A stretch of DNA of 64,000 nt from Bacteroidota bacterium (lineage in GTDB: Bacteria > Bacteroidota > Bacteroidia > Chitinophagales > Chitinophagaceae). Each line of letters begins with the position of its first letter. Position 1 is the first letter of the stretch. The position numbers and the translations under genes are program-made. Below are positions 1 through 64,000 of the stretch, in pieces. Below the pieces are notes generated by a model that was not told the origin of the DNA, ran no database searches, and saw nothing but the letters and a program-made list of their open reading frames with translations. The DNA is taken from assembly GCA_016868895.1 (NCBI GenBank), contig VGFK01000002.1:1-64000 (forward strand). The letters are read 5' to 3'.

Positions 1-302
1 AACTGGGTTCAGAACGTCGCAAGACAGTTCGGTCCCTATCTGTGGTGGGCGCTAGGAAATTGAAAGGACATGACCTTAGTACGAGAGGACCGGGTCGTAT
101 GTACCGCTGGTGTATCGGTTGTTCCGACAGGGGCACTGCCGAGTAGCTATGTACAGACAGGATAAACGCTGAAGGCATCTAAGCGTGAAACCTTCCTTAA
201 GATGAGTTTCCTTTTAAGGGTCGTCAAAGACTATGACGTTGATAGGCTATAGGTGTAAAACTGGTAACAGTAAAGCCGAGTAGTACTAATTGCCCGTAAG
301 CT
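1..302 (+). rRNA. rrl: 23S ribosomal RNA, 3' end (partial)
   Basis: The 3' terminal part of large-subunit rRNA; the 5' part lies left of the window. The sarcin-ricin loop core AGTACGAGAGGACC is near 78-91, followed by the domain VI sequence that closes with the typical end around GAGTAGTACTAATTGCCCGTAAGC. The 3' boundary is estimated to within a few bases. A 5S gene follows about 75 bp later in the same direction, as in a normal rRNA operon. Confidence 0.95.
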
Positions 303-377
303 TTAATTTTTTTTATTGCTCTGGTTTACAACTCCCAATATGACATTATTGTTCCCGATCCAATCGGGATATCTTCT

Positions 378-488
378 TATGGTGCTTTTGCCGAGGGTGT
401 TCACCTCTTCCCATACCGAACAGAGAAGTTAAGCCCCTCATGGCCGATGGTACTGGGTTTTCCCGGGAGAGTAGGTAGGTGCCATATT
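378..488 (+). rRNA. rrf: 5S ribosomal RNA
   Basis: About 110 nt with the conserved 5S core (CCCATACCGAACAGAGAAGTTAAGCCC at about 410-437) and the later GATGGTACTGGG and GGGAGAGTAGGT segments. The ends were set by pairing the 5' TATGGTGCTT region with the 3' AGGTGCCATA region, so they may be off by a few bases. It is the last gene of the rRNA operon and is followed at once by a strong intrinsic terminator. Confidence 0.95.
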
Positions 489-493
489 CATTT

Positions 494-527
494 AGACCCT
501 GATCCAACCGATCAGGGTCTTTTTTTT
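494..527 (+). terminator. Intrinsic terminator of the rRNA operon
   Basis: A perfect 10-bp stem (AGACCCTGAT / ATCAGGGTCT) with a 7-nt loop, followed by an unbroken T run. It lies just after 5S and 16 bp before the first in-frame ATG of the next gene. Confidence 0.9.
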
Positions 528-543
528 GTCCGAACTTTACTGC

Positions 544-1545
544 ATGCGCTATCGGATGCTTGTTATTTTCCTTTTCCTATCAGTTATATGGTGCGCGTTT
601 ATCGCAGTCACGCCTCTGCACATCGTTGAACTTTCAGGCAGGGCTCAGGGTACTAAATTCTCCATCAAATACGTCAGCACAGAGGCACTCATCGATAAGC
701 GGAGCATTGATTCGGTTTTTGCAGCGCTCGATGCATCCCTCTCCCGCTATGTTCCGCATTCCACGATTAGCCGCTTCAATCGCTCTGATCGTGGGATCTG
801 CGTCGATCGTCATGTGCGCACCGTGGTGGAAGCGGCCCTTCAGTTGTGTAAAGCGACTGAAGGAGCATTCGACATCACAACGCTTTCACTGACGGAACTG
901 TGGAAGTCGCGGATGCAGGAGCAACGGGTGCCGACTACAACCGAATTGCAACACGCTTTGCAATGGGTGGGACCTGATCGCATTCAACTCAAAGGGGATT
1001 CACTCGTCAAAATCCACTCCTCCGTTCGCATCGATGTGGATGGAATTGCGCAAGGGTATTCGGTTGACTGCCTCGCAGCTTTTCTTCGATCCTGCCGCAT
1101 TTCATCCTTTCTCATCGAATTGGGAGGTGAAGTCTTTGCTACTGGAACAAAGCCGAATGGTGAGCGATGGAGCATCGGCGTAGCTCGCGCAGCATCCGAA
1201 TCCGTTCCCTCATCTGCATCCTACGTGATGGGGCTGAATGAAATGGCAGCCACTACTTCGGGACGATTGAGCAAATACAGTGAGGTGAATGGCCAACGCT
1301 ATAGCCATATTATTGATCCGCAAACAGGCCTACCTATTCACAATGAAATGATGTCGGCTACAGTAGTTGCGCACACCGCCATGGAAGCAGATGCGTTGGA
1401 CAATGCCTTTATGGTGATGGGTTTATCCAAGTCGCTAAAATGGTTGGAATCTAGAAATGGGCTCGCATTCTTTGCGGTGATCCGTAATGATTTGAACCAG
1501 GTAAGCGATACCTGTACGGATCGATTTCGTGATCTGTTACAGTAA
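544..1545 (+). CDS. apbE: FAD:protein FMN transferase (ApbE family)
   Basis: ApbE enzymes use FAD and Mg2+ to attach FMN covalently to a Thr or Ser of target flavoproteins such as Rnf/Nqr subunits, on the outer face of the membrane. About 333 aa, the usual length. A hydrophobic N-terminal stretch (about residues 5-20) fits a membrane anchor or signal. Family motifs are in order: GAFDI near 107, GIAQGY near 167, ELGGE near 192, SHIIDPQTG near 254 and EADALDNA near 281, which carries the metal-binding Asp. A TTG at 526 would fall inside the rRNA terminator, so the ATG at 544 is preferred; 556 is also possible. No target flavoprotein is encoded nearby. Confidence 0.9.
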   Translation: MRYRMLVIFLFLSVIWCAFIAVTPLHIVELSGRAQGTKFSIKYVSTEALIDKRSIDSVFAALDASLSRYVPHSTISRFNRSDRGICVDRHVRTVVEAALQLCKATEGAFDITTLSLTELWKSRMQEQRVPTTTELQHALQWVGPDRIQLKGDSLVKIHSSVRIDVDGIAQGYSVDCLAAFLRSCRISSFLIELGGEVFATGTKPNGERWSIGVARAASESVPSSASYVMGLNEMAATTSGRLSKYSEVNGQRYSHIIDPQTGLPIHNEMMSATVVAHTAMEADALDNAFMVMGLSKSLKWLESRNGLAFFAVIRNDLNQVSDTCTDRFRDLLQ

Positions 1546-1562
1546 ATAATGGAAGCGGGGTG

Positions 1563-1814
1563 TTAGTCGCGCTGACTGGCACGGGCTTCGCTGGCAATCA
1601 ATTTTCTGCCCATCACATCGGTCTCGTGCAAAGTCGATACTGCCGTACGTGCCTCATCGTCATTGGGCATCTCCACAAAACCAAAGCCCTTGCTTCGGCC
1701 CGATACCTTGTCGATGATGATCCGCGCACTGCTGACCTGTCCGTGCTGACTGAACAGTTGCTCGAGCGACTCATTCGTCATTTTGTAATTGATGTTCCCT
1801 ACGAAAATGTTCAT
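1563..1814 (-). CDS. Small RRM RNA-binding protein
   Basis: An 83-aa single RNA-recognition-motif protein of the bacterial and cyanobacterial Rbp type. RNP2 (IFVGNI) is at residues 2-7 and RNP1 (KGFGFVEM) near 42-49; nothing else is present beyond a short basic tail. The start was placed at the ATG giving MNIFVGN, because this family begins directly with RNP2 and the upstream in-frame residues look non-coding. It is convergent with apbE, with 17 bp between the two stops. Such proteins are thought to act as RNA chaperones, often cold-induced; that role is family knowledge and not visible here. Confidence 0.9.
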   Translation of the reverse strand: MNIFVGNINYKMTNESLEQLFSQHGQVSSARIIIDKVSGRSKGFGFVEMPNDDEARTAVSTLHETDVMGRKLIASEARASQRD

Positions 1815-1886
1815 AAAAGGGTGGTTTGAATAGGGTAGAACATACAAAGCCGACAAAGGTTCACGGGTTCACTAAAAAGTAGACCC

Positions 1887-2794
1887 TCATCTAAACGGTC
1901 CCTTGTCGCGCCCATACACATCCTGACGGAAATGTACCTGACCAGCCCTATCCACAAATGCAGTCAAATAATGGACATAGATGATGACAGGCTTTTGCAG
2001 TGTCACCCACCTTTCTTTCCCGGCAACCATGGACTGGCGAATCCGGCCACACCCCCCAACGCATTGTCCGGTCCCGGACGCTGCCGCAACGCTCCATCCT
2101 TCCATTCCATATGGTTCCGTTCAAGATATCCAGGGTCTTTCTGGAGTATGGGAGCAATCTCCTTGTTGTAAATGTTATCCGGAATGTTCCAGTAGGGACT
2201 AAAAATCACGTGCCGCAACCATCCCCTGAACTCAGCAGTTCGATGGGTCGATTTGCCCACAACCACCTTACAGGAAAATAATTCATGCTTCCCCTGCATC
2301 ACCTGCAACTGAAATGCCGGTATGTTCACCACAATATACAGTTGAGTGGAATCATACGGCATCCAGGCAGTGCGCTGGATGTTGATCGATACCTGACGGA
2401 TGCGCTCTTCAATGGAAACATTCAATGCCTGTCGAGTAGCCGGACCCACAATTCCATCTTGCTTCAGTCCATGCCGGTATTGAAACCGCTTTACAGCCTT
2501 TTCCAACTGCTCGTCAAATAAGGCAGAAGAAACAGTTGCGTCACCACTGATCAGAAGTTGTTCTGCCAATGCCTGTACTGACCTTCCGGTATCCCCCAAT
2601 TGAAGCGAACGAGCATTGCTCGGAATGGCTGTCCACCCGCCCTGCTGCTGAATCCTCCTCATCTCCTGAAGAGCGGTCGTTAATAAACCATATTGAGAAT
2701 ACATCGCCCGCTATTGCGCTGCTGTGCCAGTCGACTGTGAACGAAGTGCGACCACACTCATCAACCCTGCCAGCACCAGTGCAACCTGTTTCAT
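1887..2794 (-). pseudogene. L,D-transpeptidase (YcbB/WbmC type), degraded: nonsense codon plus active-site deletion
   Basis: The remains of a peptidoglycan L,D-transpeptidase. Reading from 2794: a signal-like N-terminus (MKQVALVLAGLMSVVAL), then an in-frame TAG at 2711-2713, then a peptidoglycan-binding segment (LKQDGIVGPATRQALN) and the start of the YkuD catalytic domain (LYIVVNIPAFQLQV, FSPYWNIP, GPDNALG). Near 2045-2062 the frame shifts, and the sequence resumes with the C-terminal end of the family (ERWVTLQKPV, LTAFVDRAGQVHFRQDVYG) in the frame that stops at 1887. Roughly 50-60 residues between these parts, including the expected HD motif and SHGCxR catalytic cysteine, are gone. It cannot make a working enzyme. 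Confidence 0.85.
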
Positions 2795-2823
2795 GAACAA
2801 AGCGTAATTCATCTGAAAATACC

Positions 2824-2856
2824 CATAAAAAAAGCCCCCTCACCGAGGGGGCTTTG
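2824..2856 (-). terminator. Intrinsic terminator of the rpsF-rpsR-rplI operon
   Basis: Stem AAGCCCCCT / AGGGGGCTT with a 5-nt loop. On the minus strand it is followed by a run of eight T. It lies 19 bp beyond the rplI stop codon. Confidence 0.9.
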
Positions 2857-2874
2857 ACTTTTTAATGTTTAGTC

Positions 2875-3321
2875 TTATTCAGCAACAATCTCGAGCTCGA
2901 GTTCGGTTTCAACGCCGCTTCCAAAATCCACTTTCGCTTTGTAAGTACCCAACTCCTTGATTTCATCAAGTAGATGGATCTTACGGCGATCGATCTCATA
3001 TCCTTTTTGCTCGCGAACAGCTTTGGAAACCTGAACAGTGGTGATGCTTCCGAAGATCTTACCGCTTGTTCCAGTCTTGGCACCGATTTTAACCGGACCG
3101 GCCTGCAGTGCGGCAACCACCTTAGTGATTTCTGCCATCATTTTCTCTTCCTTCTTCTGAATTTGCTTCAAGCGCTCTTCCAATTGCTTGAGGTTGGAAG
3201 AAGATGCTTCTACTGCCATCTTCTGAGGGATAAGGAAATTACGAGCATAACCGTTCTTAACATTGACCACTTCGTTGGCTCCGCCCAAGTTGTTGACGTC
3301 TTGTATCAAAATAACTTGCAT
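2875..3321 (-). CDS. rplI: 50S ribosomal protein L9
   Basis: 148 aa, the full length of L9. The N-terminal RNA-binding domain starts MQVILIQDVNNLGG and contains the conserved GYARNFLIP segment (about residues 24-32). A charged connecting helix follows (about 40-75) and then the C-terminal domain. It is the third gene of the rpsF-rpsR-rplI operon, 20 bp after rpsR, and ends at a strong terminator. Confidence 0.97.
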   Translation of the reverse strand: MQVILIQDVNNLGGANEVVNVKNGYARNFLIPQKMAVEASSSNLKQLEERLKQIQKKEEKMMAEITKVVAALQAGPVKIGAKTGTSGKIFGSITTVQVSKAVREQKGYEIDRRKIHLLDEIKELGTYKAKVDFGSGVETELELEIVAE

Positions 3322-3341
3322 AGACTCAATTTTTAATGGTA

Positions 3342-3608
3342 CTACTTCAACAGGTCGGTTACATAAGGCAACAACGCCATTTGACGGGCGCGCTTGATTG
3401 CTTCCGAAACTTTACGCTGGTACTTCAGTGAGTTACCGGTAATGCGACGGGGCAACATTTTACCTTGTTCGTTGAGGAACTTTTTCAAGAACTCAGCGTC
3501 CTTGTAATCAATGTAACGGATGCCGTACTTTTTGAAGCGGCAGAACTTTTTCCTGGGCTTCTCGGTCTTAATCGCCGTCAGGTACTTGATTTCATTTGCT
3601 TTTGCCAT
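3342..3608 (-). CDS. rpsR: 30S ribosomal protein S18
   Basis: 88 aa with the S18 core: [22 protein letters not shown] at about residues 20-41 and the [22 protein letters not shown] block at about 55-76, followed by the usual LLPY near the C-terminus. It sits between rpsF (3 bp upstream) and rplI, the standard bacterial order. In many bacteria ssb or priB lies between rpsF and rpsR; here it does not, and ssb is found at 14006. Confidence 0.97.
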
Positions 3609-3611
3609 GGC

Positions 3612-3968
3612 TTATCCCTCCACTGCTTTTTCCATTCCTGTTGGTACACCACTTCTCTTTTTCTTGTTATACTCGACGGCGTATTTATCGAGCTTAGTAA
3701 CAAGGTGACGGAGAACCTGCTCGTCACGCAGGAGCTGAATCTTCAGCTTCTCATTCATGTCGGATGGCGCTACGTATTCCATGACCCAGTAGATACCAGT
3801 GGTTTTCTTCTGGATGGGGTAGGCCAGTGATTTCAACCCCCAGGGGTTGCTGTGTACAACCGAACCACCGCCGGAAGCGATGTGGTCCATGTACTTCTTC
3901 TGAGTGGACTTGAATTCGTCCTCACTCAGAACAGGGGTAAAAATCACCATCAATTCATAATTTTGCAT
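3612..3968 (-). CDS. rpsF: 30S ribosomal protein S6
   Basis: 118 aa. It begins MQNYELMVIFTP and has the family's central WGLKSLAYPIQKKTTGIYW strand pair (about residues 43-61), with a basic tail after residue 95. It is the first gene of the ribosomal operon. A TACTTTTG promoter-like element lies 31 bp upstream of the start. Confidence 0.96.
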   Translation of the reverse strand: MQNYELMVIFTPVLSEDEFKSTQKKYMDHIASGGGSVVHSNPWGLKSLAYPIQKKTTGIYWVMEYVAPSDMNEKLKIQLLRDEQVLRHLVTKLDKYAVEYNKKKRSGVPTGMEKAVEG

Positions 3969-3998
3969 AACCCTGTATTTTTAATCAATAGTGGGGTG

Positions 3999-4006
3999 CA
4001 AAAGTA
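3999..4006 (-). promoter_or_regulatory. Promoter -7 element for rpsF-rpsR-rplI
   Basis: TACTTTTG on the minus strand, an exact match to the Bacteroidota TAnnTTTG element, in the divergent gap before rpsF. No TTTG stands at the ideal distance upstream, so only the -7 half is supported. Confidence 0.5.
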
Positions 4007-4142
4007 GTGTATTTCTGGCAAATCTGCCCAGTATTTCCTTCAATTTTGTCCATTTTTCCTGCAAATCCAGGCGTCTGCATGTGTCAACCTGTCACCGGAC
4101 CGACTTGGCACTGATTTTGACCAAGGCCACCAAAACGAGGTT

Positions 4143-5969
4143 ATGCAAAAGGGACAAATCCGGGTACAGACAGAAAACATTTTCCCCATCATCAAGAAGT
4201 TCCTCTACAGCGAACACGATATTTTCCTGAGGGAACTGATCGCCAATGCAGTGGATGCCACCCAAAAACTCAAAACCTACTCGACTTCTGGAGAAGCCAA
4301 AGGGGAATTGGGAGAACTGCGCATTGATGTGGCTGTCGACAAAGAAGCGAAAACAATTACGATCTCTGACCGGGGTATTGGTATGACGGAAGCGGAAGTG
4401 GACAAGTATATCAACCAGGTTGCCTTTTCCAGTGCAGAAGAGTTTTTAGAAAAATACAAGGGACAAAACGAGGCCAACATCATTGGCCACTTTGGTCTGG
4501 GATTCTACAGTGCATTCATGGTGAGTGAACGGGTTTCACTGACCACGCTATCGTATAAAGAAAACAGTACCGCTGTTACCTGGGAATGCGATGGAAGTCC
4601 TGAGTTCACCCTCCAACCTGCAGAGAAACAAGAGCGTGGAACATCCATCGTGCTGCACGTGAACAGCGAATCAGAAGAATTCCTGGATAACTACCGCATC
4701 AAAACCATCCTGGAAAAATTCTGCAAATTCCTTCCTGTTCCTATCTTTTTTGAGGACAAACAAATCAATACCACTCATCCTGCTTGGGTAAAAAAGCCGG
4801 CTGAACTGGAGAAAAAAGACTACGAAGAATTCTATAAAACCCTCTATCCGTTCAATGAAACTCCACTCTTTTGGATTCATTTGAATGTGGATTACCCGTT
4901 CAACTTGACTGGAATTTTGTACTTCCCCAAAATCAAACAATCCTACGAGATCCAAAAAGATAAAATACAGCTCTATTCCAATCAGGTATTCGTAACCGAT
5001 GAAGTAAAAGATATTGTTCCGGAGTTTTTGATGCTGCTCCAAGGGGTAATCGACTCACCGGATATCCCGCTGAACGTCAGCCGCAGCTACTTGCAAGGAG
5101 ATCCCAACGTGAAGAAGATCAATAACCACATCACCAAAAAAGTAGCCGATAAACTGGACGAGATTTTCCGAAACGAGCGAAAAGATTTTGAAGAGAAATG
5201 GGAGAGCCTGGGCTTGTTTGTCAAGTATGGCATGATCACCGATGAGAAGTTCAGGGAGAAAGCCGATAAGTTCCACATCATGCAGGATGCCTCTTCCGGG
5301 ACATTCTACACGCTGGAAGAATACCGCACTGCTGCGGAGGCCTTGCAAAAAAATAAAGATGGAAAGTTGGTGATCCTGTATGCAACCGACACAGTGCAGC
5401 AGGATGCGTTCATCAAATCCGCAGAAGCAAAGGGGTATAAAGTAGTGAAGATGGATACACTGGTGGATGCCTCATTCATCGGACAGATAGAATCCAAATG
5501 GGAGAATATTCAGTTCACTCGTGTTGATGCCGATATCACGGATAATCTGATCGACAAACAAGAAGATACCAAAACAGTGTTGTCGAAAAAAGAGACAGAA
5601 CGGCTCAAAGAATTGTTTGACATCAAGATGCCCAATGCTACGATAACGGTGGAGGTGAAAGGGTTGAGTCCGGAGGCTCCCCCTTTAGTGGCAACGCGAC
5701 CAGAATTCATGCGCCGCATGAAAGACATGGCCTCCATGAGTGGTCCCATGGGCAGCTTCTATGCCAACATGCCCGATGAAGTCACCCTTACCGTGAATGG
5801 CAACAATGCCCTTTACAGTTGGTTGTTGGGTCTGCAAGACAAAGAGCAGCAGGAAAAGCAGGTAAAGAACCTGGCCGACCTTGCACTGCTCTCACAAGGT
5901 ATGTTGAAAGGAGAGCAACTGACTGCTTTCATCCAACGCAGCATCGACTTGATGCAGCCTCAAAATTGA
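4143..5969 (+). CDS. htpG: Molecular chaperone HtpG (Hsp90)
   Basis: 608 aa. A cytosolic ATP-dependent dimeric chaperone. The GHKL nucleotide-binding N-domain shows ELIANAVDAT (about residues 29-38), DRGIGM (about 79-84) and GHFGLGFYS (about 117-125). The middle domain has the NVSRSYLQGD segment (about 318-327), and the C-terminal dimerisation domain follows. It lacks the acidic linker and MEEVD tail of eukaryotic Hsp90, as expected. The start gives MQKGQIRVQTENIF. The gene is convergent with recJ, only 1 bp between stops. The upstream region has a TTGGCAC-N5-TTGA sequence, reported as a weak finding. Confidence 0.97.
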   Translation: MQKGQIRVQTENIFPIIKKFLYSEHDIFLRELIANAVDATQKLKTYSTSGEAKGELGELRIDVAVDKEAKTITISDRGIGMTEAEVDKYINQVAFSSAEEFLEKYKGQNEANIIGHFGLGFYSAFMVSERVSLTTLSYKENSTAVTWECDGSPEFTLQPAEKQERGTSIVLHVNSESEEFLDNYRIKTILEKFCKFLPVPIFFEDKQINTTHPAWVKKPAELEKKDYEEFYKTLYPFNETPLFWIHLNVDYPFNLTGILYFPKIKQSYEIQKDKIQLYSNQVFVTDEVKDIVPEFLMLLQGVIDSPDIPLNVSRSYLQGDPNVKKINNHITKKVADKLDEIFRNERKDFEEKWESLGLFVKYGMITDEKFREKADKFHIMQDASSGTFYTLEEYRTAAEALQKNKDGKLVILYATDTVQQDAFIKSAEAKGYKVVKMDTLVDASFIGQIESKWENIQFTRVDADITDNLIDKQEDTKTVLSKKETERLKELFDIKMPNATITVEVKGLSPEAPPLVATRPEFMRRMKDMASMSGPMGSFYANMPDEVTLTVNGNNALYSWLLGLQDKEQQEKQVKNLADLALLSQGMLKGEQLTAFIQRSIDLMQPQN

Positions 5970-5970
5970 T

Positions 5971-7680
5971 TCAAGAGGCTACTCGGAAGTCGATGACCTT
6001 GAGTTGCAATTGGGTTTGATCCCTGAACGTATTCTCATCCAAGGTGAATACGATATCGAGTGATTGAGGCTGATTCAAAGCCATGAACTTCTTTGCCAGG
6101 TTGAATCCAATTCCATTCATGCGGGTGCCATGTTGTTCCACCTCAAACCGAACATGCTCCTCTTTCACGATGCGTGAAGCCTGGTTCGTTGCATTGCGCA
6201 CACAGAAGACGGGACGAAGATTTTCTGGACCGAACGGTTGCATCTGTTCGAGTATTCGGAAAAACGAAGGAACGAGGTCGGATAATTCAACTTCGGCATC
6301 AATGTTGATGAATGGAATAAGCTGTTCAGACGAAAGAGAGTGTGCAGCTGCTTCTTCGAATTGTTGACGAAATGCGCTCAGGTGCTGAGGGTGCAAGGTC
6401 ATTCCCGCGGCAAAATAATGTCCCCCAAAACCTTCCAACAAGTTACTGCAATGTTCGAGGCCCTCATGAATATTAAATCCTGGAATGCTGCGTGCACTTC
6501 CTGATAGCAGTTCACCGCTTTTGGTGAGTACAATGGTGGGGCGATAATACCGCTCTACCAGTCGACTCGCCACAATACCAATCACTCCCTTGTGCCAGTG
6601 TTCATTGTACACCACCAAACTTTTATGCTCAGCTAAATGAACATCGGCCTCCAACTGTGCAATGGCTTCTTCCGTGATGAGCGCATCGGCTTCTTTGCGA
6701 GAGGAATTGTCGGTTTGCAGCATTGCCGCAATCGCCCGTGCCTGTTGCGGATCTTTTTCGATGAAGAGGGCAACCGCTTTTTTTGCATCATCCATCCGGC
6801 CGGCTGCATTGATGCGAGGACCAATCATGAACGCCATGCTGGTGAGGGTCAACGGCATTTTGATTTGACTTTCCTCAATCAACGCTTGGATTCCCACTGA
6901 TGGACGCTCATTGGCCATGCTGATGCCCAGTTGCGCCAACAAACGGTTCTCTCCAGTGATCGGAACAATATCAGCAGCAGTTGCAGTAGCCACGAGTTGC
7001 AGGTAGGTCAAGTGATGATCGTGGGGGAGACCCAATTGCTTCACTAGTGCCTGTACAAATTTGAAAGCAACACCACAGGCACAGAGTTCCTTGAAGGGAT
7101 AAGGGCATTCCGGTTGTTTTGCATTTAATATAGCAACTGCAGGAGGCAGTAGGGCTCCGGGCAAATGATGGTCGCACACAATTGTGTCTAAGCCTACATC
7201 AGCTGCGTGTTGGATCAGGTCGACTGATTTTATACCGCAATCCAGCGTAATCAATAATTTGACTCCGTGATCACGTGCATACTCAATTCCTTTTTTGGAA
7301 AGTCCATACCCTTCCGTGTACCGATTCGGAATGTAGTAGTCAATGTGATCGGGAGCAGAGATGCTGGCTAGAAAATCATACATCAAGGCAACCGATGAAG
7401 TTCCATCCACATCGTAATCCCCGTATATGAGCATCCGTTCTTTTTTTTCTACGGCTAGAAGTACCCGCTGCACGGCCTTTTCCATGTCCTTCATCAAAAA
7501 GGGGTCATGCAGCAGTTCAAGGGAGGGCCGAAAATAATGGCGCGCTTTTTCAAACGTGTCGATTCCGCGCAGCGTCAATAAATGGCAGAGAATGGGATGA
7601 ATGGATAGCTGTTGGTGCAGGGCCTCGGAAGATTCACGAAGCACAGGAAGGATGTTCCATTTTTTTTCTGCAATTGCCAT
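5971..7680 (-). CDS. recJ: Single-stranded-DNA-specific exonuclease RecJ
   Basis: 569 aa. A 5'-3' ssDNA exonuclease acting in RecF-pathway recombination and mismatch repair. DHH-family motifs are present: GDYDVDG (about residues 80-86), TLDCG (about 145-149), CDHHLPG (about 165-171) and, in the DHHA1 part, GGHYFAAGM (about 425-433); the OB-fold C-terminal region follows. The start was set at the ATG giving MAIAEKKWNIL, because upstream in-frame residues overlap the neighbouring gene in another frame. It begins 1 bp after the stop of the polyprenyl synthase, so the two are probably co-transcribed. Confidence 0.96.
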   Translation of the reverse strand: MAIAEKKWNILPVLRESSEALHQQLSIHPILCHLLTLRGIDTFEKARHYFRPSLELLHDPFLMKDMEKAVQRVLLAVEKKERMLIYGDYDVDGTSSVALMYDFLASISAPDHIDYYIPNRYTEGYGLSKKGIEYARDHGVKLLITLDCGIKSVDLIQHAADVGLDTIVCDHHLPGALLPPAVAILNAKQPECPYPFKELCACGVAFKFVQALVKQLGLPHDHHLTYLQLVATATAADIVPITGENRLLAQLGISMANERPSVGIQALIEESQIKMPLTLTSMAFMIGPRINAAGRMDDAKKAVALFIEKDPQQARAIAAMLQTDNSSRKEADALITEEAIAQLEADVHLAEHKSLVVYNEHWHKGVIGIVASRLVERYYRPTIVLTKSGELLSGSARSIPGFNIHEGLEHCSNLLEGFGGHYFAAGMTLHPQHLSAFRQQFEEAAAHSLSSEQLIPFINIDAEVELSDLVPSFFRILEQMQPFGPENLRPVFCVRNATNQASRIVKEEHVRFEVEQHGTRMNGIGFNLAKKFMALNQPQSLDIVFTLDENTFRDQTQLQLKVIDFRVAS

Positions 7681-7681
7681 G

Positions 7682-8644
7682 CTACTTTTTTCTTTCTGTC
7701 GTATACCGGACCAGCTCTTCCATAGCATCCCGTTCCTGAGTAGGGGCAAATGAGTTCAGGATGTCCAGCGCTTTTGCTTTGTATGCTTCCATGACATCGG
7801 TTGCATGTTGGATTCCACCTGCAGATTGGACAGCGGAAATGATTTCTTTGATGCCTTGCTCGTCCTGATGGCGGTTGCGAATGGCGTAGATGAGTTTCCT
7901 TCGCTCCGCGGCACCTGCATGCTTGAGGGTATAAATCAGCGGGAGGGTTAATTTTTTTTCACGGATATCGTTTCCGATTGGTTTTCCCACATCGTCCGTT
8001 CCGTAGTCGAACAAGTCATCCTTGATCTGAAAGGCAATGCCTGTATACTCCCCGAATTGTCGCATCAATTCGCATTTTCCATGATCCGATGAGGCTGTGA
8101 AGGCCCCGGCTGCACAGGCGGAGGCCAGCAGGGAGGCTGTTTTATTGGTAATGATGGTAAAGTAATCTTCTTCGGAAATGTTGAGCAGACGGGATTTTTC
8201 CAATTGCAGCAGTTCCCCTTCGCTCATTTTTTTAATGGCTTCAGAAAGAATGTGCAGGACTTCAATGTCATTATGGTCCATGGACAGGGATAGCCCCTTC
8301 GCCAGGAGGTAGTCGCCCACTAGTACCGATGCCTTGTTTTTCCAGAGGGTATACACAGAAAAAAATCCCCTGCGTTCGGTGGATTCATCCACTACATCGT
8401 CGTGAACCAGGGTAGCGGTATGCAAGAGTTCCACCAGGGAGGCCGCCCGGAATGTGCTGGGTTGTATACCCCCACAAAGTTTGGCAGAGAGGAGGACAAA
8501 AGTCGGCCTCAGTTGTTTTCCCTTGGTTTTAACCACATAGCGGAGGATACGGTCCAGGAGGGGGACCTGACTTTTGACCGTTTCCCTAAAATGGGATTCA
8601 AATTCTTTGAGTTCTTCTTGAAGTATTTGTTGGGCCAGCTGCAT
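7682..8644 (-). CDS. Long-chain polyprenyl diphosphate synthase
   Basis: 320 aa trans-prenyltransferase that condenses isopentenyl diphosphate onto an allylic primer, probably making the menaquinone side chain. The first Asp-rich motif DDVVDES is followed by ERRG (about residues 81-91) and the second is DDLFDYG (about 209-215). KGKQLRP (about 42-48), GDYLLAKG and GKPIGNDIREKKLTLPLIY are also typical. This is the IspB/HepT-type clade; product length cannot be read from the sequence. It lies directly upstream of recJ. Confidence 0.93.
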   Translation of the reverse strand: MQLAQQILQEELKEFESHFRETVKSQVPLLDRILRYVVKTKGKQLRPTFVLLSAKLCGGIQPSTFRAASLVELLHTATLVHDDVVDESTERRGFFSVYTLWKNKASVLVGDYLLAKGLSLSMDHNDIEVLHILSEAIKKMSEGELLQLEKSRLLNISEEDYFTIITNKTASLLASACAAGAFTASSDHGKCELMRQFGEYTGIAFQIKDDLFDYGTDDVGKPIGNDIREKKLTLPLIYTLKHAGAAERRKLIYAIRNRHQDEQGIKEIISAVQSAGGIQHATDVMEAYKAKALDILNSFAPTQERDAMEELVRYTTERKK

Positions 8645-8784
8645 CTCTAGGACACGAACTTACGCATAAAATTTCGTCCCAATGAGTGAAAACCCCCCAG
8701 TAACATGAATTTATCAACATTGAAAATCAATCAATTACGAGAAACTTTCGTTTCACTTATCCAAATAAAAAAGTCGCTTATTTG

Positions 8785-8815
8785 TTTGAATCCTAAAACA
8801 TTGTATATATATTTG
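8785..8815 (+). promoter_or_regulatory. Perfect Bacteroidota sigma-A-type promoter
   Basis: TTTG at 8785-8788, exactly 19 nt, then TATATTTG at 8808-8815, matching the consensus TTTG-N19-TAnnTTTG with no mismatch. The start codon of the outer-membrane protein gene is 47 bp downstream, leaving a 5' leader of about 40 nt. It is expected to drive 8863-10580. Confidence 0.85.
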
Positions 8816-8862
8816 CCCTACTGGATAAGCCTGTGTAAAATTTATAACTAACAAACAAATGT

Positions 8863-9786
8863 ATGGCAAGCAAAAAGTATTTATTGATCATGGGTCTCCT
8901 GACCCTGGTAACTGGCGCCCAAGCTCAGATCGCGGAATGGAAGGATTCATCACTGATCCCACCATCTAGCTTGGCGCAGCACAACGAATTCGTCAATAAC
9001 CAGTACGTTTTCCCTGCAAAACCTCGAAGCCAATGGGAAGTAGGATTGAAGTTAGGCTCTCCCTCAATCAGCGGTGACGTTCAGGCTCAAATGCCCAATT
9101 TCGGAGTTGGCCTTCATTTGAGAAAATCACTCGGTTACCTGGTGTCACTTCGGGGTGAAATCATGGCCGGAAGCGCGAAAGGTCTTAGCTGGAAAGAGAA
9201 CAATAACTATCGTTTCAATACCGCCTGGACAACCAACGGGTACAATTTTAATACTGATAAAGTATATTATAACTATAAGACAAAGTTGACCGATCTCAGT
9301 CTTCAAATGCTCTTCAATTTTACCAATATTAACTTTAATAAGCTTGAACATAAGTTCAACATGTATGCTATCGTAGGTGTTGGTATGACCTTGTATGATT
9401 GCAACATAGATGCTCTCAACTCTTCCAATGGTAAATACAGTTTCACCAGCATTTCAGGTAATGTCTATGCACGTAGAAATGAGACGTTGACTGCCTTGAA
9501 AGCCATTCTGGATGGTACTTATGAAACTCCCGCTGAGCAGGTTACAGGCGGCGGTCCCAGAATGTTTGGCCGTAACTCACGGTTGAGCGGAACAGTTGGT
9601 TTGGGAGCTTCATTTAAACTTTCTAAGAAAATCAACCTCGCAATTGAAGATAGGTACACGGTTGTCAACGACGATCTGTTGGATGGACAACGCTGGAGCC
9701 CTTATCCACTTAATGCCCCTGCGTTCACCTCACATTGGGACACCTACAATTTTCTTTCTGTAGGATTGAATGTTAACATCTTCTAA
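8863..9786 (+). CDS. Outer-membrane beta-barrel protein, function unknown
   Basis: 307 aa with a clear signal peptide (hydrophobic core LLIMGLLTLV, cleavage after AQA near residue 22). The mature protein is rich in alternating aromatic and polar strands, begins with a WEVGLKLGSPSISGD strand and ends in an aromatic-terminated strand (LSVGLNVNIF), as BAM-inserted barrels do. The specific family is not recognised. It is followed after 17 bp by an OmpA-family gene and preceded by a perfect promoter, so both are probably abundant envelope proteins made together. Confidence 0.8.
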   Translation: MASKKYLLIMGLLTLVTGAQAQIAEWKDSSLIPPSSLAQHNEFVNNQYVFPAKPRSQWEVGLKLGSPSISGDVQAQMPNFGVGLHLRKSLGYLVSLRGEIMAGSAKGLSWKENNNYRFNTAWTTNGYNFNTDKVYYNYKTKLTDLSLQMLFNFTNINFNKLEHKFNMYAIVGVGMTLYDCNIDALNSSNGKYSFTSISGNVYARRNETLTALKAILDGTYETPAEQVTGGGPRMFGRNSRLSGTVGLGASFKLSKKINLAIEDRYTVVNDDLLDGQRWSPYPLNAPAFTSHWDTYNFLSVGLNVNIF

Positions 9787-9803
9787 TCACCTTGATAAAT
9801 CTA

Positions 9804-10580
9804 ATGACCATGAAGTTGAATAAATTATTTTCGATCCTGCTGGTAGCCATTTTCTTGGTGATGGGATCTGATGCCACTGCTCAAAAGAAAGCTAAATCTG
9901 TTGAGCCCCTGTATTGGAAAAATCCTTTGGAATTCGTCTACAGTGAACTGAATTCCCCCAAGCGCATGAAACTTCCAAAACCTGTCTTGGATGATGCGGA
10001 CGGAGACGGTGTTGCTGATCAATTTGATCGTCAACCCAACTCACCTGCCGGTGCTCCTGTGGATTCACACGGTGTTGCTCGTGATACCGACGGCGACGGT
10101 GTTCCTGATTACAAAGACAAACAACTCATCACTCCAACTGAGTGCCAACCCGTTGACGCAAATGGTATTGGTAAGTGTCCAGAACCTGCATGCTGCAAGG
10201 TTGTTCCTCCGCCACCTTCTTGTAACATGGGCGGTATTCCCAGCATCAGCTTCACAAAAAGTTCCGCAAAGCTTTCTGCTACTGCTGAGTCACTCTTGGC
10301 TGCACTTGCTGATCGCTTGAAGAGCAATCCTGTTTGTAAGGTATTCATCACCGGGTATGCGGAAGCATCCAAGGCAAGCCAGCAAATGAGCTGGGACCGC
10401 GTGAACGCCATCATTACCTATTTGGTGGAGAAGCAAGGTATTGCTGCTGAGCGGTTGATCAATCGCTATGGTCAGGCAGACGGTGACATGAATGTTATAG
10501 ACCTCAGCGCGACAGGCGAAAACTTAGAAGGACCAAATACCGTTCCTGCCCCTCATCCTAATTTGCGCTCAAAGAACTAA
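9804..10580 (+). CDS. OmpA-family protein with calcium-type repeats
   Basis: 258 aa. The signal peptide is MKLNKLFSILLVAIFLVMGS and ends at TAQ near residue 27. Two thrombospondin-type-3-like acidic repeats follow (DADGDGVADQFD and DTDGDGVPDYKD, about residues 62-100), then a Pro/Cys hinge (CCKVVPPPPSC). The C-terminal domain (about 145-258) is a divergent OmpA-like peptidoglycan-binding domain (ISFTKSSAKLSA, WDRVNAIITYLVEKQGI, ending VPAPHPNLR as in other Bacteroidota members). The ATG at 9804 is preferred over an upstream TTG. No N-terminal barrel is present; it probably partners the barrel protein just upstream. Confidence 0.87.
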   Translation: MTMKLNKLFSILLVAIFLVMGSDATAQKKAKSVEPLYWKNPLEFVYSELNSPKRMKLPKPVLDDADGDGVADQFDRQPNSPAGAPVDSHGVARDTDGDGVPDYKDKQLITPTECQPVDANGIGKCPEPACCKVVPPPPSCNMGGIPSISFTKSSAKLSATAESLLAALADRLKSNPVCKVFITGYAEASKASQQMSWDRVNAIITYLVEKQGIAAERLINRYGQADGDMNVIDLSATGENLEGPNTVPAPHPNLRSKN

Positions 10581-10599
10581 TTCTATATATTATTCAATG

Positions 10600-10628
10600 A
10601 AAAGCCCTCTGCATGGAGGGCTTTTTTT
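10600..10628 (+). terminator. Intrinsic terminator after the OmpA-family gene
   Basis: Stem AAAGCCCTC / GAGGGCTTT with a short loop, running into seven T. It separates the envelope pair from bamD. Confidence 0.9.
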
Positions 10629-10654
10629 ATGATGCATTTTAACCTATTCCCAAA

Positions 10655-11515
10655 ATGAAAACCATTAGTTTTGTACACCATTTAGCCTCAGGTATGCGGT
10701 TATTTTTTCTTCTTGTGCTTTCGGGATTGATGCTGACTTCCTGTTCCAAATTTGGAAAGGTGCTCAAGAGCAACGATTATGAGTACAAGCTCAAAATGGC
10801 CAATACCTATTACGACAAGAAGGATTACAGAAAGACGCAGGTATTGTTTGAAGAGTTGTTTCCAGTGTTCAAGGGAACAGCCCAGCACGAAGATCTTTAT
10901 TACCGTTACGCATACACGCACTATAACCTCCGGGATTTTGCAACAGCTGAAAACCTTTACCGCGGCTACTTGGAAATTTTTGCAAATAGTCCCCGTGCTG
11001 AAGAAGTCGAATTCATGCAGTCCTATTGTTATTACCGACAATCGCCTAAGCCTGAACTGGAGCAATCCAATACCATCAAAGCCATTGGTATGTTCCAGAT
11101 TTTCGCCAATACGCACCCTGAATCTCCCCGGAAGAAGGAGGCTGAAGAGATCATTTTGAAGTGTCAGGCAAAACTGGAGGCCAAAGAGTTTCTTTCAGCC
11201 CAGTTGTATTTCAATGTGGGGCAGTATAGGGCTGCTGCGCTCAGCTATACGACCCTGATCAACAATTACCCCGATTCACCCAAGGGCGATGAGTATAAAC
11301 TCATGGCAATCAAGGCGTACTATCGGTATGCGACCATGAGTATTGCCGATAAACAAGAGGAGCGATTTACAAAAGTGATTACTGAGGTAGAGGACTTTCA
11401 GGACCGCTTCCCGGAAAGTAAATTGCTCAAAGAAGCTGAACGTTACTTAACTTTGTCCAAGAATTACCTAAAACCGCAAAATAATGAGCAGACTACGCAG
11501 GCAGATGGGAAATAG
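10655..11515 (+). CDS. bamD: Outer membrane assembly lipoprotein BamD
   Basis: 286 aa lipoprotein of the BAM complex, which inserts beta-barrels into the outer membrane. A signal with lipobox LTSC places the lipidated Cys near residue 30. The mature part is made of TPR-like helical repeats (YKLKMANTYYDKKDYRKTQVLFEELFP and QLYFNVGQYRAAALSYTTLINNYPDSP are the clearest, each quoted here only as a position guide near residues 45 and 182). In Bacteroidota bamD is commonly linked to the omega gene, as here, where the two overlap slightly. Confidence 0.92.
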   Translation: MKTISFVHHLASGMRLFFLLVLSGLMLTSCSKFGKVLKSNDYEYKLKMANTYYDKKDYRKTQVLFEELFPVFKGTAQHEDLYYRYAYTHYNLRDFATAENLYRGYLEIFANSPRAEEVEFMQSYCYYRQSPKPELEQSNTIKAIGMFQIFANTHPESPRKKEAEEIILKCQAKLEAKEFLSAQLYFNVGQYRAAALSYTTLINNYPDSPKGDEYKLMAIKAYYRYATMSIADKQEERFTKVITEVEDFQDRFPESKLLKEAERYLTLSKNYLKPQNNEQTTQADGK

Positions 11516-11825
11516 CCTTACCAATGTGGCGGAAACCAAAGATCTCAATGAGATCAAGTCGAAAACCGGAAACGTATATGAGTCGATTTCCATCATCGCA
11601 AAACGCGCGGGACAAATCAACATTTCCCTGAAAGAAGAATTGCACAACAAGCTGGAAGAATTTGCCAGCCATACGGACAGTCTTGAAGAGATCCACGAAA
11701 ACAAAGAGCAGATCGAGATTTCAAAGGCCTATGAGCGCATGCCCAATCCTGCCCTGTTGGCAACCCAAGAGTTCATGGACAATAAAGTGTATTTCAGGAA
11801 AAACGAAGAAGACCTCTTCCGTTAA
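11505..11825 (+). CDS. rpoZ: RNA polymerase omega subunit, Rpb6-like
   Basis: About 106 aa. It is the Bacteroidota form of omega: KTGNVYESI and AKRAGQI, then the EIHENKEQIEISKAYER block (about residues 61-77) and an FMDNKVYFRKNEE tail. Omega helps RNA polymerase assembly by holding beta-prime. ATG 11505 overlaps the bamD stop by 11 bp; ATG 11484 would add seven residues that look like a by-product of the bamD frame. It ends at a hairpin terminator. Confidence 0.88.
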   Translation: MGNSLTNVAETKDLNEIKSKTGNVYESISIIAKRAGQINISLKEELHNKLEEFASHTDSLEEIHENKEQIEISKAYERMPNPALLATQEFMDNKVYFRKNEEDLFR

Positions 11826-11845
11826 TTTAACTACATATTTTCTAT

Positions 11846-11881
11846 AAAGGCGATGGGTTAACTGTCGCCTTTCATTTTTTT
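11846..11881 (+). terminator. Intrinsic terminator after rpoZ
   Basis: Stem AAAGGCGA / TCGCCTTT with an 11-nt loop, then a C-A-T-rich tail ending in seven T. It ends the bamD-rpoZ transcript before DUF4835. Confidence 0.7.
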
Positions 11882-11903
11882 ATTCCATCGCAGGACACCA
11901 ATA

Positions 11904-12866
11904 TTGATTAAATTAGTGTTTGTGATTCACCCCATTTATATTCTGAACAGAAGTTGGATTGTAATGAGTGTGTGTCTGCTTTTGGCAGCACGTCCAATCC
12001 ACGCTCAAGAGATCAATGCTAAGGTTACCATCGTTTCTGCGCAGATCAGCAGCTCGGTTGATAAAAAAATATTCCAAACCCTACAAACCGCTCTGGTCAA
12101 TTTCATCAACAAGCGTAAATGGTCTGCCGACGCTTTTGAACAAAACGAGAAAATAGAATGCAGTTTTTTGTTCAATCTGCAGACCGTCGTTGAGCCCAAT
12201 GTCTATAGAGGAACACTGACTGTTCAAGCAGGTCGACCGATCTACAATTCATCCTATCTTTCTCCGTTGATCAATTACATTGATAACGATATTGTATTTC
12301 GCTATGCAGAGTTTCAACCCATCGAATTCAATGAAAACAGAGTATCCGGTTCTGAACCACTGACCGGTAATCTGCCCGCACTCATTGCCTACTATGTGAA
12401 TATCATGCTGGGACTGGATTTTGATTCTTATTCGCCCCGGGGAGGAGATGCCTATTTCCAAAAAGTTAGTCAGATCGTTAGCGCAGCACCGGATGGACGA
12501 TCCATCACCGGCTGGAAACCGTTTGACGGACAACGCAACCGGTACTGGTTGTCAGAAAATTTGCAGAATGCCCGCTATGGATTGTTGCATGATGCAGTAT
12601 ATACCTATTATCGTCAGGGTATGGATAAACTGATTGACGACGAAAACCTGGCACGCGAGCAAATCCTCAACGGTCTTGTCATGCTGGGTAACCTCAATGC
12701 CGAAACACCCAATCTCATGATCATGCCTTTTTTCTTTCAGGGAAAATCAGATGAAATTGTGCGGGTATTTAAAAAGGGAAATGGTCAAGAGAAGGCGCGG
12801 GTCATTGATCTTTGTAGTCGACTCGACATTACCAATGCTTCTAAATACCGACAGGAACTGAAATGA
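11904..12866 (+). CDS. DUF4835 family secreted protein
   Basis: Up to 320 aa. A Bacteroidota-specific family usually found beside bamD and the omega gene. An N-terminal hydrophobic segment leads to a signal cleavage motif (IHAQ), followed by the family's start EINAKVTIVSAQIS, the central YYVNIMLGLDFDSYSPRGG block (about residues 166-184) and GWKPFDGQRNRYWLSENL (about 203-220). The function is not established. The start is uncertain: TTG 11904 gives a full signal peptide, while ATG 11964 leaves a very short one. Its stop overlaps the next gene by 4 bp (ATGA). Confidence 0.8.
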   Translation: MIKLVFVIHPIYILNRSWIVMSVCLLLAARPIHAQEINAKVTIVSAQISSSVDKKIFQTLQTALVNFINKRKWSADAFEQNEKIECSFLFNLQTVVEPNVYRGTLTVQAGRPIYNSSYLSPLINYIDNDIVFRYAEFQPIEFNENRVSGSEPLTGNLPALIAYYVNIMLGLDFDSYSPRGGDAYFQKVSQIVSAAPDGRSITGWKPFDGQRNRYWLSENLQNARYGLLHDAVYTYYRQGMDKLIDDENLAREQILNGLVMLGNLNAETPNLMIMPFFFQGKSDEIVRVFKKGNGQEKARVIDLCSRLDITNASKYRQELK

Positions 12867-13240
12867 GAGTGTTATTCATAGCGTTTGGGATCATTGTGGT
12901 GGGCATTGTTTCTTGCAGTGAGCGCAAATCAAGTTTTACCCCAACAATAGATATGAGTAAGATGTCTGATATATTTTACGACATTTCACTTGCTGAAGGG
13001 TATGTGGAAGCGTACGTGTTGAAAGATAGCGCCAAAAACCGTGACTCCATCCTCGGGAAAGAAATGGAAATTGTTTTCAAGGTCCATGGAATTGACGCCA
13101 ATACGTTTGCTGATAACCTGAAAGGGTATAAACAAGATCCTGAGCGCTTTCAAGTGATTTTGGATTCTGCTAATGAGCGGGCAAACCGGGGACGCAATGA
13201 GATATTTCTTCGTCGTGTCCCAAAACCTACCAAAAAGTAA
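12863..13240 (+). CDS. DUF4296 domain lipoprotein
   Basis: 125 aa. A short signal peptide ends in lipobox IVSC with the lipidated Cys at residue 18. The remainder is helical and charged, with MSDIFYDISLAEGYVEAYV at about residues 33-51 and a YKQDPERFQVILD segment near 90, as in the DUF4296 family of small Bacteroidota lipoproteins. The role is unknown. It overlaps DUF4835 by 4 bp and is followed 1 bp later by another gene, so 11904-13990 probably forms one operon. Confidence 0.75.
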   Translation: MRVLFIAFGIIVVGIVSCSERKSSFTPTIDMSKMSDIFYDISLAEGYVEAYVLKDSAKNRDSILGKEMEIVFKVHGIDANTFADNLKGYKQDPERFQVILDSANERANRGRNEIFLRRVPKPTKK

Positions 13241-13241
13241 T

Positions 13242-13772
13242 ATGTTCTTGACCAAGCACGATTTGAAACTTTCGTATGGTGTCGATCTGGAAATAGGGGG
13301 GTTTTATGTCGATCGCCCCGTACCAGCTGAAAACATGTATTGGAAGGATCGTACCATTTACGTCCCTGGCGCATCGGGTTATATTTTCATGCCCATCTTT
13401 TCAGACCTGTTGTTCCGATGCAGGGCACATAAACAACACCTGTTCAATGAACAGCTGGTACAAGTTCAGGAGCGCATCCTGCACAGCGCTGCTTTATTGG
13501 AATACGGCCACATCAATTGGACTGCTCATGTAAGCGAGTGCATCAGTATCGCAGCACCATATGTACATCGCGCTGAACTCTTTGATGAATTGGGTGAATA
13601 TTTGCAGCAGGATACACCAAATGCACGGCCGGAAGGAAGATTGGGCAGGGAGTTTCCATCCCTGAACCGGGCCGATACCTATCTTTTTTCCCTTGCCTGC
13701 ATAAGCGATGATACACTCAACGAGGACGAAGCCATTGCCTCTTGGTATGCATTGATTACCCATTTTTATTGA
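13242..13772 (+). CDS. Hypothetical protein, not recognised
   Basis: 176 aa from the ATG at 13242, 1 bp after the DUF4296 stop. There is no signal peptide or membrane segment, so it is likely cytoplasmic. It is rich in aromatic residues, His and acids, with a mixed alpha/beta look: MFLTKHDLKLSYGVDLEIGG at the start and LFDELGEYLQQ near 127. A run HINWTAHVSE (about 91-100) contains conserved-looking His and Trp. No catalytic motif was identified. Codon use resembles its neighbours and it overlaps the next start by one base, so it is probably a true co-translated gene. Confidence 0.6.
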   Translation: MFLTKHDLKLSYGVDLEIGGFYVDRPVPAENMYWKDRTIYVPGASGYIFMPIFSDLLFRCRAHKQHLFNEQLVQVQERILHSAALLEYGHINWTAHVSECISIAAPYVHRAELFDELGEYLQQDTPNARPEGRLGREFPSLNRADTYLFSLACISDDTLNEDEAIASWYALITHFY

Positions 13773-13990
13773 TGGATGATCTCGCGGATATTCGCGAGAA
13801 TCTTAACGCCGGTGAAGAAAACGCACTCATTCAAGCCGGCTTTCATGAAGAAGGAATTAAAAAGATTGAGGCCTTGGTGGATCGCAGCATACGCGACATG
13901 GAACGGGTCAATCCCGTCATGGCCAATCGCATTGAACATAAAAAAGGCCTGATCGATTTGCATCAATTGATCGCATCGATCAGGCCCTGA
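13772..13990 (+). CDS. Small hypothetical protein whose 3' end doubles as the ssb terminator
   Basis: 72 aa, starting at the ATG in TGATG, so translation is coupled to the gene upstream. It is highly charged and helical (MDDLADIRENLNAGEENALI; IKKIEALVDRSIRDMERVNP) and has no signal or motif I can name. The last 15 codons lie in a perfect 12-bp inverted repeat that also works as a terminator for the opposing ssb gene. The stop is 15 bp from the ssb stop. The function is unknown. Confidence 0.55.
   Translation: MDDLADIRENLNAGEENALIQAGFHEEGIKKIEALVDRSIRDMERVNPVMANRIEHKKGLIDLHQLIASIRP
13940..13986 (-). terminator. Intrinsic terminator of ssb, inside the opposing coding region
   Basis: A perfect 12-bp stem (GGCCTGATCGAT at 13946-13957, ATCGATCAGGCC at 13975-13986). 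On the minus strand it is followed by six T. It starts 19 bp past the ssb stop and lies wholly within the last codons of the plus-strand gene at 13772. Confidence 0.85.
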
Positions 13991-14005
13991 AACAATCCGC
14001 TCGGC

Positions 14006-14401
14006 TTAAAACGGTAGGTCGTCGCCTTCTCCGGAACCACCCGCACTGATCTGTTCTGCATTTCCATCACCGGTTGATTCTCCTTTAGCGCCGCCTAACA
14101 GTTGAATGCTGTTCACCCTTACTGTTAATGAGCTTCCCGGAGTTCCATCATTTTTTGCGTAGGCTCTTGCTTCTGGAGCGCCTTCAACATATACCAATTG
14201 TCCTTTTTTCAGATAAGGAGCTATGGCAGTACGATCTGTCCAGTACGCACAATCTACCCAGGTTGTTTTCTCTTTCTGTGTTCCACTTGCATCTTTATAC
14301 CGTTCGCTGTGTGCAACACTGAAATTAATCACGTTTTTACCATTGACAACATTGGTGGTGCAATCCTTTCCAAGATGTCCAATCACTTGCAATTTGATCA
14401 T
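14006..14401 (-). CDS. ssb: Single-stranded DNA-binding protein
   Basis: 131 aa. An OB-fold (about residues 1-105) starting MIKLQVIGHLGKDC, with NFSVAHSERYKD and the TTWVDCAYW strand near 54. It is followed by a short glycine-rich linker and the acidic tip DDLPF, which binds partner repair and replication proteins. The start was set at the ATG giving MIKLQ; the in-frame extension upstream has no family match. Shorter than many SSBs because the linker is short. It is divergent from the dehydrogenase gene, with 106 bp between the starts. Confidence 0.95.
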   Translation of the reverse strand: MIKLQVIGHLGKDCTTNVVNGKNVINFSVAHSERYKDASGTQKEKTTWVDCAYWTDRTAIAPYLKKGQLVYVEGAPEARAYAKNDGTPGSSLTVRVNSIQLLGGAKGESTGDGNAEQISAGGSGEGDDLPF

Positions 14402-14507
14402 AGCATTTTTTTTACAGATACAATATCCTTCAAAGTAAGGCGAATTGAAGGGTAAAAACACCGCTTTTGTCGGTGAGTTTTCCACCTTTTCCGGATACTT
14501 TTGTGGC

Positions 14508-15584
14508 ATGGAAATGATAGTGGGTCATAAGAAACTGGAACAACTGGTCGAATCGGTTTTTATAGCAATGGGGTGCCTTCCTGAGCAAGCAAGGACCGCC
14601 ACCGAGGTATTGGTGGCTGCAGATCTCCGCGGCATTGATTCGCATGGAGTGGCCCGTTTATCCGGGTGCGTCCGGTTATGGGAGGTGGGTCGCGTGCAGG
14701 CACAACCGCTGATCAATCTGGTGCACGAAACGCCCTCTACTGCTGTGGTGGATGGGGGGAGTGGGTTGGGACTGGTAGTTGCTCCTCACGCCATGCAGAT
14801 TGCCATCGAAAAAGCGAAGCTGGTGGGAACGGGTTGGGTAAGCGTAAAGAACAGCAATCACTTTGGAATAGCCGCTTACCATGCGATGATGGCGTTGCCC
14901 CATGATATGATTGGAATTGTCATGACCAATGCCAGCGCACTGGTCGCACCTACTTTTTCTGCTGAACGCTTGCTGGGAACCAATCCAATTTGTGTGGCGA
15001 TTCCTGCCGGAGAAGAGCCTGCATTTGTGGGCGATATGGCCACCACTACCGCTGCCAATGGCAAACTTGAAATCCTTCAACGCAAACAAGAGGCTGCTCC
15101 CATCGGATGGATCCAAGATGAACAGGGCGAAGCCACAACGGATGCGCATGCACTCAAAAAGGGAGGAGCCTTGTTGCCATTGGGAAGCGATCGTACGCAC
15201 GGGAGCCATAAAGGATATGCATTGGGTGCGATTGTGGATATATTTTCTGCAGTGCTCAGTGGGGCCAATTATGGCCCTTGGGTACCGCCCTTCCCCGCCT
15301 ATGTGCCGATGCCGGAGAATCAACCGGGACAGGGAATTGGTCATTTTTTTGGCGCCATGCGCATTGATGCTTTTCGTACGACTGAGGACTTTAAATCGAA
15401 CATGGACAACTGGATTCGGCGCTTTCGACATTCACGTCCCATCGATCCCGCTCAGCCGGTGCTGATTCCCGGAGATCCGGAGCGTGAAACACATGCCCGG
15501 CGACTCCAAGACGGTATTCCGCTCATGGATGGAGTGTGGGATGATTTGCTTGCAGTTGCTGAAAAATTCAGTATCAAGATTTAA
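14508..15584 (+). CDS. Malate/L-lactate dehydrogenase family oxidoreductase (type 2)
   Basis: 358 aa. An NAD(P)-dependent oxidoreductase of the LDH2/MDH2 family (YlbC, YiaK, ComC type), not related to classical lactate dehydrogenase. Motifs: RGIDSHGVARL (about residues 44-54), the NSNHFGIAAYH catalytic His region (about 116-126), NPICVAIP (about 162-169) and SHKGYALG (about 231-238). The substrate (malate, lactate, ureidoglycolate or a sugar acid) cannot be decided from the sequence. It starts 27 bp before aspartate kinase, so co-transcription is possible. The ATG at 14508 is used; 14514 is equally possible. Confidence 0.9.
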   Translation: MEMIVGHKKLEQLVESVFIAMGCLPEQARTATEVLVAADLRGIDSHGVARLSGCVRLWEVGRVQAQPLINLVHETPSTAVVDGGSGLGLVVAPHAMQIAIEKAKLVGTGWVSVKNSNHFGIAAYHAMMALPHDMIGIVMTNASALVAPTFSAERLLGTNPICVAIPAGEEPAFVGDMATTTAANGKLEILQRKQEAAPIGWIQDEQGEATTDAHALKKGGALLPLGSDRTHGSHKGYALGAIVDIFSAVLSGANYGPWVPPFPAYVPMPENQPGQGIGHFFGAMRIDAFRTTEDFKSNMDNWIRRFRHSRPIDPAQPVLIPGDPERETHARRLQDGIPLMDGVWDDLLAVAEKFSIKI

Positions 15585-15610
15585 CTTCGCGGCGATTTAA
15601 ATCGATCGAT

Positions 15611-16933
15611 ATGAAAGTAATGAAGTTTGGAGGTACCTCAGTGGGAAAGCCGGAGCGGATGTTTCAGGTAAGGGAGTTGATTTCTCGTGATAATGAACCA
15701 ACCATCGTTGTATTGAGCGCGCTGAGTGGAACCACCAATACATTGGTGGCCATCGGAGATGCCATGTCGGCCGGCGATAAAGTAAAAGCCGATTCGCTCA
15801 TCGACCAACTGCATGTGCATTACAAGCAATTTCTGGCCGACTTATTAAAAAAAGAAGAAGTTCGGACGAAGGCAGAAAAAATCATCCAAGAGCATTTTGA
15901 TTTTCTCCGTATCATCTTGCGCATTTCATTTAACGATGCCTTGAATAAAGACATTCTTGCGCAAGGCGAATTGATGAGTACAAAAATGTTTTCCTGTTAC
16001 CTGGAGGAAATGGGCCATTCGCATTTGCTCCTCCCTGCATTGGACTTCATGTCCATTGACGCAAACGATGAGCCGCAGGTTGCCGATATCCGAAGCAAAC
16101 TCACAAAAATTTTAGACCAGCACAACGGAATACAGACATTCATTACCCAAGGGTATATATGCCGCAACGCTAGGGGAGAAGTCGACAACCTCAAGCGAGG
16201 TGGAAGCGATTACTCTGCATCCCTTATAGCTGCAGCTATTCATGCATCGGTATGTGAAATATGGACCGACATCGATGGAATGCACAACAATGATCCAAGG
16301 GTAGTAGCAACTTCGCGTCCAGTTGAACACCTGAGCTTTGATGAAGCAGCAGAGTTGGCCTACTTCGGAGCAAAGATTTTGCACCCTGCCTCCATCTGGC
16401 CTGCACAGCAATACAAGATCCCGGTGAAATTGCTAAACACCATGCAGCCAGAAGCAAAGGGAACGGTAATCCTCGAACATGCAGATTCAGATGGCGTAAA
16501 GGCGGTGGCGGCCAAAGACGGAATTGTGATGGTTAAGATCAAAAGCAGTCGCATGCTACTGGCCTACGGCTTTCTGCGCAAAATCTTTGAAGTATTTGAA
16601 AAGTACAGAACGCCCATCGATATGATCACCACTTCAGAAGTCGCGGTTTCAGTGACGATCGATAATACGACACACCTGGATGCCATATCAAAGGAATTAT
16701 CGCCGCTCGGTGAACTGGAGATCATCTCCAATCAGACCATCATTGCGGTAGTGGGGAACCGGCTTACGCAGCAGAAGGGACTTCTTCCCCACCTATTTGC
16801 ATCACTTGCGGATGTTCCCGTCAACATGGTGAGTTTTGGAGGCAGTTTGCACAACATCTCCATACTGGTTCCAACTGAACACAAGAACACGGTGTTGAAG
16901 TCGCTCAACAAAGGAATTTTCGGACTGGATTAA
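15611..16933 (+). CDS. lysC: Aspartate kinase (monofunctional)
   Basis: 440 aa. It phosphorylates L-aspartate, the first step to lysine, threonine, methionine and diaminopimelate. KFGGTSVG is at residues 4-11, the RGGSDYSAS substrate and nucleotide segment near 197, and the EIWTDIDGMHNNDPR loop near 215. C-terminal ACT domains (about 300-440, with TSEVAVSV and NMVSFGGS) suggest feedback control by lysine or threonine. It is a stand-alone kinase with no fused homoserine dehydrogenase. dapA, a later step of the pathway, lies at 60614. It is convergent with queA. Confidence 0.94.
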   Translation: MKVMKFGGTSVGKPERMFQVRELISRDNEPTIVVLSALSGTTNTLVAIGDAMSAGDKVKADSLIDQLHVHYKQFLADLLKKEEVRTKAEKIIQEHFDFLRIILRISFNDALNKDILAQGELMSTKMFSCYLEEMGHSHLLLPALDFMSIDANDEPQVADIRSKLTKILDQHNGIQTFITQGYICRNARGEVDNLKRGGSDYSASLIAAAIHASVCEIWTDIDGMHNNDPRVVATSRPVEHLSFDEAAELAYFGAKILHPASIWPAQQYKIPVKLLNTMQPEAKGTVILEHADSDGVKAVAAKDGIVMVKIKSSRMLLAYGFLRKIFEVFEKYRTPIDMITTSEVAVSVTIDNTTHLDAISKELSPLGELEIISNQTIIAVVGNRLTQQKGLLPHLFASLADVPVNMVSFGGSLHNISILVPTEHKNTVLKSLNKGIFGLD

Positions 16934-16943
16934 TCTGGATTCA

Positions 16944-17993
16944 TCAGATGATCAGCATGGCATCGCCGTAGCTGAAGAACCGGTACTTGTCTTTGATTGC
17001 TTTCTTATATGCCTCCATGGTCAATTCATATCCTGCAAATGCGCAGGCCATGATCAACAGCGAAGTTTTGGGTAAATGAAAATTGGTGATCAGCGAATCG
17101 CATATGGCAAATTCATGAGGAGGATGAATGAAGATATTGGTCCATCCTTCTGCTGGTTTGAGCAAGCGCTCGGCGGTAAATGTGCTTTCGAGTGCGCGAA
17201 CGGCTGTGGTTCCCACAGAACACACGCGGTGTCCTTCTGATTTGGCTTTGTTCACGACTTTACATGCAAGGTCGTCAACCTTAAAATATTCCGCCTCCAT
17301 CTTGTGTTTGCTGAGGTCTTCCACTTCTATGGTTCGGAACGTACCCAAGCCGGTATGCAAGGTGACTTCTGCAAATCGGATTCCTTGGATTTCCAATCGC
17401 TTGATCAATTCTATCGAAAAATGCAGTCCAGCAGTCGGGGCAGCCACAGCGCCTTCATGCTTGGCATAAACAGTTTGATAACGCTCGCGATCGATTTCAT
17501 CAGGCTTGCGCTTGATGTACTTGGGGAGGGGTGTTTCACCCATTGAGTTCAAGACCAGCTTGAATTCTTCTTCGGGACCATCAAACAAAAATCGGATGGT
17601 GCGTCCTCGGGATGTGGTGTTGTCAATCACCTCTGCCACCAGTTCATCGGCATCACCAAAATAGAGTTTGTTGCCCACCCGAATCTTTCTTGCCGGATCC
17701 ACGATCACGTCCCACAGGCGATTTTGCTTGTTCAGTTCCCTGAGCAAAAACACCTCAATTTTTGCACCGGTTTTCTCCTTCCTTCCGTACATACGGGCGG
17801 GGAATACCTTGGTGTTGTTGACGACGAATACGTCCTTTTCCTCAAAATAATTCAGGATGTCCCTGAATGTTTTGTTTTCGATCTGACCGGTGTCTTTGTG
17901 CACCACCATGAGTCGCGCATCTTCCCGTTGCTTGGCGGGGTGTTGAGCAATTAAATTCAGGGGGAAGTCGAACCGAAATTGGGATAGTTTCAT
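16944..17993 (-). CDS. queA: S-adenosylmethionine:tRNA ribosyltransferase-isomerase QueA
   Basis: 349 aa. It transfers the ribosyl part of SAM to preQ1 at tRNA position 34, making epoxyqueuosine. The start [19 protein letters not shown] is the family's usual opening; DARLMVV (about 25-31), [38 protein letters not shown] (about 177-196), HTGLGTF and [12 protein letters not shown] are all present. Upstream in-frame codons (MFGYQ...) do not match the family. The queuosine link is notable because a GluQ-like gene sits at 62637. Confidence 0.96.
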
Positions 17994-18173
17994 GCTAGGA
18001 GAAGTTTGTGCCTGAAACAAATCCTGATACCCGAACACAAGGGGTACCTATCTCTCAAACCTGATCTTACGGCATCAGATTTGTCCTGGCGTGAGGCCGC
18101 AAAATTAATGAAAAATTGCGATTCGGTTGCTTGCCTCGTCGCCTCTTATGCACCAGTTATAAACGAAATTGTA

Positions 18174-18944
18174 TTAAAACTTAAGGTGTCTGACTGTAAG
18201 CCCGTTGTTTATCAATTGATTAAGCGACTCAATCCCAATCTTTAAGTGAGTTTCCACAAAATGCTCGGTGACGCGCTTATCGCTTTCTTCGGTTTTCACC
18301 CCTTCGGGGATCATGGGTTGATCGCTGACCAGCAGGAGTGCGCCGGTTGGGATTTTATTGAAAAAGCCAACCGAAAAAATCGTGGCGGTCTCCATGTCGA
18401 TGGCATAGGCCCTGACCTTTTGAAGGTAGACTTTGAATTCTTCGTCGTGTTCCCAGACCCTGCGGTTGGTTGAGTAGACCGTGCCTGTCCAGTAATCCAA
18501 TTCATTATCCCGAATCGTAGTTGAAATCGCTTTTTGAAGGGCAAAGGCGGGGAGAGCAGGAACCTCGGGTGGGAAATAGTCGTTGGAGGTGCCTTCACCC
18601 CGAATGGCTGCAATTGGAAGGATCAGGTCGCCAATCTTGTTCCTCTTTTTTAGCCCTCCGCATTTTCCTAAAAAAAGAACAGCTTCCGGAGAGATGGCCG
18701 TGAGTAGGTCCATGATGGTGGCTGCGGTGGGGCTCCCCATTCCGAAGTTGATGATGGTGATGCCATCGCTGGTTGCGGATTGCATAGGTTTGTCTTTTCC
18801 CCAGACTTGTACCTTGTTCCAGAGGGCGAAGAGCTCGACGTAGCGACTGAAATTGGTTAGAAGAATGTACTTGCCAAATTGGTCCAGCGACATCCCGGTG
18901 TATCGGGGTAGCCAATTCTTTACAATCTCTTCTTTGCTGGTCAT
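18174..18944 (-). CDS. AMP nucleosidase / nucleoside phosphorylase-like protein
   Basis: 256 aa of the PNP/UDP superfamily. INFGMGSPTAATIMDLL (about residues 65-81), LGKCGGLKK (about 92-100), the GEGTSNDY nucleobase loop (about 115-122) and AIDMETATIF (about 186-195) are the active-site segments. The closest annotation is the short Bacteroidota AMP nucleosidase, which splits AMP into adenine and ribose 5-phosphate in purine recycling. It lacks the large N-terminal domain of the E. coli enzyme. A gap of 180 bp separates it from queA. Confidence 0.85.
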   Translation of the reverse strand: MTSKEEIVKNWLPRYTGMSLDQFGKYILLTNFSRYVELFALWNKVQVWGKDKPMQSATSDGITIINFGMGSPTAATIMDLLTAISPEAVLFLGKCGGLKKRNKIGDLILPIAAIRGEGTSNDYFPPEVPALPAFALQKAISTTIRDNELDYWTGTVYSTNRRVWEHDEEFKVYLQKVRAYAIDMETATIFSVGFFNKIPTGALLLVSDQPMIPEGVKTEESDKRVTEHFVETHLKIGIESLNQLINNGLTVRHLKF

Positions 18945-18987
18945 AACCGATATTTCCTTACAAATTTACTGATTACATTGCAAGCAC

Positions 18988-19428
18988 ATGGAAATAATGT
19001 TGAGCAATGGCGATTTCAGGGTCCGGGAACAAGACAAACTGCCGCAGATTTTTGATCCTGTTCGCCGCAAATGGGTAGCGTTTGGTCCCGAAGAATGGGT
19101 GCGACAAATCTTCATCAAGTGGTTGATCGAAGATCACCAGTATCCGCCTTCCAGCATTAGCGTAGAGCGCACAATTGAAGTCAATGGCCAATCCAAGAGA
19201 TTTGACATCATGATCGCCGATCGACATGCGCGCCCATGGATGCTGATTGAGTGCAAAGCCATGGACGTGCGATTAAGCGAAGAGGTTTTGATGCAACTCT
19301 TATCGTATCAGTCGGTTGTTGGTTCCACCCACCTGGTCATCACCAATGGTAAAGAATGCAGAGTAGCTACTATTGAAAAAGGGACCGCAGCGTGGGTCCC
19401 TTCATTACCGGAATATCCAATAGTCTAA
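18988..19428 (+). CDS. HsdR_N (type I restriction N-terminal-like) domain protein
   Basis: 146 aa. A stand-alone domain resembling the N-terminal nuclease part of type I restriction R subunits. The PD-(D/E)xK-like elements are RFDIMIAD (about residues 71-78) and ECKAMD (about 88-93), after EEWVRQIFIKWL. There are no HsdM, HsdS or helicase parts nearby, so this is not a restriction system. Such solitary genes are common in Bacteroidota housekeeping regions and their role is not known. It ends right at the stop codon of the convergent gdhA. Confidence 0.8.
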   Translation: MEIMLSNGDFRVREQDKLPQIFDPVRRKWVAFGPEEWVRQIFIKWLIEDHQYPPSSISVERTIEVNGQSKRFDIMIADRHARPWMLIECKAMDVRLSEEVLMQLLSYQSVVGSTHLVITNGKECRVATIEKGTAAWVPSLPEYPIV

Positions 19429-20841
19429 TCAAGGGAATATGCCCAATTCCATGTAGCTGTTGCCAACTTTATTGATGGCCACGACAAACGCAGCCGTCCG
19501 CATGTCTTTGATATCAGGGTGCTTTTTCCAGCAATCCAAAATTTCATTGGTGGCACGGATCATGGTGTCTTCCAAGCCACTTCTCACCAAATCGATTTCA
19601 TCGGGACCGTGCACCAACGCATCGCGTTGCGCCTCACTTACTTTTTTACCGGTGATGTCTTCTATGTAAGCAACCAGGTTGGAATTCTGATTTTCCATGA
19701 AACGCTTTTCCACTCGTCCATACCGAACGTGACTCAGGTTCTTCACCCACTCAAAATAAGAGACGGTTACACCCCCTGCATTGAGGTACATATCTGGAAC
19801 GACCAGGGTTCCTTTTGCTGCAAAAACTTCATCGGCCTCGGGGGTGAGTGGACCATTCGCGGCTTCTCCAATGATTTTGGCTTGCACCCGAGGAGCATTT
19901 TCTCCGTTGATTACGTTTTCCAGTGCAGCAGGAATCAGAATATCGCATACGGCCTCGAGGGCATCGGTATTTTTCGAAAAGTTGGTCGCACCGGGAAAAT
20001 TCAAAATGGAACCAGTTGATTTACGGTGTTGTACAACAGCCTCCACATCCAATCCCTTTTTATGGTAGATCGAGCCTTCGTATTCGGCCAATCCCACAAT
20101 AAGTGCACCGGCTTCCTGGAAAAATTTTGCAGCATGATACCCCACATTTCCCAATCCCTGCACAATGATTTTTTTCCCTTCTACACCCATGGGCAATCCG
20201 AGCCTCTTCATCATATCCTCGTTGTTGCACACTTCCCGAATTCCATAAAATACTCCCAGTCCTGTTGCCTCTCTTCTTCCCCGAACACCTCCTTGTGTAA
20301 CGGGCTTTCCGGTTACACAGGCCAGTGAGTCGATTTCTCCAGGATGCATGGCGCTGTAGGTATCGAGGATCCACGACATTTCGCGCTCGCCGGTGCCGTA
20401 GTCGGGGGCGGGTACGTCTTCACCGGGACCAATGAATTTTTTCTTGATCAGTTCGCTGGTATAGCGGCGGGTTATCTTTTCAAGGTCGTACGCCGAATAT
20501 TTTTTTGGATTGATGGAGATGCCTCCTTTTGCGCCACCAAACGGAACGTCTACAATTGCACATTTGTAGGTCATGAGCGCAGCAAGTGCCATCACCTCAT
20601 CGAGGTTCACCATTTCGCTGAAGCGAATACCCCCTTTGCAAGGTTGTTTGTGATGAGAGTGCTGAACACGATACGCCTTGATGACTTCTACATTGTCGCC
20701 GATCTTAACAGGGAAGTGCATACGCAGCACACTGTTGCATTGCTTGATTTGTTCGAGAATACCGGTGTCAAAGGAAGTATACTTAGCGGCTTTATCGAAA
20801 CTTTTACATACGGCGTCAAAAAAGCTATACTCTGGATTCAT
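19429..20841 (-). CDS. gdhA: Glutamate dehydrogenase (Glu/Leu/Phe/Val family)
   Basis: 470 aa. It interconverts glutamate with 2-oxoglutarate and ammonia. KGGIRF (about residues 70-75), with the substrate-binding Lys, and [16 protein letters not shown] (about 92-107) form the catalytic domain; the Rossmann domain shows [13 protein letters not shown] (about 212-224). [15 protein letters not shown] and GRREATGLG are typical. Cofactor preference is not certain from the sequence. The ATG at 20841 (MNPEYSFFD) was chosen over an upstream in-frame ATG, since the family usually starts close to this point. Confidence 0.95.
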
Positions 20842-20886
20842 GGCAATAGGTTTCGTTGATGGTTGGAGCAAGCGAGGGTAGTGGAA

Positions 20887-21099
20887 TCAGGATTCTTTCT
20901 CGAGTCGACTGACCTTGCGATCCAAGCGGATCACATAGGCGATCAACCCAAACAGAATCGTGATCACAACGGCTACTACCACATAAATTTTTCCATTGCT
21001 GCGCATGGTGCTCGCCATTGTTTCACTTCCTGCAGCGTCCTGCGCTTGAGCTGAGGCTGTGAACAGCGCAGTCAGTATGGTCAAGATTTTATTTTTCAT
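20887..21099 (-). CDS. CcmD-family small membrane protein
   Basis: 70 aa. A signal-like N-terminus (LTILTALFTASAQAQ) is followed by SNGKIYVVVAVVITILFGLIAYV, one transmembrane helix (about residues 36-56), and a basic/coiled tail RLDRKVSRLEKES. This matches the Bacteroidota CcmD-type proteins that accompany CcmC in cytochrome c maturation. Its start overlaps the end of the ccmC gene by 11 bp, so it is translated with it. Short length limits certainty. Confidence 0.75.
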   Translation of the reverse strand: MKNKILTILTALFTASAQAQDAAGSETMASTMRSNGKIYVVVAVVITILFGLIAYVIRLDRKVSRLEKES

Positions 21100-21790
21100 A
21101 TGTGTTCCATTTTTTTTCGTTCAACAGTTTGTAGCGAATGACCAACGTGGCGATCCAGGTCCCCATCAGCGTCCATCCCAACACGGCAGGATAGAACACC
21201 ATCCGCATGCGGGAATCGATGTCATTGAAATTGAGTGCAGGATTGCCTTCCTGTCCCGGATGCAAACTGGGGAGCAGGCGAGGTATGATCCAAATGGATG
21301 GGAACAGCATGGCATACGCAAAAATATTATACACAGCGCTGACGCGTGCACGCTGATCCATGTCGGTTACCGAACTCCTCAAAATGAAATAAGCACCATA
21401 CACCAGTAATGCAATTGCTGCACCGATGAGCTTGGGCTCGCGCATGATGGAACCAAACGATGCGTAAGCTGGATTGTTGGGATCGGCCCAGGTATAGCTG
21501 GCCCAGATGGCACCGGTGGCATATCCCAAGAGCCCCATGAATGTTCCAACACCCGCGAACGACTCTGCTTTAATATCGTGTTGCAAATCACCTGTTCTCA
21601 AAAATTTAACGCTGTGTACAATGGAAACAGTAAACAGGATCATCATGGAAAACCACATGCACACATGGTAGTAAAGGTTTCGGATGGTTTCTCCCAATTG
21701 AGATAATTCAGGAACGGGGAGCAACAGCCCTCCCACAACATCATAGGTCAGCAGGAGTATCGCTGCAAGTTTCCACCAGCGGAGTTGCAT
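21089..21790 (-). CDS. ccmC: Heme exporter / cytochrome c assembly protein CcmC
   Basis: 233 aa membrane protein with six predicted helices. It belongs to the CcmC/CcsA heme-handling family: conserved His residues in LYYHVCMWF (about residues 39-47) and the tryptophan-rich GAIWASYTWADPN loop (about 93-105). Family knowledge: it presents heme on the periplasmic side for attachment to CcmE. It is followed by CcmD with an 11-bp overlap. ccmB lies 38 bp upstream in the same direction. No ccmA is seen in the window. Confidence 0.88.
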   Translation of the reverse strand: MQLRWWKLAAILLLTYDVVGGLLLPVPELSQLGETIRNLYYHVCMWFSMMILFTVSIVHSVKFLRTGDLQHDIKAESFAGVGTFMGLLGYATGAIWASYTWADPNNPAYASFGSIMREPKLIGAAIALLVYGAYFILRSSVTDMDQRARVSAVYNIFAYAMLFPSIWIIPRLLPSLHPGQEGNPALNFNDIDSRMRMVFYPAVLGWTLMGTWIATLVIRYKLLNEKKWNTYEK

Positions 21791-21828
21791 AATAAATGCT
21801 TTGGTTGGTCAAAATTAAGGGGCTTCCC

Positions 21829-22491
21829 TCAATCTTTCCATAAAAAGGGATATAAAATAATGGCCATGAAAATAATTAACACATCAAGTGCTAACAACAA
21901 GAGGACCAATTGCATTAGTGCACCCTCTTTAAAAATCTCTGCAAATGCAGTTTTGGAGAGTCGCATGAGCAGCAGCAATTGAGGAATGATGATCGGAAAT
22001 CCCAGTATGGCCATGAGAGAAGCCTGTTGCATCGCTTTAGAGGCAATGGCAGCCAGCATGGTGAAAACAAGACTCAATCCCATGGCTCCCAGCAAACTGA
22101 TGCCAAAGAACTGGAGGAACGATTCAGTGACATCGCCCATGAATGCAGTATACAGCAAGAGGTTGATGATGCTCATCACAATCATCAAAATCACGTTGTA
22201 AGTGAGTTTGGAAAGGATGAATACAACGGGAGAGGTGATCGTGTAATAATAAAGCATACGGGAGCGCGACTCCTGTAAAAAACTTTTGGCCACTGCATTG
22301 ATGCTGATGAACAACATGGTGATCCAGAATTGAGCACTCCAGGTATCGGCACCTGGATCGCTCATGGTCAGGTAAAGGACAAAGACCGTTGAGGCGATAT
22401 ACAGAATAACACCATATAAGGTGTGCTGCTGCCGACTTTCCAGCAGGAGTTCTTTTCTAAGCAACGCAACATATTGATTGAATCCGTTCAC
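21829..22491 (-). CDS. ccmB: Heme exporter protein CcmB
   Basis: 220 aa, the usual CcmB length when the GTG at 22491 (giving MNGFNQYVALLRKELLLESRQ) is used. A longer in-frame ATG start would lie deep inside tdk. Six hydrophobic segments are visible, with LRKELLLESRQQHTLYGVILY near the N-terminus as in the family. It is the membrane subunit of the CcmAB ABC transporter for cytochrome c maturation. It lies 10 bp after tdk, giving the order tdk-ccmB-ccmC-ccmD. The ATPase CcmA must be elsewhere. Confidence 0.87.
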   Translation of the reverse strand: MNGFNQYVALLRKELLLESRQQHTLYGVILYIASTVFVLYLTMSDPGADTWSAQFWITMLFISINAVAKSFLQESRSRMLYYYTITSPVVFILSKLTYNVILMIVMSIINLLLYTAFMGDVTESFLQFFGISLLGAMGLSLVFTMLAAIASKAMQQASLMAILGFPIIIPQLLLLMRLSKTAFAEIFKEGALMQLVLLLLALDVLIIFMAIILYPFLWKD

Positions 22492-22501
22492 AGTATAAGG
22501 G

Positions 22502-23065
22502 TTAAAGCGTGAAACAATTTCTGCACCGTGCTTCGTAATGGTCTTTTTCTCCCAGCACCACTTGATCATGGCTGGTCGATGTTCGATACGAATAACTTGC
22601 AACCCCACCGCATTTCATGCAAACGGCATGCAGTTTGGTTACATAATTGGAAATGGCCAGCAGTTGGGGCATGGGACCGAAAGGCTTACCGGTATAGTCC
22701 ATGTCCAATCCGGCAATGATCACCCGCTTTCCCTGGTTGGCCAGTACTTCGCACACGCCAATAATTTCTTCGTCAAAAAATTGGGCTTCGTCGATGCCAA
22801 TTACACTAAACGAAGCGGCCCGAGAGGCAATTTCATTGGAGTGATCTACCGGTATTGCATTGATCTTGCTTTCGTTGTGCGAAACAATTTTTGAATCATC
22901 GTAGCGGACATCCATGCGGGGCTTGAAAATACCAACCGACTGATTGGCAATAGTTGCCCGTTTCAATCGCCGGATCAGCTCCTCTGTTTTGCCGGAAAAC
23001 ATCGATCCGCAAACCAATTCGATCCATCCTGTTTTCTCCTGATTGCTGTGCGGTTCTATGAACAT
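22502..23065 (-). CDS. tdk: Thymidine kinase (type II)
   Basis: 187 aa. It phosphorylates thymidine in the salvage pathway. The P-loop GSMFSGKTEE is at about residues 21-30 and the DEAQFF catalytic/Walker B segment at about 92-97. GLDMDYTGKPFGPMPQLLA is near 118. Two zinc-binding cysteine pairs are CMKC (about 148-151) and CRNC (about 181-184). It lies between waaA (9 bp upstream) and ccmB, in the same direction as both. Confidence 0.96.
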   Translation of the reverse strand: MFIEPHSNQEKTGWIELVCGSMFSGKTEELIRRLKRATIANQSVGIFKPRMDVRYDDSKIVSHNESKINAIPVDHSNEIASRAASFSVIGIDEAQFFDEEIIGVCEVLANQGKRVIIAGLDMDYTGKPFGPMPQLLAISNYVTKLHAVCMKCGGVASYSYRTSTSHDQVVLGEKDHYEARCRNCFTL

Positions 23066-23074
23066 CGGCTCGAC

Positions 23075-24328
23075 TTATGATATGTAAAAATACTTGTTTT
23101 CCATAAACGCCAGGATGGCTTCCGTTGCTCCTCGGTTTTGCATCACAAATGCGTGGGCTGCAGTATTCTTATTTTCCAGTTCAGATCGATTGCTGAGGAT
23201 TGCTTCCACCCGACTAATGAAATCATGAGGCTTTGAGCAAGAATATGCCAGCTCTTTTGCGATCAGTAATTTGGCTTCGTTGGAGATGGAATACTGTGGA
23301 CCGAATACTACTACTCTTCCGTAAGCACTGGCCTCAAGTATATTGTGAATACCGCTTGCATTGAACCCTCCTCCCACGTAGGCCAACGTAGCATACCGGT
23401 AGAGTTTGGATAGTAACCCGATGCAGTCGATGATGACAGTTCTGAACTGTGAAGGATGGTCGTGGTGCTCAAGCTCAGATAAACAAATGCTGTTTTCGAA
23501 TTGTGCGGTGAGGCGTTCAATGTGCTCGCGACCAATTTCGTGGGGGGCAATGATGAATTTTAATGTTGGCATTCGTTGTGCAAGCGCACTCAATTGTGCT
23601 TCATCTTCTTTCCACGTGCTCCCGGCTACCACTGTATCAGCTGCCCGACAAAAGGATTCAAGTGCGGGGTGATGAAAGGATTCAGATGCAACCTGAGCAA
23701 CGCGGTCATACCGGGTGTCGCCACACAAACTATACGGTGCAGTTACATCCGATGAGTTGAGCATTGCGTAGGAGGATTCATCCTGTGTAAAAATGTGTGC
23801 GAAGCGATTGAGCATGCTGCGCATGAAACCGCCCCAGGGACGGAAATAAGATTGTTCCTTGAAAAAAATTGCTGCAATGAGCAAAGCGGGAATGCCGCGT
23901 TCATGCAAAGCGGTTAGGTAATAATGCCAGGTTTCGTATTTGATGAAGACTGCTGCTACAGGTTGGACCGTCGCGATGAACACGTTGGAATTTCGCGGTC
24001 CATCCATGGGAAGGTAGAAAATCATATCTGCACCTGTATAGTTCTTTCGGGTTTCGTAGCCCGATGGAGAAAAAAATGTGAGCAGAATGCGGTAAGTGGG
24101 ATGGCGCTGTTTGATGGCTTCAATGACCGGCCGACCCTGTTCAAATTCTCCCAGCGACGCACAGTGGAACCAGATGATGGGTCCAGTGCCATTCTCTACC
24201 GCTTCTTTCAATCGATTTTTCAAGTCCTTACGGCCGCTGATCCATTGCTTGGCCTTTTTGTTGCGGATTGCAGCGAGGCGAAGCCCAAGCGGGTAGAGGA
24301 AGAGGAAAATATCGTAGAAAAAACGCAT
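23075..24328 (-). CDS. waaA: 3-deoxy-D-manno-octulosonic acid (Kdo) transferase
   Basis: 417 aa. It adds Kdo to lipid A precursor on the cytoplasmic face of the inner membrane, anchored by an N-terminal helix (FFYDIFLFLYPLGLRL). WFHCASLGEFEQGRPVI (about residues 53-69) carries the catalytic Glu, with KYETWHYYL (about 129-137) and the C-terminal YVGGGFNASGIHNILEA (about 327-343). The ATG at 24328 was preferred to that at 24376: it fits the family start and leaves room for the divergent promoter. Confidence 0.93.
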   Translation of the reverse strand: MRFFYDIFLFLYPLGLRLAAIRNKKAKQWISGRKDLKNRLKEAVENGTGPIIWFHCASLGEFEQGRPVIEAIKQRHPTYRILLTFFSPSGYETRKNYTGADMIFYLPMDGPRNSNVFIATVQPVAAVFIKYETWHYYLTALHERGIPALLIAAIFFKEQSYFRPWGGFMRSMLNRFAHIFTQDESSYAMLNSSDVTAPYSLCGDTRYDRVAQVASESFHHPALESFCRAADTVVAGSTWKEDEAQLSALAQRMPTLKFIIAPHEIGREHIERLTAQFENSICLSELEHHDHPSQFRTVIIDCIGLLSKLYRYATLAYVGGGFNASGIHNILEASAYGRVVVFGPQYSISNEAKLLIAKELAYSCSKPHDFISRVEAILSNRSELENKNTAAHAFVMQNRGATEAILAFMENKYFYIS

Positions 24329-24382
24329 GCGAAAGCGGTTGGACAAAGCTAATCCGAAAACCGCTAATGGCTTCATTTTTAT

Positions 24383-24390
24383 TACCTTTG
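24383..24390 (+). promoter_or_regulatory. Promoter -7 element for the nucleotide-sugar operon
   Basis: TACCTTTG, a full match to TAnnTTTG, 18 bp before the aminotransferase ATG. No good TTTG stands 19 nt upstream, so support is partial. Confidence 0.45.
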
Positions 24391-24408
24391 CGCAAATTGA
24401 AATGCATC

Positions 24409-25536
24409 ATGGTACCCATCCAAATGGTGGATTTAAAACGGCAGTATGTGAAGATGAAAGACGAGGTGGATGCCGCCATTCAAGAAGTGTTGACCACCAC
24501 ATCCTTCATCAATGGAAAAGCAGTGGGAGAATTTGCACATCAGTTGTCGGCTTACCTGGATGCTGAGCATGTCATTCCCTGTGCCAATGGAACGGATGCA
24601 CTGCAGATTGCCATGATGGCGTTGGGTCTGGAACCGGGCGATGAAGTCATCACTCCGTCCTTTACCTACATCGCCACTACGGAAGTAATTGCTTTGTTGC
24701 GACTGAAACCGGTATTCATTGATGTGGATCCTGTTACTTTCTGCATGGATACCCAGCTGTTGGAAAAAGCCATCACTCCTAAAACCAAAGCAATTGTTCC
24801 GGTGCATTTGTACGGGCAGGCCGCCAATATGGAAGCCATCATGCGCGTGGCCAACGAACACAATTTGTTTGTGATCGAGGACAATGCACAGGCCATTGGC
24901 GCTTCCGTCACCTTCAGCGATGGATCGGTGCGCAAGACTGGCACCATTGGTCACATTGGCTGCACGTCTTTTTTCCCATCCAAAAATTTAGGGTGTTACG
25001 GCGACGGCGGAGCCATCATCACGCGCAATGCACTACTGGCAGAACGCATTCGTATGGTGGCCAATCACGGACAAAGCAAACGGTATTATCATGATGTAGT
25101 GGGGTGTAACTCTCGCCTCGATACGGTGCAAGCGGCGGTGTTGAAGTGTAAGTTACCTCGCCTGGATGCGTATAACGACGCAAGGGGGAAAGTCGCACAG
25201 TACTATTCAACAGCATTTGCCACAAATCCCAACATCACGCCTCCCAAAACGGCATTGTTCAGTACCCATGTTTTTCATCAGTATACACTGGTGCTGAATG
25301 GGGTGGATCGCAATACACTTGTTGATCAGTTGGCGGGCGTGGGTATTCCTGCCATGATTTATTATCCGGTTCCCGCACACCGTCAGAAAATGTTTTCTTT
25401 TCTGAACCTGCCGGAAGTGGATTTGCCTGTGACCGACTGGCTGACGGAGCGAGTGATATCGCTTCCCATTCATACTGAAATGGACCAGGAGCAGCTGGAC
25501 TACATCGTACACCACGTCAATCAATTTGTTCAATAA
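24409..25536 (+). CDS. DegT/DnrJ/EryC1/StrS-family sugar aminotransferase
   Basis: 375 aa PLP enzyme that transaminates a nucleotide-linked keto-sugar, in surface polysaccharide synthesis. CANGTDALQIAMMALG (about residues 57-72), PSFTYIAT, the ENDAQAIGA-like EDNAQAIGA (about 157-165) and the PLP-Lys motif FFPSKNLGCYGDGGA (about 186-200) are in place. The start ATG is set at MVPIQMVDLKRQY. It is the first gene of a compact nucleotide-sugar operon (24409-30314). A TACCTTTG promoter element lies 18 bp upstream. The exact sugar substrate is not known. Confidence 0.9.
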   Translation: MVPIQMVDLKRQYVKMKDEVDAAIQEVLTTTSFINGKAVGEFAHQLSAYLDAEHVIPCANGTDALQIAMMALGLEPGDEVITPSFTYIATTEVIALLRLKPVFIDVDPVTFCMDTQLLEKAITPKTKAIVPVHLYGQAANMEAIMRVANEHNLFVIEDNAQAIGASVTFSDGSVRKTGTIGHIGCTSFFPSKNLGCYGDGGAIITRNALLAERIRMVANHGQSKRYYHDVVGCNSRLDTVQAAVLKCKLPRLDAYNDARGKVAQYYSTAFATNPNITPPKTALFSTHVFHQYTLVLNGVDRNTLVDQLAGVGIPAMIYYPVPAHRQKMFSFLNLPEVDLPVTDWLTERVISLPIHTEMDQEQLDYIVHHVNQFVQ

Positions 25537-25545
25537 GCTAACCAT

Positions 25546-26874
25546 ATGAAAATTGCCGTCATTGGAACCGGATATGTAGGATTGGTTACTGGAACCTGCT
25601 TTGCAGAAACAGGAAACCAGGTAACCTGTGTCGATATTGACCGCTCAAAAGTTGAACGCCTCAGCAAAGGGGAAATCACGATTTATGAGCCGGGACTGGA
25701 AAAAATATTTTTACGAAACCTCAAAGAAGAACGTCTGCATTTTGCCTCAGATTTAAAATCTGGAATTCAGGATGCCAAGATTTTATTCCTTGCTCTCCCT
25801 ACACCTCCCAGTGAAGACGGCTCTGCGGATCTTAAATACGTATTGGGTGTTGCAGCGGAGTTGGGAAAAATAATGGATCAGTATGTGGTGGTGGTGGATA
25901 AGAGTACGGTCCCGGTAGGAACTGCAGAAAAAGTTACTGCAGCCATTGCACAGCATGCTGCAGTTGAATTCGATGTAGTATCCAATCCTGAGTTCCTCCG
26001 TGAAGGAGTGGCGGTTGATGATTTTATGAAACCCGATCGGGTGGTCATTGGAGCAGAAACAGAGCGTGCCCGCAAATTGATGAGCGAACTCTATGCACCG
26101 TTTGTGCGTTCCGGAAATCCACTCATTTTTATGGACGTTCGTTCAGCAGAACTGACAAAATATGCTGCCAATTCGTTTCTGGCGACTAAAATTTCGTTCA
26201 TGAATGAGATTTCGCAACTGTGCGAACGTCTTGATGCGGATGTGGACATGGTGCGCCTGGGTGTAGGCAGCGATGCACGCATCGGCAAGCGATTTTTGTT
26301 TCCCGGCATAGGGTATGGGGGCAGTTGTTTTCCAAAAGATGTTCAAGCGCTGGTAAAGAGTTCCAAAGAAGTGAACTACGATTTCAAAATACTGGAGGCG
26401 GTCATGGATGTTAATGAGCGCCAAAAACTTCATCTGTTTCCAAAAATCAATGCGTATTTCAATAATGAATTGAAAGGAAAGCATTTTGCGTTTTGGGGAC
26501 TCGCATTCAAGCCTAATACCGACGATATCCGTGAGGCGCCAGCGCTTTACATCATTGATGCGCTCCTGGCAGCGGGTGCTACGGTGACCGCTTTCGATCC
26601 GGAGGCCATGGGAAATGTGAAAGTCCAAATGGGTGATGCCATCGGGTTTGCAGACAATCAATATGCCGCACTGCAAGGAGCAGACGCGTTGATCATTGCG
26701 ACGGAATGGAATGAATTCCGTACACCCGACTTTTCAAAAATCACCCAACAATTGAAGAACAAGGTGATATTTGACGGCCGGAATTTGTTTGATATCCGCA
26801 CCGTAGCGGAAATGGGATTTCATTATGTGAGTATTGGTCGTCAAACCATTCAACACAACAATAATGGCCAATAA
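25546..26874 (+). CDS. ugd: UDP-glucose 6-dehydrogenase
   Basis: 442 aa. It oxidises UDP-glucose twice, using NAD+, to UDP-glucuronate. Rossmann motif [15 protein letters not shown] is at about residues 5-19, DKSTVPVGT near 122, EFLREG near 150 and the catalytic Cys in GGSCFPKD near 260; [15 protein letters not shown] is near 319. It starts 9 bp after the aminotransferase and overlaps the decarboxylase gene, whose enzyme uses its product, so the two steps are coupled in order. Confidence 0.96.
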
Positions 26875-27847
26875 GCGCGTACTCATCACCGGTGCTGCCG
26901 GATTTCTGGGATCACATTTGTGTGATCGCTTCATTCGTGAAGGCTATGATGTTGTGGGAATGGATAATCTCATCACAGGAGACCTGAGAAACATCGAGCA
27001 CCTGTTCAAGCTTAAGGAATTTGAGTTTTATCATCATGATGTGACCAAGTTCATTCATGTGCCGGGTCAACTCGACTACATCCTTCATTTTGCATCACCT
27101 GCCAGCCCCATTGATTACCTAAAAATTCCCATTCAAACCTTGAAGGTGGGAGCAATGGGAACACACAACTGTCTTGGTCTTGCCAAATCAAAAGGGTCGC
27201 GTATCCTGGTCGCTTCTACCTCTGAAGTATACGGAGATCCGCTGGTGCATCCGCAGACTGAGTCGTATTGGGGGAATGTCAATCCGGTTGGCCCCAGAGG
27301 CGTATACGATGAAGCAAAAAGATACATGGAGTCCATTACCATGGCCTATCATACATTTCACAATGTGCAAACCCGCATCGTTCGAATATTCAATACCTAC
27401 GGTCCACGCATGCGGCTGAACGATGGACGTGCGCTTCCCGCGTTTATTGGACAAGCACTGCGTGGTGAAGACCTTACGGTTTTTGGCGATGGAGCACAAA
27501 CCCGGTCTTTCTGTTATGTGGATGATTTAATTGAAGGCATTTACCGATTGTTGCTGAGCGATTATCCTTATCCGGTGAACATTGGCAATCCCGTTGAGAT
27601 CAGTCTGCTCGATTTTGCAAAGGAAATCCTGGCACTGACCGGCGCCACAACAAAAATAGTATTCAAGCCGTTGCCCGAAGATGATCCCAAACAACGAAGG
27701 CCCGATATCAGCAAAGCAAAAGATCTTCTCGGATGGGAACCCAATGTGGATCGCTCCGAGGGACTAAAGAAAACCTATGACTATTTTCGTTCGTTGCCCA
27801 CGGAGGAATTGACGAAGCAACCCAAAGAGTTCAACAGTAGAAAATGA
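26864..27847 (+). CDS. UDP-glucuronate decarboxylase (UDP-xylose synthase)
   Basis: 327 aa extended short-chain dehydrogenase/reductase. [12 protein letters not shown] is at about residues 10-21; STSEVYGDP and the catalytic YDEAKR (Tyr-x-x-x-Lys) near 149; [10 protein letters not shown] near 176. The highest similarity in memory is to UXS, which turns UDP-glucuronate into UDP-xylose, and the enzyme upstream makes that substrate. The ATG at 26864 overlaps the ugd end by 11 bp; its stop overlaps rfbB (ATGA). Confidence 0.92.
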
Positions 27848-28893
27848 AAAAAATTTTAATCACCGGTGGAGCCGGATTCATCGGATGTCATGTGGTTCGG
27901 TTATTTGTCAGCAAGTACCCGGAGTACACCATCTTCAATCTGGATGCGCTGACCTATGCCGGCAACCTCGAAAATCTGCGCGACGTAGACGAAGCACCCA
28001 ATTATCGTTTCGTCAAGGGGGATATCACCGACGAAACATTTATCTATGATTTATTTGAAGAACATCAGTTTGATGCCGTGATTCATTTGGCAGCAGAAAG
28101 TCATGTGGACCGTTCCATCATGGATCCTCTTGCATTTGTCCGCACCAATGTAATGGGGACTGCTGTGCTGCTCAATGCTGCACGACGCAGCTGGGAACGT
28201 CCGGAAGGAAAATTATTTTATCATGTTTCGACCGACGAAGTATACGGCTCATTAGGGTCAGAAGGATTTTTCACGGAAGAAACATCTTATGATCCTCGTT
28301 CTCCTTATTCGGCATCGAAAGCATCTTCTGATCACCTGGTCAGTGCCTATCATCATACCTATAATTTGCCGGTGGTCATTTCCAATTGTTCCAACAACTA
28401 TGGTTCGTATCAATTCCCGGAGAAGCTGTTGCCGTTGATGATCAATAACATCGTGCATTCTAAACCACTCCCGGTCTATGGGAAGGGGGATAATGTGCGC
28501 GACTGGTTGTGGGTGGAAGACCATGCACGTGCCATTGATGTTATTTTTCACAATGGAAGGTTGGGAGAGACGTACAACATAGGAGGATTCAACGAGTGGA
28601 AAAACATTGATATCGTGTATCTGCTCTGTTCGATCATGGATCGAAAATTAGGAAGGGCAGAAGGAGAGAGTGCCCGGCTCATCACCTTTGTAAAAGACCG
28701 CGCAGGTCACGACAAGCGATATGCTATAGATGCCACCAAGCTCAATCAGGAACTGGGTTGGCAGCCGTCCCTGCAGTTTCAGGAAGGGTTGGAGAAGACG
28801 GTCGACTGGTACCTCTCGAATACCACATGGGTGGAGAATGTTACTTCAGGGGCCTATACACATTTTTACGAACAACAATACGTGCAGCGCTGA
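27844..28893 (+). CDS. rfbB: dTDP-glucose 4,6-dehydratase
   Basis: 349 aa SDR enzyme making dTDP-4-keto-6-deoxyglucose. [12 protein letters not shown] is at about residues 8-19, [11 protein letters not shown] near 82, STDEVYGS near 128 and the catalytic [10 protein letters not shown] near 155; NCSNNYG and the late WVEDH motif follow. It begins within the stop of the upstream gene (4-bp overlap) and leads the rfbBCD rhamnose set. No rfbA is present in the window. Confidence 0.96.
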
Positions 28894-28894
28894 T

Positions 28895-29449
28895 ATGCAG
28901 ATTGAATCGACTGGCTTTGAAGGGCTTTTGATCATTCAGCCCCGCGTGTTCGGGGATGACCGCGGATATTTTTTTGAGAGCTATAATGAAGATGCGTTTC
29001 AAAAAAATGGACTGCACTACAATTGGGTGCAGGACAATCAGTCGCGTTCCCGACACGGCGTGATTCGCGGCCTTCATTTTCAAAAGCCGCCCCATGCTCA
29101 AACCAAATTGATTCGTGTACTGAAAGGCGAAATTCTGGATGTGGTGGTAGATCTCCGAATCAATCAGCCCACTTTTGGCAAGATTTATTCTGCACTGCTC
29201 TCTTCCGAAAATCACCAGCAGCTGTTGGTCCCTAAAGGCTTTGCTCATGGGTTCTCTGTGCTGAGTGAATCGGCAGAAGTACTGTACAAGTGTGATACGT
29301 TGTACAATAAAGAGAGTGAATGGGGTATACTTTACAACGATCCTGCCTTGCACATCGCCTGGAAACTGGATGAGGCCGAACATATTATTTCAGGCAAGGA
29401 CAAAGAGTTGCCGCTTTTCAAGGATCTGCCATCTCTATTTAATTCATAG
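28895..29449 (+). CDS. rfbC: dTDP-4-dehydrorhamnose 3,5-epimerase
   Basis: 184 aa cupin-fold epimerase. DDRGYFFESYNEDAF (about residues 20-34), QDNQSRSRHGVIRGLHFQ (about 46-63, with the catalytic His of RGLHFQ), KLIRVLKGEILDVVVDLR and PKGFAHGFSVLSE are the expected blocks. The ATG at 28895 lies 1 bp after the rfbB stop; an earlier in-frame start would overlap rfbB without any family match. The rfbD gene follows 1 bp later. Confidence 0.96.
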   Translation: MQIESTGFEGLLIIQPRVFGDDRGYFFESYNEDAFQKNGLHYNWVQDNQSRSRHGVIRGLHFQKPPHAQTKLIRVLKGEILDVVVDLRINQPTFGKIYSALLSSENHQQLLVPKGFAHGFSVLSESAEVLYKCDTLYNKESEWGILYNDPALHIAWKLDEAEHIISGKDKELPLFKDLPSLFNS

Positions 29450-29450
29450 A

Positions 29451-30314
29451 ATGAAAAAAATTCTGGTCACCGGAGCAAATGGACAACTGGGAAAAGAGCT
29501 GCGGGATTGGTCGATTCATCATCCCAATTCATTTGAATTCCTGTTTCTCTCCCGCGAAGACCTTCCCATTCATCATTTTGAGCTGGTGCACAATGTGTTC
29601 GGTTCTTTTCGCCCCGATTACTGCATCAACTGTGCAGCCTATACAGCAGTGGATAAAGCGGAGTCGGAAAAAGAACTTGCTTATCTCGTCAATGCAGAGT
29701 CAGTCGGTATACTCGCCGCTGTTGCTGCATCGCAGGGATGCAGGTTCCTGCATGTATCAACCGATTATGTATACAACGGCAACGCTCCAATGCCGCATAC
29801 CGAAAACGATGCACCTATGCCGGTATCGGTTTACGGAGCTTCCAAACTAAAGGGAGAACAGGAGGCGTTGCTGCATGATCAGATGGCCATCATCATCCGT
29901 ACTTCGTGGGTCTATTCTGTATATGGAAATAATTTTGTGAAGACGATGTTGCGTTTGATGAACGAGCGTACTTCCATTTCTGTGGTCAACGATCAAACAG
30001 GTTCTCCTACCTGTGCTGCAGATCTTGCATCTTTTATTTTACACATCATCCGCTTCAAGGAATGGATTCCCGGGCTGTATAATTTTTCCAATGAGGGAGC
30101 AATCACCTGGTATGATTTTGCATGTGAGATAAAATCCATAACTGGGGCTACTTGTGAGGTCTTGCCCATTCCAACATCGCAGTATCCAACGCCTGCCAGT
30201 CGACCTGCCAACAGCCTCATGAGCAAGGAGAAGATTCGTCAAGTTTTTGGGTACACTCCACCAGATTGGAAGCAAAGCCTTCGCAGATGCCTTGAAGCCC
30301 TTGCCGGAAAATAG
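29451..30314 (+). CDS. rfbD: dTDP-4-dehydrorhamnose reductase
   Basis: 287 aa SDR enzyme for the last step to dTDP-L-rhamnose. GANGQLGKEL is at about residues 8-17, NCAAYTAVDKAE near 61, STDYVYNG near 102, and the catalytic YGASKLKGE near 128; TSWVYS follows near 148. It is the last gene of the nucleotide-sugar operon. An in-frame start inside rfbC exists but is not needed. Confidence 0.95.
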   Translation: MKKILVTGANGQLGKELRDWSIHHPNSFEFLFLSREDLPIHHFELVHNVFGSFRPDYCINCAAYTAVDKAESEKELAYLVNAESVGILAAVAASQGCRFLHVSTDYVYNGNAPMPHTENDAPMPVSVYGASKLKGEQEALLHDQMAIIIRTSWVYSVYGNNFVKTMLRLMNERTSISVVNDQTGSPTCAADLASFILHIIRFKEWIPGLYNFSNEGAITWYDFACEIKSITGATCEVLPIPTSQYPTPASRPANSLMSKEKIRQVFGYTPPDWKQSLRRCLEALAGK

Positions 30315-30353
30315 TGGGTTGGTCGACGTATATTTGCAAAAATTAACTCATTC

Positions 30354-30788
30354 ATGGCATTGATTCATGCAGCGCTTACCGATGGGGATTATGGAATGGA
30401 CATAACGGATGCGGATGGGCATACGATTCGATTGGATATTCCGGTTGCGCAAGGGGGACTCGGTTCGGGTTTACGTCCCATGCAAACCTTACTCGCTGCC
30501 TTAGCAGGGTGCAGTTCGGTGGATATCGTTATGATTTTAAAAAAACAGAAGCAGGACCTTCAGGGATTGGAAATTGAGGTGGATGGTGAACGGGAAGAAG
30601 GGAAAGAGCCTGCGCTTTGGAGGACCATCGATGTGAATTTTAAATTGAGCGGAGATGTTGATCCTCAAAAAGCAGAGCGTGCAGTAGAGCTATCCATGCA
30701 GAAGTACTGTTCAGTAGCAGAAACGTTGAGAAAAGCAGGTGCAGAAATTCGATATGTTGTATTTGTGAACAATATTCCTGTGAACTAA
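30354..30788 (+). CDS. OsmC/Ohr-family protein
   Basis: 144 aa. OsmC-type thiol peroxidases reduce organic hydroperoxides through two cysteines; here they are in LAGCSSVD (about residue 54) and QKYCSVAE (about 121). GSGLRPMQTLLAALAGC is the usual central helix. It could equally be a YhfA-type member with no proven activity. A TATATTTG element lies 18 bp upstream of the start. It is followed 7 bp later by the PLP enzyme gene. Confidence 0.87.
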   Translation: MALIHAALTDGDYGMDITDADGHTIRLDIPVAQGGLGSGLRPMQTLLAALAGCSSVDIVMILKKQKQDLQGLEIEVDGEREEGKEPALWRTIDVNFKLSGDVDPQKAERAVELSMQKYCSVAETLRKAGAEIRYVVFVNNIPVN

Positions 30789-30795
30789 AGATGAA

Positions 30796-31965
30796 ATGAA
30801 CATGCGACCAGAAACGTTGGCCATACGAACCCAGACAGATCGAACCGGTGAGAAAGAACATTCAACTCCCTTGTTCCTCACCAGCAGTTTTGTTTATGAT
30901 TCTGCCGAGGATATGGCGGCTGCATTTGCCGATGACAGTTTGGATGTTAATATCTATTCTCGATTTTCAAATCCAACCGTCGATGAGTTCATCAAGAAGG
31001 TCTGCTTGCTGGAAGGGGCGGAAGATGGCATTGCTACTGCAACCGGAATGGCTGCAGTCTTTTCCAGCTTCATGACTTTTTTATCTTCCGGAGATCATAT
31101 CATTTCTGCATCTGCAGTTTTTGGGTCCACCCACACGATACTGACCAAGTACTTGCCCAAGTGGGGTATATCCTACAGTTATTTTGATCTCAATAAGCCG
31201 GAGTCCATTGAGTCGCTGGTCCAAAAAAACACACGGGTCTTGTATGTAGAAACGCCGTCCAATCCGGGATTGGATATTATCGACTTGGAGGTGGTTTCAA
31301 AAGTATGCAAGGCGCATAATATTATTTTTATCGTCGACAACTGCTTTGCTACCCCTGCTGTGCAGCAACCCATTTTATACGGTGCTGATCTGGTGTTGCA
31401 TTCTGCAACCAAGTTCATGGATGGTCAGGGAAGAATGCTGGGTGGAGTGGTCGTGGGAAAGAAAGAATTGATCCAGCAGATGTATTTATTTGTTCGCAAT
31501 ACAGGACCCTCTTTAAGTCCCTTCAATGCCTGGGTGTTGACCAAAAGTCTGGAGACCTTGTTCGTACGAATGGAGAAACATGCCCAGAATGCGCTGCATA
31601 TCGCAAAGCAGTTAGAAGGTCATCCTTCCTTGAACTGGGTAAAGTATCCATTTCTTTCATCCCATCCCCGCTATGAAATTGCAACAAGGCAAATGAGCAA
31701 TGGGGGGGGAATTCTTACGTTTGAGTTGAAATCAAGTTTGGAAGGCGGAAGAAAATTTTTAAATGGCCTCAAGTGGTTATCCATGACCAACAATTTGGGA
31801 GATAGTCGCACAATTGCCTCGCATCCTGTTAGTACAACACATTCTAAGCTTTCTGAGGAGGAACGGGCTGCGGTTGGGATAACTCCGGGATTGATCCGGT
31901 TATCGGTCGGACTCGAACATCCGGATGACATCATTGAAGAAATACTGCAAGCTCTGCCTCAATAA
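30796..31965 (+). CDS. metZ: O-succinylhomoserine sulfhydrylase-like PLP enzyme (Cys/Met metabolism)
   Basis: 389 aa. A trans-sulfuration family enzyme that joins an activated homoserine with a sulfur donor in methionine synthesis. YSRFSNPTVDEF is at about residues 55-66, ATGMAAVFSSF near 76, ETPSNPGLDI near 151 and the PLP lysine in HSATKFMDGQGR near 199; the C-terminal SVGLEHPDDI closes the family domain. The choice between sulfhydrylase and cystathionine gamma-synthase is not certain. It may be co-transcribed with the OsmC gene. Confidence 0.85.
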   Translation: MNMRPETLAIRTQTDRTGEKEHSTPLFLTSSFVYDSAEDMAAAFADDSLDVNIYSRFSNPTVDEFIKKVCLLEGAEDGIATATGMAAVFSSFMTFLSSGDHIISASAVFGSTHTILTKYLPKWGISYSYFDLNKPESIESLVQKNTRVLYVETPSNPGLDIIDLEVVSKVCKAHNIIFIVDNCFATPAVQQPILYGADLVLHSATKFMDGQGRMLGGVVVGKKELIQQMYLFVRNTGPSLSPFNAWVLTKSLETLFVRMEKHAQNALHIAKQLEGHPSLNWVKYPFLSSHPRYEIATRQMSNGGGILTFELKSSLEGGRKFLNGLKWLSMTNNLGDSRTIASHPVSTTHSKLSEEERAAVGITPGLIRLSVGLEHPDDIIEEILQALPQ

Positions 31966-31989
31966 TACATTACGCTTAAAACTGCGCAT

Positions 31990-32718
31990 GTGATTGGCAT
32001 CGGAAATTTCTTTTTCAAGTACCGAAATCAACTCTTCATTTTCTTGTATGTATTGTTGTTAGTGCCATCGCCAGTACTATTCAGTCCGGCAGCATTCGGA
32101 GAAATGTTTTGGAAACTTTCATTCTGTATAGGCCTGTTTATCACTACTGCAGGAGTATTTATTCGGGCGCTCACCATTGGATTGACATTTATTGAGCGGG
32201 GGGGGAAGGACTTGAAAGTGCATGCCGACGTATTGATTACCGTGGGATTATTCCATCACTGCCGTAATCCGTTGTATGTCGGCAACAACCTCATGCTGCT
32301 CGGACTGGGTATTCTCTCTAACTCAATGATCTATGTATTGGTTGTTGTTCCAATTTTCTTCATCATTTACCAGTGCATTGTTTTGGCCGAAGAGGATTTT
32401 TTAAAAAAGCAATTTGGTCAGCCGTATGCCGACTACTGCTCTCGGGTAAACAGGTGGCTGCCCGATCTGAAGGGAATCGGCACTACATTGTCAACCATGC
32501 GATTCAACTGGGTGAAATGCTTTTTTACCGAGTACAATACCCAGATCTTTTGGGTGACGGGGGTCATGCTGACCATCCTCTTCAAGTATCCTGAAATCGT
32601 TGGAAATGAACCCAGTGTGCGCAATCGAGTCATGTGGGTTGCATTTCCTCTTCTGGTTGCCTACTATGTGGTGCTCCGCTGGCTCCGAAAATCCGGCTTT
32701 TTAAAAGATAAATATTAA
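31990..32718 (+). CDS. Integral membrane methyltransferase, ICMT/PEMT-like
   Basis: 242 aa with five or six hydrophobic segments. The SAM-binding C-terminal core typical of isoprenylcysteine carboxyl methyltransferase and phospholipid methyltransferase folds is visible: GLFHHCRNPLYVGN (about residues 87-100), then a hydrophobic pair and EEDFLKKQFGQPYADYCSRVNRWLP (starting about 134). The substrate is unknown. The start codon is GTG; no in-frame ATG is available close by. Extra C-terminal helices (about 170-235) go beyond the minimal domain. Confidence 0.8.
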   Translation: MIGIGNFFFKYRNQLFIFLYVLLLVPSPVLFSPAAFGEMFWKLSFCIGLFITTAGVFIRALTIGLTFIERGGKDLKVHADVLITVGLFHHCRNPLYVGNNLMLLGLGILSNSMIYVLVVVPIFFIIYQCIVLAEEDFLKKQFGQPYADYCSRVNRWLPDLKGIGTTLSTMRFNWVKCFFTEYNTQIFWVTGVMLTILFKYPEIVGNEPSVRNRVMWVAFPLLVAYYVVLRWLRKSGFLKDKY

Positions 32719-32736
32719 TTTATAACTCTTTAATTG

Positions 32737-32807
32737 TTGCCCGACCTGGATTCGAACCAAGACAAACAGAACCAAAATCTGTCGTACTACCATTATACTA
32801 TCGGGCA
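32737..32807 (-). tRNA. tRNA-Gln (TTG anticodon)
   Basis: 71 nt on the minus strand. The acceptor stem TGCCCGA / TCGGGCA, anticodon loop TTTTGGT (anticodon TTG) within an ACAGA/TCTGT stem, and T-loop GGTTCGAATCC are all present. The 3' CCA is not encoded. It lies between the membrane methyltransferase and tyrS. Confidence 0.95.
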
Positions 32808-32873
32808 GCGCAATGGGATGCAAAAATAATGCAAATCAGTCGTGTTCCAAAAAATTTAGAAACAGGGTTACGC

Positions 32874-34163
32874 TTAGTCTGCTAAGGCCTTTACCAAGAA
32901 ATGGTTCTTTTTTCCTTTCTGCACTGCAATGTGATTTCCAGCCAGCAAATGTGCTGATCCAATCAGCATCTGAGGATCGCTGACTTTTTCACGATTGATG
33001 CTCACGCCGCCTCCCATAATCATTTTGCGGGCCTCGCCCTTGCTGGGGAAAATTTCAGTATCGGCCAGGAAACTAACAGCGTCCAGTCCATTGGATAAGG
33101 CAGATAAAGTGATGTGATGAACTGGCACACCTTTCATTGCTGTCAGCAATTCTGGCTCGCTCAATTCGGAAAGATTGAGATCTTGCTGCTTGCTGAACAG
33201 CTGGTCAGTTGTCTGCATGGCTTTTTCACATTCTGCTTTGCCATGAACAAATTCAGTGATGCAGATGGCCAACTTTTTTTGAAGTAACCTGCTTCCGGGA
33301 TCGCTGCGGTGTTGATCGATGAGCGTGTGGATGACATCCCGGTCCAGTAGCGTAAAAATCTTGATCCATTTTTCAGCATCGTTATCCGCTGCATTGAGCC
33401 AAAACTGGTAAAATTGAAAAGGAGTGGTGCGTTCAGGATCCAGCCACACATTGCCTTTTTCAGTTTTGCCGAATTTCCCTCCGTCGGATCTGGTGATGAG
33501 GGGACAGGTAAACGCAAATGCTTCACCGCCTGACTTTCTTCGAATTAACTCGGTACCGGTGGTGATATTTCCCCACTGGTCACTTCCTCCAATTTGCAAT
33601 TTACAGTTCTTGTGGGAGTAGAGCCAGTAGAAATCGTATCCCTGCATCAATTGGTATGCAAACTCGGTATAACTGATGCCGGTATCGCCTTCAATCCTCT
33701 TTTTCACACTGTCTTTGGCCATCATGTAGTTCACAGTAATGTGCTTGCCTACATCCCGAAGAAAATCGATGAAGCCAATACCTTTGAACCAATCGTAATT
33801 GTTTACGATCTCTGCGTAATTCTTTTGGCCTGGTTCAAAATCGAGGTATTTTTCCAATTGCTTTCTCACCCCTGCGATGTTGCGCTGCAAGGTAGCCTCG
33901 TCCAATAGGTTCCGTTCCTCACTTTTACCGCTGGGGTCGCCCACCATGCCCGTTGCTCCTCCAACCAAGGCAATGGGTTTATGCCCGGCCTGCTGCAAAT
34001 GGTATAGGAGGAGAATGGGAACCAGGCTCCCAATGTGAAGGCTTTCAGCCGTAGGGTCAAAGCCAATGTAGGCGGTAGTAGATTCCTTCTCCAGCTGCTC
34101 CTCGGTCCCGGGCATAATGTCCTGCAACATCCCCCGCCATGTGAGTTCCCCTACAAGGCTCAT
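32874..34163 (-). CDS. tyrS: Tyrosyl-tRNA synthetase
   Basis: 429 aa class I synthetase. HIGSL (the HIGH motif, about residues 41-45), GGATGMVGDPSGK near 63, the QLMQGYDFYWL tyrosine pocket near 167, GGSDQWGNI near 188 and KFGKTEKGN (the KMSKS equivalent) near 229 are in order. The C-terminal S4 RNA-binding domain (about 360-425, with GEARKMIMGGGVSIN) is complete. A promoter lies 16 bp before the start. Confidence 0.97.
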   Translation of the reverse strand: MSLVGELTWRGMLQDIMPGTEEQLEKESTTAYIGFDPTAESLHIGSLVPILLLYHLQQAGHKPIALVGGATGMVGDPSGKSEERNLLDEATLQRNIAGVRKQLEKYLDFEPGQKNYAEIVNNYDWFKGIGFIDFLRDVGKHITVNYMMAKDSVKKRIEGDTGISYTEFAYQLMQGYDFYWLYSHKNCKLQIGGSDQWGNITTGTELIRRKSGGEAFAFTCPLITRSDGGKFGKTEKGNVWLDPERTTPFQFYQFWLNAADNDAEKWIKIFTLLDRDVIHTLIDQHRSDPGSRLLQKKLAICITEFVHGKAECEKAMQTTDQLFSKQQDLNLSELSEPELLTAMKGVPVHHITLSALSNGLDAVSFLADTEIFPSKGEARKMIMGGGVSINREKVSDPQMLIGSAHLLAGNHIAVQKGKKNHFLVKALAD

Positions 34164-34178
34164 TTTAAATTATTTGTA

Positions 34179-34210
34179 CAAAAGTAACAATGAATGAGAA
34201 TACTCGCAAA
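34179..34210 (-). promoter_or_regulatory. Promoter for tyrS
   Basis: On the minus strand: TTTG (34207-34210), 20 nt, then TACTTTTG (34179-34186), 15 nt before the tyrS ATG. Only the spacer is one base off the consensus. Confidence 0.65.
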
Positions 34211-34288
34211 AGGGGAATAATTTTGCCTATAAATCGTTTAAAGTCATTGAGATCAGCAACCTCCACTGAGATCAATCCAACTCCTTTC

Positions 34289-34609
34289 ATGCACACAGGC
34301 AAAACCTTTCTGGGACGTATCCTTTTTTTCATCCTGATGATTTGCCTTCCTGCGTCTTCCATCCACGCGCAGTTCAGAAAATACTCCAATGAATTCCTCA
34401 ATATTGGTGCGGGTGCTCGAGTATTGGCTATGGGCAGTGCACAAGTTGCATCGGTGAAGGATGCGCCAGGAAAAGGGAAGTTACCCTGGGTTCGGCCTGC
34501 GCTGGTGCAGTTGAGTGTCCGATATACTCATAGCGACCACTGTGCCGTAGATCCCACCAAGTTGTTCGTCGGCAACGACGGCCAACCGGTCCGGGTGACA
34601 CCATTGTGA
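34289..34609 (+). pseudogene. PorV2-like type IX secretion protein, truncated 5' fragment
   Basis: An open frame of 106 aa. The N-terminus has a signal peptide (hydrophobic core ILFFILMICLPASS, ending IHAQ) followed by FRKYSNEFLNIGAGAR and MGSAQVASVKDA (about residues 30-59). This is the opening of the PorV/PorV2 outer-membrane beta-barrel, a T9SS-associated family of about 350 aa. After VKDA the expected AGYWNPAGL does not appear; the frame continues into unrelated sequence and stops at 34609. About 85% of the barrel is missing. A TAATTTTG promoter element remains upstream at 34218-34225. Confidence 0.75.
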
Positions 34610-34635
34610 ATAGTGCCAGCTCCTGATCTTGGAGA

Positions 34636-34667
34636 TTTGTCAAATCCATTATTTCCCCCTATTTTTG
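34636..34667 (+). promoter_or_regulatory. Promoter for rpsU
   Basis: TTTG at 34636-34639, 20 nt, then TATTTTTG at 34660-34667, 26 bp before the rpsU ATG. The TTTG lies inside a small palindrome, GATTTG-T-CAAATC (34634-34646). Confidence 0.65.
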
Positions 34668-34693
34668 CTCTCCTAAAATAAGAGGTATCATTT

Positions 34694-34891
34694 ATGCTGA
34701 TCATTGATTCAAAAGATTGCGAAAACATTGACAAGGCGCTCAAGAAGTACAAAAAGAAGTACGAGAAGTCCAAGACTCTACTTCAACTCCGTGAGCGTCA
34801 GTCGTTTACAAAGCCTTCTGTGAAGCGCAGGGGGGAGATTTTGAAAGCCATCTACAAGCAAAAAATCGTCAACGGAATCATCGAATCGTAA
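34694..34891 (+). CDS. rpsU: 30S ribosomal protein S21
   Basis: 65 aa, the standard Bacteroidota S21. It starts MLIIDSKDCENIDKALKKYK (about residues 1-20), with LRERQSFTKPSVKRR near 32 and a basic helix to the end. It lies ahead of xerC by 65 bp, an association common in the phylum. In Bacteroidota S21 helps hold the anti-Shine-Dalgarno end of 16S rRNA, which fits the general lack of SD sequences in this window; that link is family knowledge. Confidence 0.95.
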   Translation: MLIIDSKDCENIDKALKKYKKKYEKSKTLLQLRERQSFTKPSVKRRGEILKAIYKQKIVNGIIES

Positions 34892-34956
34892 TTCGGTCCG
34901 TCGCTATATTCTTCAGGTAGTCATTCGGTTTCGTACCTTCATGACTACCTTTTTTT

Positions 34957-35859
34957 ATGTCGGATATCCATCCTCCTCTGGTCGACGATTTTTTCAATCA
35001 TCTTAAGTTTGAGAAACGCTATTCTCAGCATACGCTTCGTGCGTACCTCGACGATTTGACAGTATTCTTTCAGTTTTTGAAGTCACAGTTTGATACTGCG
35101 GAACCCAAAGCGGTCACCTCCGCCATGGTTCGTTCCTGGCTGGCATCCCTTTCTGTGCAAAAGATCCAGCCGCGCAGCATCAACCGGAAAATTTCTTCTC
35201 TTAAATCGTTTTATCGGTTTTGCATGCTCAAGGGGCATGTTTCTGCGAGTCCTCTTGCCGCGATCAAGGTGCTGAAAACGCGCAAGCGTTTGCCCAGTTA
35301 TATTGAGGAATCTCAGATGCAGCAGTTGCTGGAGCAGGTGGAGTTTTCAGATGATTATTCCGGTCGGTTGCAGTACCTGGTTGTAGCGGTGTTGTACCAC
35401 ACGGGAATGCGCGTCAGTGAGCTAGTGGGATTGAAAGCCATGCACGTCGATACTACCCGTATGCAGATCAAGGTATTGGGAAAGGGCAATAAGGAGCGGA
35501 TCATACCGGTTCATCGCGATTTGGTAGGAGAGTTGGAGGCGTATCGAGCGGTACGGATTGATCTTGAGCATGCAGCAGACAGGGTCGAATTTTTCTTGAC
35601 AGAGAAAGGCAAGCCGTTAGCAGCTCGATATTTGTATTCGGTTGTAAAAAGAAGTTTGTCGCTGGTCACGACCGCCGACAAGAAAAGTCCCCACGTCCTC
35701 CGGCACAGTTTTGCTACTCATCTTACGGGAAATGGGGCTGAATTGAATGCCGTGAAAGAGTTACTGGGACACAGTTCGCTGGCGGCTACGCAGGTCTATA
35801 CCCACAACAGCATAGATCGGTTGCGAGATATTCACCGCAAGTCCCATCCGAAAGGATGA
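34957..35859 (+). CDS. xerC: Tyrosine recombinase XerC/XerD
   Basis: 300 aa. A chromosome-dimer-resolving site-specific recombinase. The N-terminal SAM-like domain (about residues 1-95) contains YSQHTLRAYLDDL. The catalytic domain has HTGMRVSEL (Arg near 151), a Lys in KGNKERIIP near 176, HVLRHSFATHL near 246, LGHSSLAATQ near 270 and the nucleophile Tyr in QVYTH near 280. The full catalytic set is intact. It is a housekeeping Xer by length and context and not an integrase: no att-like repeats or phage genes flank it. Confidence 0.94.
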   Translation: MSDIHPPLVDDFFNHLKFEKRYSQHTLRAYLDDLTVFFQFLKSQFDTAEPKAVTSAMVRSWLASLSVQKIQPRSINRKISSLKSFYRFCMLKGHVSASPLAAIKVLKTRKRLPSYIEESQMQQLLEQVEFSDDYSGRLQYLVVAVLYHTGMRVSELVGLKAMHVDTTRMQIKVLGKGNKERIIPVHRDLVGELEAYRAVRIDLEHAADRVEFFLTEKGKPLAARYLYSVVKRSLSLVTTADKKSPHVLRHSFATHLTGNGAELNAVKELLGHSSLAATQVYTHNSIDRLRDIHRKSHPKG

Positions 35860-35899
35860 TTGTGGTCAGGTTCCATTCTTTTTTTTGGAAAAGCCCTTG

Positions 35900-35946
35900 T
35901 TTTAGGTTAACTTGATCTTCCCCCTAAACTTTAGGAAAAACCTAAA
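35900..35946 (+). promoter_or_regulatory. Inverted-repeat leader of hpf
   Basis: Four copies of one half-site: TTTTAGG (35900-35906), CCTAAA (35923-35928), TTTAGG (35930-35935) and CCTAAA (35941-35946). They can form a hairpin (TTTAGG-AAAAA-CCTAAA) that ends 10 nt before the hpf start codon, or alternative pairings. It could be an operator or an RNA structure that affects translation. Confidence 0.4.
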
Positions 35947-35956
35947 ACTTTTCAAT

Positions 35957-36256
35957 ATGACCATCAACATTCACACTGTGCATTTTGAAGCCGACGGTAA
36001 GCTCATCGATCACATTGAACACAAAGTACAAAAATTGGCCAATCACCATGATCGCGTGATGAAGGTCGATGTGTTCCTGAAGCTGGACAATGTCATGCAC
36101 CAGATTAAGGATAAAATTGCGGAGATCCGCGTGAAGATTCCGCGGCGAGAGTTGTTTGTCAAGCAAAGCACCAAATCGTTTGAAGAATCCTTTGATCTAG
36201 CGGTGGATTCCATGCTGGTACAGATCAAGCGGGTCAAAGAGAAGCAATTCGCGTAG
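35957..36256 (+). CDS. hpf: Ribosome hibernation-promoting factor / RaiA family
   Basis: 99 aa. Short-form HPF, which binds the decoding region of idle 30S subunits. It starts MTINIHTVHFEADGKLIDHI and has VQKLANHHDRVMKVDVFLKL (about residues 23-42), and the family's C-terminal KSFEESFDLAVDSMLVQIKR. The long-form C-terminal dimerisation domain is absent. A strongly symmetrical leader precedes it. Confidence 0.92.
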   Translation: MTINIHTVHFEADGKLIDHIEHKVQKLANHHDRVMKVDVFLKLDNVMHQIKDKIAEIRVKIPRRELFVKQSTKSFEESFDLAVDSMLVQIKRVKEKQFA

Positions 36257-36293
36257 CGCCGAAAGTGGCCGTAAATATTTAAAGGTCAAAATT

Positions 36294-36322
36294 TTTGCTT
36301 TTCAAGTTTTCCATTACCTTTG
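36294..36322 (+). promoter_or_regulatory. Promoter for the tRNA-tuf operon
   Basis: TTTG at 36294-36297, 17 nt, then TACCTTTG at 36315-36322, 85 bp before the first tRNA. The -7 half is perfect and the spacer is two bases shorter than ideal. Confidence 0.6.
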
Positions 36323-36406
36323 CATTCCCCTAAAAAAAGGGGTAGATCTTTATTTTTTGTAGAGTACTGGTAAGGAAGACAAGACCGATCATTTACCCAA
36401 TTTTAA

Positions 36407-36479
36407 GCCAGAGTAGCTCAGCTGGTAGAGCTGCTGATTTGTAATCAGCCGGTCGGGGGTTCGAGTCCCTTCTCTGGCT
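36407..36479 (+). tRNA. tRNA-Thr (TGT anticodon)
   Basis: 73 nt. Acceptor GCCAGAG / CTCTGGC, anticodon loop TTTGTAA in a GCTGA/TCAGC stem (anticodon TGT), T-arm GGGGGTTCGAGTCCC. CCA is not encoded. It is the first of four tRNAs before tuf. Confidence 0.97.
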
Positions 36480-36529
36480 CAACATAGGTGAGGTAATGCA
36501 GGTGTCTCCGACCATTGAAAAAGTTATGG

Positions 36530-36612
36530 GGGCAGGTTCCAGAGCGGCCAAATGGGGCGGACTGTAAATCCGCTGTCTTACGACTTCAGTGGTTCGAATC
36601 CACTCCTGCCCA
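36530..36612 (+). tRNA. tRNA-Tyr (GTA anticodon)
   Basis: 83 nt with the long variable arm expected of tRNA-Tyr. Acceptor GGGCAGG / CCTGCCC, anticodon loop CTGTAAA (GTA), T-arm GTGGTTCGAATCCAC. Position 34 G makes it a normal queuosine substrate. Confidence 0.97.
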
Positions 36613-36654
36613 CATGTTGCCGTCTGGTTTTGAACGCATTATCAGTATTCTTTT

Positions 36655-36727
36655 GCGGGAGTAGCTCAGTTGGTAGAGCGATAGCCTTCCAAGCTATAGG
36701 TCGCGGGTTCGAACCTCGTCTCCCGCT
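36655..36727 (+). tRNA. tRNA-Gly (TCC anticodon)
   Basis: 73 nt. Acceptor GCGGGAG / CTCCCGC, anticodon loop CTTCCAA (TCC) in an ATAGC/GCTAT stem, T-loop GGGTTCGAACC. Third of the four-tRNA cluster. Confidence 0.97.
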
Positions 36728-36753
36728 CAGGTGCCGCTACGGCGGCTGCACAA

Positions 36754-36825
<72 letters not shown>

Positions 36826-36846
36826 CCAAAAGGACCGGAAAAAACT

Positions 36847-36877
36847 TTTGATAATCGCCCCGAAGTGAATAACTTTG
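36847..36877 (+). promoter_or_regulatory. Perfect promoter for tuf
   Basis: TTTG at 36847-36850, exactly 19 nt, then TAACTTTG at 36870-36877. It fits TTTG-N19-TAnnTTTG without mismatch and lies between the tRNA cluster and tuf, 49 bp before the ATG. It may boost EF-Tu beyond read-through from the tRNA promoter. Confidence 0.8.
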
Positions 36878-36926
36878 CGGCCGTTTCAATACCAAAAACA
36901 GTTAAAACAAATAAAAACGGATAACA

Positions 36927-38114
36927 ATGTCTAAAGAGACTTTTAAGCGGGACAAACCCCACGTAAACATTGGTACCATCGGTCACGTTGACCATGGTAA
37001 GACCACGTTGACTGCTGCCATCACTGAGATTCTCTCTAAAAAGGGTCTTGCTCAGGCGAAGAAGTACGATGAGATTGACGGAGCACCTGAAGAGAAAGAA
37101 AGAGGTATCACGATCAATACTGCACACGTAGAATACGAAACTGCTGCCCGTCACTATGCACATGTTGACTGTCCGGGTCACGCTGACTATGTGAAAAACA
37201 TGATCACCGGTGCTGCACAGATGGACGGTGCGATCCTCGTAGTAGCCGCTACGGATGGTCCTATGCCCCAAACGAAGGAGCACATCCTGCTTGCTCGTCA
37301 GGTAGGTGTACCCCGTATTGTGGTATTCATGAACAAGGTTGACCTTGTTGATGATCCTGAATTGTTGGATCTGGTTGAAATGGAAATCCGCGAGGAATTG
37401 ACCAAGCGCGGTTTCGACGGAGAAAATACACCAATCATCAAAGGTTCTGCGACAGGTGCGCTGGCCGGTGATGAGAAGTGGGTAGGTTCTGTAAACGAAT
37501 TGATGGACGCGGTGGATTCTTATGTTCCATTGCCTCCACGCCCGGTTGATCTTCCTTTCTTGATGTCTGTTGAAGACGTGTTCACCATTACGGGTCGTGG
37601 TACAGTTGCCACCGGTCGTATCGAGCGCGGTAAGGTCAAAGTGGGTGAGAACGTTGAGATCGTGGGTATGATGGAAGAGAAACTCTCTTCTACCTGTACC
37701 GGTGTTGAGATGTTCCGCAAGCTGTTGGATGAAGGAGAAGCCGGCGACAACGCAGGTCTTCTGCTCCGCGGTATTGAAAAATCACAGATCCGTCGCGGTA
37801 TGGTAATCTGCAAGCCAGGTTCCATCACTCCTCACACCGAGTTCAAGTGCGAAGTATACGTACTGAGCAAAGACGAGGGTGGTCGCCATACTCCTTTCTT
37901 CAATAAATACCGTCCTCAGTTCTACTTCCGTACCACGGACGTAACCGGTGAGGTATCTCTTGCAGCCGGAACAGAAATGATCATGCCGGGTGACAACACC
38001 TCGCTGACCGTTAAGCTGATCCAGCCAATCGCCATGGAGAAAGGTCTTAAGTTCGCAATCCGCGAAGGTGGCCGTACAGTGGGTGCTGGCCAGGTGACCG
38101 AGATCCTGAAATAA
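36927..38114 (+). CDS. tuf: Elongation factor Tu
   Basis: 395 aa GTPase that carries aminoacyl-tRNA to the ribosome. [10 protein letters not shown] (G1, about residues 19-28), RGITI (G2, about 59-63), DCPGH (G3, about 81-85), MNKVD (G4, about 136-140) and a G5 segment GSA near 174 are all intact. Domains 2 and 3 are complete to the end [10 protein letters not shown]. No second copy of tuf is seen in the window. It lies downstream of four tRNAs and its own promoter. Confidence 0.98.
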
Positions 38115-38157
38115 GCGTAAACGATAAAGCCTTATGGCTATTATCAAAGCATACCTG

Positions 38158-38194
38158 ACAAAGTACCTGGATGTCCTCCGGGTACTTTGTTTCT
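38158..38194 (+). terminator. Hairpin after tuf
   Basis: Stem ACAAAGTACC / GGTACTTTGT (10 bp, 38158-38167 with 38181-38190), followed by a short T-rich tail (TTCTT). The tail is weak, so partial read-through into tRNA-Trp and secE is likely. Confidence 0.55.
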
Positions 38195-38200
38195 TAAAGA

Positions 38201-38271
38201 ACGGGTATAGTTCAATGGTAGAATAGAGGTCTCCAAAACCTTTGATCTGGGTTCGAATCCTAGTACCCGTG
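38201..38271 (+). tRNA. tRNA-Trp (CCA anticodon)
   Basis: 71 nt. Acceptor ACGGGTA / TACCCGT with G73, anticodon loop CTCCAAA (CCA), T-loop GGGTTCGAATCC. It lies between tuf and secE, the usual position in Bacteroidota and other phyla. Confidence 0.96.
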
Positions 38272-38319
38272 CAATAAAAATCATTGGTTACCTTAGCGGT
38301 GGCCCGAAAAAAAAGAAAG

Positions 38320-38514
38320 ATGAACAAGATACAATCGTACTTCCGCGACTCTTACAACGAGCTGATGGAAAAAGTTACCTGGCCCAACTGGCAACAGCTG
38401 CAGCAATCCACCATGATTGTGCTTGTGGCCACACTGGTCATCACGGCTATTGTATGGATATTGGACCTGGGAAGCAGTTCGGTTCTTAAATTCATTTATT
38501 CATTGTTCAAGTAA
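38320..38514 (+). CDS. secE: Preprotein translocase subunit SecE
   Basis: 64 aa, the short single-helix bacterial form. The amphipathic segment YNELMEKVTWPNWQQL is at about residues 12-27, followed by one transmembrane helix (about 33-53). It clamps SecY in the translocon. The ATG at 38320 was chosen; an earlier in-frame start would overlap the tRNA 3' flank. Its stop overlaps the nusG start by 1 bp. Confidence 0.94.
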   Translation: MNKIQSYFRDSYNELMEKVTWPNWQQLQQSTMIVLVATLVITAIVWILDLGSSSVLKFIYSLFK

Positions 38515-39077
38515 TGGAAACAACAACACAGCAGGATACCAAGTGGTATGTTCTTCGCGTCATCAGTGGCAAGGAGAAGAAGGTGAAAGAATATCTGGAT
38601 AAGGATATTGTTCGCAACGGCTGGGGTACTGTGATCAAGCAGGTTTTTCTTCCGGTTGAAAAAGTATACAAGGTGCAGAATGGCAAGAAAGTCATGCGCG
38701 AGCGTAACTTTTATCCCGGTTATGTCATGATTGAATGCGTTGGAGGGAAGCTGCACGATGACATCATCTCTGCGATTAAAAATACCACCAATGTGATCCA
38801 TTTCCTGGGTAGGGAAAATCCCATTGCGCTGCGCAAGGCTGAAGTCAACAAGATGCTTGGAAAGATCGACGAGATGAGTGATGCAGGTGGAATGATGATG
38901 AGTGAACCGTTCATCGTTGGGGAGACCATCAAAATCGTCGACGGTCCATTCAATGATTTCAATGGAGTCATCGAAGAAGTCAACGATGAGAAAAAGAAAT
39001 TAAAAGTAACCGTAAAAATATTTGGCCGCTCTACACCTGTTGAACTCAACTACATGCAGGTAGAAAAAATCTCTTAA
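38514..39077 (+). CDS. nusG: Transcription termination/antitermination protein NusG
   Basis: 187 aa. The NGN domain begins KWYVLRVISGKEKKVKEYL (about residues 10-28), with YPGYVMIEC near 67 and the KOW domain FIVGETIKIVDGPFNDFNG (about 128-146). NusG bridges RNA polymerase and Rho or the ribosome. It overlaps secE by one base and ends at a strong terminator. Confidence 0.97.
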   Translation: METTTQQDTKWYVLRVISGKEKKVKEYLDKDIVRNGWGTVIKQVFLPVEKVYKVQNGKKVMRERNFYPGYVMIECVGGKLHDDIISAIKNTTNVIHFLGRENPIALRKAEVNKMLGKIDEMSDAGGMMMSEPFIVGETIKIVDGPFNDFNGVIEEVNDEKKKLKVTVKIFGRSTPVELNYMQVEKIS

Positions 39078-39092
39078 TCGATCACAACCGAT

Positions 39093-39124
39093 AAAAAAAG
39101 GACAGCCTTGGCTGTCCTTTTTTT
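39093..39124 (+). terminator. Bidirectional terminator between nusG and the H1-like gene
   Basis: Stem AAAGGACAGC / GCTGTCCTTT with a 4-nt loop, flanked by A7 on the left and T7 on the right. It can stop nusG transcripts and those of the opposing gene ending at 39141. Confidence 0.9.
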
Positions 39125-39140
39125 GTGTTCCGTAAAATCA

Positions 39141-39506
39141 TCAACTCAAGGTAGTCACATCTGAAGCGGGCGGAGCAGCGGGTACTACCACTGCTGCAGG
39201 CGCAGGTGCCGGAGCAGGCGCAACTTTTTTTGCCGCTTTCTTTGCTGCCTTTTTAGGCGCATATTTTTTTACTGCTTTTTTCGCTGCTTTTTTAGGCTTT
39301 GCTTTTTTTGCAACTTTTTTTACTGCTTTCTTAGGAGCTGATTTTTTGGTTGCTTTTTTTGCTGCCTTTTTAGGTTTAGCTTTTTTTACAACCTTTTTTT
39401 TACTCTTTTTCGCAGCTTTTTTGGGTGCTTTTTTTACCGCTTTCTTGGCCGACTTTTTTACCGGCTTTTTTGCTGCTTTTTTACTTGATTTCTTTGAAGA
39501 TGCCAT
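39141..39506 (-). CDS. Histone H1-like lysine/alanine-rich protein
   Basis: 121 aa from the ATG giving MASSKKSSKKAAKK. Nearly all residues 4-95 are Lys, Ala, Pro, Ser or Val in KKAAKK-type repeats, including two tandem copies of about 23 aa (AKPKKAAKKATKK... and AKPKKAAKKAVKK...). The tail is APAPAPAP- and Val-rich. Bacterial H1/Hc1-like proteins of this kind bind DNA through charge and condense the nucleoid. The gene is inverted between nusG and rplK and interrupts the normal gene order. Confidence 0.85.
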   Translation of the reverse strand: MASSKKSSKKAAKKPVKKSAKKAVKKAPKKAAKKSKKKVVKKAKPKKAAKKATKKSAPKKAVKKVAKKAKPKKAAKKAVKKYAPKKAAKKAAKKVAPAPAPAPAAVVVPAAPPASDVTTLS

Positions 39507-39591
39507 GCGTAAATGTTTTTGAGTTAGGGGGTAATTGAAAACCATTAGGAAATTAGCTGTTTTCTGGGTTCCAAAAAAATATATCCTCAGG

Positions 39592-39622
39592 TTGGTTGTT
39601 TCACATCCATCCATTAACTTTG
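39592..39622 (+). promoter_or_regulatory. Promoter for rplKAJL
   Basis: TTGG at 39592-39595 (one mismatch to TTTG), 19 nt, then TAACTTTG at 39615-39622, 81 bp before rplK. The H1-like insertion separates rplK from nusG, so a local promoter is expected here. Confidence 0.6.
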
Positions 39623-39702
39623 CCACCCCAAACGAAAGTTCTTTTTGAATGGACTTGGGAGTGCCTGCATGGAGCCGGCACGCTATCACCAAAAAACGCA
39701 CT

Positions 39703-40146
39703 ATGGCTAAGGAGATTTCTGGCTATGTCAAGTTGCAGGTTAAAGGAGGTTCAGCCAACCCTGCACCACCCGTCGGTCCCGCCCTGGGTTCCAAAGGTGT
39801 CAACATCATGGAGTTCTGTAAGCAGTTCAATGCCAGGACGCAGGACAAAATGGGGAAGGTTCTTCCCGTTGTCATTACAGTTTATTCCGACAAATCATTT
39901 GATTTCATCATCAAGACCCCTCCTGCTGCTGTACAGCTGCTGGAGGCCAGCAAATTGCATAGCGGTTCCAAGGAACCTAACCGCCAGAAGGTGGGCAAGG
40001 TAACCTGGGCGCAGGTTGAGGCGATTGCCAAAGACAAGATGCCCGATCTGAACTGTTTCACACTGGAAAGTGCCATGAAGATGGTGGCCGGTACAGCGCG
40101 AAGCATGGGACTTACCGTTGAAGGTCAAGCTCCCTGGTCCAATTAA
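39703..40146 (+). CDS. rplK: 50S ribosomal protein L11
   Basis: 147 aa. It starts [16 protein letters not shown], has [20 protein letters not shown] (about residues 20-39), and the C-terminal RNA-binding domain [21 protein letters not shown] near 103, ending near [12 protein letters not shown]11 is needed for stringent response through RelA and the GTPase centre. The upstream in-frame extension is not part of the family. It is the first gene of rplKAJL here. Confidence 0.97.
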
Positions 40147-40166
40147 TCGTTCACCCGCAAAAGTTC

Positions 40167-40865
40167 ATGAAGATGGGAATCAGTAAAAAAAGAAAATCAA
40201 TCGTCGGCAAGGTAGACCCCAACAAGGTGTACTCACTTGCTGAAGCTTCCGGTATATTAAAGGAAATCAATTGTACAAAGTTTGACAGCTCGGTGGACCT
40301 CCACATCCGGTTGGGAGTGGATCCTAAAAAGGCGGATCAGGCCGTCAGAGGAACGGTAACCCTTCCCCATGGAACGGGCAAAACCAAATCGGTTTTGGTG
40401 CTCTGTACCCCTGAAAAAGAAGCCGATGCAACTGCAGCAGGAGCAGACTTTGTAGGATTGGATGAATTCATTCAAAAAATTGAAGGTGGATGGACCGATG
40501 TCGATATCATCATTGCCACTCCTTCTGTGATGCCTAAAATTGGTAAACTGGGTAAGGTATTGGGTCCTCGTAACCTAATGCCCAATCCGAAGACCGGCAC
40601 CGTAACCAACGATGTGGCGGCAGCGATTAAAGATGTAAAAGCCGGTAAGGTGGCGTTTAAAGTCGACAAAGCCGGTATTGTACACGCTTCCATCGGCAGG
40701 GTCAGTTTCTCTTCCGATAAAATCGCTGAAAACAGCCTGGAGTTGCTCAATGCCATCATCAAGGCAAAGCCATCCAGTGCAAAGGGTACGTACCTGAAAA
40801 GCGTTTTCATGGCCAGCACCATGAGTCCCTCTATCGCCATCGACACCAAAGTACTGGTGCATTGA
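40167..40865 (+). CDS. rplA: 50S ribosomal protein L1
   Basis: 232 aa. [22 protein letters not shown] (about residues 36-57), PHGTGKT near 62, and [22 protein letters not shown] near 125 are the L1 hallmarks. It binds 23S rRNA at the L1 stalk and usually represses its own mRNA. It lies 20 bp after rplK. Confidence 0.97.
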
Positions 40866-40900
40866 TGAGGGCTGATTACGAAAATTCAAAATGATTGAAC

Positions 40901-41410
40901 ATGACCAAGCAAGAAAAAAATGAAGTGATAGAAGTACTGAAAGAAAAATTCGGTCAGTACAAAAACTTCTATGTCACCAATACTGAAGCACTCAGCGTAG
41001 AACAGGTGAGCAACCTGCGTCGCCTCTGCTTCGACAAGAACGTGGAGATGAAAGTGGCCAAAAACACCCTCATCCGCAAAGCAATGGAAGGCCTTGATGC
41101 TGAAAAGTATGCCGGAGTCTTCGATGCCTTGCACCAGGTGACGGCACTCATGTTCACGGAGAATCCCAAAGACCCTGCACTGATCATCAGCTCATTCCGC
41201 GAGAAATCAAAAGGAGAGAAGCCTGTGCTCAAAGCTGCGTTCATCAATGGAGAGGTGTACATGGGCGACGGACAACTCAAGGCACTGACCAAGATCAAGA
41301 CAAAGAACGAATTGATCGGCGAAGTGCTCGGATTGCTGCAATCACCTGCCAAGCGCGTACTAGCTGGTTTGCTGCACCACCACGAAAAGCAAGCGCAAGC
41401 GGCTGAATAA
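40901..41410 (+). CDS. rplJ: 50S ribosomal protein L10
   Basis: 169 aa. MTKQEKNEVIEVLKEKFGQY at the start, VAKNTLIRKAMEG near 51 and the C-terminal L12-binding helix (about 140-165) with SPAKRVLAGLLHHH. It anchors L7/L12 dimers on the ribosomal stalk. ATG 40901 was used; an upstream TTG adds only two residues. Confidence 0.96.
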   Translation: MTKQEKNEVIEVLKEKFGQYKNFYVTNTEALSVEQVSNLRRLCFDKNVEMKVAKNTLIRKAMEGLDAEKYAGVFDALHQVTALMFTENPKDPALIISSFREKSKGEKPVLKAAFINGEVYMGDGQLKALTKIKTKNELIGEVLGLLQSPAKRVLAGLLHHHEKQAQAAE

Positions 41411-41506
41411 TCACTCAAATGACCAACGCCACTGAGGTTCAAATGTGGCAGATTCATCACCATCCGCTGGAGCGCAAAGCTGTGAAAGCGGTTAAAATGT
41501 AAAAAA

Positions 41507-41884
41507 ATGGCAGACGTAAAAGCATTGGCCGAACAACTGGTTGGCCTGACCGTAAAAGAAGTTCAAGAACTCGCTGATGTGCTCAAAGCCGATTACGGCA
41601 TTGAACCCGCAGCTGCAGCTGTTGTGGCAGTAGCCGCTGATGGCGCAGGTGGCGGAGCAGCCGCAGCCGAGAAAACCGCATTCGACGTTATCCTGGTCAG
41701 CGGTGGCGCAAGCAAACTGGGCGTGGTGAAGGTGGTAAAAGACCTTACCGGACTCGGACTGAAAGAAGCCAAGGACCTGGTAGACGGTGCTCCGAAGCCT
41801 GTAAAGGAAGGAGTTTCCAAGGCAGAAGCGGACGATATCGCCGCAAAGCTCAAAGAAGCAGGTGCAGAAGTGGAAGTCAAGTAA
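41507..41884 (+). CDS. rplL: 50S ribosomal protein L7/L12
   Basis: 125 aa. An N-terminal dimerisation domain (about residues 1-32), an Ala/Gly/Val hinge rich in alanine (about 35-52), then the C-terminal factor-binding domain with [29 protein letters not shown] (about 69-88), [12 protein letters not shown] and EAGAEVEVK. It recruits translation GTPases. A 96-bp spacer separates it from rplJ, and a terminator follows, so rpoB is not simply read through. Confidence 0.97.
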
Positions 41885-41910
41885 TTTTCACTCCATAAAA
41901 CGATCAATTG

Positions 41911-41938
41911 AACCGGGGCCATGCCCCGGTTTTTTTTG
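41911..41938 (+). terminator. Intrinsic terminator after rplL
   Basis: A perfect stem AACCGGGGC / GCCCCGGTT with a 3-nt loop, then eight T. Placed between rplL and rpoB it acts as an end or an attenuator for the ribosomal part of the cluster. Confidence 0.9.
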
Positions 41939-42107
41939 TCCAAATCATCCATTTGTCTTAACTTCGCCATCCCTTAAATTGGGCATGCTACGATTTGAGT
42001 CCCCTAACTATATATAAGTAGTTAATATTCAATATGTTGCGACTGATGTTGCGGCAGGGATTTGCATTGGTGCATGAAGTGAATAATTCATCTAAAGCAC
42101 ATGATCT

Positions 42108-45100
42108 ATGGCTTCAGCTAAATCAGCTTCAAACAGGGTGCATTTCGGTAAAGTCAAGCATTTGGCAGAGACCCCCGACCTGCTGGAAATTCAAATCCAA
42201 TCGTTCAAGGACTTCTTCCAGTTGGAAACCACACCCGATAAGCGGAATAACGAAGGGTTGTTCAAAGTATTCAAAGAAAACTTTCCCATCAACGATACCC
42301 GCAACATTTTCATGTTGGAGTTTCTGGATTATTTCATTGATCCGCCCCGGTACACCATTGATGAATGCATGGAGCGTGGTCTGACCTATGCCGTTCCGCT
42401 GAAGGCAAAACTGCGCCTGAGCTGTAACGATGAGGAGCACGTCGACTTCCAGACCATTGTGCAGGATGTATTTCTGGGCAACATTCCCTACATGACTCCC
42501 CGTGGAACCTTTGTGATCAACGGTGCAGAGCGCGTAGTTGTTTCTCAACTCCATCGTTCACCCGGTGTATTCTTCGGGCAATCGCTTCATCCCAACGGAA
42601 CAAAAATCTATTCTGCCCGCGTGATCCCCTTCAAAGGAGCGTGGATGGAGTTTGCGACCGATATCAACAACGTGATGTATGCGTACATCGATCGTAAGAA
42701 AAAATTCCCGGTCACCACATTGCTCCGTTCCATCGGATACGAAACCGATAAGGACATTTTGGAGTTGTTCGGAATGGCAGATGAAATAAAGGCCGATAAA
42801 AAATCCCTTTCTGGTTTAGTCGGCAAGCGCTTGGCTGCCCGCGTGTTGAAAACATGGGTGGAAGATTTTGTGGATGAGGATTCCGGAGAAGTGGTATCGC
42901 TCGAACGCAACGAAGTAGTGCTGGAGCGCGATAAAGTGCTCAGCGAAGAAGACCTCAACGTAATTCTGGAAACAGGAACCAAGAGTGTATTCATCCAGAA
43001 AGAAGAAGTGAGCGGTGATTATGCGATCATCTACAACACCCTGAACAAGGATACTTCCAACTCCGAGCTGGAAGCGGTACAACATATTTACAAGCAACTC
43101 CGTGGTGCGGACGCGCCGGATAATGAAACCGCGCGGGGCATCATCGATAAATTATTTTTCAGCGACAAACGCTATGATCTCGGTGAAGTGGGTCGCTACA
43201 AGATTAACAAGAAGCTGAACCTGAATTACTGGCTCAACCAAAAGACACTCACCAAAGAAGACATCATTGAAATCATCAAATACTTGGTCCGCCTTACCAA
43301 TGGAAAAGCAGAGATCGATGACATCGACCACCTGAGCAACCGTCGCGTGCGCACCGTGGGCGAACAGTTGTATGCTCAATTTGGTGTAGGATTGGCCAGG
43401 ATGGCTCGTACCATTCGTGAGCGGATGAACGTCCGTGACAACGAAGTGTTCACGCCTGTTGATTTGATCAACGCACGTACACTTTCTTCTGTGATCAATT
43501 CCTTCTTCGGTACCTCTCAGCTGTCGCAGTTCCTGGATCAAACCAATCCGCTCAGCGAGATCACCCACAAGCGCAGGATTTCTGCACTGGGTCCCGGTGG
43601 ATTGAGCAGAGAGCGCGCAGGTTTTGAGGTGCGTGACGTACACTACTCGCATTACGGTCGACTCTGTACCATTGAAACACCAGAGGGACCAAACATTGGA
43701 TTAATCTCCACGCTTTGCGTGCATGCAAAGATCAACGAAATGGGCTTCATTGAAACGCCCTACCGAAAAGTCAATAATGGTAAAGTAGAAAGTAAAAAGC
43801 TCACCTACCTCAGCGCTGAGGAAGAAGATACTGCCAAGATTGCACAGGCCAACGTGGGATTGAATGATAAGGGAGAATTTGTGGAAGACCGTGTAAAGGC
43901 AAGGCAAACCGGTGATTTCCCTATTCTTGAGCGGACAGAGGTCGAGTTCATGGACGTTGCTCCCAATCAGATTGTGGGACTCAGTGCCTCACTGATTCCA
44001 TTCCTGGAACACGATGATGCCAACCGCGCGCTGATGGGATCGAACATGCAACGCCAGGCAGTGCCATTGATCAAGCCTCAGGCTCCGATCGTGGGTACTG
44101 GACTTGAAGCGAAGGCTGCACGCGATGCGCGCATTCAAATGCATGCAGAGGGCGAAGGCGTGGTTGAATTTGTGGATGCCAATGAGATCCATGTTCGCTA
44201 CGAGCGAGATGAAGCACAGAAGCTGGTGAGTTTTGAAGACGATTTGAAGGTATATAAGCTGACCAAGTTCATCAAGACCAACCAAGAAACTTCGATCACC
44301 CTGCGTCCTGCCGTGCACAAAGGACAGCGTATGAAAACTGGCGATTTCCTAACAGAGGGTTACGCGGTGAAAGGCGGTGAACTCGCACTGGGTCGTAACT
44401 TGAAAGTGGCCTTCATGCCATGGAAAGGCTACAACTTTGAGGATGCTATCGTGATCAATGAAAAAGTGGTGAGCGAAGACCTCTTCACTTCCATCCATAT
44501 TTCTGAATTCGAATTGGAAGTCCGCGACACCAAACTCGGTGAAGAGGAACTGACTCCCGATATTCCAAACGTTTCAGAAGAAGCCACCAAGGACCTTGAT
44601 CAATACGGCATCATCCGTATCGGAGCACACGTCAAGGAAGGAGACATCCTGATTGGCAAGATCACTCCGAAAGGAGAAAGCGATCCTACTCCGGAAGAGA
44701 AGCTCTTGCGTGCGATCTTCGGGGATAAAGCCGGTGATGCAAAGGATGCATCACTGAAAGCGCCCAGTGGTACAGAAGGTGTAGTGATTGGCAAGAAGTT
44801 GTTCCAACGAGCAAAAAAGGACAAGAACTCCAAAGCCAAGGAGAAAGCTGCGCTGGAGAAACTGGAAGCCATCCATAAACAAAACGAAAAAGATAACTTC
44901 GAGTTGCTGGTCAGCAAATTACAGACCTTGCTCAAGGATAAAAACTCTTCGGGCGTTTCCAATAATTTTGGAGAAGTAATCGTCGGCAAGGGCAATAAGT
45001 TCTCGGCTAAAGCACTGGCAGGCATTGATTATCAAAATATCAATCCGCTGGGTTGGACAGGCGATGCAAAAACAGACGATTCCATCAACACCCTTTTGCA

Positions 45101-45917
45101 CAATTACAACATCCGCTATAACGAAGAATTGGGTCGCTACAAGCGCGAAAAGTTCAATATTTCCATCGGCGACGAATTGCCTGCTGGTGTATTGAAGTTG
45201 GCCAAGGTATACCTGGCGGTGAAACGTAAGCTGAAAGTAGGCGATAAGATGGCGGGTCGTCACGGTAACAAGGGTATTGTTGCCAAAATTGTTCGTGCAG
45301 AAGACATGCCGTTCCTCGAAGATGGAACACCGGTGGATATCGTATTGAATCCGCTGGGGGTACCTTCTCGTATGAACCTGGGACAGATTTATGAAACCAT
45401 TCTCGGATGGGCCGGTGAAAAATTAGGCATGCGTTTCTCTACTCCCATCTTTGATGGTGCAAGTGTAGATGAAATCAAAAATTTGATTGATAAAGCGTCG
45501 TTGCCGAGCTTTGGTCATACACACTTGTACGATGGTGAAACCGGTGAACGTTTCCACCAAAAAGCAACCGTGGGCATCATTTACATGCTGAAGCTGCACC
45601 ACATGGTGGACGATAAGATGCACGCGCGTTCCATTGGACCCTACTCACTCATCACGCAGCAACCGCTCGGTGGTAAAGCCCAGTTCGGTGGTCAGCGTTT
45701 CGGAGAAATGGAAGTATGGGCTCTGGAAGCATACGGAGCATCCAACATCCTCCAGGAATTGCTTACACTCAAATCGGACGATATCATCGGAAGGGCCAAG
45801 ACCTACGAAGCGATTGTCAAAGGCGACAACGTGCCAAAGGCCGGTGTACCGGAGTCCTTCAACGTACTCGTGCATGAGCTACGTGGATTAGGCTTGGATC
45901 TTAAGTTTGATAACTAA
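42108..45917 (+). CDS. rpoB: RNA polymerase beta subunit
   Basis: 1269 aa, the normal Bacteroidota length. It begins [20 protein letters not shown]; the rifampicin region [27 protein letters not shown] is at about residues 465-491 (only its ends are quoted as a guide), with the wild-type residues DQ, N, H and R expected of a sensitive enzyme. GNKGIVAKI near 1052, the [15 protein letters not shown] segment near 1083 and the C-terminal [24 protein letters not shown] near 1185 are intact. A terminator precedes it, one follows it, and rpoC is not downstream. Confidence 0.97.
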
Positions 45918-45934
45918 GACGTATTTTAACATAT

Positions 45935-45983
45935 CGGTTGACAATCAAATGGTAAATTTCCATTGGATTGTCAACCGTTTTTT
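45935..45983 (+). terminator. Strong intrinsic terminator of rpoB
   Basis: A 12-bp perfect stem (CGGTTGACAATC / GATTGTCAACCG), extended after one mismatch by AATGG / CCATT around a 7-nt loop, then a run of six T. It lies 17 bp past the rpoB stop and shows that rpoB transcription ends here, with no rpoC. Confidence 0.9.
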
Positions 45984-45987
45984 ATTG

Positions 45988-47421
45988 ATGCCCAACAATG
46001 CCTATACGAGAATTGGTGTTTTACTGCTTTTGGCTGCGCAACTCATGTTATTTACTTCCTGTCGGAAAAATGAATTGACGGGAGGAGGGTGGACGCCCGC
46101 TGATACGGCGACTTATAACCCGGATTGGACCTTTTCGTCCCACGGAAACAGTCTTCCCAATTATGATGTTGTATTTCCGCCAACCAAGGTCAATACCCTT
46201 GAACTGGTAATGACCGCATCACAGTGGACATCGGTTAAGGCAAATGTGAAGACCATAGTAGGATACGAGTTTGGAACCAATACACCATCGCCTCCCGCAA
46301 ACAGTACGGCAGAACCCAGTTATATCGATGTAACCATGCGGTTCAATGGGAAAACATGGAAGAACGTTGGTTTTCGTTTAAAAGGAAATTCCTCGTTGCG
46401 GTCTGCTTGGGGGCAAGGCAATTATAAATTGCCATTCCGATTGAATATTGATCGCTTTGAAGACCAATATGCCGGAATCACCAACCAGCATTTTTATGGG
46501 TTCGAAGAACTTTCATTTTCACCCGGCTTCAAAGATCAATCACTGATTCGAGAAAAGTTGGCTGCAGATGTGTTCCGGGCTGCCGGAATACCTGCCGCCC
46601 AGACCGCCTTCTATCGTGTGTTCATAGATTTTGGAAGTGGTCTCAAGTACTGTGGCATATATACTGGAGTAGAGATTCCGGATGATAACATGATCAAATC
46701 GCAGTTTGGGGAAGAAAGTGGCAACATCTATAAACCAGAGTCTAATCTCGTCGCCTTCGCAGAGGCGGTATTTGAAAAAAAGAACAAAACACTGACTCCT
46801 GATTTCAGTGATGTAAAAAGTTTTTTAGCGGCTTTGAATGATCCCATCCGTTCCACCAATCCTGCTCAATGGAGGACTGCGCTCTCTTCCAGGTTCAATG
46901 TGGATCATTTCTTAAAGTATCTGGCGGTGAACAATGTGATGGTGAATTGGGACAGTTATGGGGTCATGGCGCACAATTATTATTTTTATAACCATTCAGT
47001 AGCTAAACTCACGTGGATTCCCTGGGATCACAACGAGGCATTTTCAGGAAGTCCGGGCCTTACCGGCACTGGAAGCGGTGGGGGAATGGTGCCCGGAGCT
47101 GGAAGATCACCATTGTCCTTGACCATGAATGAAGTCAGTTCTTCATGGCCGTTGATTCGTTACCTGGCAGATGATCCAGTGTATTTTGAGCGGTATAAAT
47201 CGTTTGTTCGACAGTTTACCAGCTCATCTTTTGATCTCAACCAACTCAACACCTTGATTGATCGGTATCAGTCGCTCATCTCTCCCTATGCCATAGGAGA
47301 AAATGGCGAGATCCCCCAGCATACCTATCTTACCAATGCAGCTGCATTCACAGCTTCATTTGCAGCCATCAAATCGCATTTGTCGGCCCGTAAAACACTC
47401 GCTCAAACCTTTGTTCGATGA
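45988..47421 (+). CDS. CotH kinase-family lipoprotein
   Basis: 477 aa. The N-terminus is a lipoprotein signal with lipobox LFTSC (Cys near residue 23). The CotH domain (about 125-400) shows the usual opening VTMRFNGKTWKNVGFRLKGNSS (given as a position guide near 113), LPFRLNIDRF, FYGFEELSFSPGFKDQSLIREKLA near 170 and the IDFGSGLKYCGIYTGVE region. CotH proteins are secreted or envelope kinases with a protein-kinase-like fold. The catalytic D and N set WIPWDHNEAF is near 346. It opens an operon with VTC, DUF4956 and DUF2490; the stop overlaps VTC by 4 bp. Its substrate is not known. Confidence 0.88.
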   Translation: MPNNAYTRIGVLLLLAAQLMLFTSCRKNELTGGGWTPADTATYNPDWTFSSHGNSLPNYDVVFPPTKVNTLELVMTASQWTSVKANVKTIVGYEFGTNTPSPPANSTAEPSYIDVTMRFNGKTWKNVGFRLKGNSSLRSAWGQGNYKLPFRLNIDRFEDQYAGITNQHFYGFEELSFSPGFKDQSLIREKLAADVFRAAGIPAAQTAFYRVFIDFGSGLKYCGIYTGVEIPDDNMIKSQFGEESGNIYKPESNLVAFAEAVFEKKNKTLTPDFSDVKSFLAALNDPIRSTNPAQWRTALSSRFNVDHFLKYLAVNNVMVNWDSYGVMAHNYYFYNHSVAKLTWIPWDHNEAFSGSPGLTGTGSGGGMVPGAGRSPLSLTMNEVSSSWPLIRYLADDPVYFERYKSFVRQFTSSSFDLNQLNTLIDRYQSLISPYAIGENGEIPQHTYLTNAAAFTASFAAIKSHLSARKTLAQTFVR

Positions 47422-48101
47422 AGTGGGATCAGGTGTTGAATGAATTTGAACGCTGCCGACTGGAAGATCTTCCTGCTGAGCTGGTATACTCGGGTAGAAA
47501 AGACATCAAATACCCCATGAACCTGGAGCAGGCAATTGAAGTCCTTTCTCATTTGGACAGCAATTATCGGGTCATGTCCTATCAGGGGACGCTTATTCAG
47601 CATTATTGCACCGATTATTTTGATACACCCGATTTAGTTTATTATCTGGATCACCACCGGGGAAAGCTCAACCGGGAAAAACAACGAAGAAGAACCTACC
47701 AAGATGGAACTTCATTTTGGGAAGTAAAAAGTAAGAACAATCGGGGACAAACCATCAAAACCCGCAACACAAACAGGGTGGAAGCAAGCGATGGGCTTAT
47801 TCAACAATTGCATGTGGAATATGATCGGATCACGCTTTTTTCAAAAGATTTTTCCGAAAAAATTACAGTAGATGTTAATCTGTGTTTTTCACGCAACCAC
47901 CAGGAATTTCAAGATCAGCACCTGATTGTGATGGAAAGTAAAGGGACATCCCACCACCGGTCGCCATTTAATGTGTTGATGCGTGAGTTGCATATTCGTC
48001 CCAATGGGTTCAGTAAATACTGTGTTGGAATGGCACTGCTCTTTCCTTTACTAAAAAGCAATAATTTTAAACAATTGTTACGTTCCACGTTAAATATATA
48101 A
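47418..48101 (+). CDS. VTC-domain protein (polyphosphate-polymerase-like)
   Basis: 227 aa. It is a soluble, single-domain member of the VTC/CYTH-related triphosphate-tunnel fold. Basic and acidic tunnel residues are visible: RKDIKY (about 26-31), the YFDTPDLVYYLDHHRG strand pair near 69, LNREKQRRRTYQDG near 86, FWEVKSK near 104, ITVDVNL near 150, VMESKG near 172 and KYCVGMALL near 193. In yeast, VTC4 with this fold makes inorganic polyphosphate from ATP. There is no SPX domain or membrane anchor, so activity is inferred. It overlaps CotH by 4 bp and DUF4956 follows after 3 bp. Confidence 0.85.
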   Translation: MKWDQVLNEFERCRLEDLPAELVYSGRKDIKYPMNLEQAIEVLSHLDSNYRVMSYQGTLIQHYCTDYFDTPDLVYYLDHHRGKLNREKQRRRTYQDGTSFWEVKSKNNRGQTIKTRNTNRVEASDGLIQQLHVEYDRITLFSKDFSEKITVDVNLCFSRNHQEFQDQHLIVMESKGTSHHRSPFNVLMRELHIRPNGFSKYCVGMALLFPLLKSNNFKQLLRSTLNI

Positions 48102-48104
48102 TAC

Positions 48105-48710
48105 ATGAGTCATTTTCTTCAGTTAATGGGTAATTGGTCCTGGGAAGAAATCAATCCGGTTTTTGTAGTAAAACTGACATTGAATCTAATTGCAGTGGGC
48201 ATCTTATCGTGGCTGATCTATTTGAAGCACCACAAACGGTCCGATCTGATCCTTACGTTTTTTGCATTCAATACCATCGTATTCCTGATCAGCTATTTGC
48301 TCAATCGTGTAGACCTGAGTACGGGTGCTGCTTTTGGACTATTTGCTATTTTTTCCATGTTGCGCTATCGGACAGAAGGAATATCTGCGCGGGATATGAC
48401 CTACTTGTTTTTATCCATTGCTATTGGACTCATTATGGCAGTGAGTACCGGCACATTTTTTGAGCATGTAGTACTTGCAGGATTTATTTTATTGCTCACG
48501 TCGGTATTGGAGCGCGGATTTTTTGCCACCCAAACTTCAGTCATCTCAATTGTATACGAGAAGCCGGAATTGATTCATCCCAGTAAACGAAAAGAACTTT
48601 TAGATGATCTGCATGCGCGTACCGGTCTTACCATCCGGCATATTGAAATTGGCGACATTGATTATCTCAAAGATGCTGTTGTGATAAAAGTATACCATGA
48701 ATTGCGTTAG
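48105..48710 (+). CDS. DUF4956 membrane protein
   Basis: 201 aa with four or five hydrophobic helices (about residues 20-45, 48-68, 75-90, 100-118, 125-145), including the conserved GLFAIFSMLRYRTEG loop near 80 and ARDMTYLFLSIAIGLIMA near 95. A soluble C-terminal domain of about 55 aa follows. DUF4956 genes are repeatedly found next to VTC and CotH genes in several phyla; the function is unproven. A role as a membrane partner or channel for the VTC product is inference. The stop overlaps the next start by 14 bp. Confidence 0.85.
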   Translation: MSHFLQLMGNWSWEEINPVFVVKLTLNLIAVGILSWLIYLKHHKRSDLILTFFAFNTIVFLISYLLNRVDLSTGAAFGLFAIFSMLRYRTEGISARDMTYLFLSIAIGLIMAVSTGTFFEHVVLAGFILLLTSVLERGFFATQTSVISIVYEKPELIHPSKRKELLDDLHARTGLTIRHIEIGDIDYLKDAVVIKVYHELR

Positions 48711-49374
48711 TCGTTTCCATATAGTGATGGCATTGAGTCTTGCGGGTGTAACAGCTCAAGCGCAGGCTACCCGCTCGGATCCTGTTGATGGACAAGGATG
48801 GTACGGGGCTGGACTCGAGCTCAACTTGCCCAAGAAATGGGGAGCGGAAATATCGTACCAGTCCCGTTTCTACAACGACCTCAAGACCTATTATGGGTCC
48901 TATTTATCGCTATCGCTGGAGAAAGGATTATCCAAGAGTGTTTATCTGCTCGGCGCATACCGTTTATCCAAATTGACCAAGGGCACCTACAATCGGTTTA
49001 CGGGTGGAGTCGTATTCAAAAGAAAGCTGGGCGATATCAAGACCGATGTGAGGATGATTTATCAAAACCAGGTCCAGGATTTTGATGATCCTGCTAAGGA
49101 GGACGATCGGGATAATTTTGTGCGCATCCGCTTAAGGGGTCGAAAAAAACTTTCTGATCGATTTGATGCGATCGCCAGTGCAGAACCCATCTATCAAATT
49201 GCGAAAGGAGTACAGATCGACAATTACCGCTTTCAGGCCGGCTTGAGGTATTCGTTTACCAAGCAGGCCAGTTTGGACGTGTTTTATATCAATCGCCCCG
49301 ACTATGCAAAGTCATACAAGCGGCAGTATCACATCTTGGGTGTTGCGTTCAATTATGAATTGAAAGTCGACTGA
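48697..49374 (+). CDS. DUF2490-type outer-membrane beta-barrel protein
   Basis: 225 aa with a signal peptide (MALSLAGVTAQAQ). The mature part alternates strands such as WYGAGLELNLPKKWGAEISYQSRFY and ends in YHILGVAFNYELKVD. DUF2490 proteins are small barrels of unknown function. It starts within the end of the DUF4956 gene, so all four genes 45988-49374 are coupled. Its stop is 2 bp from the convergent PiT stop. Confidence 0.75.
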   Translation: MNCVSRFHIVMALSLAGVTAQAQATRSDPVDGQGWYGAGLELNLPKKWGAEISYQSRFYNDLKTYYGSYLSLSLEKGLSKSVYLLGAYRLSKLTKGTYNRFTGGVVFKRKLGDIKTDVRMIYQNQVQDFDDPAKEDDRDNFVRIRLRGRKKLSDRFDAIASAEPIYQIAKGVQIDNYRFQAGLRYSFTKQASLDVFYINRPDYAKSYKRQYHILGVAFNYELKVD

Positions 49375-49376
49375 TC

Positions 49377-51086
49377 TCAATGGATCAACGTCGTGATCCA
49401 GTACACCAAGCCTGCCAGCACAGCACTTACAGGAATGGTCAGCAGCCAGGCCACCAGCAGGGATGAGGTTACGCCCCATCGAACAGCACTGAGCCGTTTT
49501 GTGGCTCCTACACCAATGATGGAACCGGTAATGGTATGCGTAGTGGATACCGGAATCCCCATTTGACCGGTGAAAAACAAGGTAAATGCTCCTGCTGTTT
49601 CTGCTGCCACGCCTTCCAGGGGGGTTACTTTAGTGATTTTGGTACCCATGGTTTTTACAATTTTCCAGCCTCCGCTCATTGTACCAATGCCTATTGCGAG
49701 ATAGCAGGAAATGGGTACCCATCCGGGAAGCTGTCCAAAGTCTTGAATTTGTCCACTGGCAATGAGCGCAGCGCCAATGATACCCATAACCTTTTGTGCA
49801 TCATTTCCGCCGTGACCTATGCTGAATGCGGCAGAACTGAAGAGCTGCAACTTTTTAAACATGCTGGCAACAGAATGGGCATTGGGGGTTTTTATTTTCT
49901 CTACATAGATATAAGCAAGCATGAAGAACACTGCAGTAAGGATGATGCCCCACACTATTGCATAGTTTTCCGACTTCTCAATATCCTTCTTGAAATCTTT
50001 TTTAATGTCGAATTTTTCAATTTTCGACTTAACCTTTTCCCAGCTCTTGGGATCTATTGGATAAATAGCATTGATGGCTGCCAAGGTGCTGTCCAGGCTG
50101 ATTTCTTGTTTGAGGTATAGTTTTAAAGGCGACTTGTATTTTTCAGTTTCTGTTTTGGCAACATCAAATCTATCTTTGAATTCAGGATTTTCTGCAGCCA
50201 GTGACTCTAATATAAGATAGTTATTTGCGTTGCGGGTGGCGTCTTTGAGTCGACTAACTTCTATGTCTTTTAGTAATCCGTTGTGGTAGGCATAGTTTAC
50301 GATCGAATCGGTGCCAATTTCATCATAAAGTATGACTCGGGGAACTAGGGTGTTGAATATGACTTGAGCATCGCCGAGTTTTTTAGATGCCTCCCGTTCC
50401 TTTATGATCAGCGAAGAGTCAGAGGGAGATGCTTGAAAAGCAGATGAAGCTTTCGCGTAATCCGTTTCGTATTTATCCAGTTTGATGAATTTCTTGAGCC
50501 CTTCTTTCATTTTGCCTTCTTCAAACGTATCGAAGATCACGACGGTCAGAAATGTTGCTGCACAAATGATTGCACACCTCATCCATATGTTACGAGCAAC
50601 TGTAACAATCGTTATGAAGATCGAAATGATCATTCCAATCATGGGTGCGAAAAAGATAAAGAGTACGGTTTTTATGATGGTTTGACTTTCAACGATTTTA
50701 TTCCAGGCAATGAGTTCTCCAGAATCAATGAATGCATGGGCAATCGCCGCACCAGCGAAACCTCCAATCAAGGTATGCGATGAGGAAGAGGGAATGCCGT
50801 ACCACCAGGTGAGCAGGTTCCAGAAAATAGCTGCGATTAGTCCCGACAGAATAACCGGAAGGGTAATGAACTCTTTGTTTACCGTTTTGCTGATGGTATT
50901 GGCTACTGCATGATCTTGAAAAATCCAGTAAGCAACAAAATTGAAAAAAGCAGCCCACACCACTGCTTGGAAAGGGGTGAGTACTTTTGTGGAGACTACG
51001 GTAGCAATTGAATTAGCTGCATCGTGAAAACCGTTGATGTAATCGAATACCAGCGCCAGAATGATGATCGCAATCAGAAGTGTCAT
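49377..51086 (-). CDS. Inorganic phosphate transporter, PiT family, with large hydrophilic insert
   Basis: 569 aa. PiT signature sequences lie near both ends: DYINGFHDAANSIATVVST (about residues 15-33) and GHGGNDAQKVMGIIGAAL (about 419-436), with PSSSSHTLIGG and PVSTTHTITGS as the paired loops. About ten transmembrane helices. Residues about 186-372 form a charged, soluble insert between the halves; such inserts occur in other long PiT proteins. It takes up phosphate with H+ or Na+. It is third in a minus-strand operon (porin, DUF47, PiT). Confidence 0.94.
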   Translation of the reverse strand: MTLLIAIIILALVFDYINGFHDAANSIATVVSTKVLTPFQAVVWAAFFNFVAYWIFQDHAVANTISKTVNKEFITLPVILSGLIAAIFWNLLTWWYGIPSSSSHTLIGGFAGAAIAHAFIDSGELIAWNKIVESQTIIKTVLFIFFAPMIGMIISIFITIVTVARNIWMRCAIICAATFLTVVIFDTFEEGKMKEGLKKFIKLDKYETDYAKASSAFQASPSDSSLIIKEREASKKLGDAQVIFNTLVPRVILYDEIGTDSIVNYAYHNGLLKDIEVSRLKDATRNANNYLILESLAAENPEFKDRFDVAKTETEKYKSPLKLYLKQEISLDSTLAAINAIYPIDPKSWEKVKSKIEKFDIKKDFKKDIEKSENYAIVWGIILTAVFFMLAYIYVEKIKTPNAHSVASMFKKLQLFSSAAFSIGHGGNDAQKVMGIIGAALIASGQIQDFGQLPGWVPISCYLAIGIGTMSGGWKIVKTMGTKITKVTPLEGVAAETAGAFTLFFTGQMGIPVSTTHTITGSIIGVGATKRLSAVRWGVTSSLLVAWLLTIPVSAVLAGLVYWITTLIH

Positions 51087-51104
51087 GGGGGAGTGACTTT
51101 ATGG

Positions 51105-51752
51105 TTATGCGTATTTGATGATGATCGATTCGATCACGTTAGCAGCGTCCTCGCATTTATCGGTTGCGATTTCGAGTACCTGGTAGATCTCTCTTTTTTT
51201 AATCACTTCTTTGAAGTCATTTTCGTTGTTGAACAACATTTCGATGCTCATATCGAATACATCATCTGCCTGGTTTTCGATGCTGTTGATTTTCACCAGC
51301 GCTTCTGTCATTTCCCTCAGATTTTTCATATCCCGAAGACCGTTAACAGCTTTTTTTATTTCAATAGTACCCTGCAGAATCATATCGGTCATCTTGTGGA
51401 TACCGGTATCGTTCGGGTTGATTTTATAGAAATTGATTTTTTTGGCAGATGCATAGATATAATCCGCTATATCATCCAAAGCAGTTGCCAGCTGGTGAAT
51501 ATCCTCTCTGTCGAAAGGTGTTATGAAGTTTCTGCCCAATTCGGTAAAGATATTGTGCGTTATGTCATCATTCTTGTGCTCAAGGTTTTCAATATGCGCC
51601 AGTATGGCAGCACGTTTATCTTCATCCGTTTCATATACCATTTCCTGAAGGGTGATCCCTATTTTATGAACTGTTTCAACAACACTCTCAAATAGGGTGT
51701 AAAAAATCCTGTCTTTCGGAAGAAAAATCTTGAAGAATGAATTAGCGGCCAT
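51105..51752 (-). CDS. DUF47 / PhoU-like PiT accessory protein
   Basis: 215 aa, all helical. It belongs to the DUF47 family, which commonly precedes pit genes and resembles PhoU; it probably regulates the transporter and may bind metals with E/DxxxD-type motifs such as ALDDIADYIYASAKK (about residues 90-104) and ENQADDVFDMSIEMLF (about 162-177). It lies 18 bp upstream of PiT and 15 bp after the full-length end of the porin gene. Confidence 0.92.
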   Translation of the reverse strand: MAANSFFKIFLPKDRIFYTLFESVVETVHKIGITLQEMVYETDEDKRAAILAHIENLEHKNDDITHNIFTELGRNFITPFDREDIHQLATALDDIADYIYASAKKINFYKINPNDTGIHKMTDMILQGTIEIKKAVNGLRDMKNLREMTEALVKINSIENQADDVFDMSIEMLFNNENDFKEVIKKREIYQVLEIATDKCEDAANVIESIIIKYA

Positions 51753-51767
51753 GGTATACTGTTTTAT

Positions 51768-52997
51768 TTAAAAGTTAAGTTGTGCTTGGATGCGGAGCAG
51801 TCGTCCTCGTTGGTCGTTTACCTTAAGTTTACTGTCTTCAAACCTTCTGTGGGAGAAAACGTACATGGTGGTAAGTTCGAAAAATTTATTGAATTGCCAC
51901 TCAAGTCCGAATTCAGCTTCGCGAACATGGTAGGTTCTGGCGTCCAGTTCATGCTTTTTGCCACCGTCATAGGATTATATTCGCATGAAAGGGAAGAAGG
52001 TTTCATCTTTTCGTTTGCCGGGTATTTTCCAGCTGAACGTAGCATAACCGCCAGAAAGACTAGTGGTTTCTATAGAGTCTTTACCGGGATTGTAACGAGG
52101 GCCTTGACCGATGTTGTATTCCGCTTGAATTCCAAATGGGCGCGGATAGAGTATAAAGGATCCGGCTATGCGTTTATCGTTGAACTCAAAGGATTTTATG
52201 GCCTTGACACTACTGGATCTGTTTTCGGTTGGTATAACGTACCGACCGGTATGTGCCTGAATGCCCGGTTCTATGATTTGATTTCCAATTTTAGTTGGAA
52301 CACTCAGTCGTGCAACGATGTGGAGGTTGTTGTTGAGTTCTGGTCGATTGGCTGTTTGACCATTGTATACTCCCAGTGCGAACACGCCATAATCTCCTGA
52401 CCCTTTTTCATTGTCCCGAACAAAACCTGCAAATAGCTCACGTGATTTTTGAGGAGCCCAATAAAAAAAGGCACCCATATCCCGTTCGTTGGAAACTGCA
52501 GAATTGAGGGCATCCGCACGATCCAGGGGAAGTCGGTTTTGGCTGGACTGCATGTTTTCGAAGCCGTATGGTACTTTACTTTGACCGATCCTGAGCCGAA
52601 ACTCGCTTTTTTTATCAAAGCCTAAATCAAAATATGCATCCCGTAGTTGGAAAATATTTTGAGTGGAACCGGCCGAACTTCCAAAATCCGGTTGAATATA
52701 AAAATAAATGTTCTCTTTTAAGTTCCCACTGAAAATAAGCCGTGCGCGACGAATTCCAAATCCGTTGTTTCCACCCCAAGATCGATCACATTGCTCGCAT
52801 TTCAGGTCGGGGTTGGTCTCCAAAAGCCGGTTGTATCGAAACTGCATGTACCCTCTAAGGGATATGGTCTCGTACCATTTTTTCGGAGCAGGGCTAGAAG
52901 TTTGGGAGGTTGATTCCACTGTGCTGAGGACTAGACATATTGCCGTCATGGCAATGTGTTTGAGAGTTGAGTTCAAGGCGTAGGCTTTTAATTGCAC
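51768..52997 (-). pseudogene. Phosphate-selective porin (OprO/OprP type) with an in-frame stop codon
   Basis: A signal peptide (TAICLVLSTVEST) leads to an outer-membrane porin of the OprO/OprP family: ISLRGYMQFRYN (about residues 45-56), RRARLIFSGNLKENIYFYIQPDFG (position guide near 82) and RIGQSKVPYGFE near 134. A TAA at 51975-51977 interrupts the frame after FFPFMRI; directly beyond it, in the same frame, homology continues (YDGGKKHELDARTYHVREAE, FELTTMYVFSHRRFED) to a normal barrel end AQLNF at 51768. The stop removes 69 codon positions, including the C-terminal Phe needed by BAM. A C-to-T change of CAA would explain it. GTG 52997 or ATG 52949 may be the start. Confidence 0.85.
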
Positions 52998-53078
52998 TAC
53001 AAATCTCTCACAATCATAAAGCGCGTCGGTACTTCTTACATTATCAAATTGTTAACTATTTGCTGAATAATAGGATAA

Positions 53079-55958
53079 TTAGTGGACAACTTTTACCGTT
53101 TGACTTTCTGATCCTGACTGAATGCGGATGAATTTGATCCCGACCGAGGCGCTCTTTGATCTTGGCTGCATGTGCGAAAGCGGTAATTGATGGTTCCCAG
53201 CACCTTTCATGCCCTTGTATAATTGTTGGAGTGTGCTGCCCTGTGCATCCAACACATCAATGCGAATGATTGCTGCTTTTTTGAGCTCGTACTTGAGTAT
53301 TGAACCTGTCTGTACCGGATTTGGGTAGACGGTTGCTTTGCCTGTTAGGACCATGCGTTCTGTTGGCCTGATTGCTGTGACCAGGGTACTGCTCAAATCT
53401 TTGTTGATGTATACATGGAACTCTCCGGGCTGCAGGGCAATGCTGGAAGATTTTCCCGTTACATTGATTGAGGTCTTGGTCAGGTAGCTGTACCAGGTCC
53501 CATCGGCGGGAAACGAAATGGCATTTGTTTTGTTGGACACGTCAAAACTGCCTACTACGACTACTTTTAGAGAATCCCCATCAATCAACATGGATTTCAC
53601 TGCACCGGCCAGGTCCAATTGATATTGATCTTTTGTAAAGGTTGTGAAGTAGCTGGGGTTCATGCGCAGGCGGAGCAAGTTGGAATAGACATCAAACAGT
53701 CCGCGTTTAAAAATATCAGTATAAAAATCCCAGACTGGAGATTTGTTGTCGAGCCGACAATTATCACTTACCGTTCCGTTTGTACATGTATTGATGGAAT
53801 AAGGGAAACCCAGCTCTCCGAACTGCCACATCATTTTTGGTCCCGGCATCATCGCCCAGAAGGCAGTTGCTGTCCCCATGCGTTTCAATGCAGTAAGTGT
53901 ATCGCGTGTGGAGTAGCTGCCCAGTTGATAGCCAAATTTGAGGTTTTTGTACATCAGCCGCTCTTCATCGTGGCTTTCCATGTATCCGATCAGATGGGCT
54001 TTTTCCCAACCCCTTCTCAATGAAGAGATATCACCGAAGTCCGAATTGCTGGTGAAGCCCATTGTCGCTTCGTTGAACTTGAAATTCCCATTTCCCCAGA
54101 ACAACATGCCGTAATTGGATAGTTCCCGCTCTTCAGAATTGTCGGCAAAGTGTTCCAGTATACAGTAGCTGCCAGGAGTTACCGATTGTGTACTGTCAAA
54201 TATCCTTTTCCAGGTAGAGATGCGGCTTGCATCATAGGCGCCCCAGGCTTGAACGTTGTTTGGGTTATTGGTTTGTGTAAATCCTTTTGAAAGATCCCAT
54301 CTGAAGCCGTCCAGTTTATAGTTCACGAGCCAGTGACGGATCACACGCGCTACAAGGTCCTTGGTGGCTTGCGACTCATGATTCATATCATATCCCACAT
54401 TGAAGGGGTGCTTGGCATCCGGATTGAGCCATGGGTTTTGGGATGAAGGTTTTCCGGTTGTTCCGTCCCAATACATCTGTGCAAGGGGAGAAGAACCAAA
54501 GACATGGTTCATGACAATGTCCATGATCACTGCGATTCCCTGTTGATGACAGGCATCGATGAATTCTTTGAGTGCATTTTCGGTTCCATAGAATTTATCG
54601 ACCGCAAAGAAAAAGTTGGGATTGTATCCCCAGCTCAGGTTTCCTTCAAACTCTGAAAACGGCATCAGTCCAATCGCATTGATGCCCAGCCGTTTCAAAT
54701 AGGGAAGGGTGTCTTTAAGTGTTTTAAAATTTCTGTTGGCGATAAAATCCCGAATCAATAATTCGTAAATGACCAGGTTGCGTTTATCGGGACGATTGAA
54801 CTGTGGAACTTTCCAGCTGTAGGGGACTTTCCCCGGTTGAAGTACGCTGACGATGCCTGTTGTTTTTGAAGTTGGATAAGCAGGAATAGAAGGATATGTT
54901 GCTGCAGGAATACTGTTGTCGTTGGAGGGATCCAACACCAATTCCGTATTGTAATCTGCAACGCGCAGCGTGCCATCTACCAACAATTGATAGGCATAGT
55001 TTGCTCCAGAAATCAATCGACCCATGCGTATCCAAAAACGATTTCCATCTGGGGTTTTGTTCATTTGTGACTGCTCGGTCTCTGTCCAATTGTTGAAATC
55101 GCCCAAGATGGCCATACGTGATTTGCCGGGAGCATAGACCACCACATACGCTGCGGTATCTCCGGGAAGATAGGTGATGCCATCGCCAATACCTGATGGA
55201 AGTGGAGCAATGGTTGCTGGTCCGGGTAAATAGAATTGAATGCTGTCGCTCACTTTTGTATTTCCACCAAAAGTTGCCTCAAATAGAATTTTTTGACCTC
55301 CAGGGTCGGTTAAAATGATTGATGCATTCAGTGTAGTAGCTGCTGCAGCTGTTGCGATTTGCTTGTTGTTGTAAAATAATTTTAAGTCGCCGGGATTATT
55401 GGTAGTTCCGGTGACGGGAAGGGTATCTCCAATTTTTTTATTGCTGACCGATAGGGAGCGGATATAGGTTGGCTGCGTTGCCGGTTCATCTATGCGGGCA
55501 AAATTGCCATTGTCGTAGACCGGAGCATACATGTCCGATCCATCTTCGTTGCGCAAGACTTTGCTTCCGGTTCCACTTCTGAAAAGAATGGCAATTCGTT
55601 GTATGCGTTCTGTTGAATTGGTGATGTTGAAGAAGCTCCTCAGTCCACCGTTTATGGTAAAGGTCCATTGGTTGGGAGAGCTGGAGGTTGCTTTTGCCAA
55701 AGGATCGGAAGTGCCCCACGTGAATTTCACATACTTCCAGTCCGATGCACTTGTGCTTTGCGTTGTGATGGCTCCAATGTGAACAAAGACATCCGATGCG
55801 GTATGATCGAGCAACCCTTTGTTTCCGAGTCGCGCATCTGCTGTGATGGTAACGGTAGAGCTGGTTTCTTGGATAAACGCGGGCGTCCATTTCAATAATT
55901 GAGCGGCTACCGGCTCAATGGTGAAACAGAGTATAAGTAAACACAGGAATTGTCGCAT
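53079..55958 (-). CDS. Secreted GH13 alpha-amylase-family protein with type IX sorting domain
   Basis: 959 aa. A signal peptide (MRQFLCLLILCF..VAAQ) leads into N-terminal beta-sandwich and CBM-like domains (about residues 20-380; MAILGDFNNWTE is the CBM48-like strand near 281). The GH13 barrel shows region I DIVMNHVFG near 481, region II GFRWDLSKG (nucleophile Asp) near 551, region III CILEHFADN (acid/base Glu) near 601 and region IV YMESHDEER near 662. After residue 880, YPNPVQTGSILKYEL begins a type A T9SS C-terminal sorting domain. It is likely a cell-surface alpha-glucan hydrolase or transferase. The ATG at 55958 is preferred. Confidence 0.92.
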   Translation of the reverse strand: MRQFLCLLILCFTIEPVAAQLLKWTPAFIQETSSTVTITADARLGNKGLLDHTASDVFVHIGAITTQSTSASDWKYVKFTWGTSDPLAKATSSSPNQWTFTINGGLRSFFNITNSTERIQRIAILFRSGTGSKVLRNEDGSDMYAPVYDNGNFARIDEPATQPTYIRSLSVSNKKIGDTLPVTGTTNNPGDLKLFYNNKQIATAAAATTLNASIILTDPGGQKILFEATFGGNTKVSDSIQFYLPGPATIAPLPSGIGDGITYLPGDTAAYVVVYAPGKSRMAILGDFNNWTETEQSQMNKTPDGNRFWIRMGRLISGANYAYQLLVDGTLRVADYNTELVLDPSNDNSIPAATYPSIPAYPTSKTTGIVSVLQPGKVPYSWKVPQFNRPDKRNLVIYELLIRDFIANRNFKTLKDTLPYLKRLGINAIGLMPFSEFEGNLSWGYNPNFFFAVDKFYGTENALKEFIDACHQQGIAVIMDIVMNHVFGSSPLAQMYWDGTTGKPSSQNPWLNPDAKHPFNVGYDMNHESQATKDLVARVIRHWLVNYKLDGFRWDLSKGFTQTNNPNNVQAWGAYDASRISTWKRIFDSTQSVTPGSYCILEHFADNSEERELSNYGMLFWGNGNFKFNEATMGFTSNSDFGDISSLRRGWEKAHLIGYMESHDEERLMYKNLKFGYQLGSYSTRDTLTALKRMGTATAFWAMMPGPKMMWQFGELGFPYSINTCTNGTVSDNCRLDNKSPVWDFYTDIFKRGLFDVYSNLLRLRMNPSYFTTFTKDQYQLDLAGAVKSMLIDGDSLKVVVVGSFDVSNKTNAISFPADGTWYSYLTKTSINVTGKSSSIALQPGEFHVYINKDLSSTLVTAIRPTERMVLTGKATVYPNPVQTGSILKYELKKAAIIRIDVLDAQGSTLQQLYKGMKGAGNHQLPLSHMQPRSKSASVGIKFIRIQSGSESQTVKVVH

Positions 55959-55998
55959 ACCATTTATGTGTATATTATACACATTTCAAATATACCTA

Positions 55999-56715
55999 TT
56001 ATTTGAATAGTCGCGATAATTTGTAGAGTCCCCAAAAATGTAGAACCGCCAATACCTCAAAAATCAAGATGTACCAGGGCCAGGGGCCCATGATCAGGGG
56101 GTTTTCTGCTATGGGTGGTTTGATCAGGTACATATAATTCGCGCCGCTGACCCAATTGAAAAGTCCAACCGTCAATGCAGCCAGTTGCGTGAGTAAAAAA
56201 ATGCTGAGCCAGGAATGCTTATCTGGTCTGAAATCCTTATGGATCAAAATAAACAGGCTGGTGAAGATCAGTCCACCGTGGCTGATGAAATACGAGTAGA
56301 AGAATATACCCTGCATGCCAAGGTCGAACTCTGGTGTCAACAGAGAATGAATTCCTCCAGTGGTTCCCCAGTAAAATGCAAAATGAGCCAGCAGATAATT
56401 AAACCGAAAGAGCAAGCTCATGCACATGAGTCCCGCTAATCCACACATGTGCAGTGGCAAGTTGTTTTGCATACTCCATTTGCCCAGGTTCAGTGCATAG
56501 GCATTTTCAATGAGCAGGTTGATCATGAGAACGGTAGCAATTATTTTGGGGTAGTTGGAACCCTTTGCCCAATCAAATTGAAATGGTAGATAAAGGAGCA
56601 GCCCAATGACTGCTGCTACTGCTCCGATGCAAGTCCACCATTGCAATGTGAAGCTTTCCATGATTACATGTGCATTCATCAAGAGCCGTTGTACCAACAA
56701 AGTAGCATTTTTCAC
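55999..56715 (-). CDS. TIGR02206 / YwaF-TMEM164-like membrane protein
   Basis: 238 aa with seven hydrophobic segments. Family sequences: LPLHMCGLAGLMCM (about residues 85-98), FAFYWGTTGGIHSLLTPEF near 112, GANYMYLIKPP near 190 and GPWPWYI near 210. The function of the bacterial YwaF family is not established; the human relative TMEM164 is a lipid acyltransferase, so a lipid-related role is possible but only inferred. It is divergent from the Rieske lipoprotein gene. Confidence 0.85.
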   Translation of the reverse strand: MKNATLLVQRLLMNAHVIMESFTLQWWTCIGAVAAVIGLLLYLPFQFDWAKGSNYPKIIATVLMINLLIENAYALNLGKWSMQNNLPLHMCGLAGLMCMSLLFRFNYLLAHFAFYWGTTGGIHSLLTPEFDLGMQGIFFYSYFISHGGLIFTSLFILIHKDFRPDKHSWLSIFLLTQLAALTVGLFNWVSGANYMYLIKPPIAENPLIMGPWPWYILIFEVLAVLHFWGLYKLSRLFK

Positions 56716-56780
56716 AGATTTATGACCGAATAACTTGCAATTCTGATTAAACCTTATTACTTTGATCCAAATTATTTACA

Positions 56781-57197
56781 ATGGAACGGAAAGATTTTCT
56801 CAATAAACTAACCGGTGGACTTGCACTCACTTGTGTTGCGTGCATGATGGAAGCCTGTTCAAAAGATAACGAAGGCTCTGACAACAATCCCGGCACGGCA
56901 CTGTTGACACTCAATTTAAACAGTCAGTTATTGGCCGTGGGGGATTACATCTCAGAAAATGGAGTCGTCATTGCCCGTTTAGCATCTGGCAATGCTGTGT
57001 CCAGTTTCGCTGCTTTTTCAAATGTTTGTCCCCATCAGGGTCAACAGGTGGTGTATCAAAAAAGCAGCAGTAACTTTTTCTGCAGCACACATTCTTCTTC
57101 ATTTTCTCAGGATGGGGCACGCACTGGCGGACCCGCTACCACTGGGTTAGCCAGAAAGACGGTTGCGATTACGGGTTCTACTTTGACTGTACGCTAA
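56781..57197 (+). CDS. Rieske [2Fe-2S] domain protein, predicted lipoprotein
   Basis: 138 aa. The N-terminus resembles a lipoprotein or Tat-like signal (MERKDFLNKLTGGLALTCVACMMEAC, Cys near 26 as a likely lipid site). The Rieske cluster ligands are CPHQGQ (about residues 82-87) and CSTHSSSF (about 101-108). The domain is small, with no oxygenase part, so it is an electron-transfer or envelope protein. No cytochrome bc1 partners are nearby. Its stop overlaps the convergent ABC gene by 4 bp. Confidence 0.88.
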   Translation: MERKDFLNKLTGGLALTCVACMMEACSKDNEGSDNNPGTALLTLNLNSQLLAVGDYISENGVVIARLASGNAVSSFAAFSNVCPHQGQQVVYQKSSSNFFCSTHSSSFSQDGARTGGPATTGLARKTVAITGSTLTVR

Positions 57198-58609
57198 CTT
57201 TCACTCACGATACACCCATTCTCCAAGGTCAGGAAATGGGTGATGCAGGAGGGAATGTCCTCCTCATAATGACTCACGTAGACCATTGAAAGTTCGATAA
57301 TTTGGGATATGCTGTCCAGCATGTCCCTTATTTTTTTGGTTTGAAGCGCATCCAGGCCCTGGCAGGGTTCATCTAATATCAATAAGGGTGGAGATTTAAC
57401 AAATGCGCGCGTCAGCATGACCAAGCGTTGTGTTCCAAGGGATAGCTGAAAGAGTGGACAATCGATGTACCTTTCGAGTCCCATTGCGCTAATCCATTCC
57501 AAAACAGTTGCTTGTTCATCCGGCGAAGGTTTCTTAAATAGGCCTATTGTGTCATAGAGTCCGGAAGCAACCGTCTCGTACACCGTGGCACTTCGATCAA
57601 AGTGAAGATGAAGCTCTGGCGATACGTACCCTATATTTTTTTTAATATCCCAAATGCTTTCACCGGATCCCCGTTTTTTTCCAAATAGCGAAACGTGATT
57701 GGAATAGGCTTGCGGGTGATCGGCGGTGATGAGGCTCAACAGGGTAGTCTTCCCCGAACCATTTTTCCCCTTGATGCACCATTTTTCTCCCTTCTCAAGG
57801 TTCCAATGGATGCCCTTCAATACATGTCTGTTTGCATAAACAACAGAAACGTTGTGCATTTCGATAAAGGTGGCCACCGACAGCTCACGGCATCGATAGG
57901 GCAGTATACTTTGTGGTATTACTTTTGTCGAGAGAAAGGATTGATATGCTGCTATGGCCTCTGTTGTGGATCCGCTGAAGATCAATTTGCCCTGATCAAT
58001 CACTATGCTGTTGTCAATAAAACCGGGAATATCGGAGGGATCGCAGCTCATGATGATGTCAATCCCTTCATGGTTAACGCATTCGAGTTGAGATGTAAGT
58101 TCTTTCCTTCCTTCTTTGTCCATTCCTGCAAACGGATGATCCATCACCAGCAGATTCGGTTGAGAAAGCAAGGCTTGAATGAGTTGGACCCGTTTGCTTT
58201 CTCCATTGGAGAGTTGAATCAAGGGCTTATGCATCGATGATGCAATGCCAAACTGATCCCTCCATTTATGGAGATGCTTTGTATCCCCTGCTAATAGTTC
58301 AGCAACGGTTATGGTTGCAGTGGAATCAGTTGAATTGAAACGTTGCTGGTAATAAAATTCTCGTGTGTTCTGTTTTGTAGTAAAACGGTGTTGTTGGTCG
58401 ACAAACACTGTTTTTTTCATGATGGGGGTATACTTGTAACTGCCCTGTGAAAAAAGTTGTCCCGCTAGCGCTTTGAGCAGTGTAGTTTTTCCAGAACCGG
58501 TGGGACCAATTACTGCCAGGCTGCACGAGCGCTCAAACGAGAACGATAGAGCATCCAGCACCTGTTTACCTCTCAATGCCACACTCATCTTGTTCAACGC
58601 GATTCCCAT
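57194..58609 (-). CDS. Double ABC-domain ATPase, ModF/PhrA-like
   Basis: 471 aa with two nucleotide-binding domains. N-domain: Walker A GPTGSGKTTLL (about residues 35-45), signature LSNGESKRVQ near 133, Walker B LLVMDHPFAGMD near 153. C-domain: GKNGSGKTTLL near 277, LSLGTQRLVM near 385, LLILDEPCQGLD near 405. There is no membrane domain or permease nearby, consistent with the soluble ModF-like group (often annotated molybdenum transport photorepair). Substrate and role are not known. Confidence 0.9.
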   Translation of the reverse strand: MGIALNKMSVALRGKQVLDALSFSFERSCSLAVIGPTGSGKTTLLKALAGQLFSQGSYKYTPIMKKTVFVDQQHRFTTKQNTREFYYQQRFNSTDSTATITVAELLAGDTKHLHKWRDQFGIASSMHKPLIQLSNGESKRVQLIQALLSQPNLLVMDHPFAGMDKEGRKELTSQLECVNHEGIDIIMSCDPSDIPGFIDNSIVIDQGKLIFSGSTTEAIAAYQSFLSTKVIPQSILPYRCRELSVATFIEMHNVSVVYANRHVLKGIHWNLEKGEKWCIKGKNGSGKTTLLSLITADHPQAYSNHVSLFGKKRGSGESIWDIKKNIGYVSPELHLHFDRSATVYETVASGLYDTIGLFKKPSPDEQATVLEWISAMGLERYIDCPLFQLSLGTQRLVMLTRAFVKSPPLLILDEPCQGLDALQTKKIRDMLDSISQIIELSMVYVSHYEEDIPSCITHFLTLENGCIVSES

Positions 58610-58691
58610 ACTGCGACCGTGAAAAGGTTTTCGGAATTGATGAAAGAATTACCGCGCGAATAAACTAAATTTATTTTAAATAAAGCTTGTC

Positions 58692-59918
58692 ATGTATAGA
58701 ATGCGTTCCTCTAGCCTGATTATATGGAGCTTTTGTTTCTTTATGCAGAGCAGTGCGCAATCGACTGCTCAGCCCATGAATGAATTGATCCGTGATCAAT
58801 TCCTTTTTGCTGCGCAACAGCTGCAGGTGTTGGGAAAAAATGTCCCCGATAGTCTAATGCCCCGAACCTTTAATCCTAAAACAGGGGCAATGGTTACGAG
58901 CGATACCAAGTGGTGGTGCAGCGGTTTTTTCCCTGCCAGTTTGCTTTATGTGTATGAACACACCAAAGATTCTGCGGTGCTGAGCATAGCCAAAAAAAGA
59001 CTTGCAATTCAGGAAAAAGAAAAACATTACACGGGAAATCATGATTTAGGATTCATGATTTTTAATCCTTTTGGAAACGCGTACCGTATTTTAGGAAATC
59101 CTGAATATCGCAATACTATTGATACCGCAGCTTTATCGCTGGTGACCCGTTATCGTGAATTGATCCAATCCATACAGAGCTGGAACAGCAATAAAACGTT
59201 TAGCTGTCCCGTCATCATCGACAACATGATGAATCTTGAACTGTTGCTGTATGTATCCCAACAGGGCGCCAATCCTCAATTCCGCGAGATTGCGCTCAAG
59301 CATGCCAATACCACCATCCGGAACCATTATCGGAACAATTACAGTGCCTTTCATGTGTTGGATTACGACCTGTTGAAAGGGACGTTTGTAGGAAAAAACC
59401 ATCAGGGGTACAACGATGGATCTACTTGGGCGCGCGGGCAGGCATGGGGGTTGTATGGATTTGTCATGGTATACCGGTATACGCAGGATAAGAAATACCT
59501 CGACTTTGCTCGGAACATTGCCTCCTTCTTATTGGATCATCCTCGAATGCCACAAAATTTAATACCCTATTGGGATTTTGATGCGCCCAACATTCCCAAT
59601 GCCTTGCGGGATGCATCTGCCGCCGCAATCCTTTCTTCTGCATTCCTTGAATTGTCCCTGTATACAGACCGAAAGGAAAAAGAGCGGTATATCCGATCAG
59701 CAGAAACCATTATTCGGGGTCTTGCTTCAGCGGAATATCGTACGGAGTTGGGACAAAACGGAGGGTTTCTGATCAAGCATGGCGTAGGACATTTGCCGGC
59801 TAATTCAGAAGTCGATCAACCTTTGACCTACGGTGATTATTATTTTCTGGAGTCTCTGCACCGTTATCAGGAGTGGGTAGTAAACGGTCAGGGTTTCTTA
59901 AACGCTAAAAGACCATGA
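58692..59918 (+). CDS. Glycoside hydrolase family 88 protein (unsaturated glucuronyl hydrolase-like)
   Basis: 408 aa with a signal peptide ending SSAQ near residue 23. The (alpha/alpha)6-barrel is typical of GH88: KWWCSGFFPASLLYVYE (about residues 75-91), NHDLGFMI near 116 with the key Asp, VIIDNMMNLELLLY near 175 with the second catalytic Asp, and STWARGQAWGLYGFVM near 241. Family members remove unsaturated uronic acids left by polysaccharide lyases. There is no lyase or SusC/D pair around it, so the substrate is unknown. The last 31 bp overlap the convergent methyltransferase gene. Confidence 0.92.
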   Translation: MYRMRSSSLIIWSFCFFMQSSAQSTAQPMNELIRDQFLFAAQQLQVLGKNVPDSLMPRTFNPKTGAMVTSDTKWWCSGFFPASLLYVYEHTKDSAVLSIAKKRLAIQEKEKHYTGNHDLGFMIFNPFGNAYRILGNPEYRNTIDTAALSLVTRYRELIQSIQSWNSNKTFSCPVIIDNMMNLELLLYVSQQGANPQFREIALKHANTTIRNHYRNNYSAFHVLDYDLLKGTFVGKNHQGYNDGSTWARGQAWGLYGFVMVYRYTQDKKYLDFARNIASFLLDHPRMPQNLIPYWDFDAPNIPNALRDASAAAILSSAFLELSLYTDRKEKERYIRSAETIIRGLASAEYRTELGQNGGFLIKHGVGHLPANSEVDQPLTYGDYYFLESLHRYQEWVVNGQGFLNAKRP

Positions 59919-60613
59919 CGAGGATCATCTCCTAAGTCCTCTTCAATGAATTCGAAGCCGGCCTCTATGGCCCAGTTCCGATAGGATGTGAATGCTACCG
60001 GAAAATCACATGCATAAAGATGCGATATGACGCTTGATTTCTCCACTGCGTTCAGAGCATGCCAGTCATTGTTGATCCAAGTAGCGTACGACGACCTGTA
60101 TGCTTCGGTTGTTTGCAACGCTTGACGCTTGATGTCAATCAAGATGAATACTCCACCTTGACTGGTCTTTGAAAAACAGGATTGAATAAAGGCTTTTTTC
60201 TTTTCGTCAATAAGATGGTGCAGGGCGAAGCTGCTGTAAATGAAGTTGAATGACCCGTTCAGCCGCTCAATTTCTTCTTCCATTTTGCCAGTTATCAATT
60301 GCAGTGGACTGTTCAATGCAGAAAGGTTCTGTTCGGCAATCTTTAACGCCTGAGGAGAGAGATCAATGCCGGTGTAGTGCTTGACGCCGAATGGGTTAAG
60401 TACCTGTACCAGTTGGTGTGCGTCTCCGCATCCCAAATCCAGCACTCGGAGGTCTTGAGCGCCAAGGTGGTGGTCAAGAATGGTGCCCGTAGCTGCTCCC
60501 AGTGAGTGATGATTCATGTAATCCGACTCAATGATCGTTTGATAGATCTTCCAGTGTTGAATGAAGATAGCAGCGGGATCGCTGTTGACTTGTTGCATTG
60601 AATCTTCGCGCAT
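59888..60613 (-). CDS. Class I SAM-dependent methyltransferase
   Basis: 241 aa (or slightly less if the second Met, residue 6, is the true start). SAM motif I VLDLGCGDAHQLVQ is at about residues 57-70, the acidic motif II YTGIDLSPQALKIA near 80, and the post-motif FNFIYSSFALHHL near 122. The substrate is not known; the compact fold suggests a small-molecule methylase. It begins right next to dapA in the same direction (no gap), and overlaps the 3' end of the GH88 gene. Confidence 0.83.
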   Translation of the reverse strand: MREDSMQQVNSDPAAIFIQHWKIYQTIIESDYMNHHSLGAATGTILDHHLGAQDLRVLDLGCGDAHQLVQVLNPFGVKHYTGIDLSPQALKIAEQNLSALNSPLQLITGKMEEEIERLNGSFNFIYSSFALHHLIDEKKKAFIQSCFSKTSQGGVFILIDIKRQALQTTEAYRSSYATWINNDWHALNAVEKSSVISHLYACDFPVAFTSYRNWAIEAGFEFIEEDLGDDPRHGLLAFKKP

Positions 60614-61495
60614 TTAAATCCCCTTCATGATTTCTTGAATCGTTGATTTGTGTTTATCGCTGACGCTGTATACCGGCAGCCTGAAATATTCTTGGATGAG
60701 TCCCATTTGTGCTAAGTAATGTTTTATGCCACTTGGACTGCCTTCGGCAAACATTGACTGGATGACGGGAAGCATTTTTGCATGCGTGGGTCGCGCGCCA
60801 TCAAAATTTCCATTCAGGCATTGGTTCACCATTTCAGAAAACTGACGAGGGTACGCGTTTGCCACAACGGAAATCACTCCTGAAGCTCCACACGCAACCA
60901 AGGGCAAGGTGATGGCGTCATCACCGCTGATGACTGAAAAATGATCGGGCTTTTCACTGATGATCTGCATGATCTGTTCCATGTTGCCAGAAGCTTCCTT
61001 GGTGGCGACGATATTGCTGCAGGAAGCGGCTATTCGCAGGGTAGTTGCTGCTGTAACATTCATGCTGGTTCTCCCTGGAACATTGTACATAATCAGCGGA
61101 AGGGGAGCGTTATCATTCAAGTAGCGGTAATGCTGATAAATGCCTTCGCTGTTGGGTTTGTTGTAATAGGGACTGACCGACAAAATTGCCGTATAGCCGG
61201 AGAGGTCAAATGTGTTCATGGCTTCTGCCACCGCACGGGTGTCGTTTCCACCGATTCCCGCGACTAGTCCAAGCCGATTTGCATTGAATTGATTTACAAG
61301 TGAAAATACCCGTTGCTTTTCTGATGCGTTCAGTGTTGCGCTTTCACCGGTTGTTCCCAGAACGACCAAATAATTCACCCCACCAGATACTAAATGATCA
61401 ATCAGTTGGTGTAAGGATAATTCATCAATATTGCCTTGTTCATCAAAAGGAGTAACAATTGCAACTCCTGTTCCTTTCCAGCTGCTTGTATTCAT
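60614..61495 (-). CDS. dapA: 4-hydroxy-tetrahydrodipicolinate synthase
   Basis: 293 aa. It condenses pyruvate and aspartate semialdehyde on the lysine/diaminopimelate pathway. GTTGESATL is at about residues 47-55, YNVPGRTS (catalytic Tyr near 137) and IVATKEASGN (Schiff-base Lys near 165) are present, and the SGDDAITLPLVACGASGVISV stretch is near 189. It sits 19 bp after accA, the same direction, in an arrangement typical of a metabolic operon with cell-envelope functions. Confidence 0.96.
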   Translation of the reverse strand: MNTSSWKGTGVAIVTPFDEQGNIDELSLHQLIDHLVSGGVNYLVVLGTTGESATLNASEKQRVFSLVNQFNANRLGLVAGIGGNDTRAVAEAMNTFDLSGYTAILSVSPYYNKPNSEGIYQHYRYLNDNAPLPLIMYNVPGRTSMNVTAATTLRIAASCSNIVATKEASGNMEQIMQIISEKPDHFSVISGDDAITLPLVACGASGVISVVANAYPRQFSEMVNQCLNGNFDGARPTHAKMLPVIQSMFAEGSPSGIKHYLAQMGLIQEYFRLPVYSVSDKHKSTIQEIMKGI

Positions 61496-61514
61496 TATTG
61501 TGATGGGTTAAGGT

Positions 61515-62495
61515 TTAAGTGGTAGATGATTCTTCCCAGCGACCCATGCGTGAAAATTTTTCAATTCGCTGATCAATTCTGGTTTCAGGATCAACCGACT
61601 GCAACTCGTGTATTCCTTTCAGGATATGGCTTTTCAGTAACAATGCGGCTTCATTGTGATCCCAATGTGCCCCACCCAGTGGTTCCGGAACAATGCCGTC
61701 CACCAATCCAAAATTCAGCATGTGTTCGGATGTCAACTTGAGTTCTTCTGCCGCTTTTTCTTTTTGGTCCCAGCTTCTCCACAGGATGGAACTGCAGCTT
61801 TCCGGAGAAATCACGGTGTACCAGGTATTGGCCAGCATATACACCCGATCACCCACGCCAATCCCCATGGCTCCTCCGCTGGCACCTTCGCCAATAATGA
61901 CACATAGTACGGGTACGCGCAGCTGGAGCATTTCAAGAATATTTTTTGCGATGGCTTCCCCTTGTCCTCTTTCTTCTGCTTCTATACCGGGGAATGCCCC
62001 TGGTGTATCCACCAGGGTGATGATGGGCTTATTGAATTTTTCTGCCAACTTCATGAGCCGCAGGGCTTTTCGGTATCCTTCCGGATTGGCCATTCCAAAA
62101 TTCCGGATTTGACGCATTTTGGTATTGGATCCTTTTTGCTGTCCCAGGATCATGACCGTAGCGCCGTCGAGTTTTGCAAACCCCCCTACAATGGCTTTAT
62201 CGTCTTTGAAGTTTCGGTCGCCATGCAGCTCAACAAAATCCGTACACATTTTTTCGATGTAGGTCAGAGTGTAGGGCCGATCGGGGTGGCGGCTGAGTTG
62301 AACTTTTTGCCAGGGAGTGAGTTGATCGTTGATCTCCTTCTTCTTTTCTTGAACCTTTGATTCAAGGTCTTTTATGGATGGATTCAAATCGATGTTGTTC
62401 TTGGCAGCCGTTGTTTTTAATTGTTCAATTTGATCGAAGAGGTCCATTATTGGCTTCTCAAAGTCTAAAAACTGTCGGGTGGTAGATTCAGACAT
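61515..62495 (-). CDS. accA: Acetyl-CoA carboxylase carboxyltransferase subunit alpha
   Basis: 326 aa. The carboxyltransferase alpha subunit that, with AccD, transfers the carboxyl group to acetyl-CoA to make malonyl-CoA for fatty acids. [13 protein letters not shown] (about residues 87-99), [20 protein letters not shown]-type central helix near 139, [22 protein letters not shown] near 165 and [17 protein letters not shown] near 206 are conserved. The N-terminal helical part is standard. It lies upstream of dapA. Confidence 0.97.
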
Positions 62496-62636
62496 TTCAA
62501 ACTATTAATTGGGCCGTAAAGGTAGGAAAAATCAATTTTTGGATACTGAGATACAAAATGCTGATAATCAGCTGATATTATACACGCCTGATCAAACGCT
62601 GAAGTGTTGAATCAGGTAGGTATCTTGTGGTAAGAA

Positions 62637-63494
62637 ATGATCGATTTAGTCAAAAGAACCCGAATTGCACCCACCCCCAGCGGTTTTATCCATTTGGGAA
62701 ACCTTGCTTCGTTTGTCTACACGCACGCCCTTGCACGCGTCTCCAATTCCACTTTGATGCTGCGTATAGATGATTTGGACCAGGAGCGGTTCAGAGCATC
62801 GTATGTGAACGACATCTTGGATACCCTGCAATTTGCAGGAATCCATTGCCATCAAGAAGAATTTACGCAACGAGAGCGGAAATCGCTCTACGCCTCCGCT
62901 TTAGCGCAATTGAGAAATGAAAACAAGGTCTATGCCTGCAAATGTTCCCGAACAGAACGCACAGCCAATTTATCCCATTGCGCCTGCTTGCAGGATCATC
63001 GTTCATTGGATGAACCCGGCGTTCAATGGAAGCTGTTGCCTGCTGCACCTCCTACCATTGAAATGCATGATTGGACACGAGGGGTGTTAGTGTATCCCTT
63101 TCCTGAAGAAATGTCTGCTTTACAAGTACGAAAAAAGAATGGAGATCCAAGTTATCACCTCGCTTCTGTTGTGGATGATATTCACTTTGGAGTCACGCTG
63201 ATAGTTAGGGGAGAAGATTTGCTGGCTTCTACATTGGGGCAGTTGCATCTTGCTGCGGTTATGGGATGGGAACATTTTCGATCCATTCAATTTGTGCACC
63301 ATCCTTTATTGCTGGATACCAATCAACAGAAAATGTCAAAATCATCCGGTTCTGCCTCCATCCAATACATGCGCGCACACGGAATGAGCAAAGAGCACGT
63401 GTTCGCCGAATTATCCCGACATGTTGGAGGTTCACCATCGATTGCAACGCTGGAGGAGTTGGAAGAAGAATTGCTTCGGATTTGGGGGTCGTGA
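62637..63494 (+). CDS. gluQ: Glutamyl-Q tRNA(Asp) synthetase-like protein
   Basis: 285 aa class I synthetase fragment with the catalytic core of GluRS but no anticodon-binding domain. HIGH-type motif APTPSGFIHLGNL (about residues 11-23), LRIDDLDQERF near 42, a zinc-knuckle YACKCSRTE...HCAC (about 98-120) and KMSKSSGS near 232 are intact. This matches YadB/GluQ, which adds glutamate to queuosine 34 of tRNA-Asp. It ends 36 bp from a tRNA-Asp gene. A short truncated GluRS paralogue of other function is possible. Confidence 0.82.
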   Translation: MIDLVKRTRIAPTPSGFIHLGNLASFVYTHALARVSNSTLMLRIDDLDQERFRASYVNDILDTLQFAGIHCHQEEFTQRERKSLYASALAQLRNENKVYACKCSRTERTANLSHCACLQDHRSLDEPGVQWKLLPAAPPTIEMHDWTRGVLVYPFPEEMSALQVRKKNGDPSYHLASVVDDIHFGVTLIVRGEDLLASTLGQLHLAAVMGWEHFRSIQFVHHPLLLDTNQQKMSKSSGSASIQYMRAHGMSKEHVFAELSRHVGGSPSIATLEELEEELLRIWGS

Positions 63495-63498
63495 AACA

Positions 63499-63527
63499 AA
63501 AAATCCCATCGTGAAGAGGGGATTTTT
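63499..63527 (+). terminator. Bidirectional terminator between gluQ and tRNA-Asp
   Basis: Stem AAAAATCCC / GGGATTTTT with an 11-nt loop. T runs occur on both strands, so it can end the gluQ transcript and that of the opposing tRNA gene. Confidence 0.75.
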
Positions 63528-63529
63528 CG

Positions 63530-63603
63530 CGGACCGGACGGGGCTCGAACCCGCGACCTCCGCCGTGACAGGGCGGCATTCTAACCAACTGAACTACCGA
63601 TCC
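63530..63603 (-). tRNA. tRNA-Asp (GTC anticodon)
   Basis: 74 nt on the minus strand. Acceptor GGATCGG / CCGGTCC (one G-T pair) with G73, anticodon loop CTGTCAC (GTC) in a CCGCC/GGCGG stem, T-loop GGGTTCGAGCCC. G34 makes it a queuosine and GluQ substrate. Confidence 0.96.
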
Positions 63604-63660
63604 AAAACCGATTTTTCGGAGGGCAAAGATAAAGATTTTTGGTACTCAAAAAATTGAAAT

Positions 63661-64000
63661 TTAGCGAATCCGGTAATCCTTAGCCTCCCATACTGTCCGA
63701 CCAGAAATGGGCTGCAGTGGACGAACATTTAGTTCTTCAAAAACCTCAGCATATTCATGTACCTGCTCCTTTGAAACCGTATTGCGGGATTCAAATACAA
63801 TCCACGTGAGATTTTCTGTAAATGTGGGGGTAGTCAGTGAGCCGCTGTACGTGAAATAACTGCCAGACCCACGGGGCAACAACGAAAGCGGATGGAATTG
63901 CTGGTTCACCGAGACCTTTTGATTGGGCAGTTCAGGTAAGTGCTTGAACAGTGTTTCGAGTTGCTCATTGGTGCGGGGTATTTGCTCAAGAAAAACACCA
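63661..64000 (-). CDS. Alpha-carbonic anhydrase, 3' part (gene runs off the window)
   Basis: The open frame continues to the right edge without a start, so at least 113 C-terminal residues are encoded here. SYFTYSGSLTTPTFTENLTW (about 47-66 of the visible part) is the eukaryotic-type alpha-CA signature, including the active-site Thr pair, followed by VRPLQPISGRTVW. The zinc histidines lie in the missing part. In Gram-negative bacteria such enzymes are usually periplasmic; this cannot be seen here. The usual second Cys of TTPPC is replaced by Phe. Confidence 0.85.
   Translation of the reverse strand, partial: GVFLEQIPRTNEQLETLFKHLPELPNQKVSVNQQFHPLSLLPRGSGSYFTYSGSLTTPTFTENLTWIVFESRNTVSKEQVHEYAEVFEELNVRPLQPISGRTVWEAKDYRIR

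Follow-up and report, generated by a model that had tools for sequence, protein, structure and literature searches.

The window, that is, the whole 64,000-nucleotide stretch analyzed here (Bacteroidota bacterium, Chitinophagaceae, contig VGFK01000002.1), comes from an uncultured organism and contains a four-gene operon that is a diderm form of the VTC-DUF4956-CotH module. Our firmest finding is that these genes are coupled across genomes. The operon looks like a bacterial counterpart of the yeast apparatus that synthesizes polyphosphate (polyP) and feeds it through a membrane, and we lean towards a mechanism in which VTC would make polyP in the cytosol, DUF4956 would carry it over the membrane and CotH, once exported, would act on it or together with it.

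A first-pass annotation had proposed four genes here, in the order CotH, VTC, DUF4956 and DUF2490, separated by a 4-bp overlap, a 3-bp gap and a 14-bp overlap. Pfam matches bore out the families at the proposed positions, and all three spacings were reproduced from the coordinates:

45935..45983, + strand: hairpin and U6 tract 3′ of rpoB (fold -24.6 kcal/mol, z -5.5)
45988..47421, + strand: CotH kinase-like lipoprotein, 477 aa (PF08757, 2.2e-54)
47418..48101, + strand: VTC-domain protein, 227 aa, predicted cytosolic polyphosphate polymerase (PF09359, 1.8e-22)
48105..48710, + strand: DUF4956 membrane protein, 201 aa, candidate translocation channel (PF16316, 5.7e-49)
48697..49374, + strand: DUF2490 predicted outer-membrane beta-barrel, 225 aa (PF10677, 7.6e-16)

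The -4 and -14 overlaps are also seen in L036, the locus of the nearest congener. Relative to L036, pS is saturated for all four genes (0.78–0.91) and pN is low (0.11–0.24; for CotH, over the 358 codons present in L036). The four genes are therefore conserved proteins rather than chance frames, and all are under purifying selection. The upstream neighbor, identified by translation as rpoB, ends at 45917. The hairpin, whose U6 end lies 4 bases 5′ of the CotH ATG, is the probable rpoB terminator and upstream boundary of the operon. Downstream, on the opposite strand, Pfam matches identify Pit/PHO4, PhoU_div and Porin_O_P.

Profile searches in relatives showed that linkage of the families, which the first-pass annotation had made a condition of its proposal, holds far beyond chance. 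The relatives' set comprised 151 genomes, 52 with VTC and 99 without detected VTC. DUF4956 was present in 52/52 of the former and in 3/99 of the latter, at least one of these three carrying a partial VTC where its contig ends. The order VTC-then-DUF4956 was found in 130 of 136 distinct loci, and in 99 of them the two genes overlap. In one congener (G025, locus L035) both lie in a single reading frame; this is one observation in a draft genome, L035 and L088 being the same contig. VTC-DUF4956 is the constant core of the operon. CotH accompanies this core at the genome level: it was found in 51 of the 52 VTC genomes and 19 of the 99 others (p 4.5e-23; here and below, p values carry no correction for common descent, and any gene that a draft genome lacks is scored as absent). 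The same holds within the genus (13/13 versus 8/28, p 1.6e-5) and in other families of the order (36/36 versus 7/24, p 9e-10). Among 201 Chloroflexota genomes, 19 have VTC and 10 have CotH; all ten CotH genomes have VTC (p 4e-12), and in eight genomes the two genes are side by side. Here the VTC–CotH dependence is opposite in direction to that in Bacteroidota relatives. A 777-aa VTC fusion in the Chloroflexota genome G324 was rejected as a GC-rich shadow frame.

Physical clustering of CotH with the core is less regular, being seen on the same strand and within four genes of VTC-DUF4956 in 35 of 83 evaluable Bacteroidota loci. This bears on a reading in which the operon is a loose island of envelope genes, with CotH and the barrel there through chance or shared transfer and VTC and DUF4956 alone cooperating. 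Several congeners indeed have no CotH beside VTC at the same site (L038, L047), and in eight CotH-less VTC loci a Cthe_2159 (PF14262) beta-helix protein stands instead of CotH, the two never occurring together. However, genome-wide co-occurrence of VTC and CotH is seen inside the genus, across the order and also in a phylum unrelated to them, and CotH is found on either side of VTC-DUF4956 depending on lineage. We consider such a loose island highly unlikely.

In the majority of VTC-less congeners whose site can be read, rpoB and Pit directly adjoin in convergent orientation, while in the window (45917-49377) the whole operon fills the gap between them; the operon is therefore gained or lost as a unit. 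We also considered coupling to phosphate uptake through Pit and PhoU_div, and rejected it: rpoB–Pit adjacency is independent of the operon, and in two VTC genomes (G006, G011) rpoB is beside Pit and VTC is at another place. Because rpoB adjoins Pit without the operon too, the nearness of Pit and PhoU is not evidence of a shared pathway.

Turning to the individual proteins, the AlphaFold2 model of VTC (pLDDT 91.8) matched Vtc4 (3g3r) with a Z score of 17.3 in VIA (196 aligned residues, 2.8 Å). The top matches were all yeast VTC domains, and non-VTC tunnel enzymes scored at most 14.5. A profile built from 49 bacterial VTC sequences likewise matched Vtc4 at 4.5e-13. At the residue level, Vtc4 K200, R264, R266, K281, K294 and Y359 correspond to window K31, R90, R92, K104, K114 and Y135, and Vtc4 R361, E426, K428, S457 and K458 to R137, E173, K175, S199 and K200; Vtc4 R373 aligns with K148, a conservative replacement. 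Equivalents of both the metal glutamate (Vtc4 E426) and the catalytic lysine (Vtc4 K458) are thus present. Nine of the aligned tunnel residues are among the 16 residues invariant across the 49 sequences. The first-pass annotation had made its proposal depend on an intact tunnel, and the Vtc4-like set proved complete, with every compared residue identical or conservatively replaced. We found no reports of enzyme activity for bacterial VTC proteins in the open-access literature.

The tunnel fold is shared with triphosphatases, and it is conceivable that VTC uses ATP to phosphorylate some other acceptor or hydrolyses short polyP, with DUF4956 as an ACT-like sensor instead of a channel. Fold similarity to triphosphatases is clear (ygiF, Z 14.5), and D29 retains an acidic side chain where the triphosphatase acidic patch has its second glutamate (Asp in 43/49 bacterial sequences, Glu in 6/49; Thr in Vtc4). 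Moreover, the C-terminal domain of DUF4956 is a small alpha/beta domain whose weak Foldseek matches include ACT domains. On the other hand, the four-glutamate patch with its E-x-E-x-K start (defined in PMC4641920) was not found: the window protein has R27-x-D29-x-K31 together with K175, the position of the third glutamate being only approximately mapped. Apart from D29 the patch is Vtc4-like, R27 replacing the first glutamate, and K175 belongs to a Vtc4-type E-x-K, this position being glutamate in AtTTM3. In the bacterial VTC family the counterpart of the catalytic Vtc4 K458 is an invariant lysine, a residue that is dispensable in a plant triphosphatase (PMC4641920). A non-polymerase tunnel enzyme paired with a sensor seems to us distinctly unlikely.

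The AlphaFold2 model of DUF4956 (pLDDT 85.9) comprises four long helices, a short one that ends in R87-x-R89, and the alpha/beta domain (144-199). According to this model, the protein may have four or five membrane spans, with domain 144-199 in the cytosol. R87 is invariant, R89 is present in 49/50 sequences, and position 23 is K/R in 86%. Neither sequence searches nor Foldseek revealed a convincing solved relative, and no relation to the membrane domain of Vtc was detected by sequence or fold. A resemblance of the membrane part to ALMT channels (VIA Z 6 to 7.5) was rejected as lying in the chance range for helical bundles. Since there is no solved relative, the proposed channel role is by analogy: in yeast Vtc4 the catalytic domain is directly followed by the membrane part, a layout mirrored by the VTC>DUF4956 gene order and by the one-frame congener, and yeast VTC couples polyP synthesis to translocation (PMC9911596). 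Elsewhere in the window genome (G000:C1:203406-203624) there is a weak DUF4956-like match, below the cut-off at E 6e-4, within a frame of ~610 aa; similar matches occur in G026 and G080.

The window CotH matched the solved CotH 5jd9 at 3.3e-8 in phmmer, with both catalytic aspartates aligned. A column check over 79 sequences equated D322 and D347 with B. subtilis CotH D228 and D251 (numbering on the 477-aa protein; that of the 504-aa ORF runs 27 higher). Its N-terminus (...LMLFTSC) contains a lipobox by eye and does not match the strict lipobox pattern. Thus, the window protein shares the fold family and both catalytic aspartates with the Bacillus spore-coat kinase, but the sequence similarity is modest and the window CotH is an exported lipoprotein. 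The window lineage is not known to sporulate. A second, exported CotH subfamily, starting SSNLPIIVINT, was noted in the window genome (L182, G000:C1:142282-143370), at L169-L176 and in many VTC-less relatives; it is not beside VTC.

The products of the operon are consistent with the cytosol, inner membrane and envelope layout that the first-pass annotation had proposed. In the mechanism that we favor, VTC would be an ATP-fuelled cytosolic polyP polymerase of the Vtc4 type, and DUF4956 would be its dedicated partner, moving the growing chain over the inner membrane as does the membrane domain of Vtc4. The chain would then emerge outside the inner membrane, where the CotH lipoprotein might act jointly with it on material of the envelope or cell surface, and the DUF2490 barrel would serve the outer membrane. 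We infer that VTC polymerizes, that DUF4956 transports and that CotH is active, as well as the way in which CotH puts the product to use. The yeast VTC complex (Vtc1/Vtc3/Vtc4 or Vtc1/Vtc2/Vtc4) has the catalytic tunnel fold and residues in common with the window VTC. It differs in having SPX domains, which the window system lacks, and in residing at the vacuole rather than the plasma membrane; the window operon additionally encodes CotH and an outer-membrane barrel. If the favored mechanism is correct, bacteria couple polyP synthesis to export in a manner comparable to the vacuolar system of yeast, by proteins unrelated to PPK1/PPK2, with VTC-DUF4956 loci in Bacteroidota, Chloroflexota and other phyla. 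It would also assign a role to DUF4956, hint at how exported kinase-like proteins work outside the cytosol, and make the purpose of a widespread, unexplained gene set testable.

A more specific version, which we regard as unlikely, is that CotH, as an extracytoplasmic kinase, takes its phosphoryl groups from polyP exported by VTC-DUF4956, ATP being scarce in that compartment. Such a donor would let protein or glycan phosphorylation run outside the cell membrane. It would explain the presence of VTC in all ten Chloroflexota CotH genomes and, since CotH acts in the ATP-containing mother cell, also why B. subtilis has CotH and no VTC, as seen in our control genomes. The argument is correlative because linked and unlinked CotH showed no difference in conserved residues and 19 relatives have CotH without detected VTC. 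An altered ATP pocket in VTC-linked CotH was considered and rejected, as conserved columns show no clear difference from unlinked CotH.

The nearest described gene set is the Pel accessory set of Gram-positive bacteria. The cotH-PPP-DUF4956(-DUF4832) genes lie beside pel genes in streptococci, clostridia and bifidobacteria (PMC7112168), and the set of S. thermophilus and S. intermedius (cotH-PPP-DUF4956-DUF4832, SIR_1594-1591) shares CotH, VTC and DUF4956 in one operon with the window. The window operon differs in lacking a DUF4832 gene and in its added outer-membrane barrel. The first-pass annotation was therefore right that VTC, DUF4956 and CotH are known to occur together (PMC7112168), but the literature describes them in Pel loci and the window set lies outside one; the authors of a 2025 paper did not find this synteny outside Pel (PMC12345266). 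A C. perfringens locus also contains VTC and CotH genes (PMC2879425), and an iron-response table lists BT3498-99 (DUF4956, DUF2490) (PMC10434189). Our literature search covered open-access papers, not subscription papers or preprints, and turned up no description of what the Bacteroidota form does. If the favored mechanism holds, cotH-PPP-DUF4956 of Pel loci would be one case of a wider module.

The same association raises the question of whether VTC, DUF4956 and CotH instead tune the synthesis or attachment of a secreted glycan, with polyP incidental or a signal. In S. intermedius, deletion of DUF4956 or CotH changed Pel and aggregation, whereas deleting the VTC gene is not reported to have altered either (PMC12345266), which cuts against strict polyP dependence. 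Furthermore, the locus L058, with the order DUF4956-CotH-VTC, adjoins glycosyltransferase genes. At the window locus, however, neither contiguity with pelDEADAFG nor any glycan-synthesis gene was found beside the operon, which is flanked by rpoB upstream and the phosphate transporter Pit (PHO4) downstream, and most listed loci have no constant extra non-envelope partner, although many neighbors there are unannotated. Such an accessory role for a secreted glycan is in our view fairly unlikely.

Returning to polyP synthesis, we searched for the established polymerases. PPK1 makes polyP from a nucleotide, and both PPK1 and PPK2 are unrelated to VTC. Neither PPK1 (PF02503) nor PPK2 (PF03976) had a match in the window genome (G000, 95.8% complete), which leaves VTC as the sole polyP polymerase family detected there. 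PPK1 is present in 134 of the 151 genomes searched, and the idea that VTC replaces it was rejected, as PPK1 absence is not enriched with VTC (6/52 versus 11/99).

Finally, we looked at the envelope genes around the core. An outer-membrane gene is found near VTC in 63 of the 83 evaluable Bacteroidota loci and in 0/15 Chloroflexota loci, as expected if the route spans the envelope. The corresponding gene at L164 and L165, two loci of gammaproteobacterial MAGs (records named Thioploca and Haliea), is a Porin_O_P gene instead. Two further exported proteins recur in Bacteroidota and are missing from the window operon: a ~130-aa lipoprotein with the motif C..GxGGTSxIxGKV (42/83 loci) and a ~160-aa YD-repeat-like protein (36/83 loci). 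A Pfam scan of examples of both gave no confident family. A six-gene operon, CotH-LPG-YDR-VTC-DUF4956-DUF2490, with the small exported genes upstream of VTC, occurs among L053-L167 (e.g. L068 and L146). CotH-less VTC-DUF4956 with Cthe_2159 was noted at L154, L160, L199, L205, L209, L214, L215, L118, L132 and L144, and at L200 the CotH-less pair is accompanied by a response regulator and a histidine kinase.
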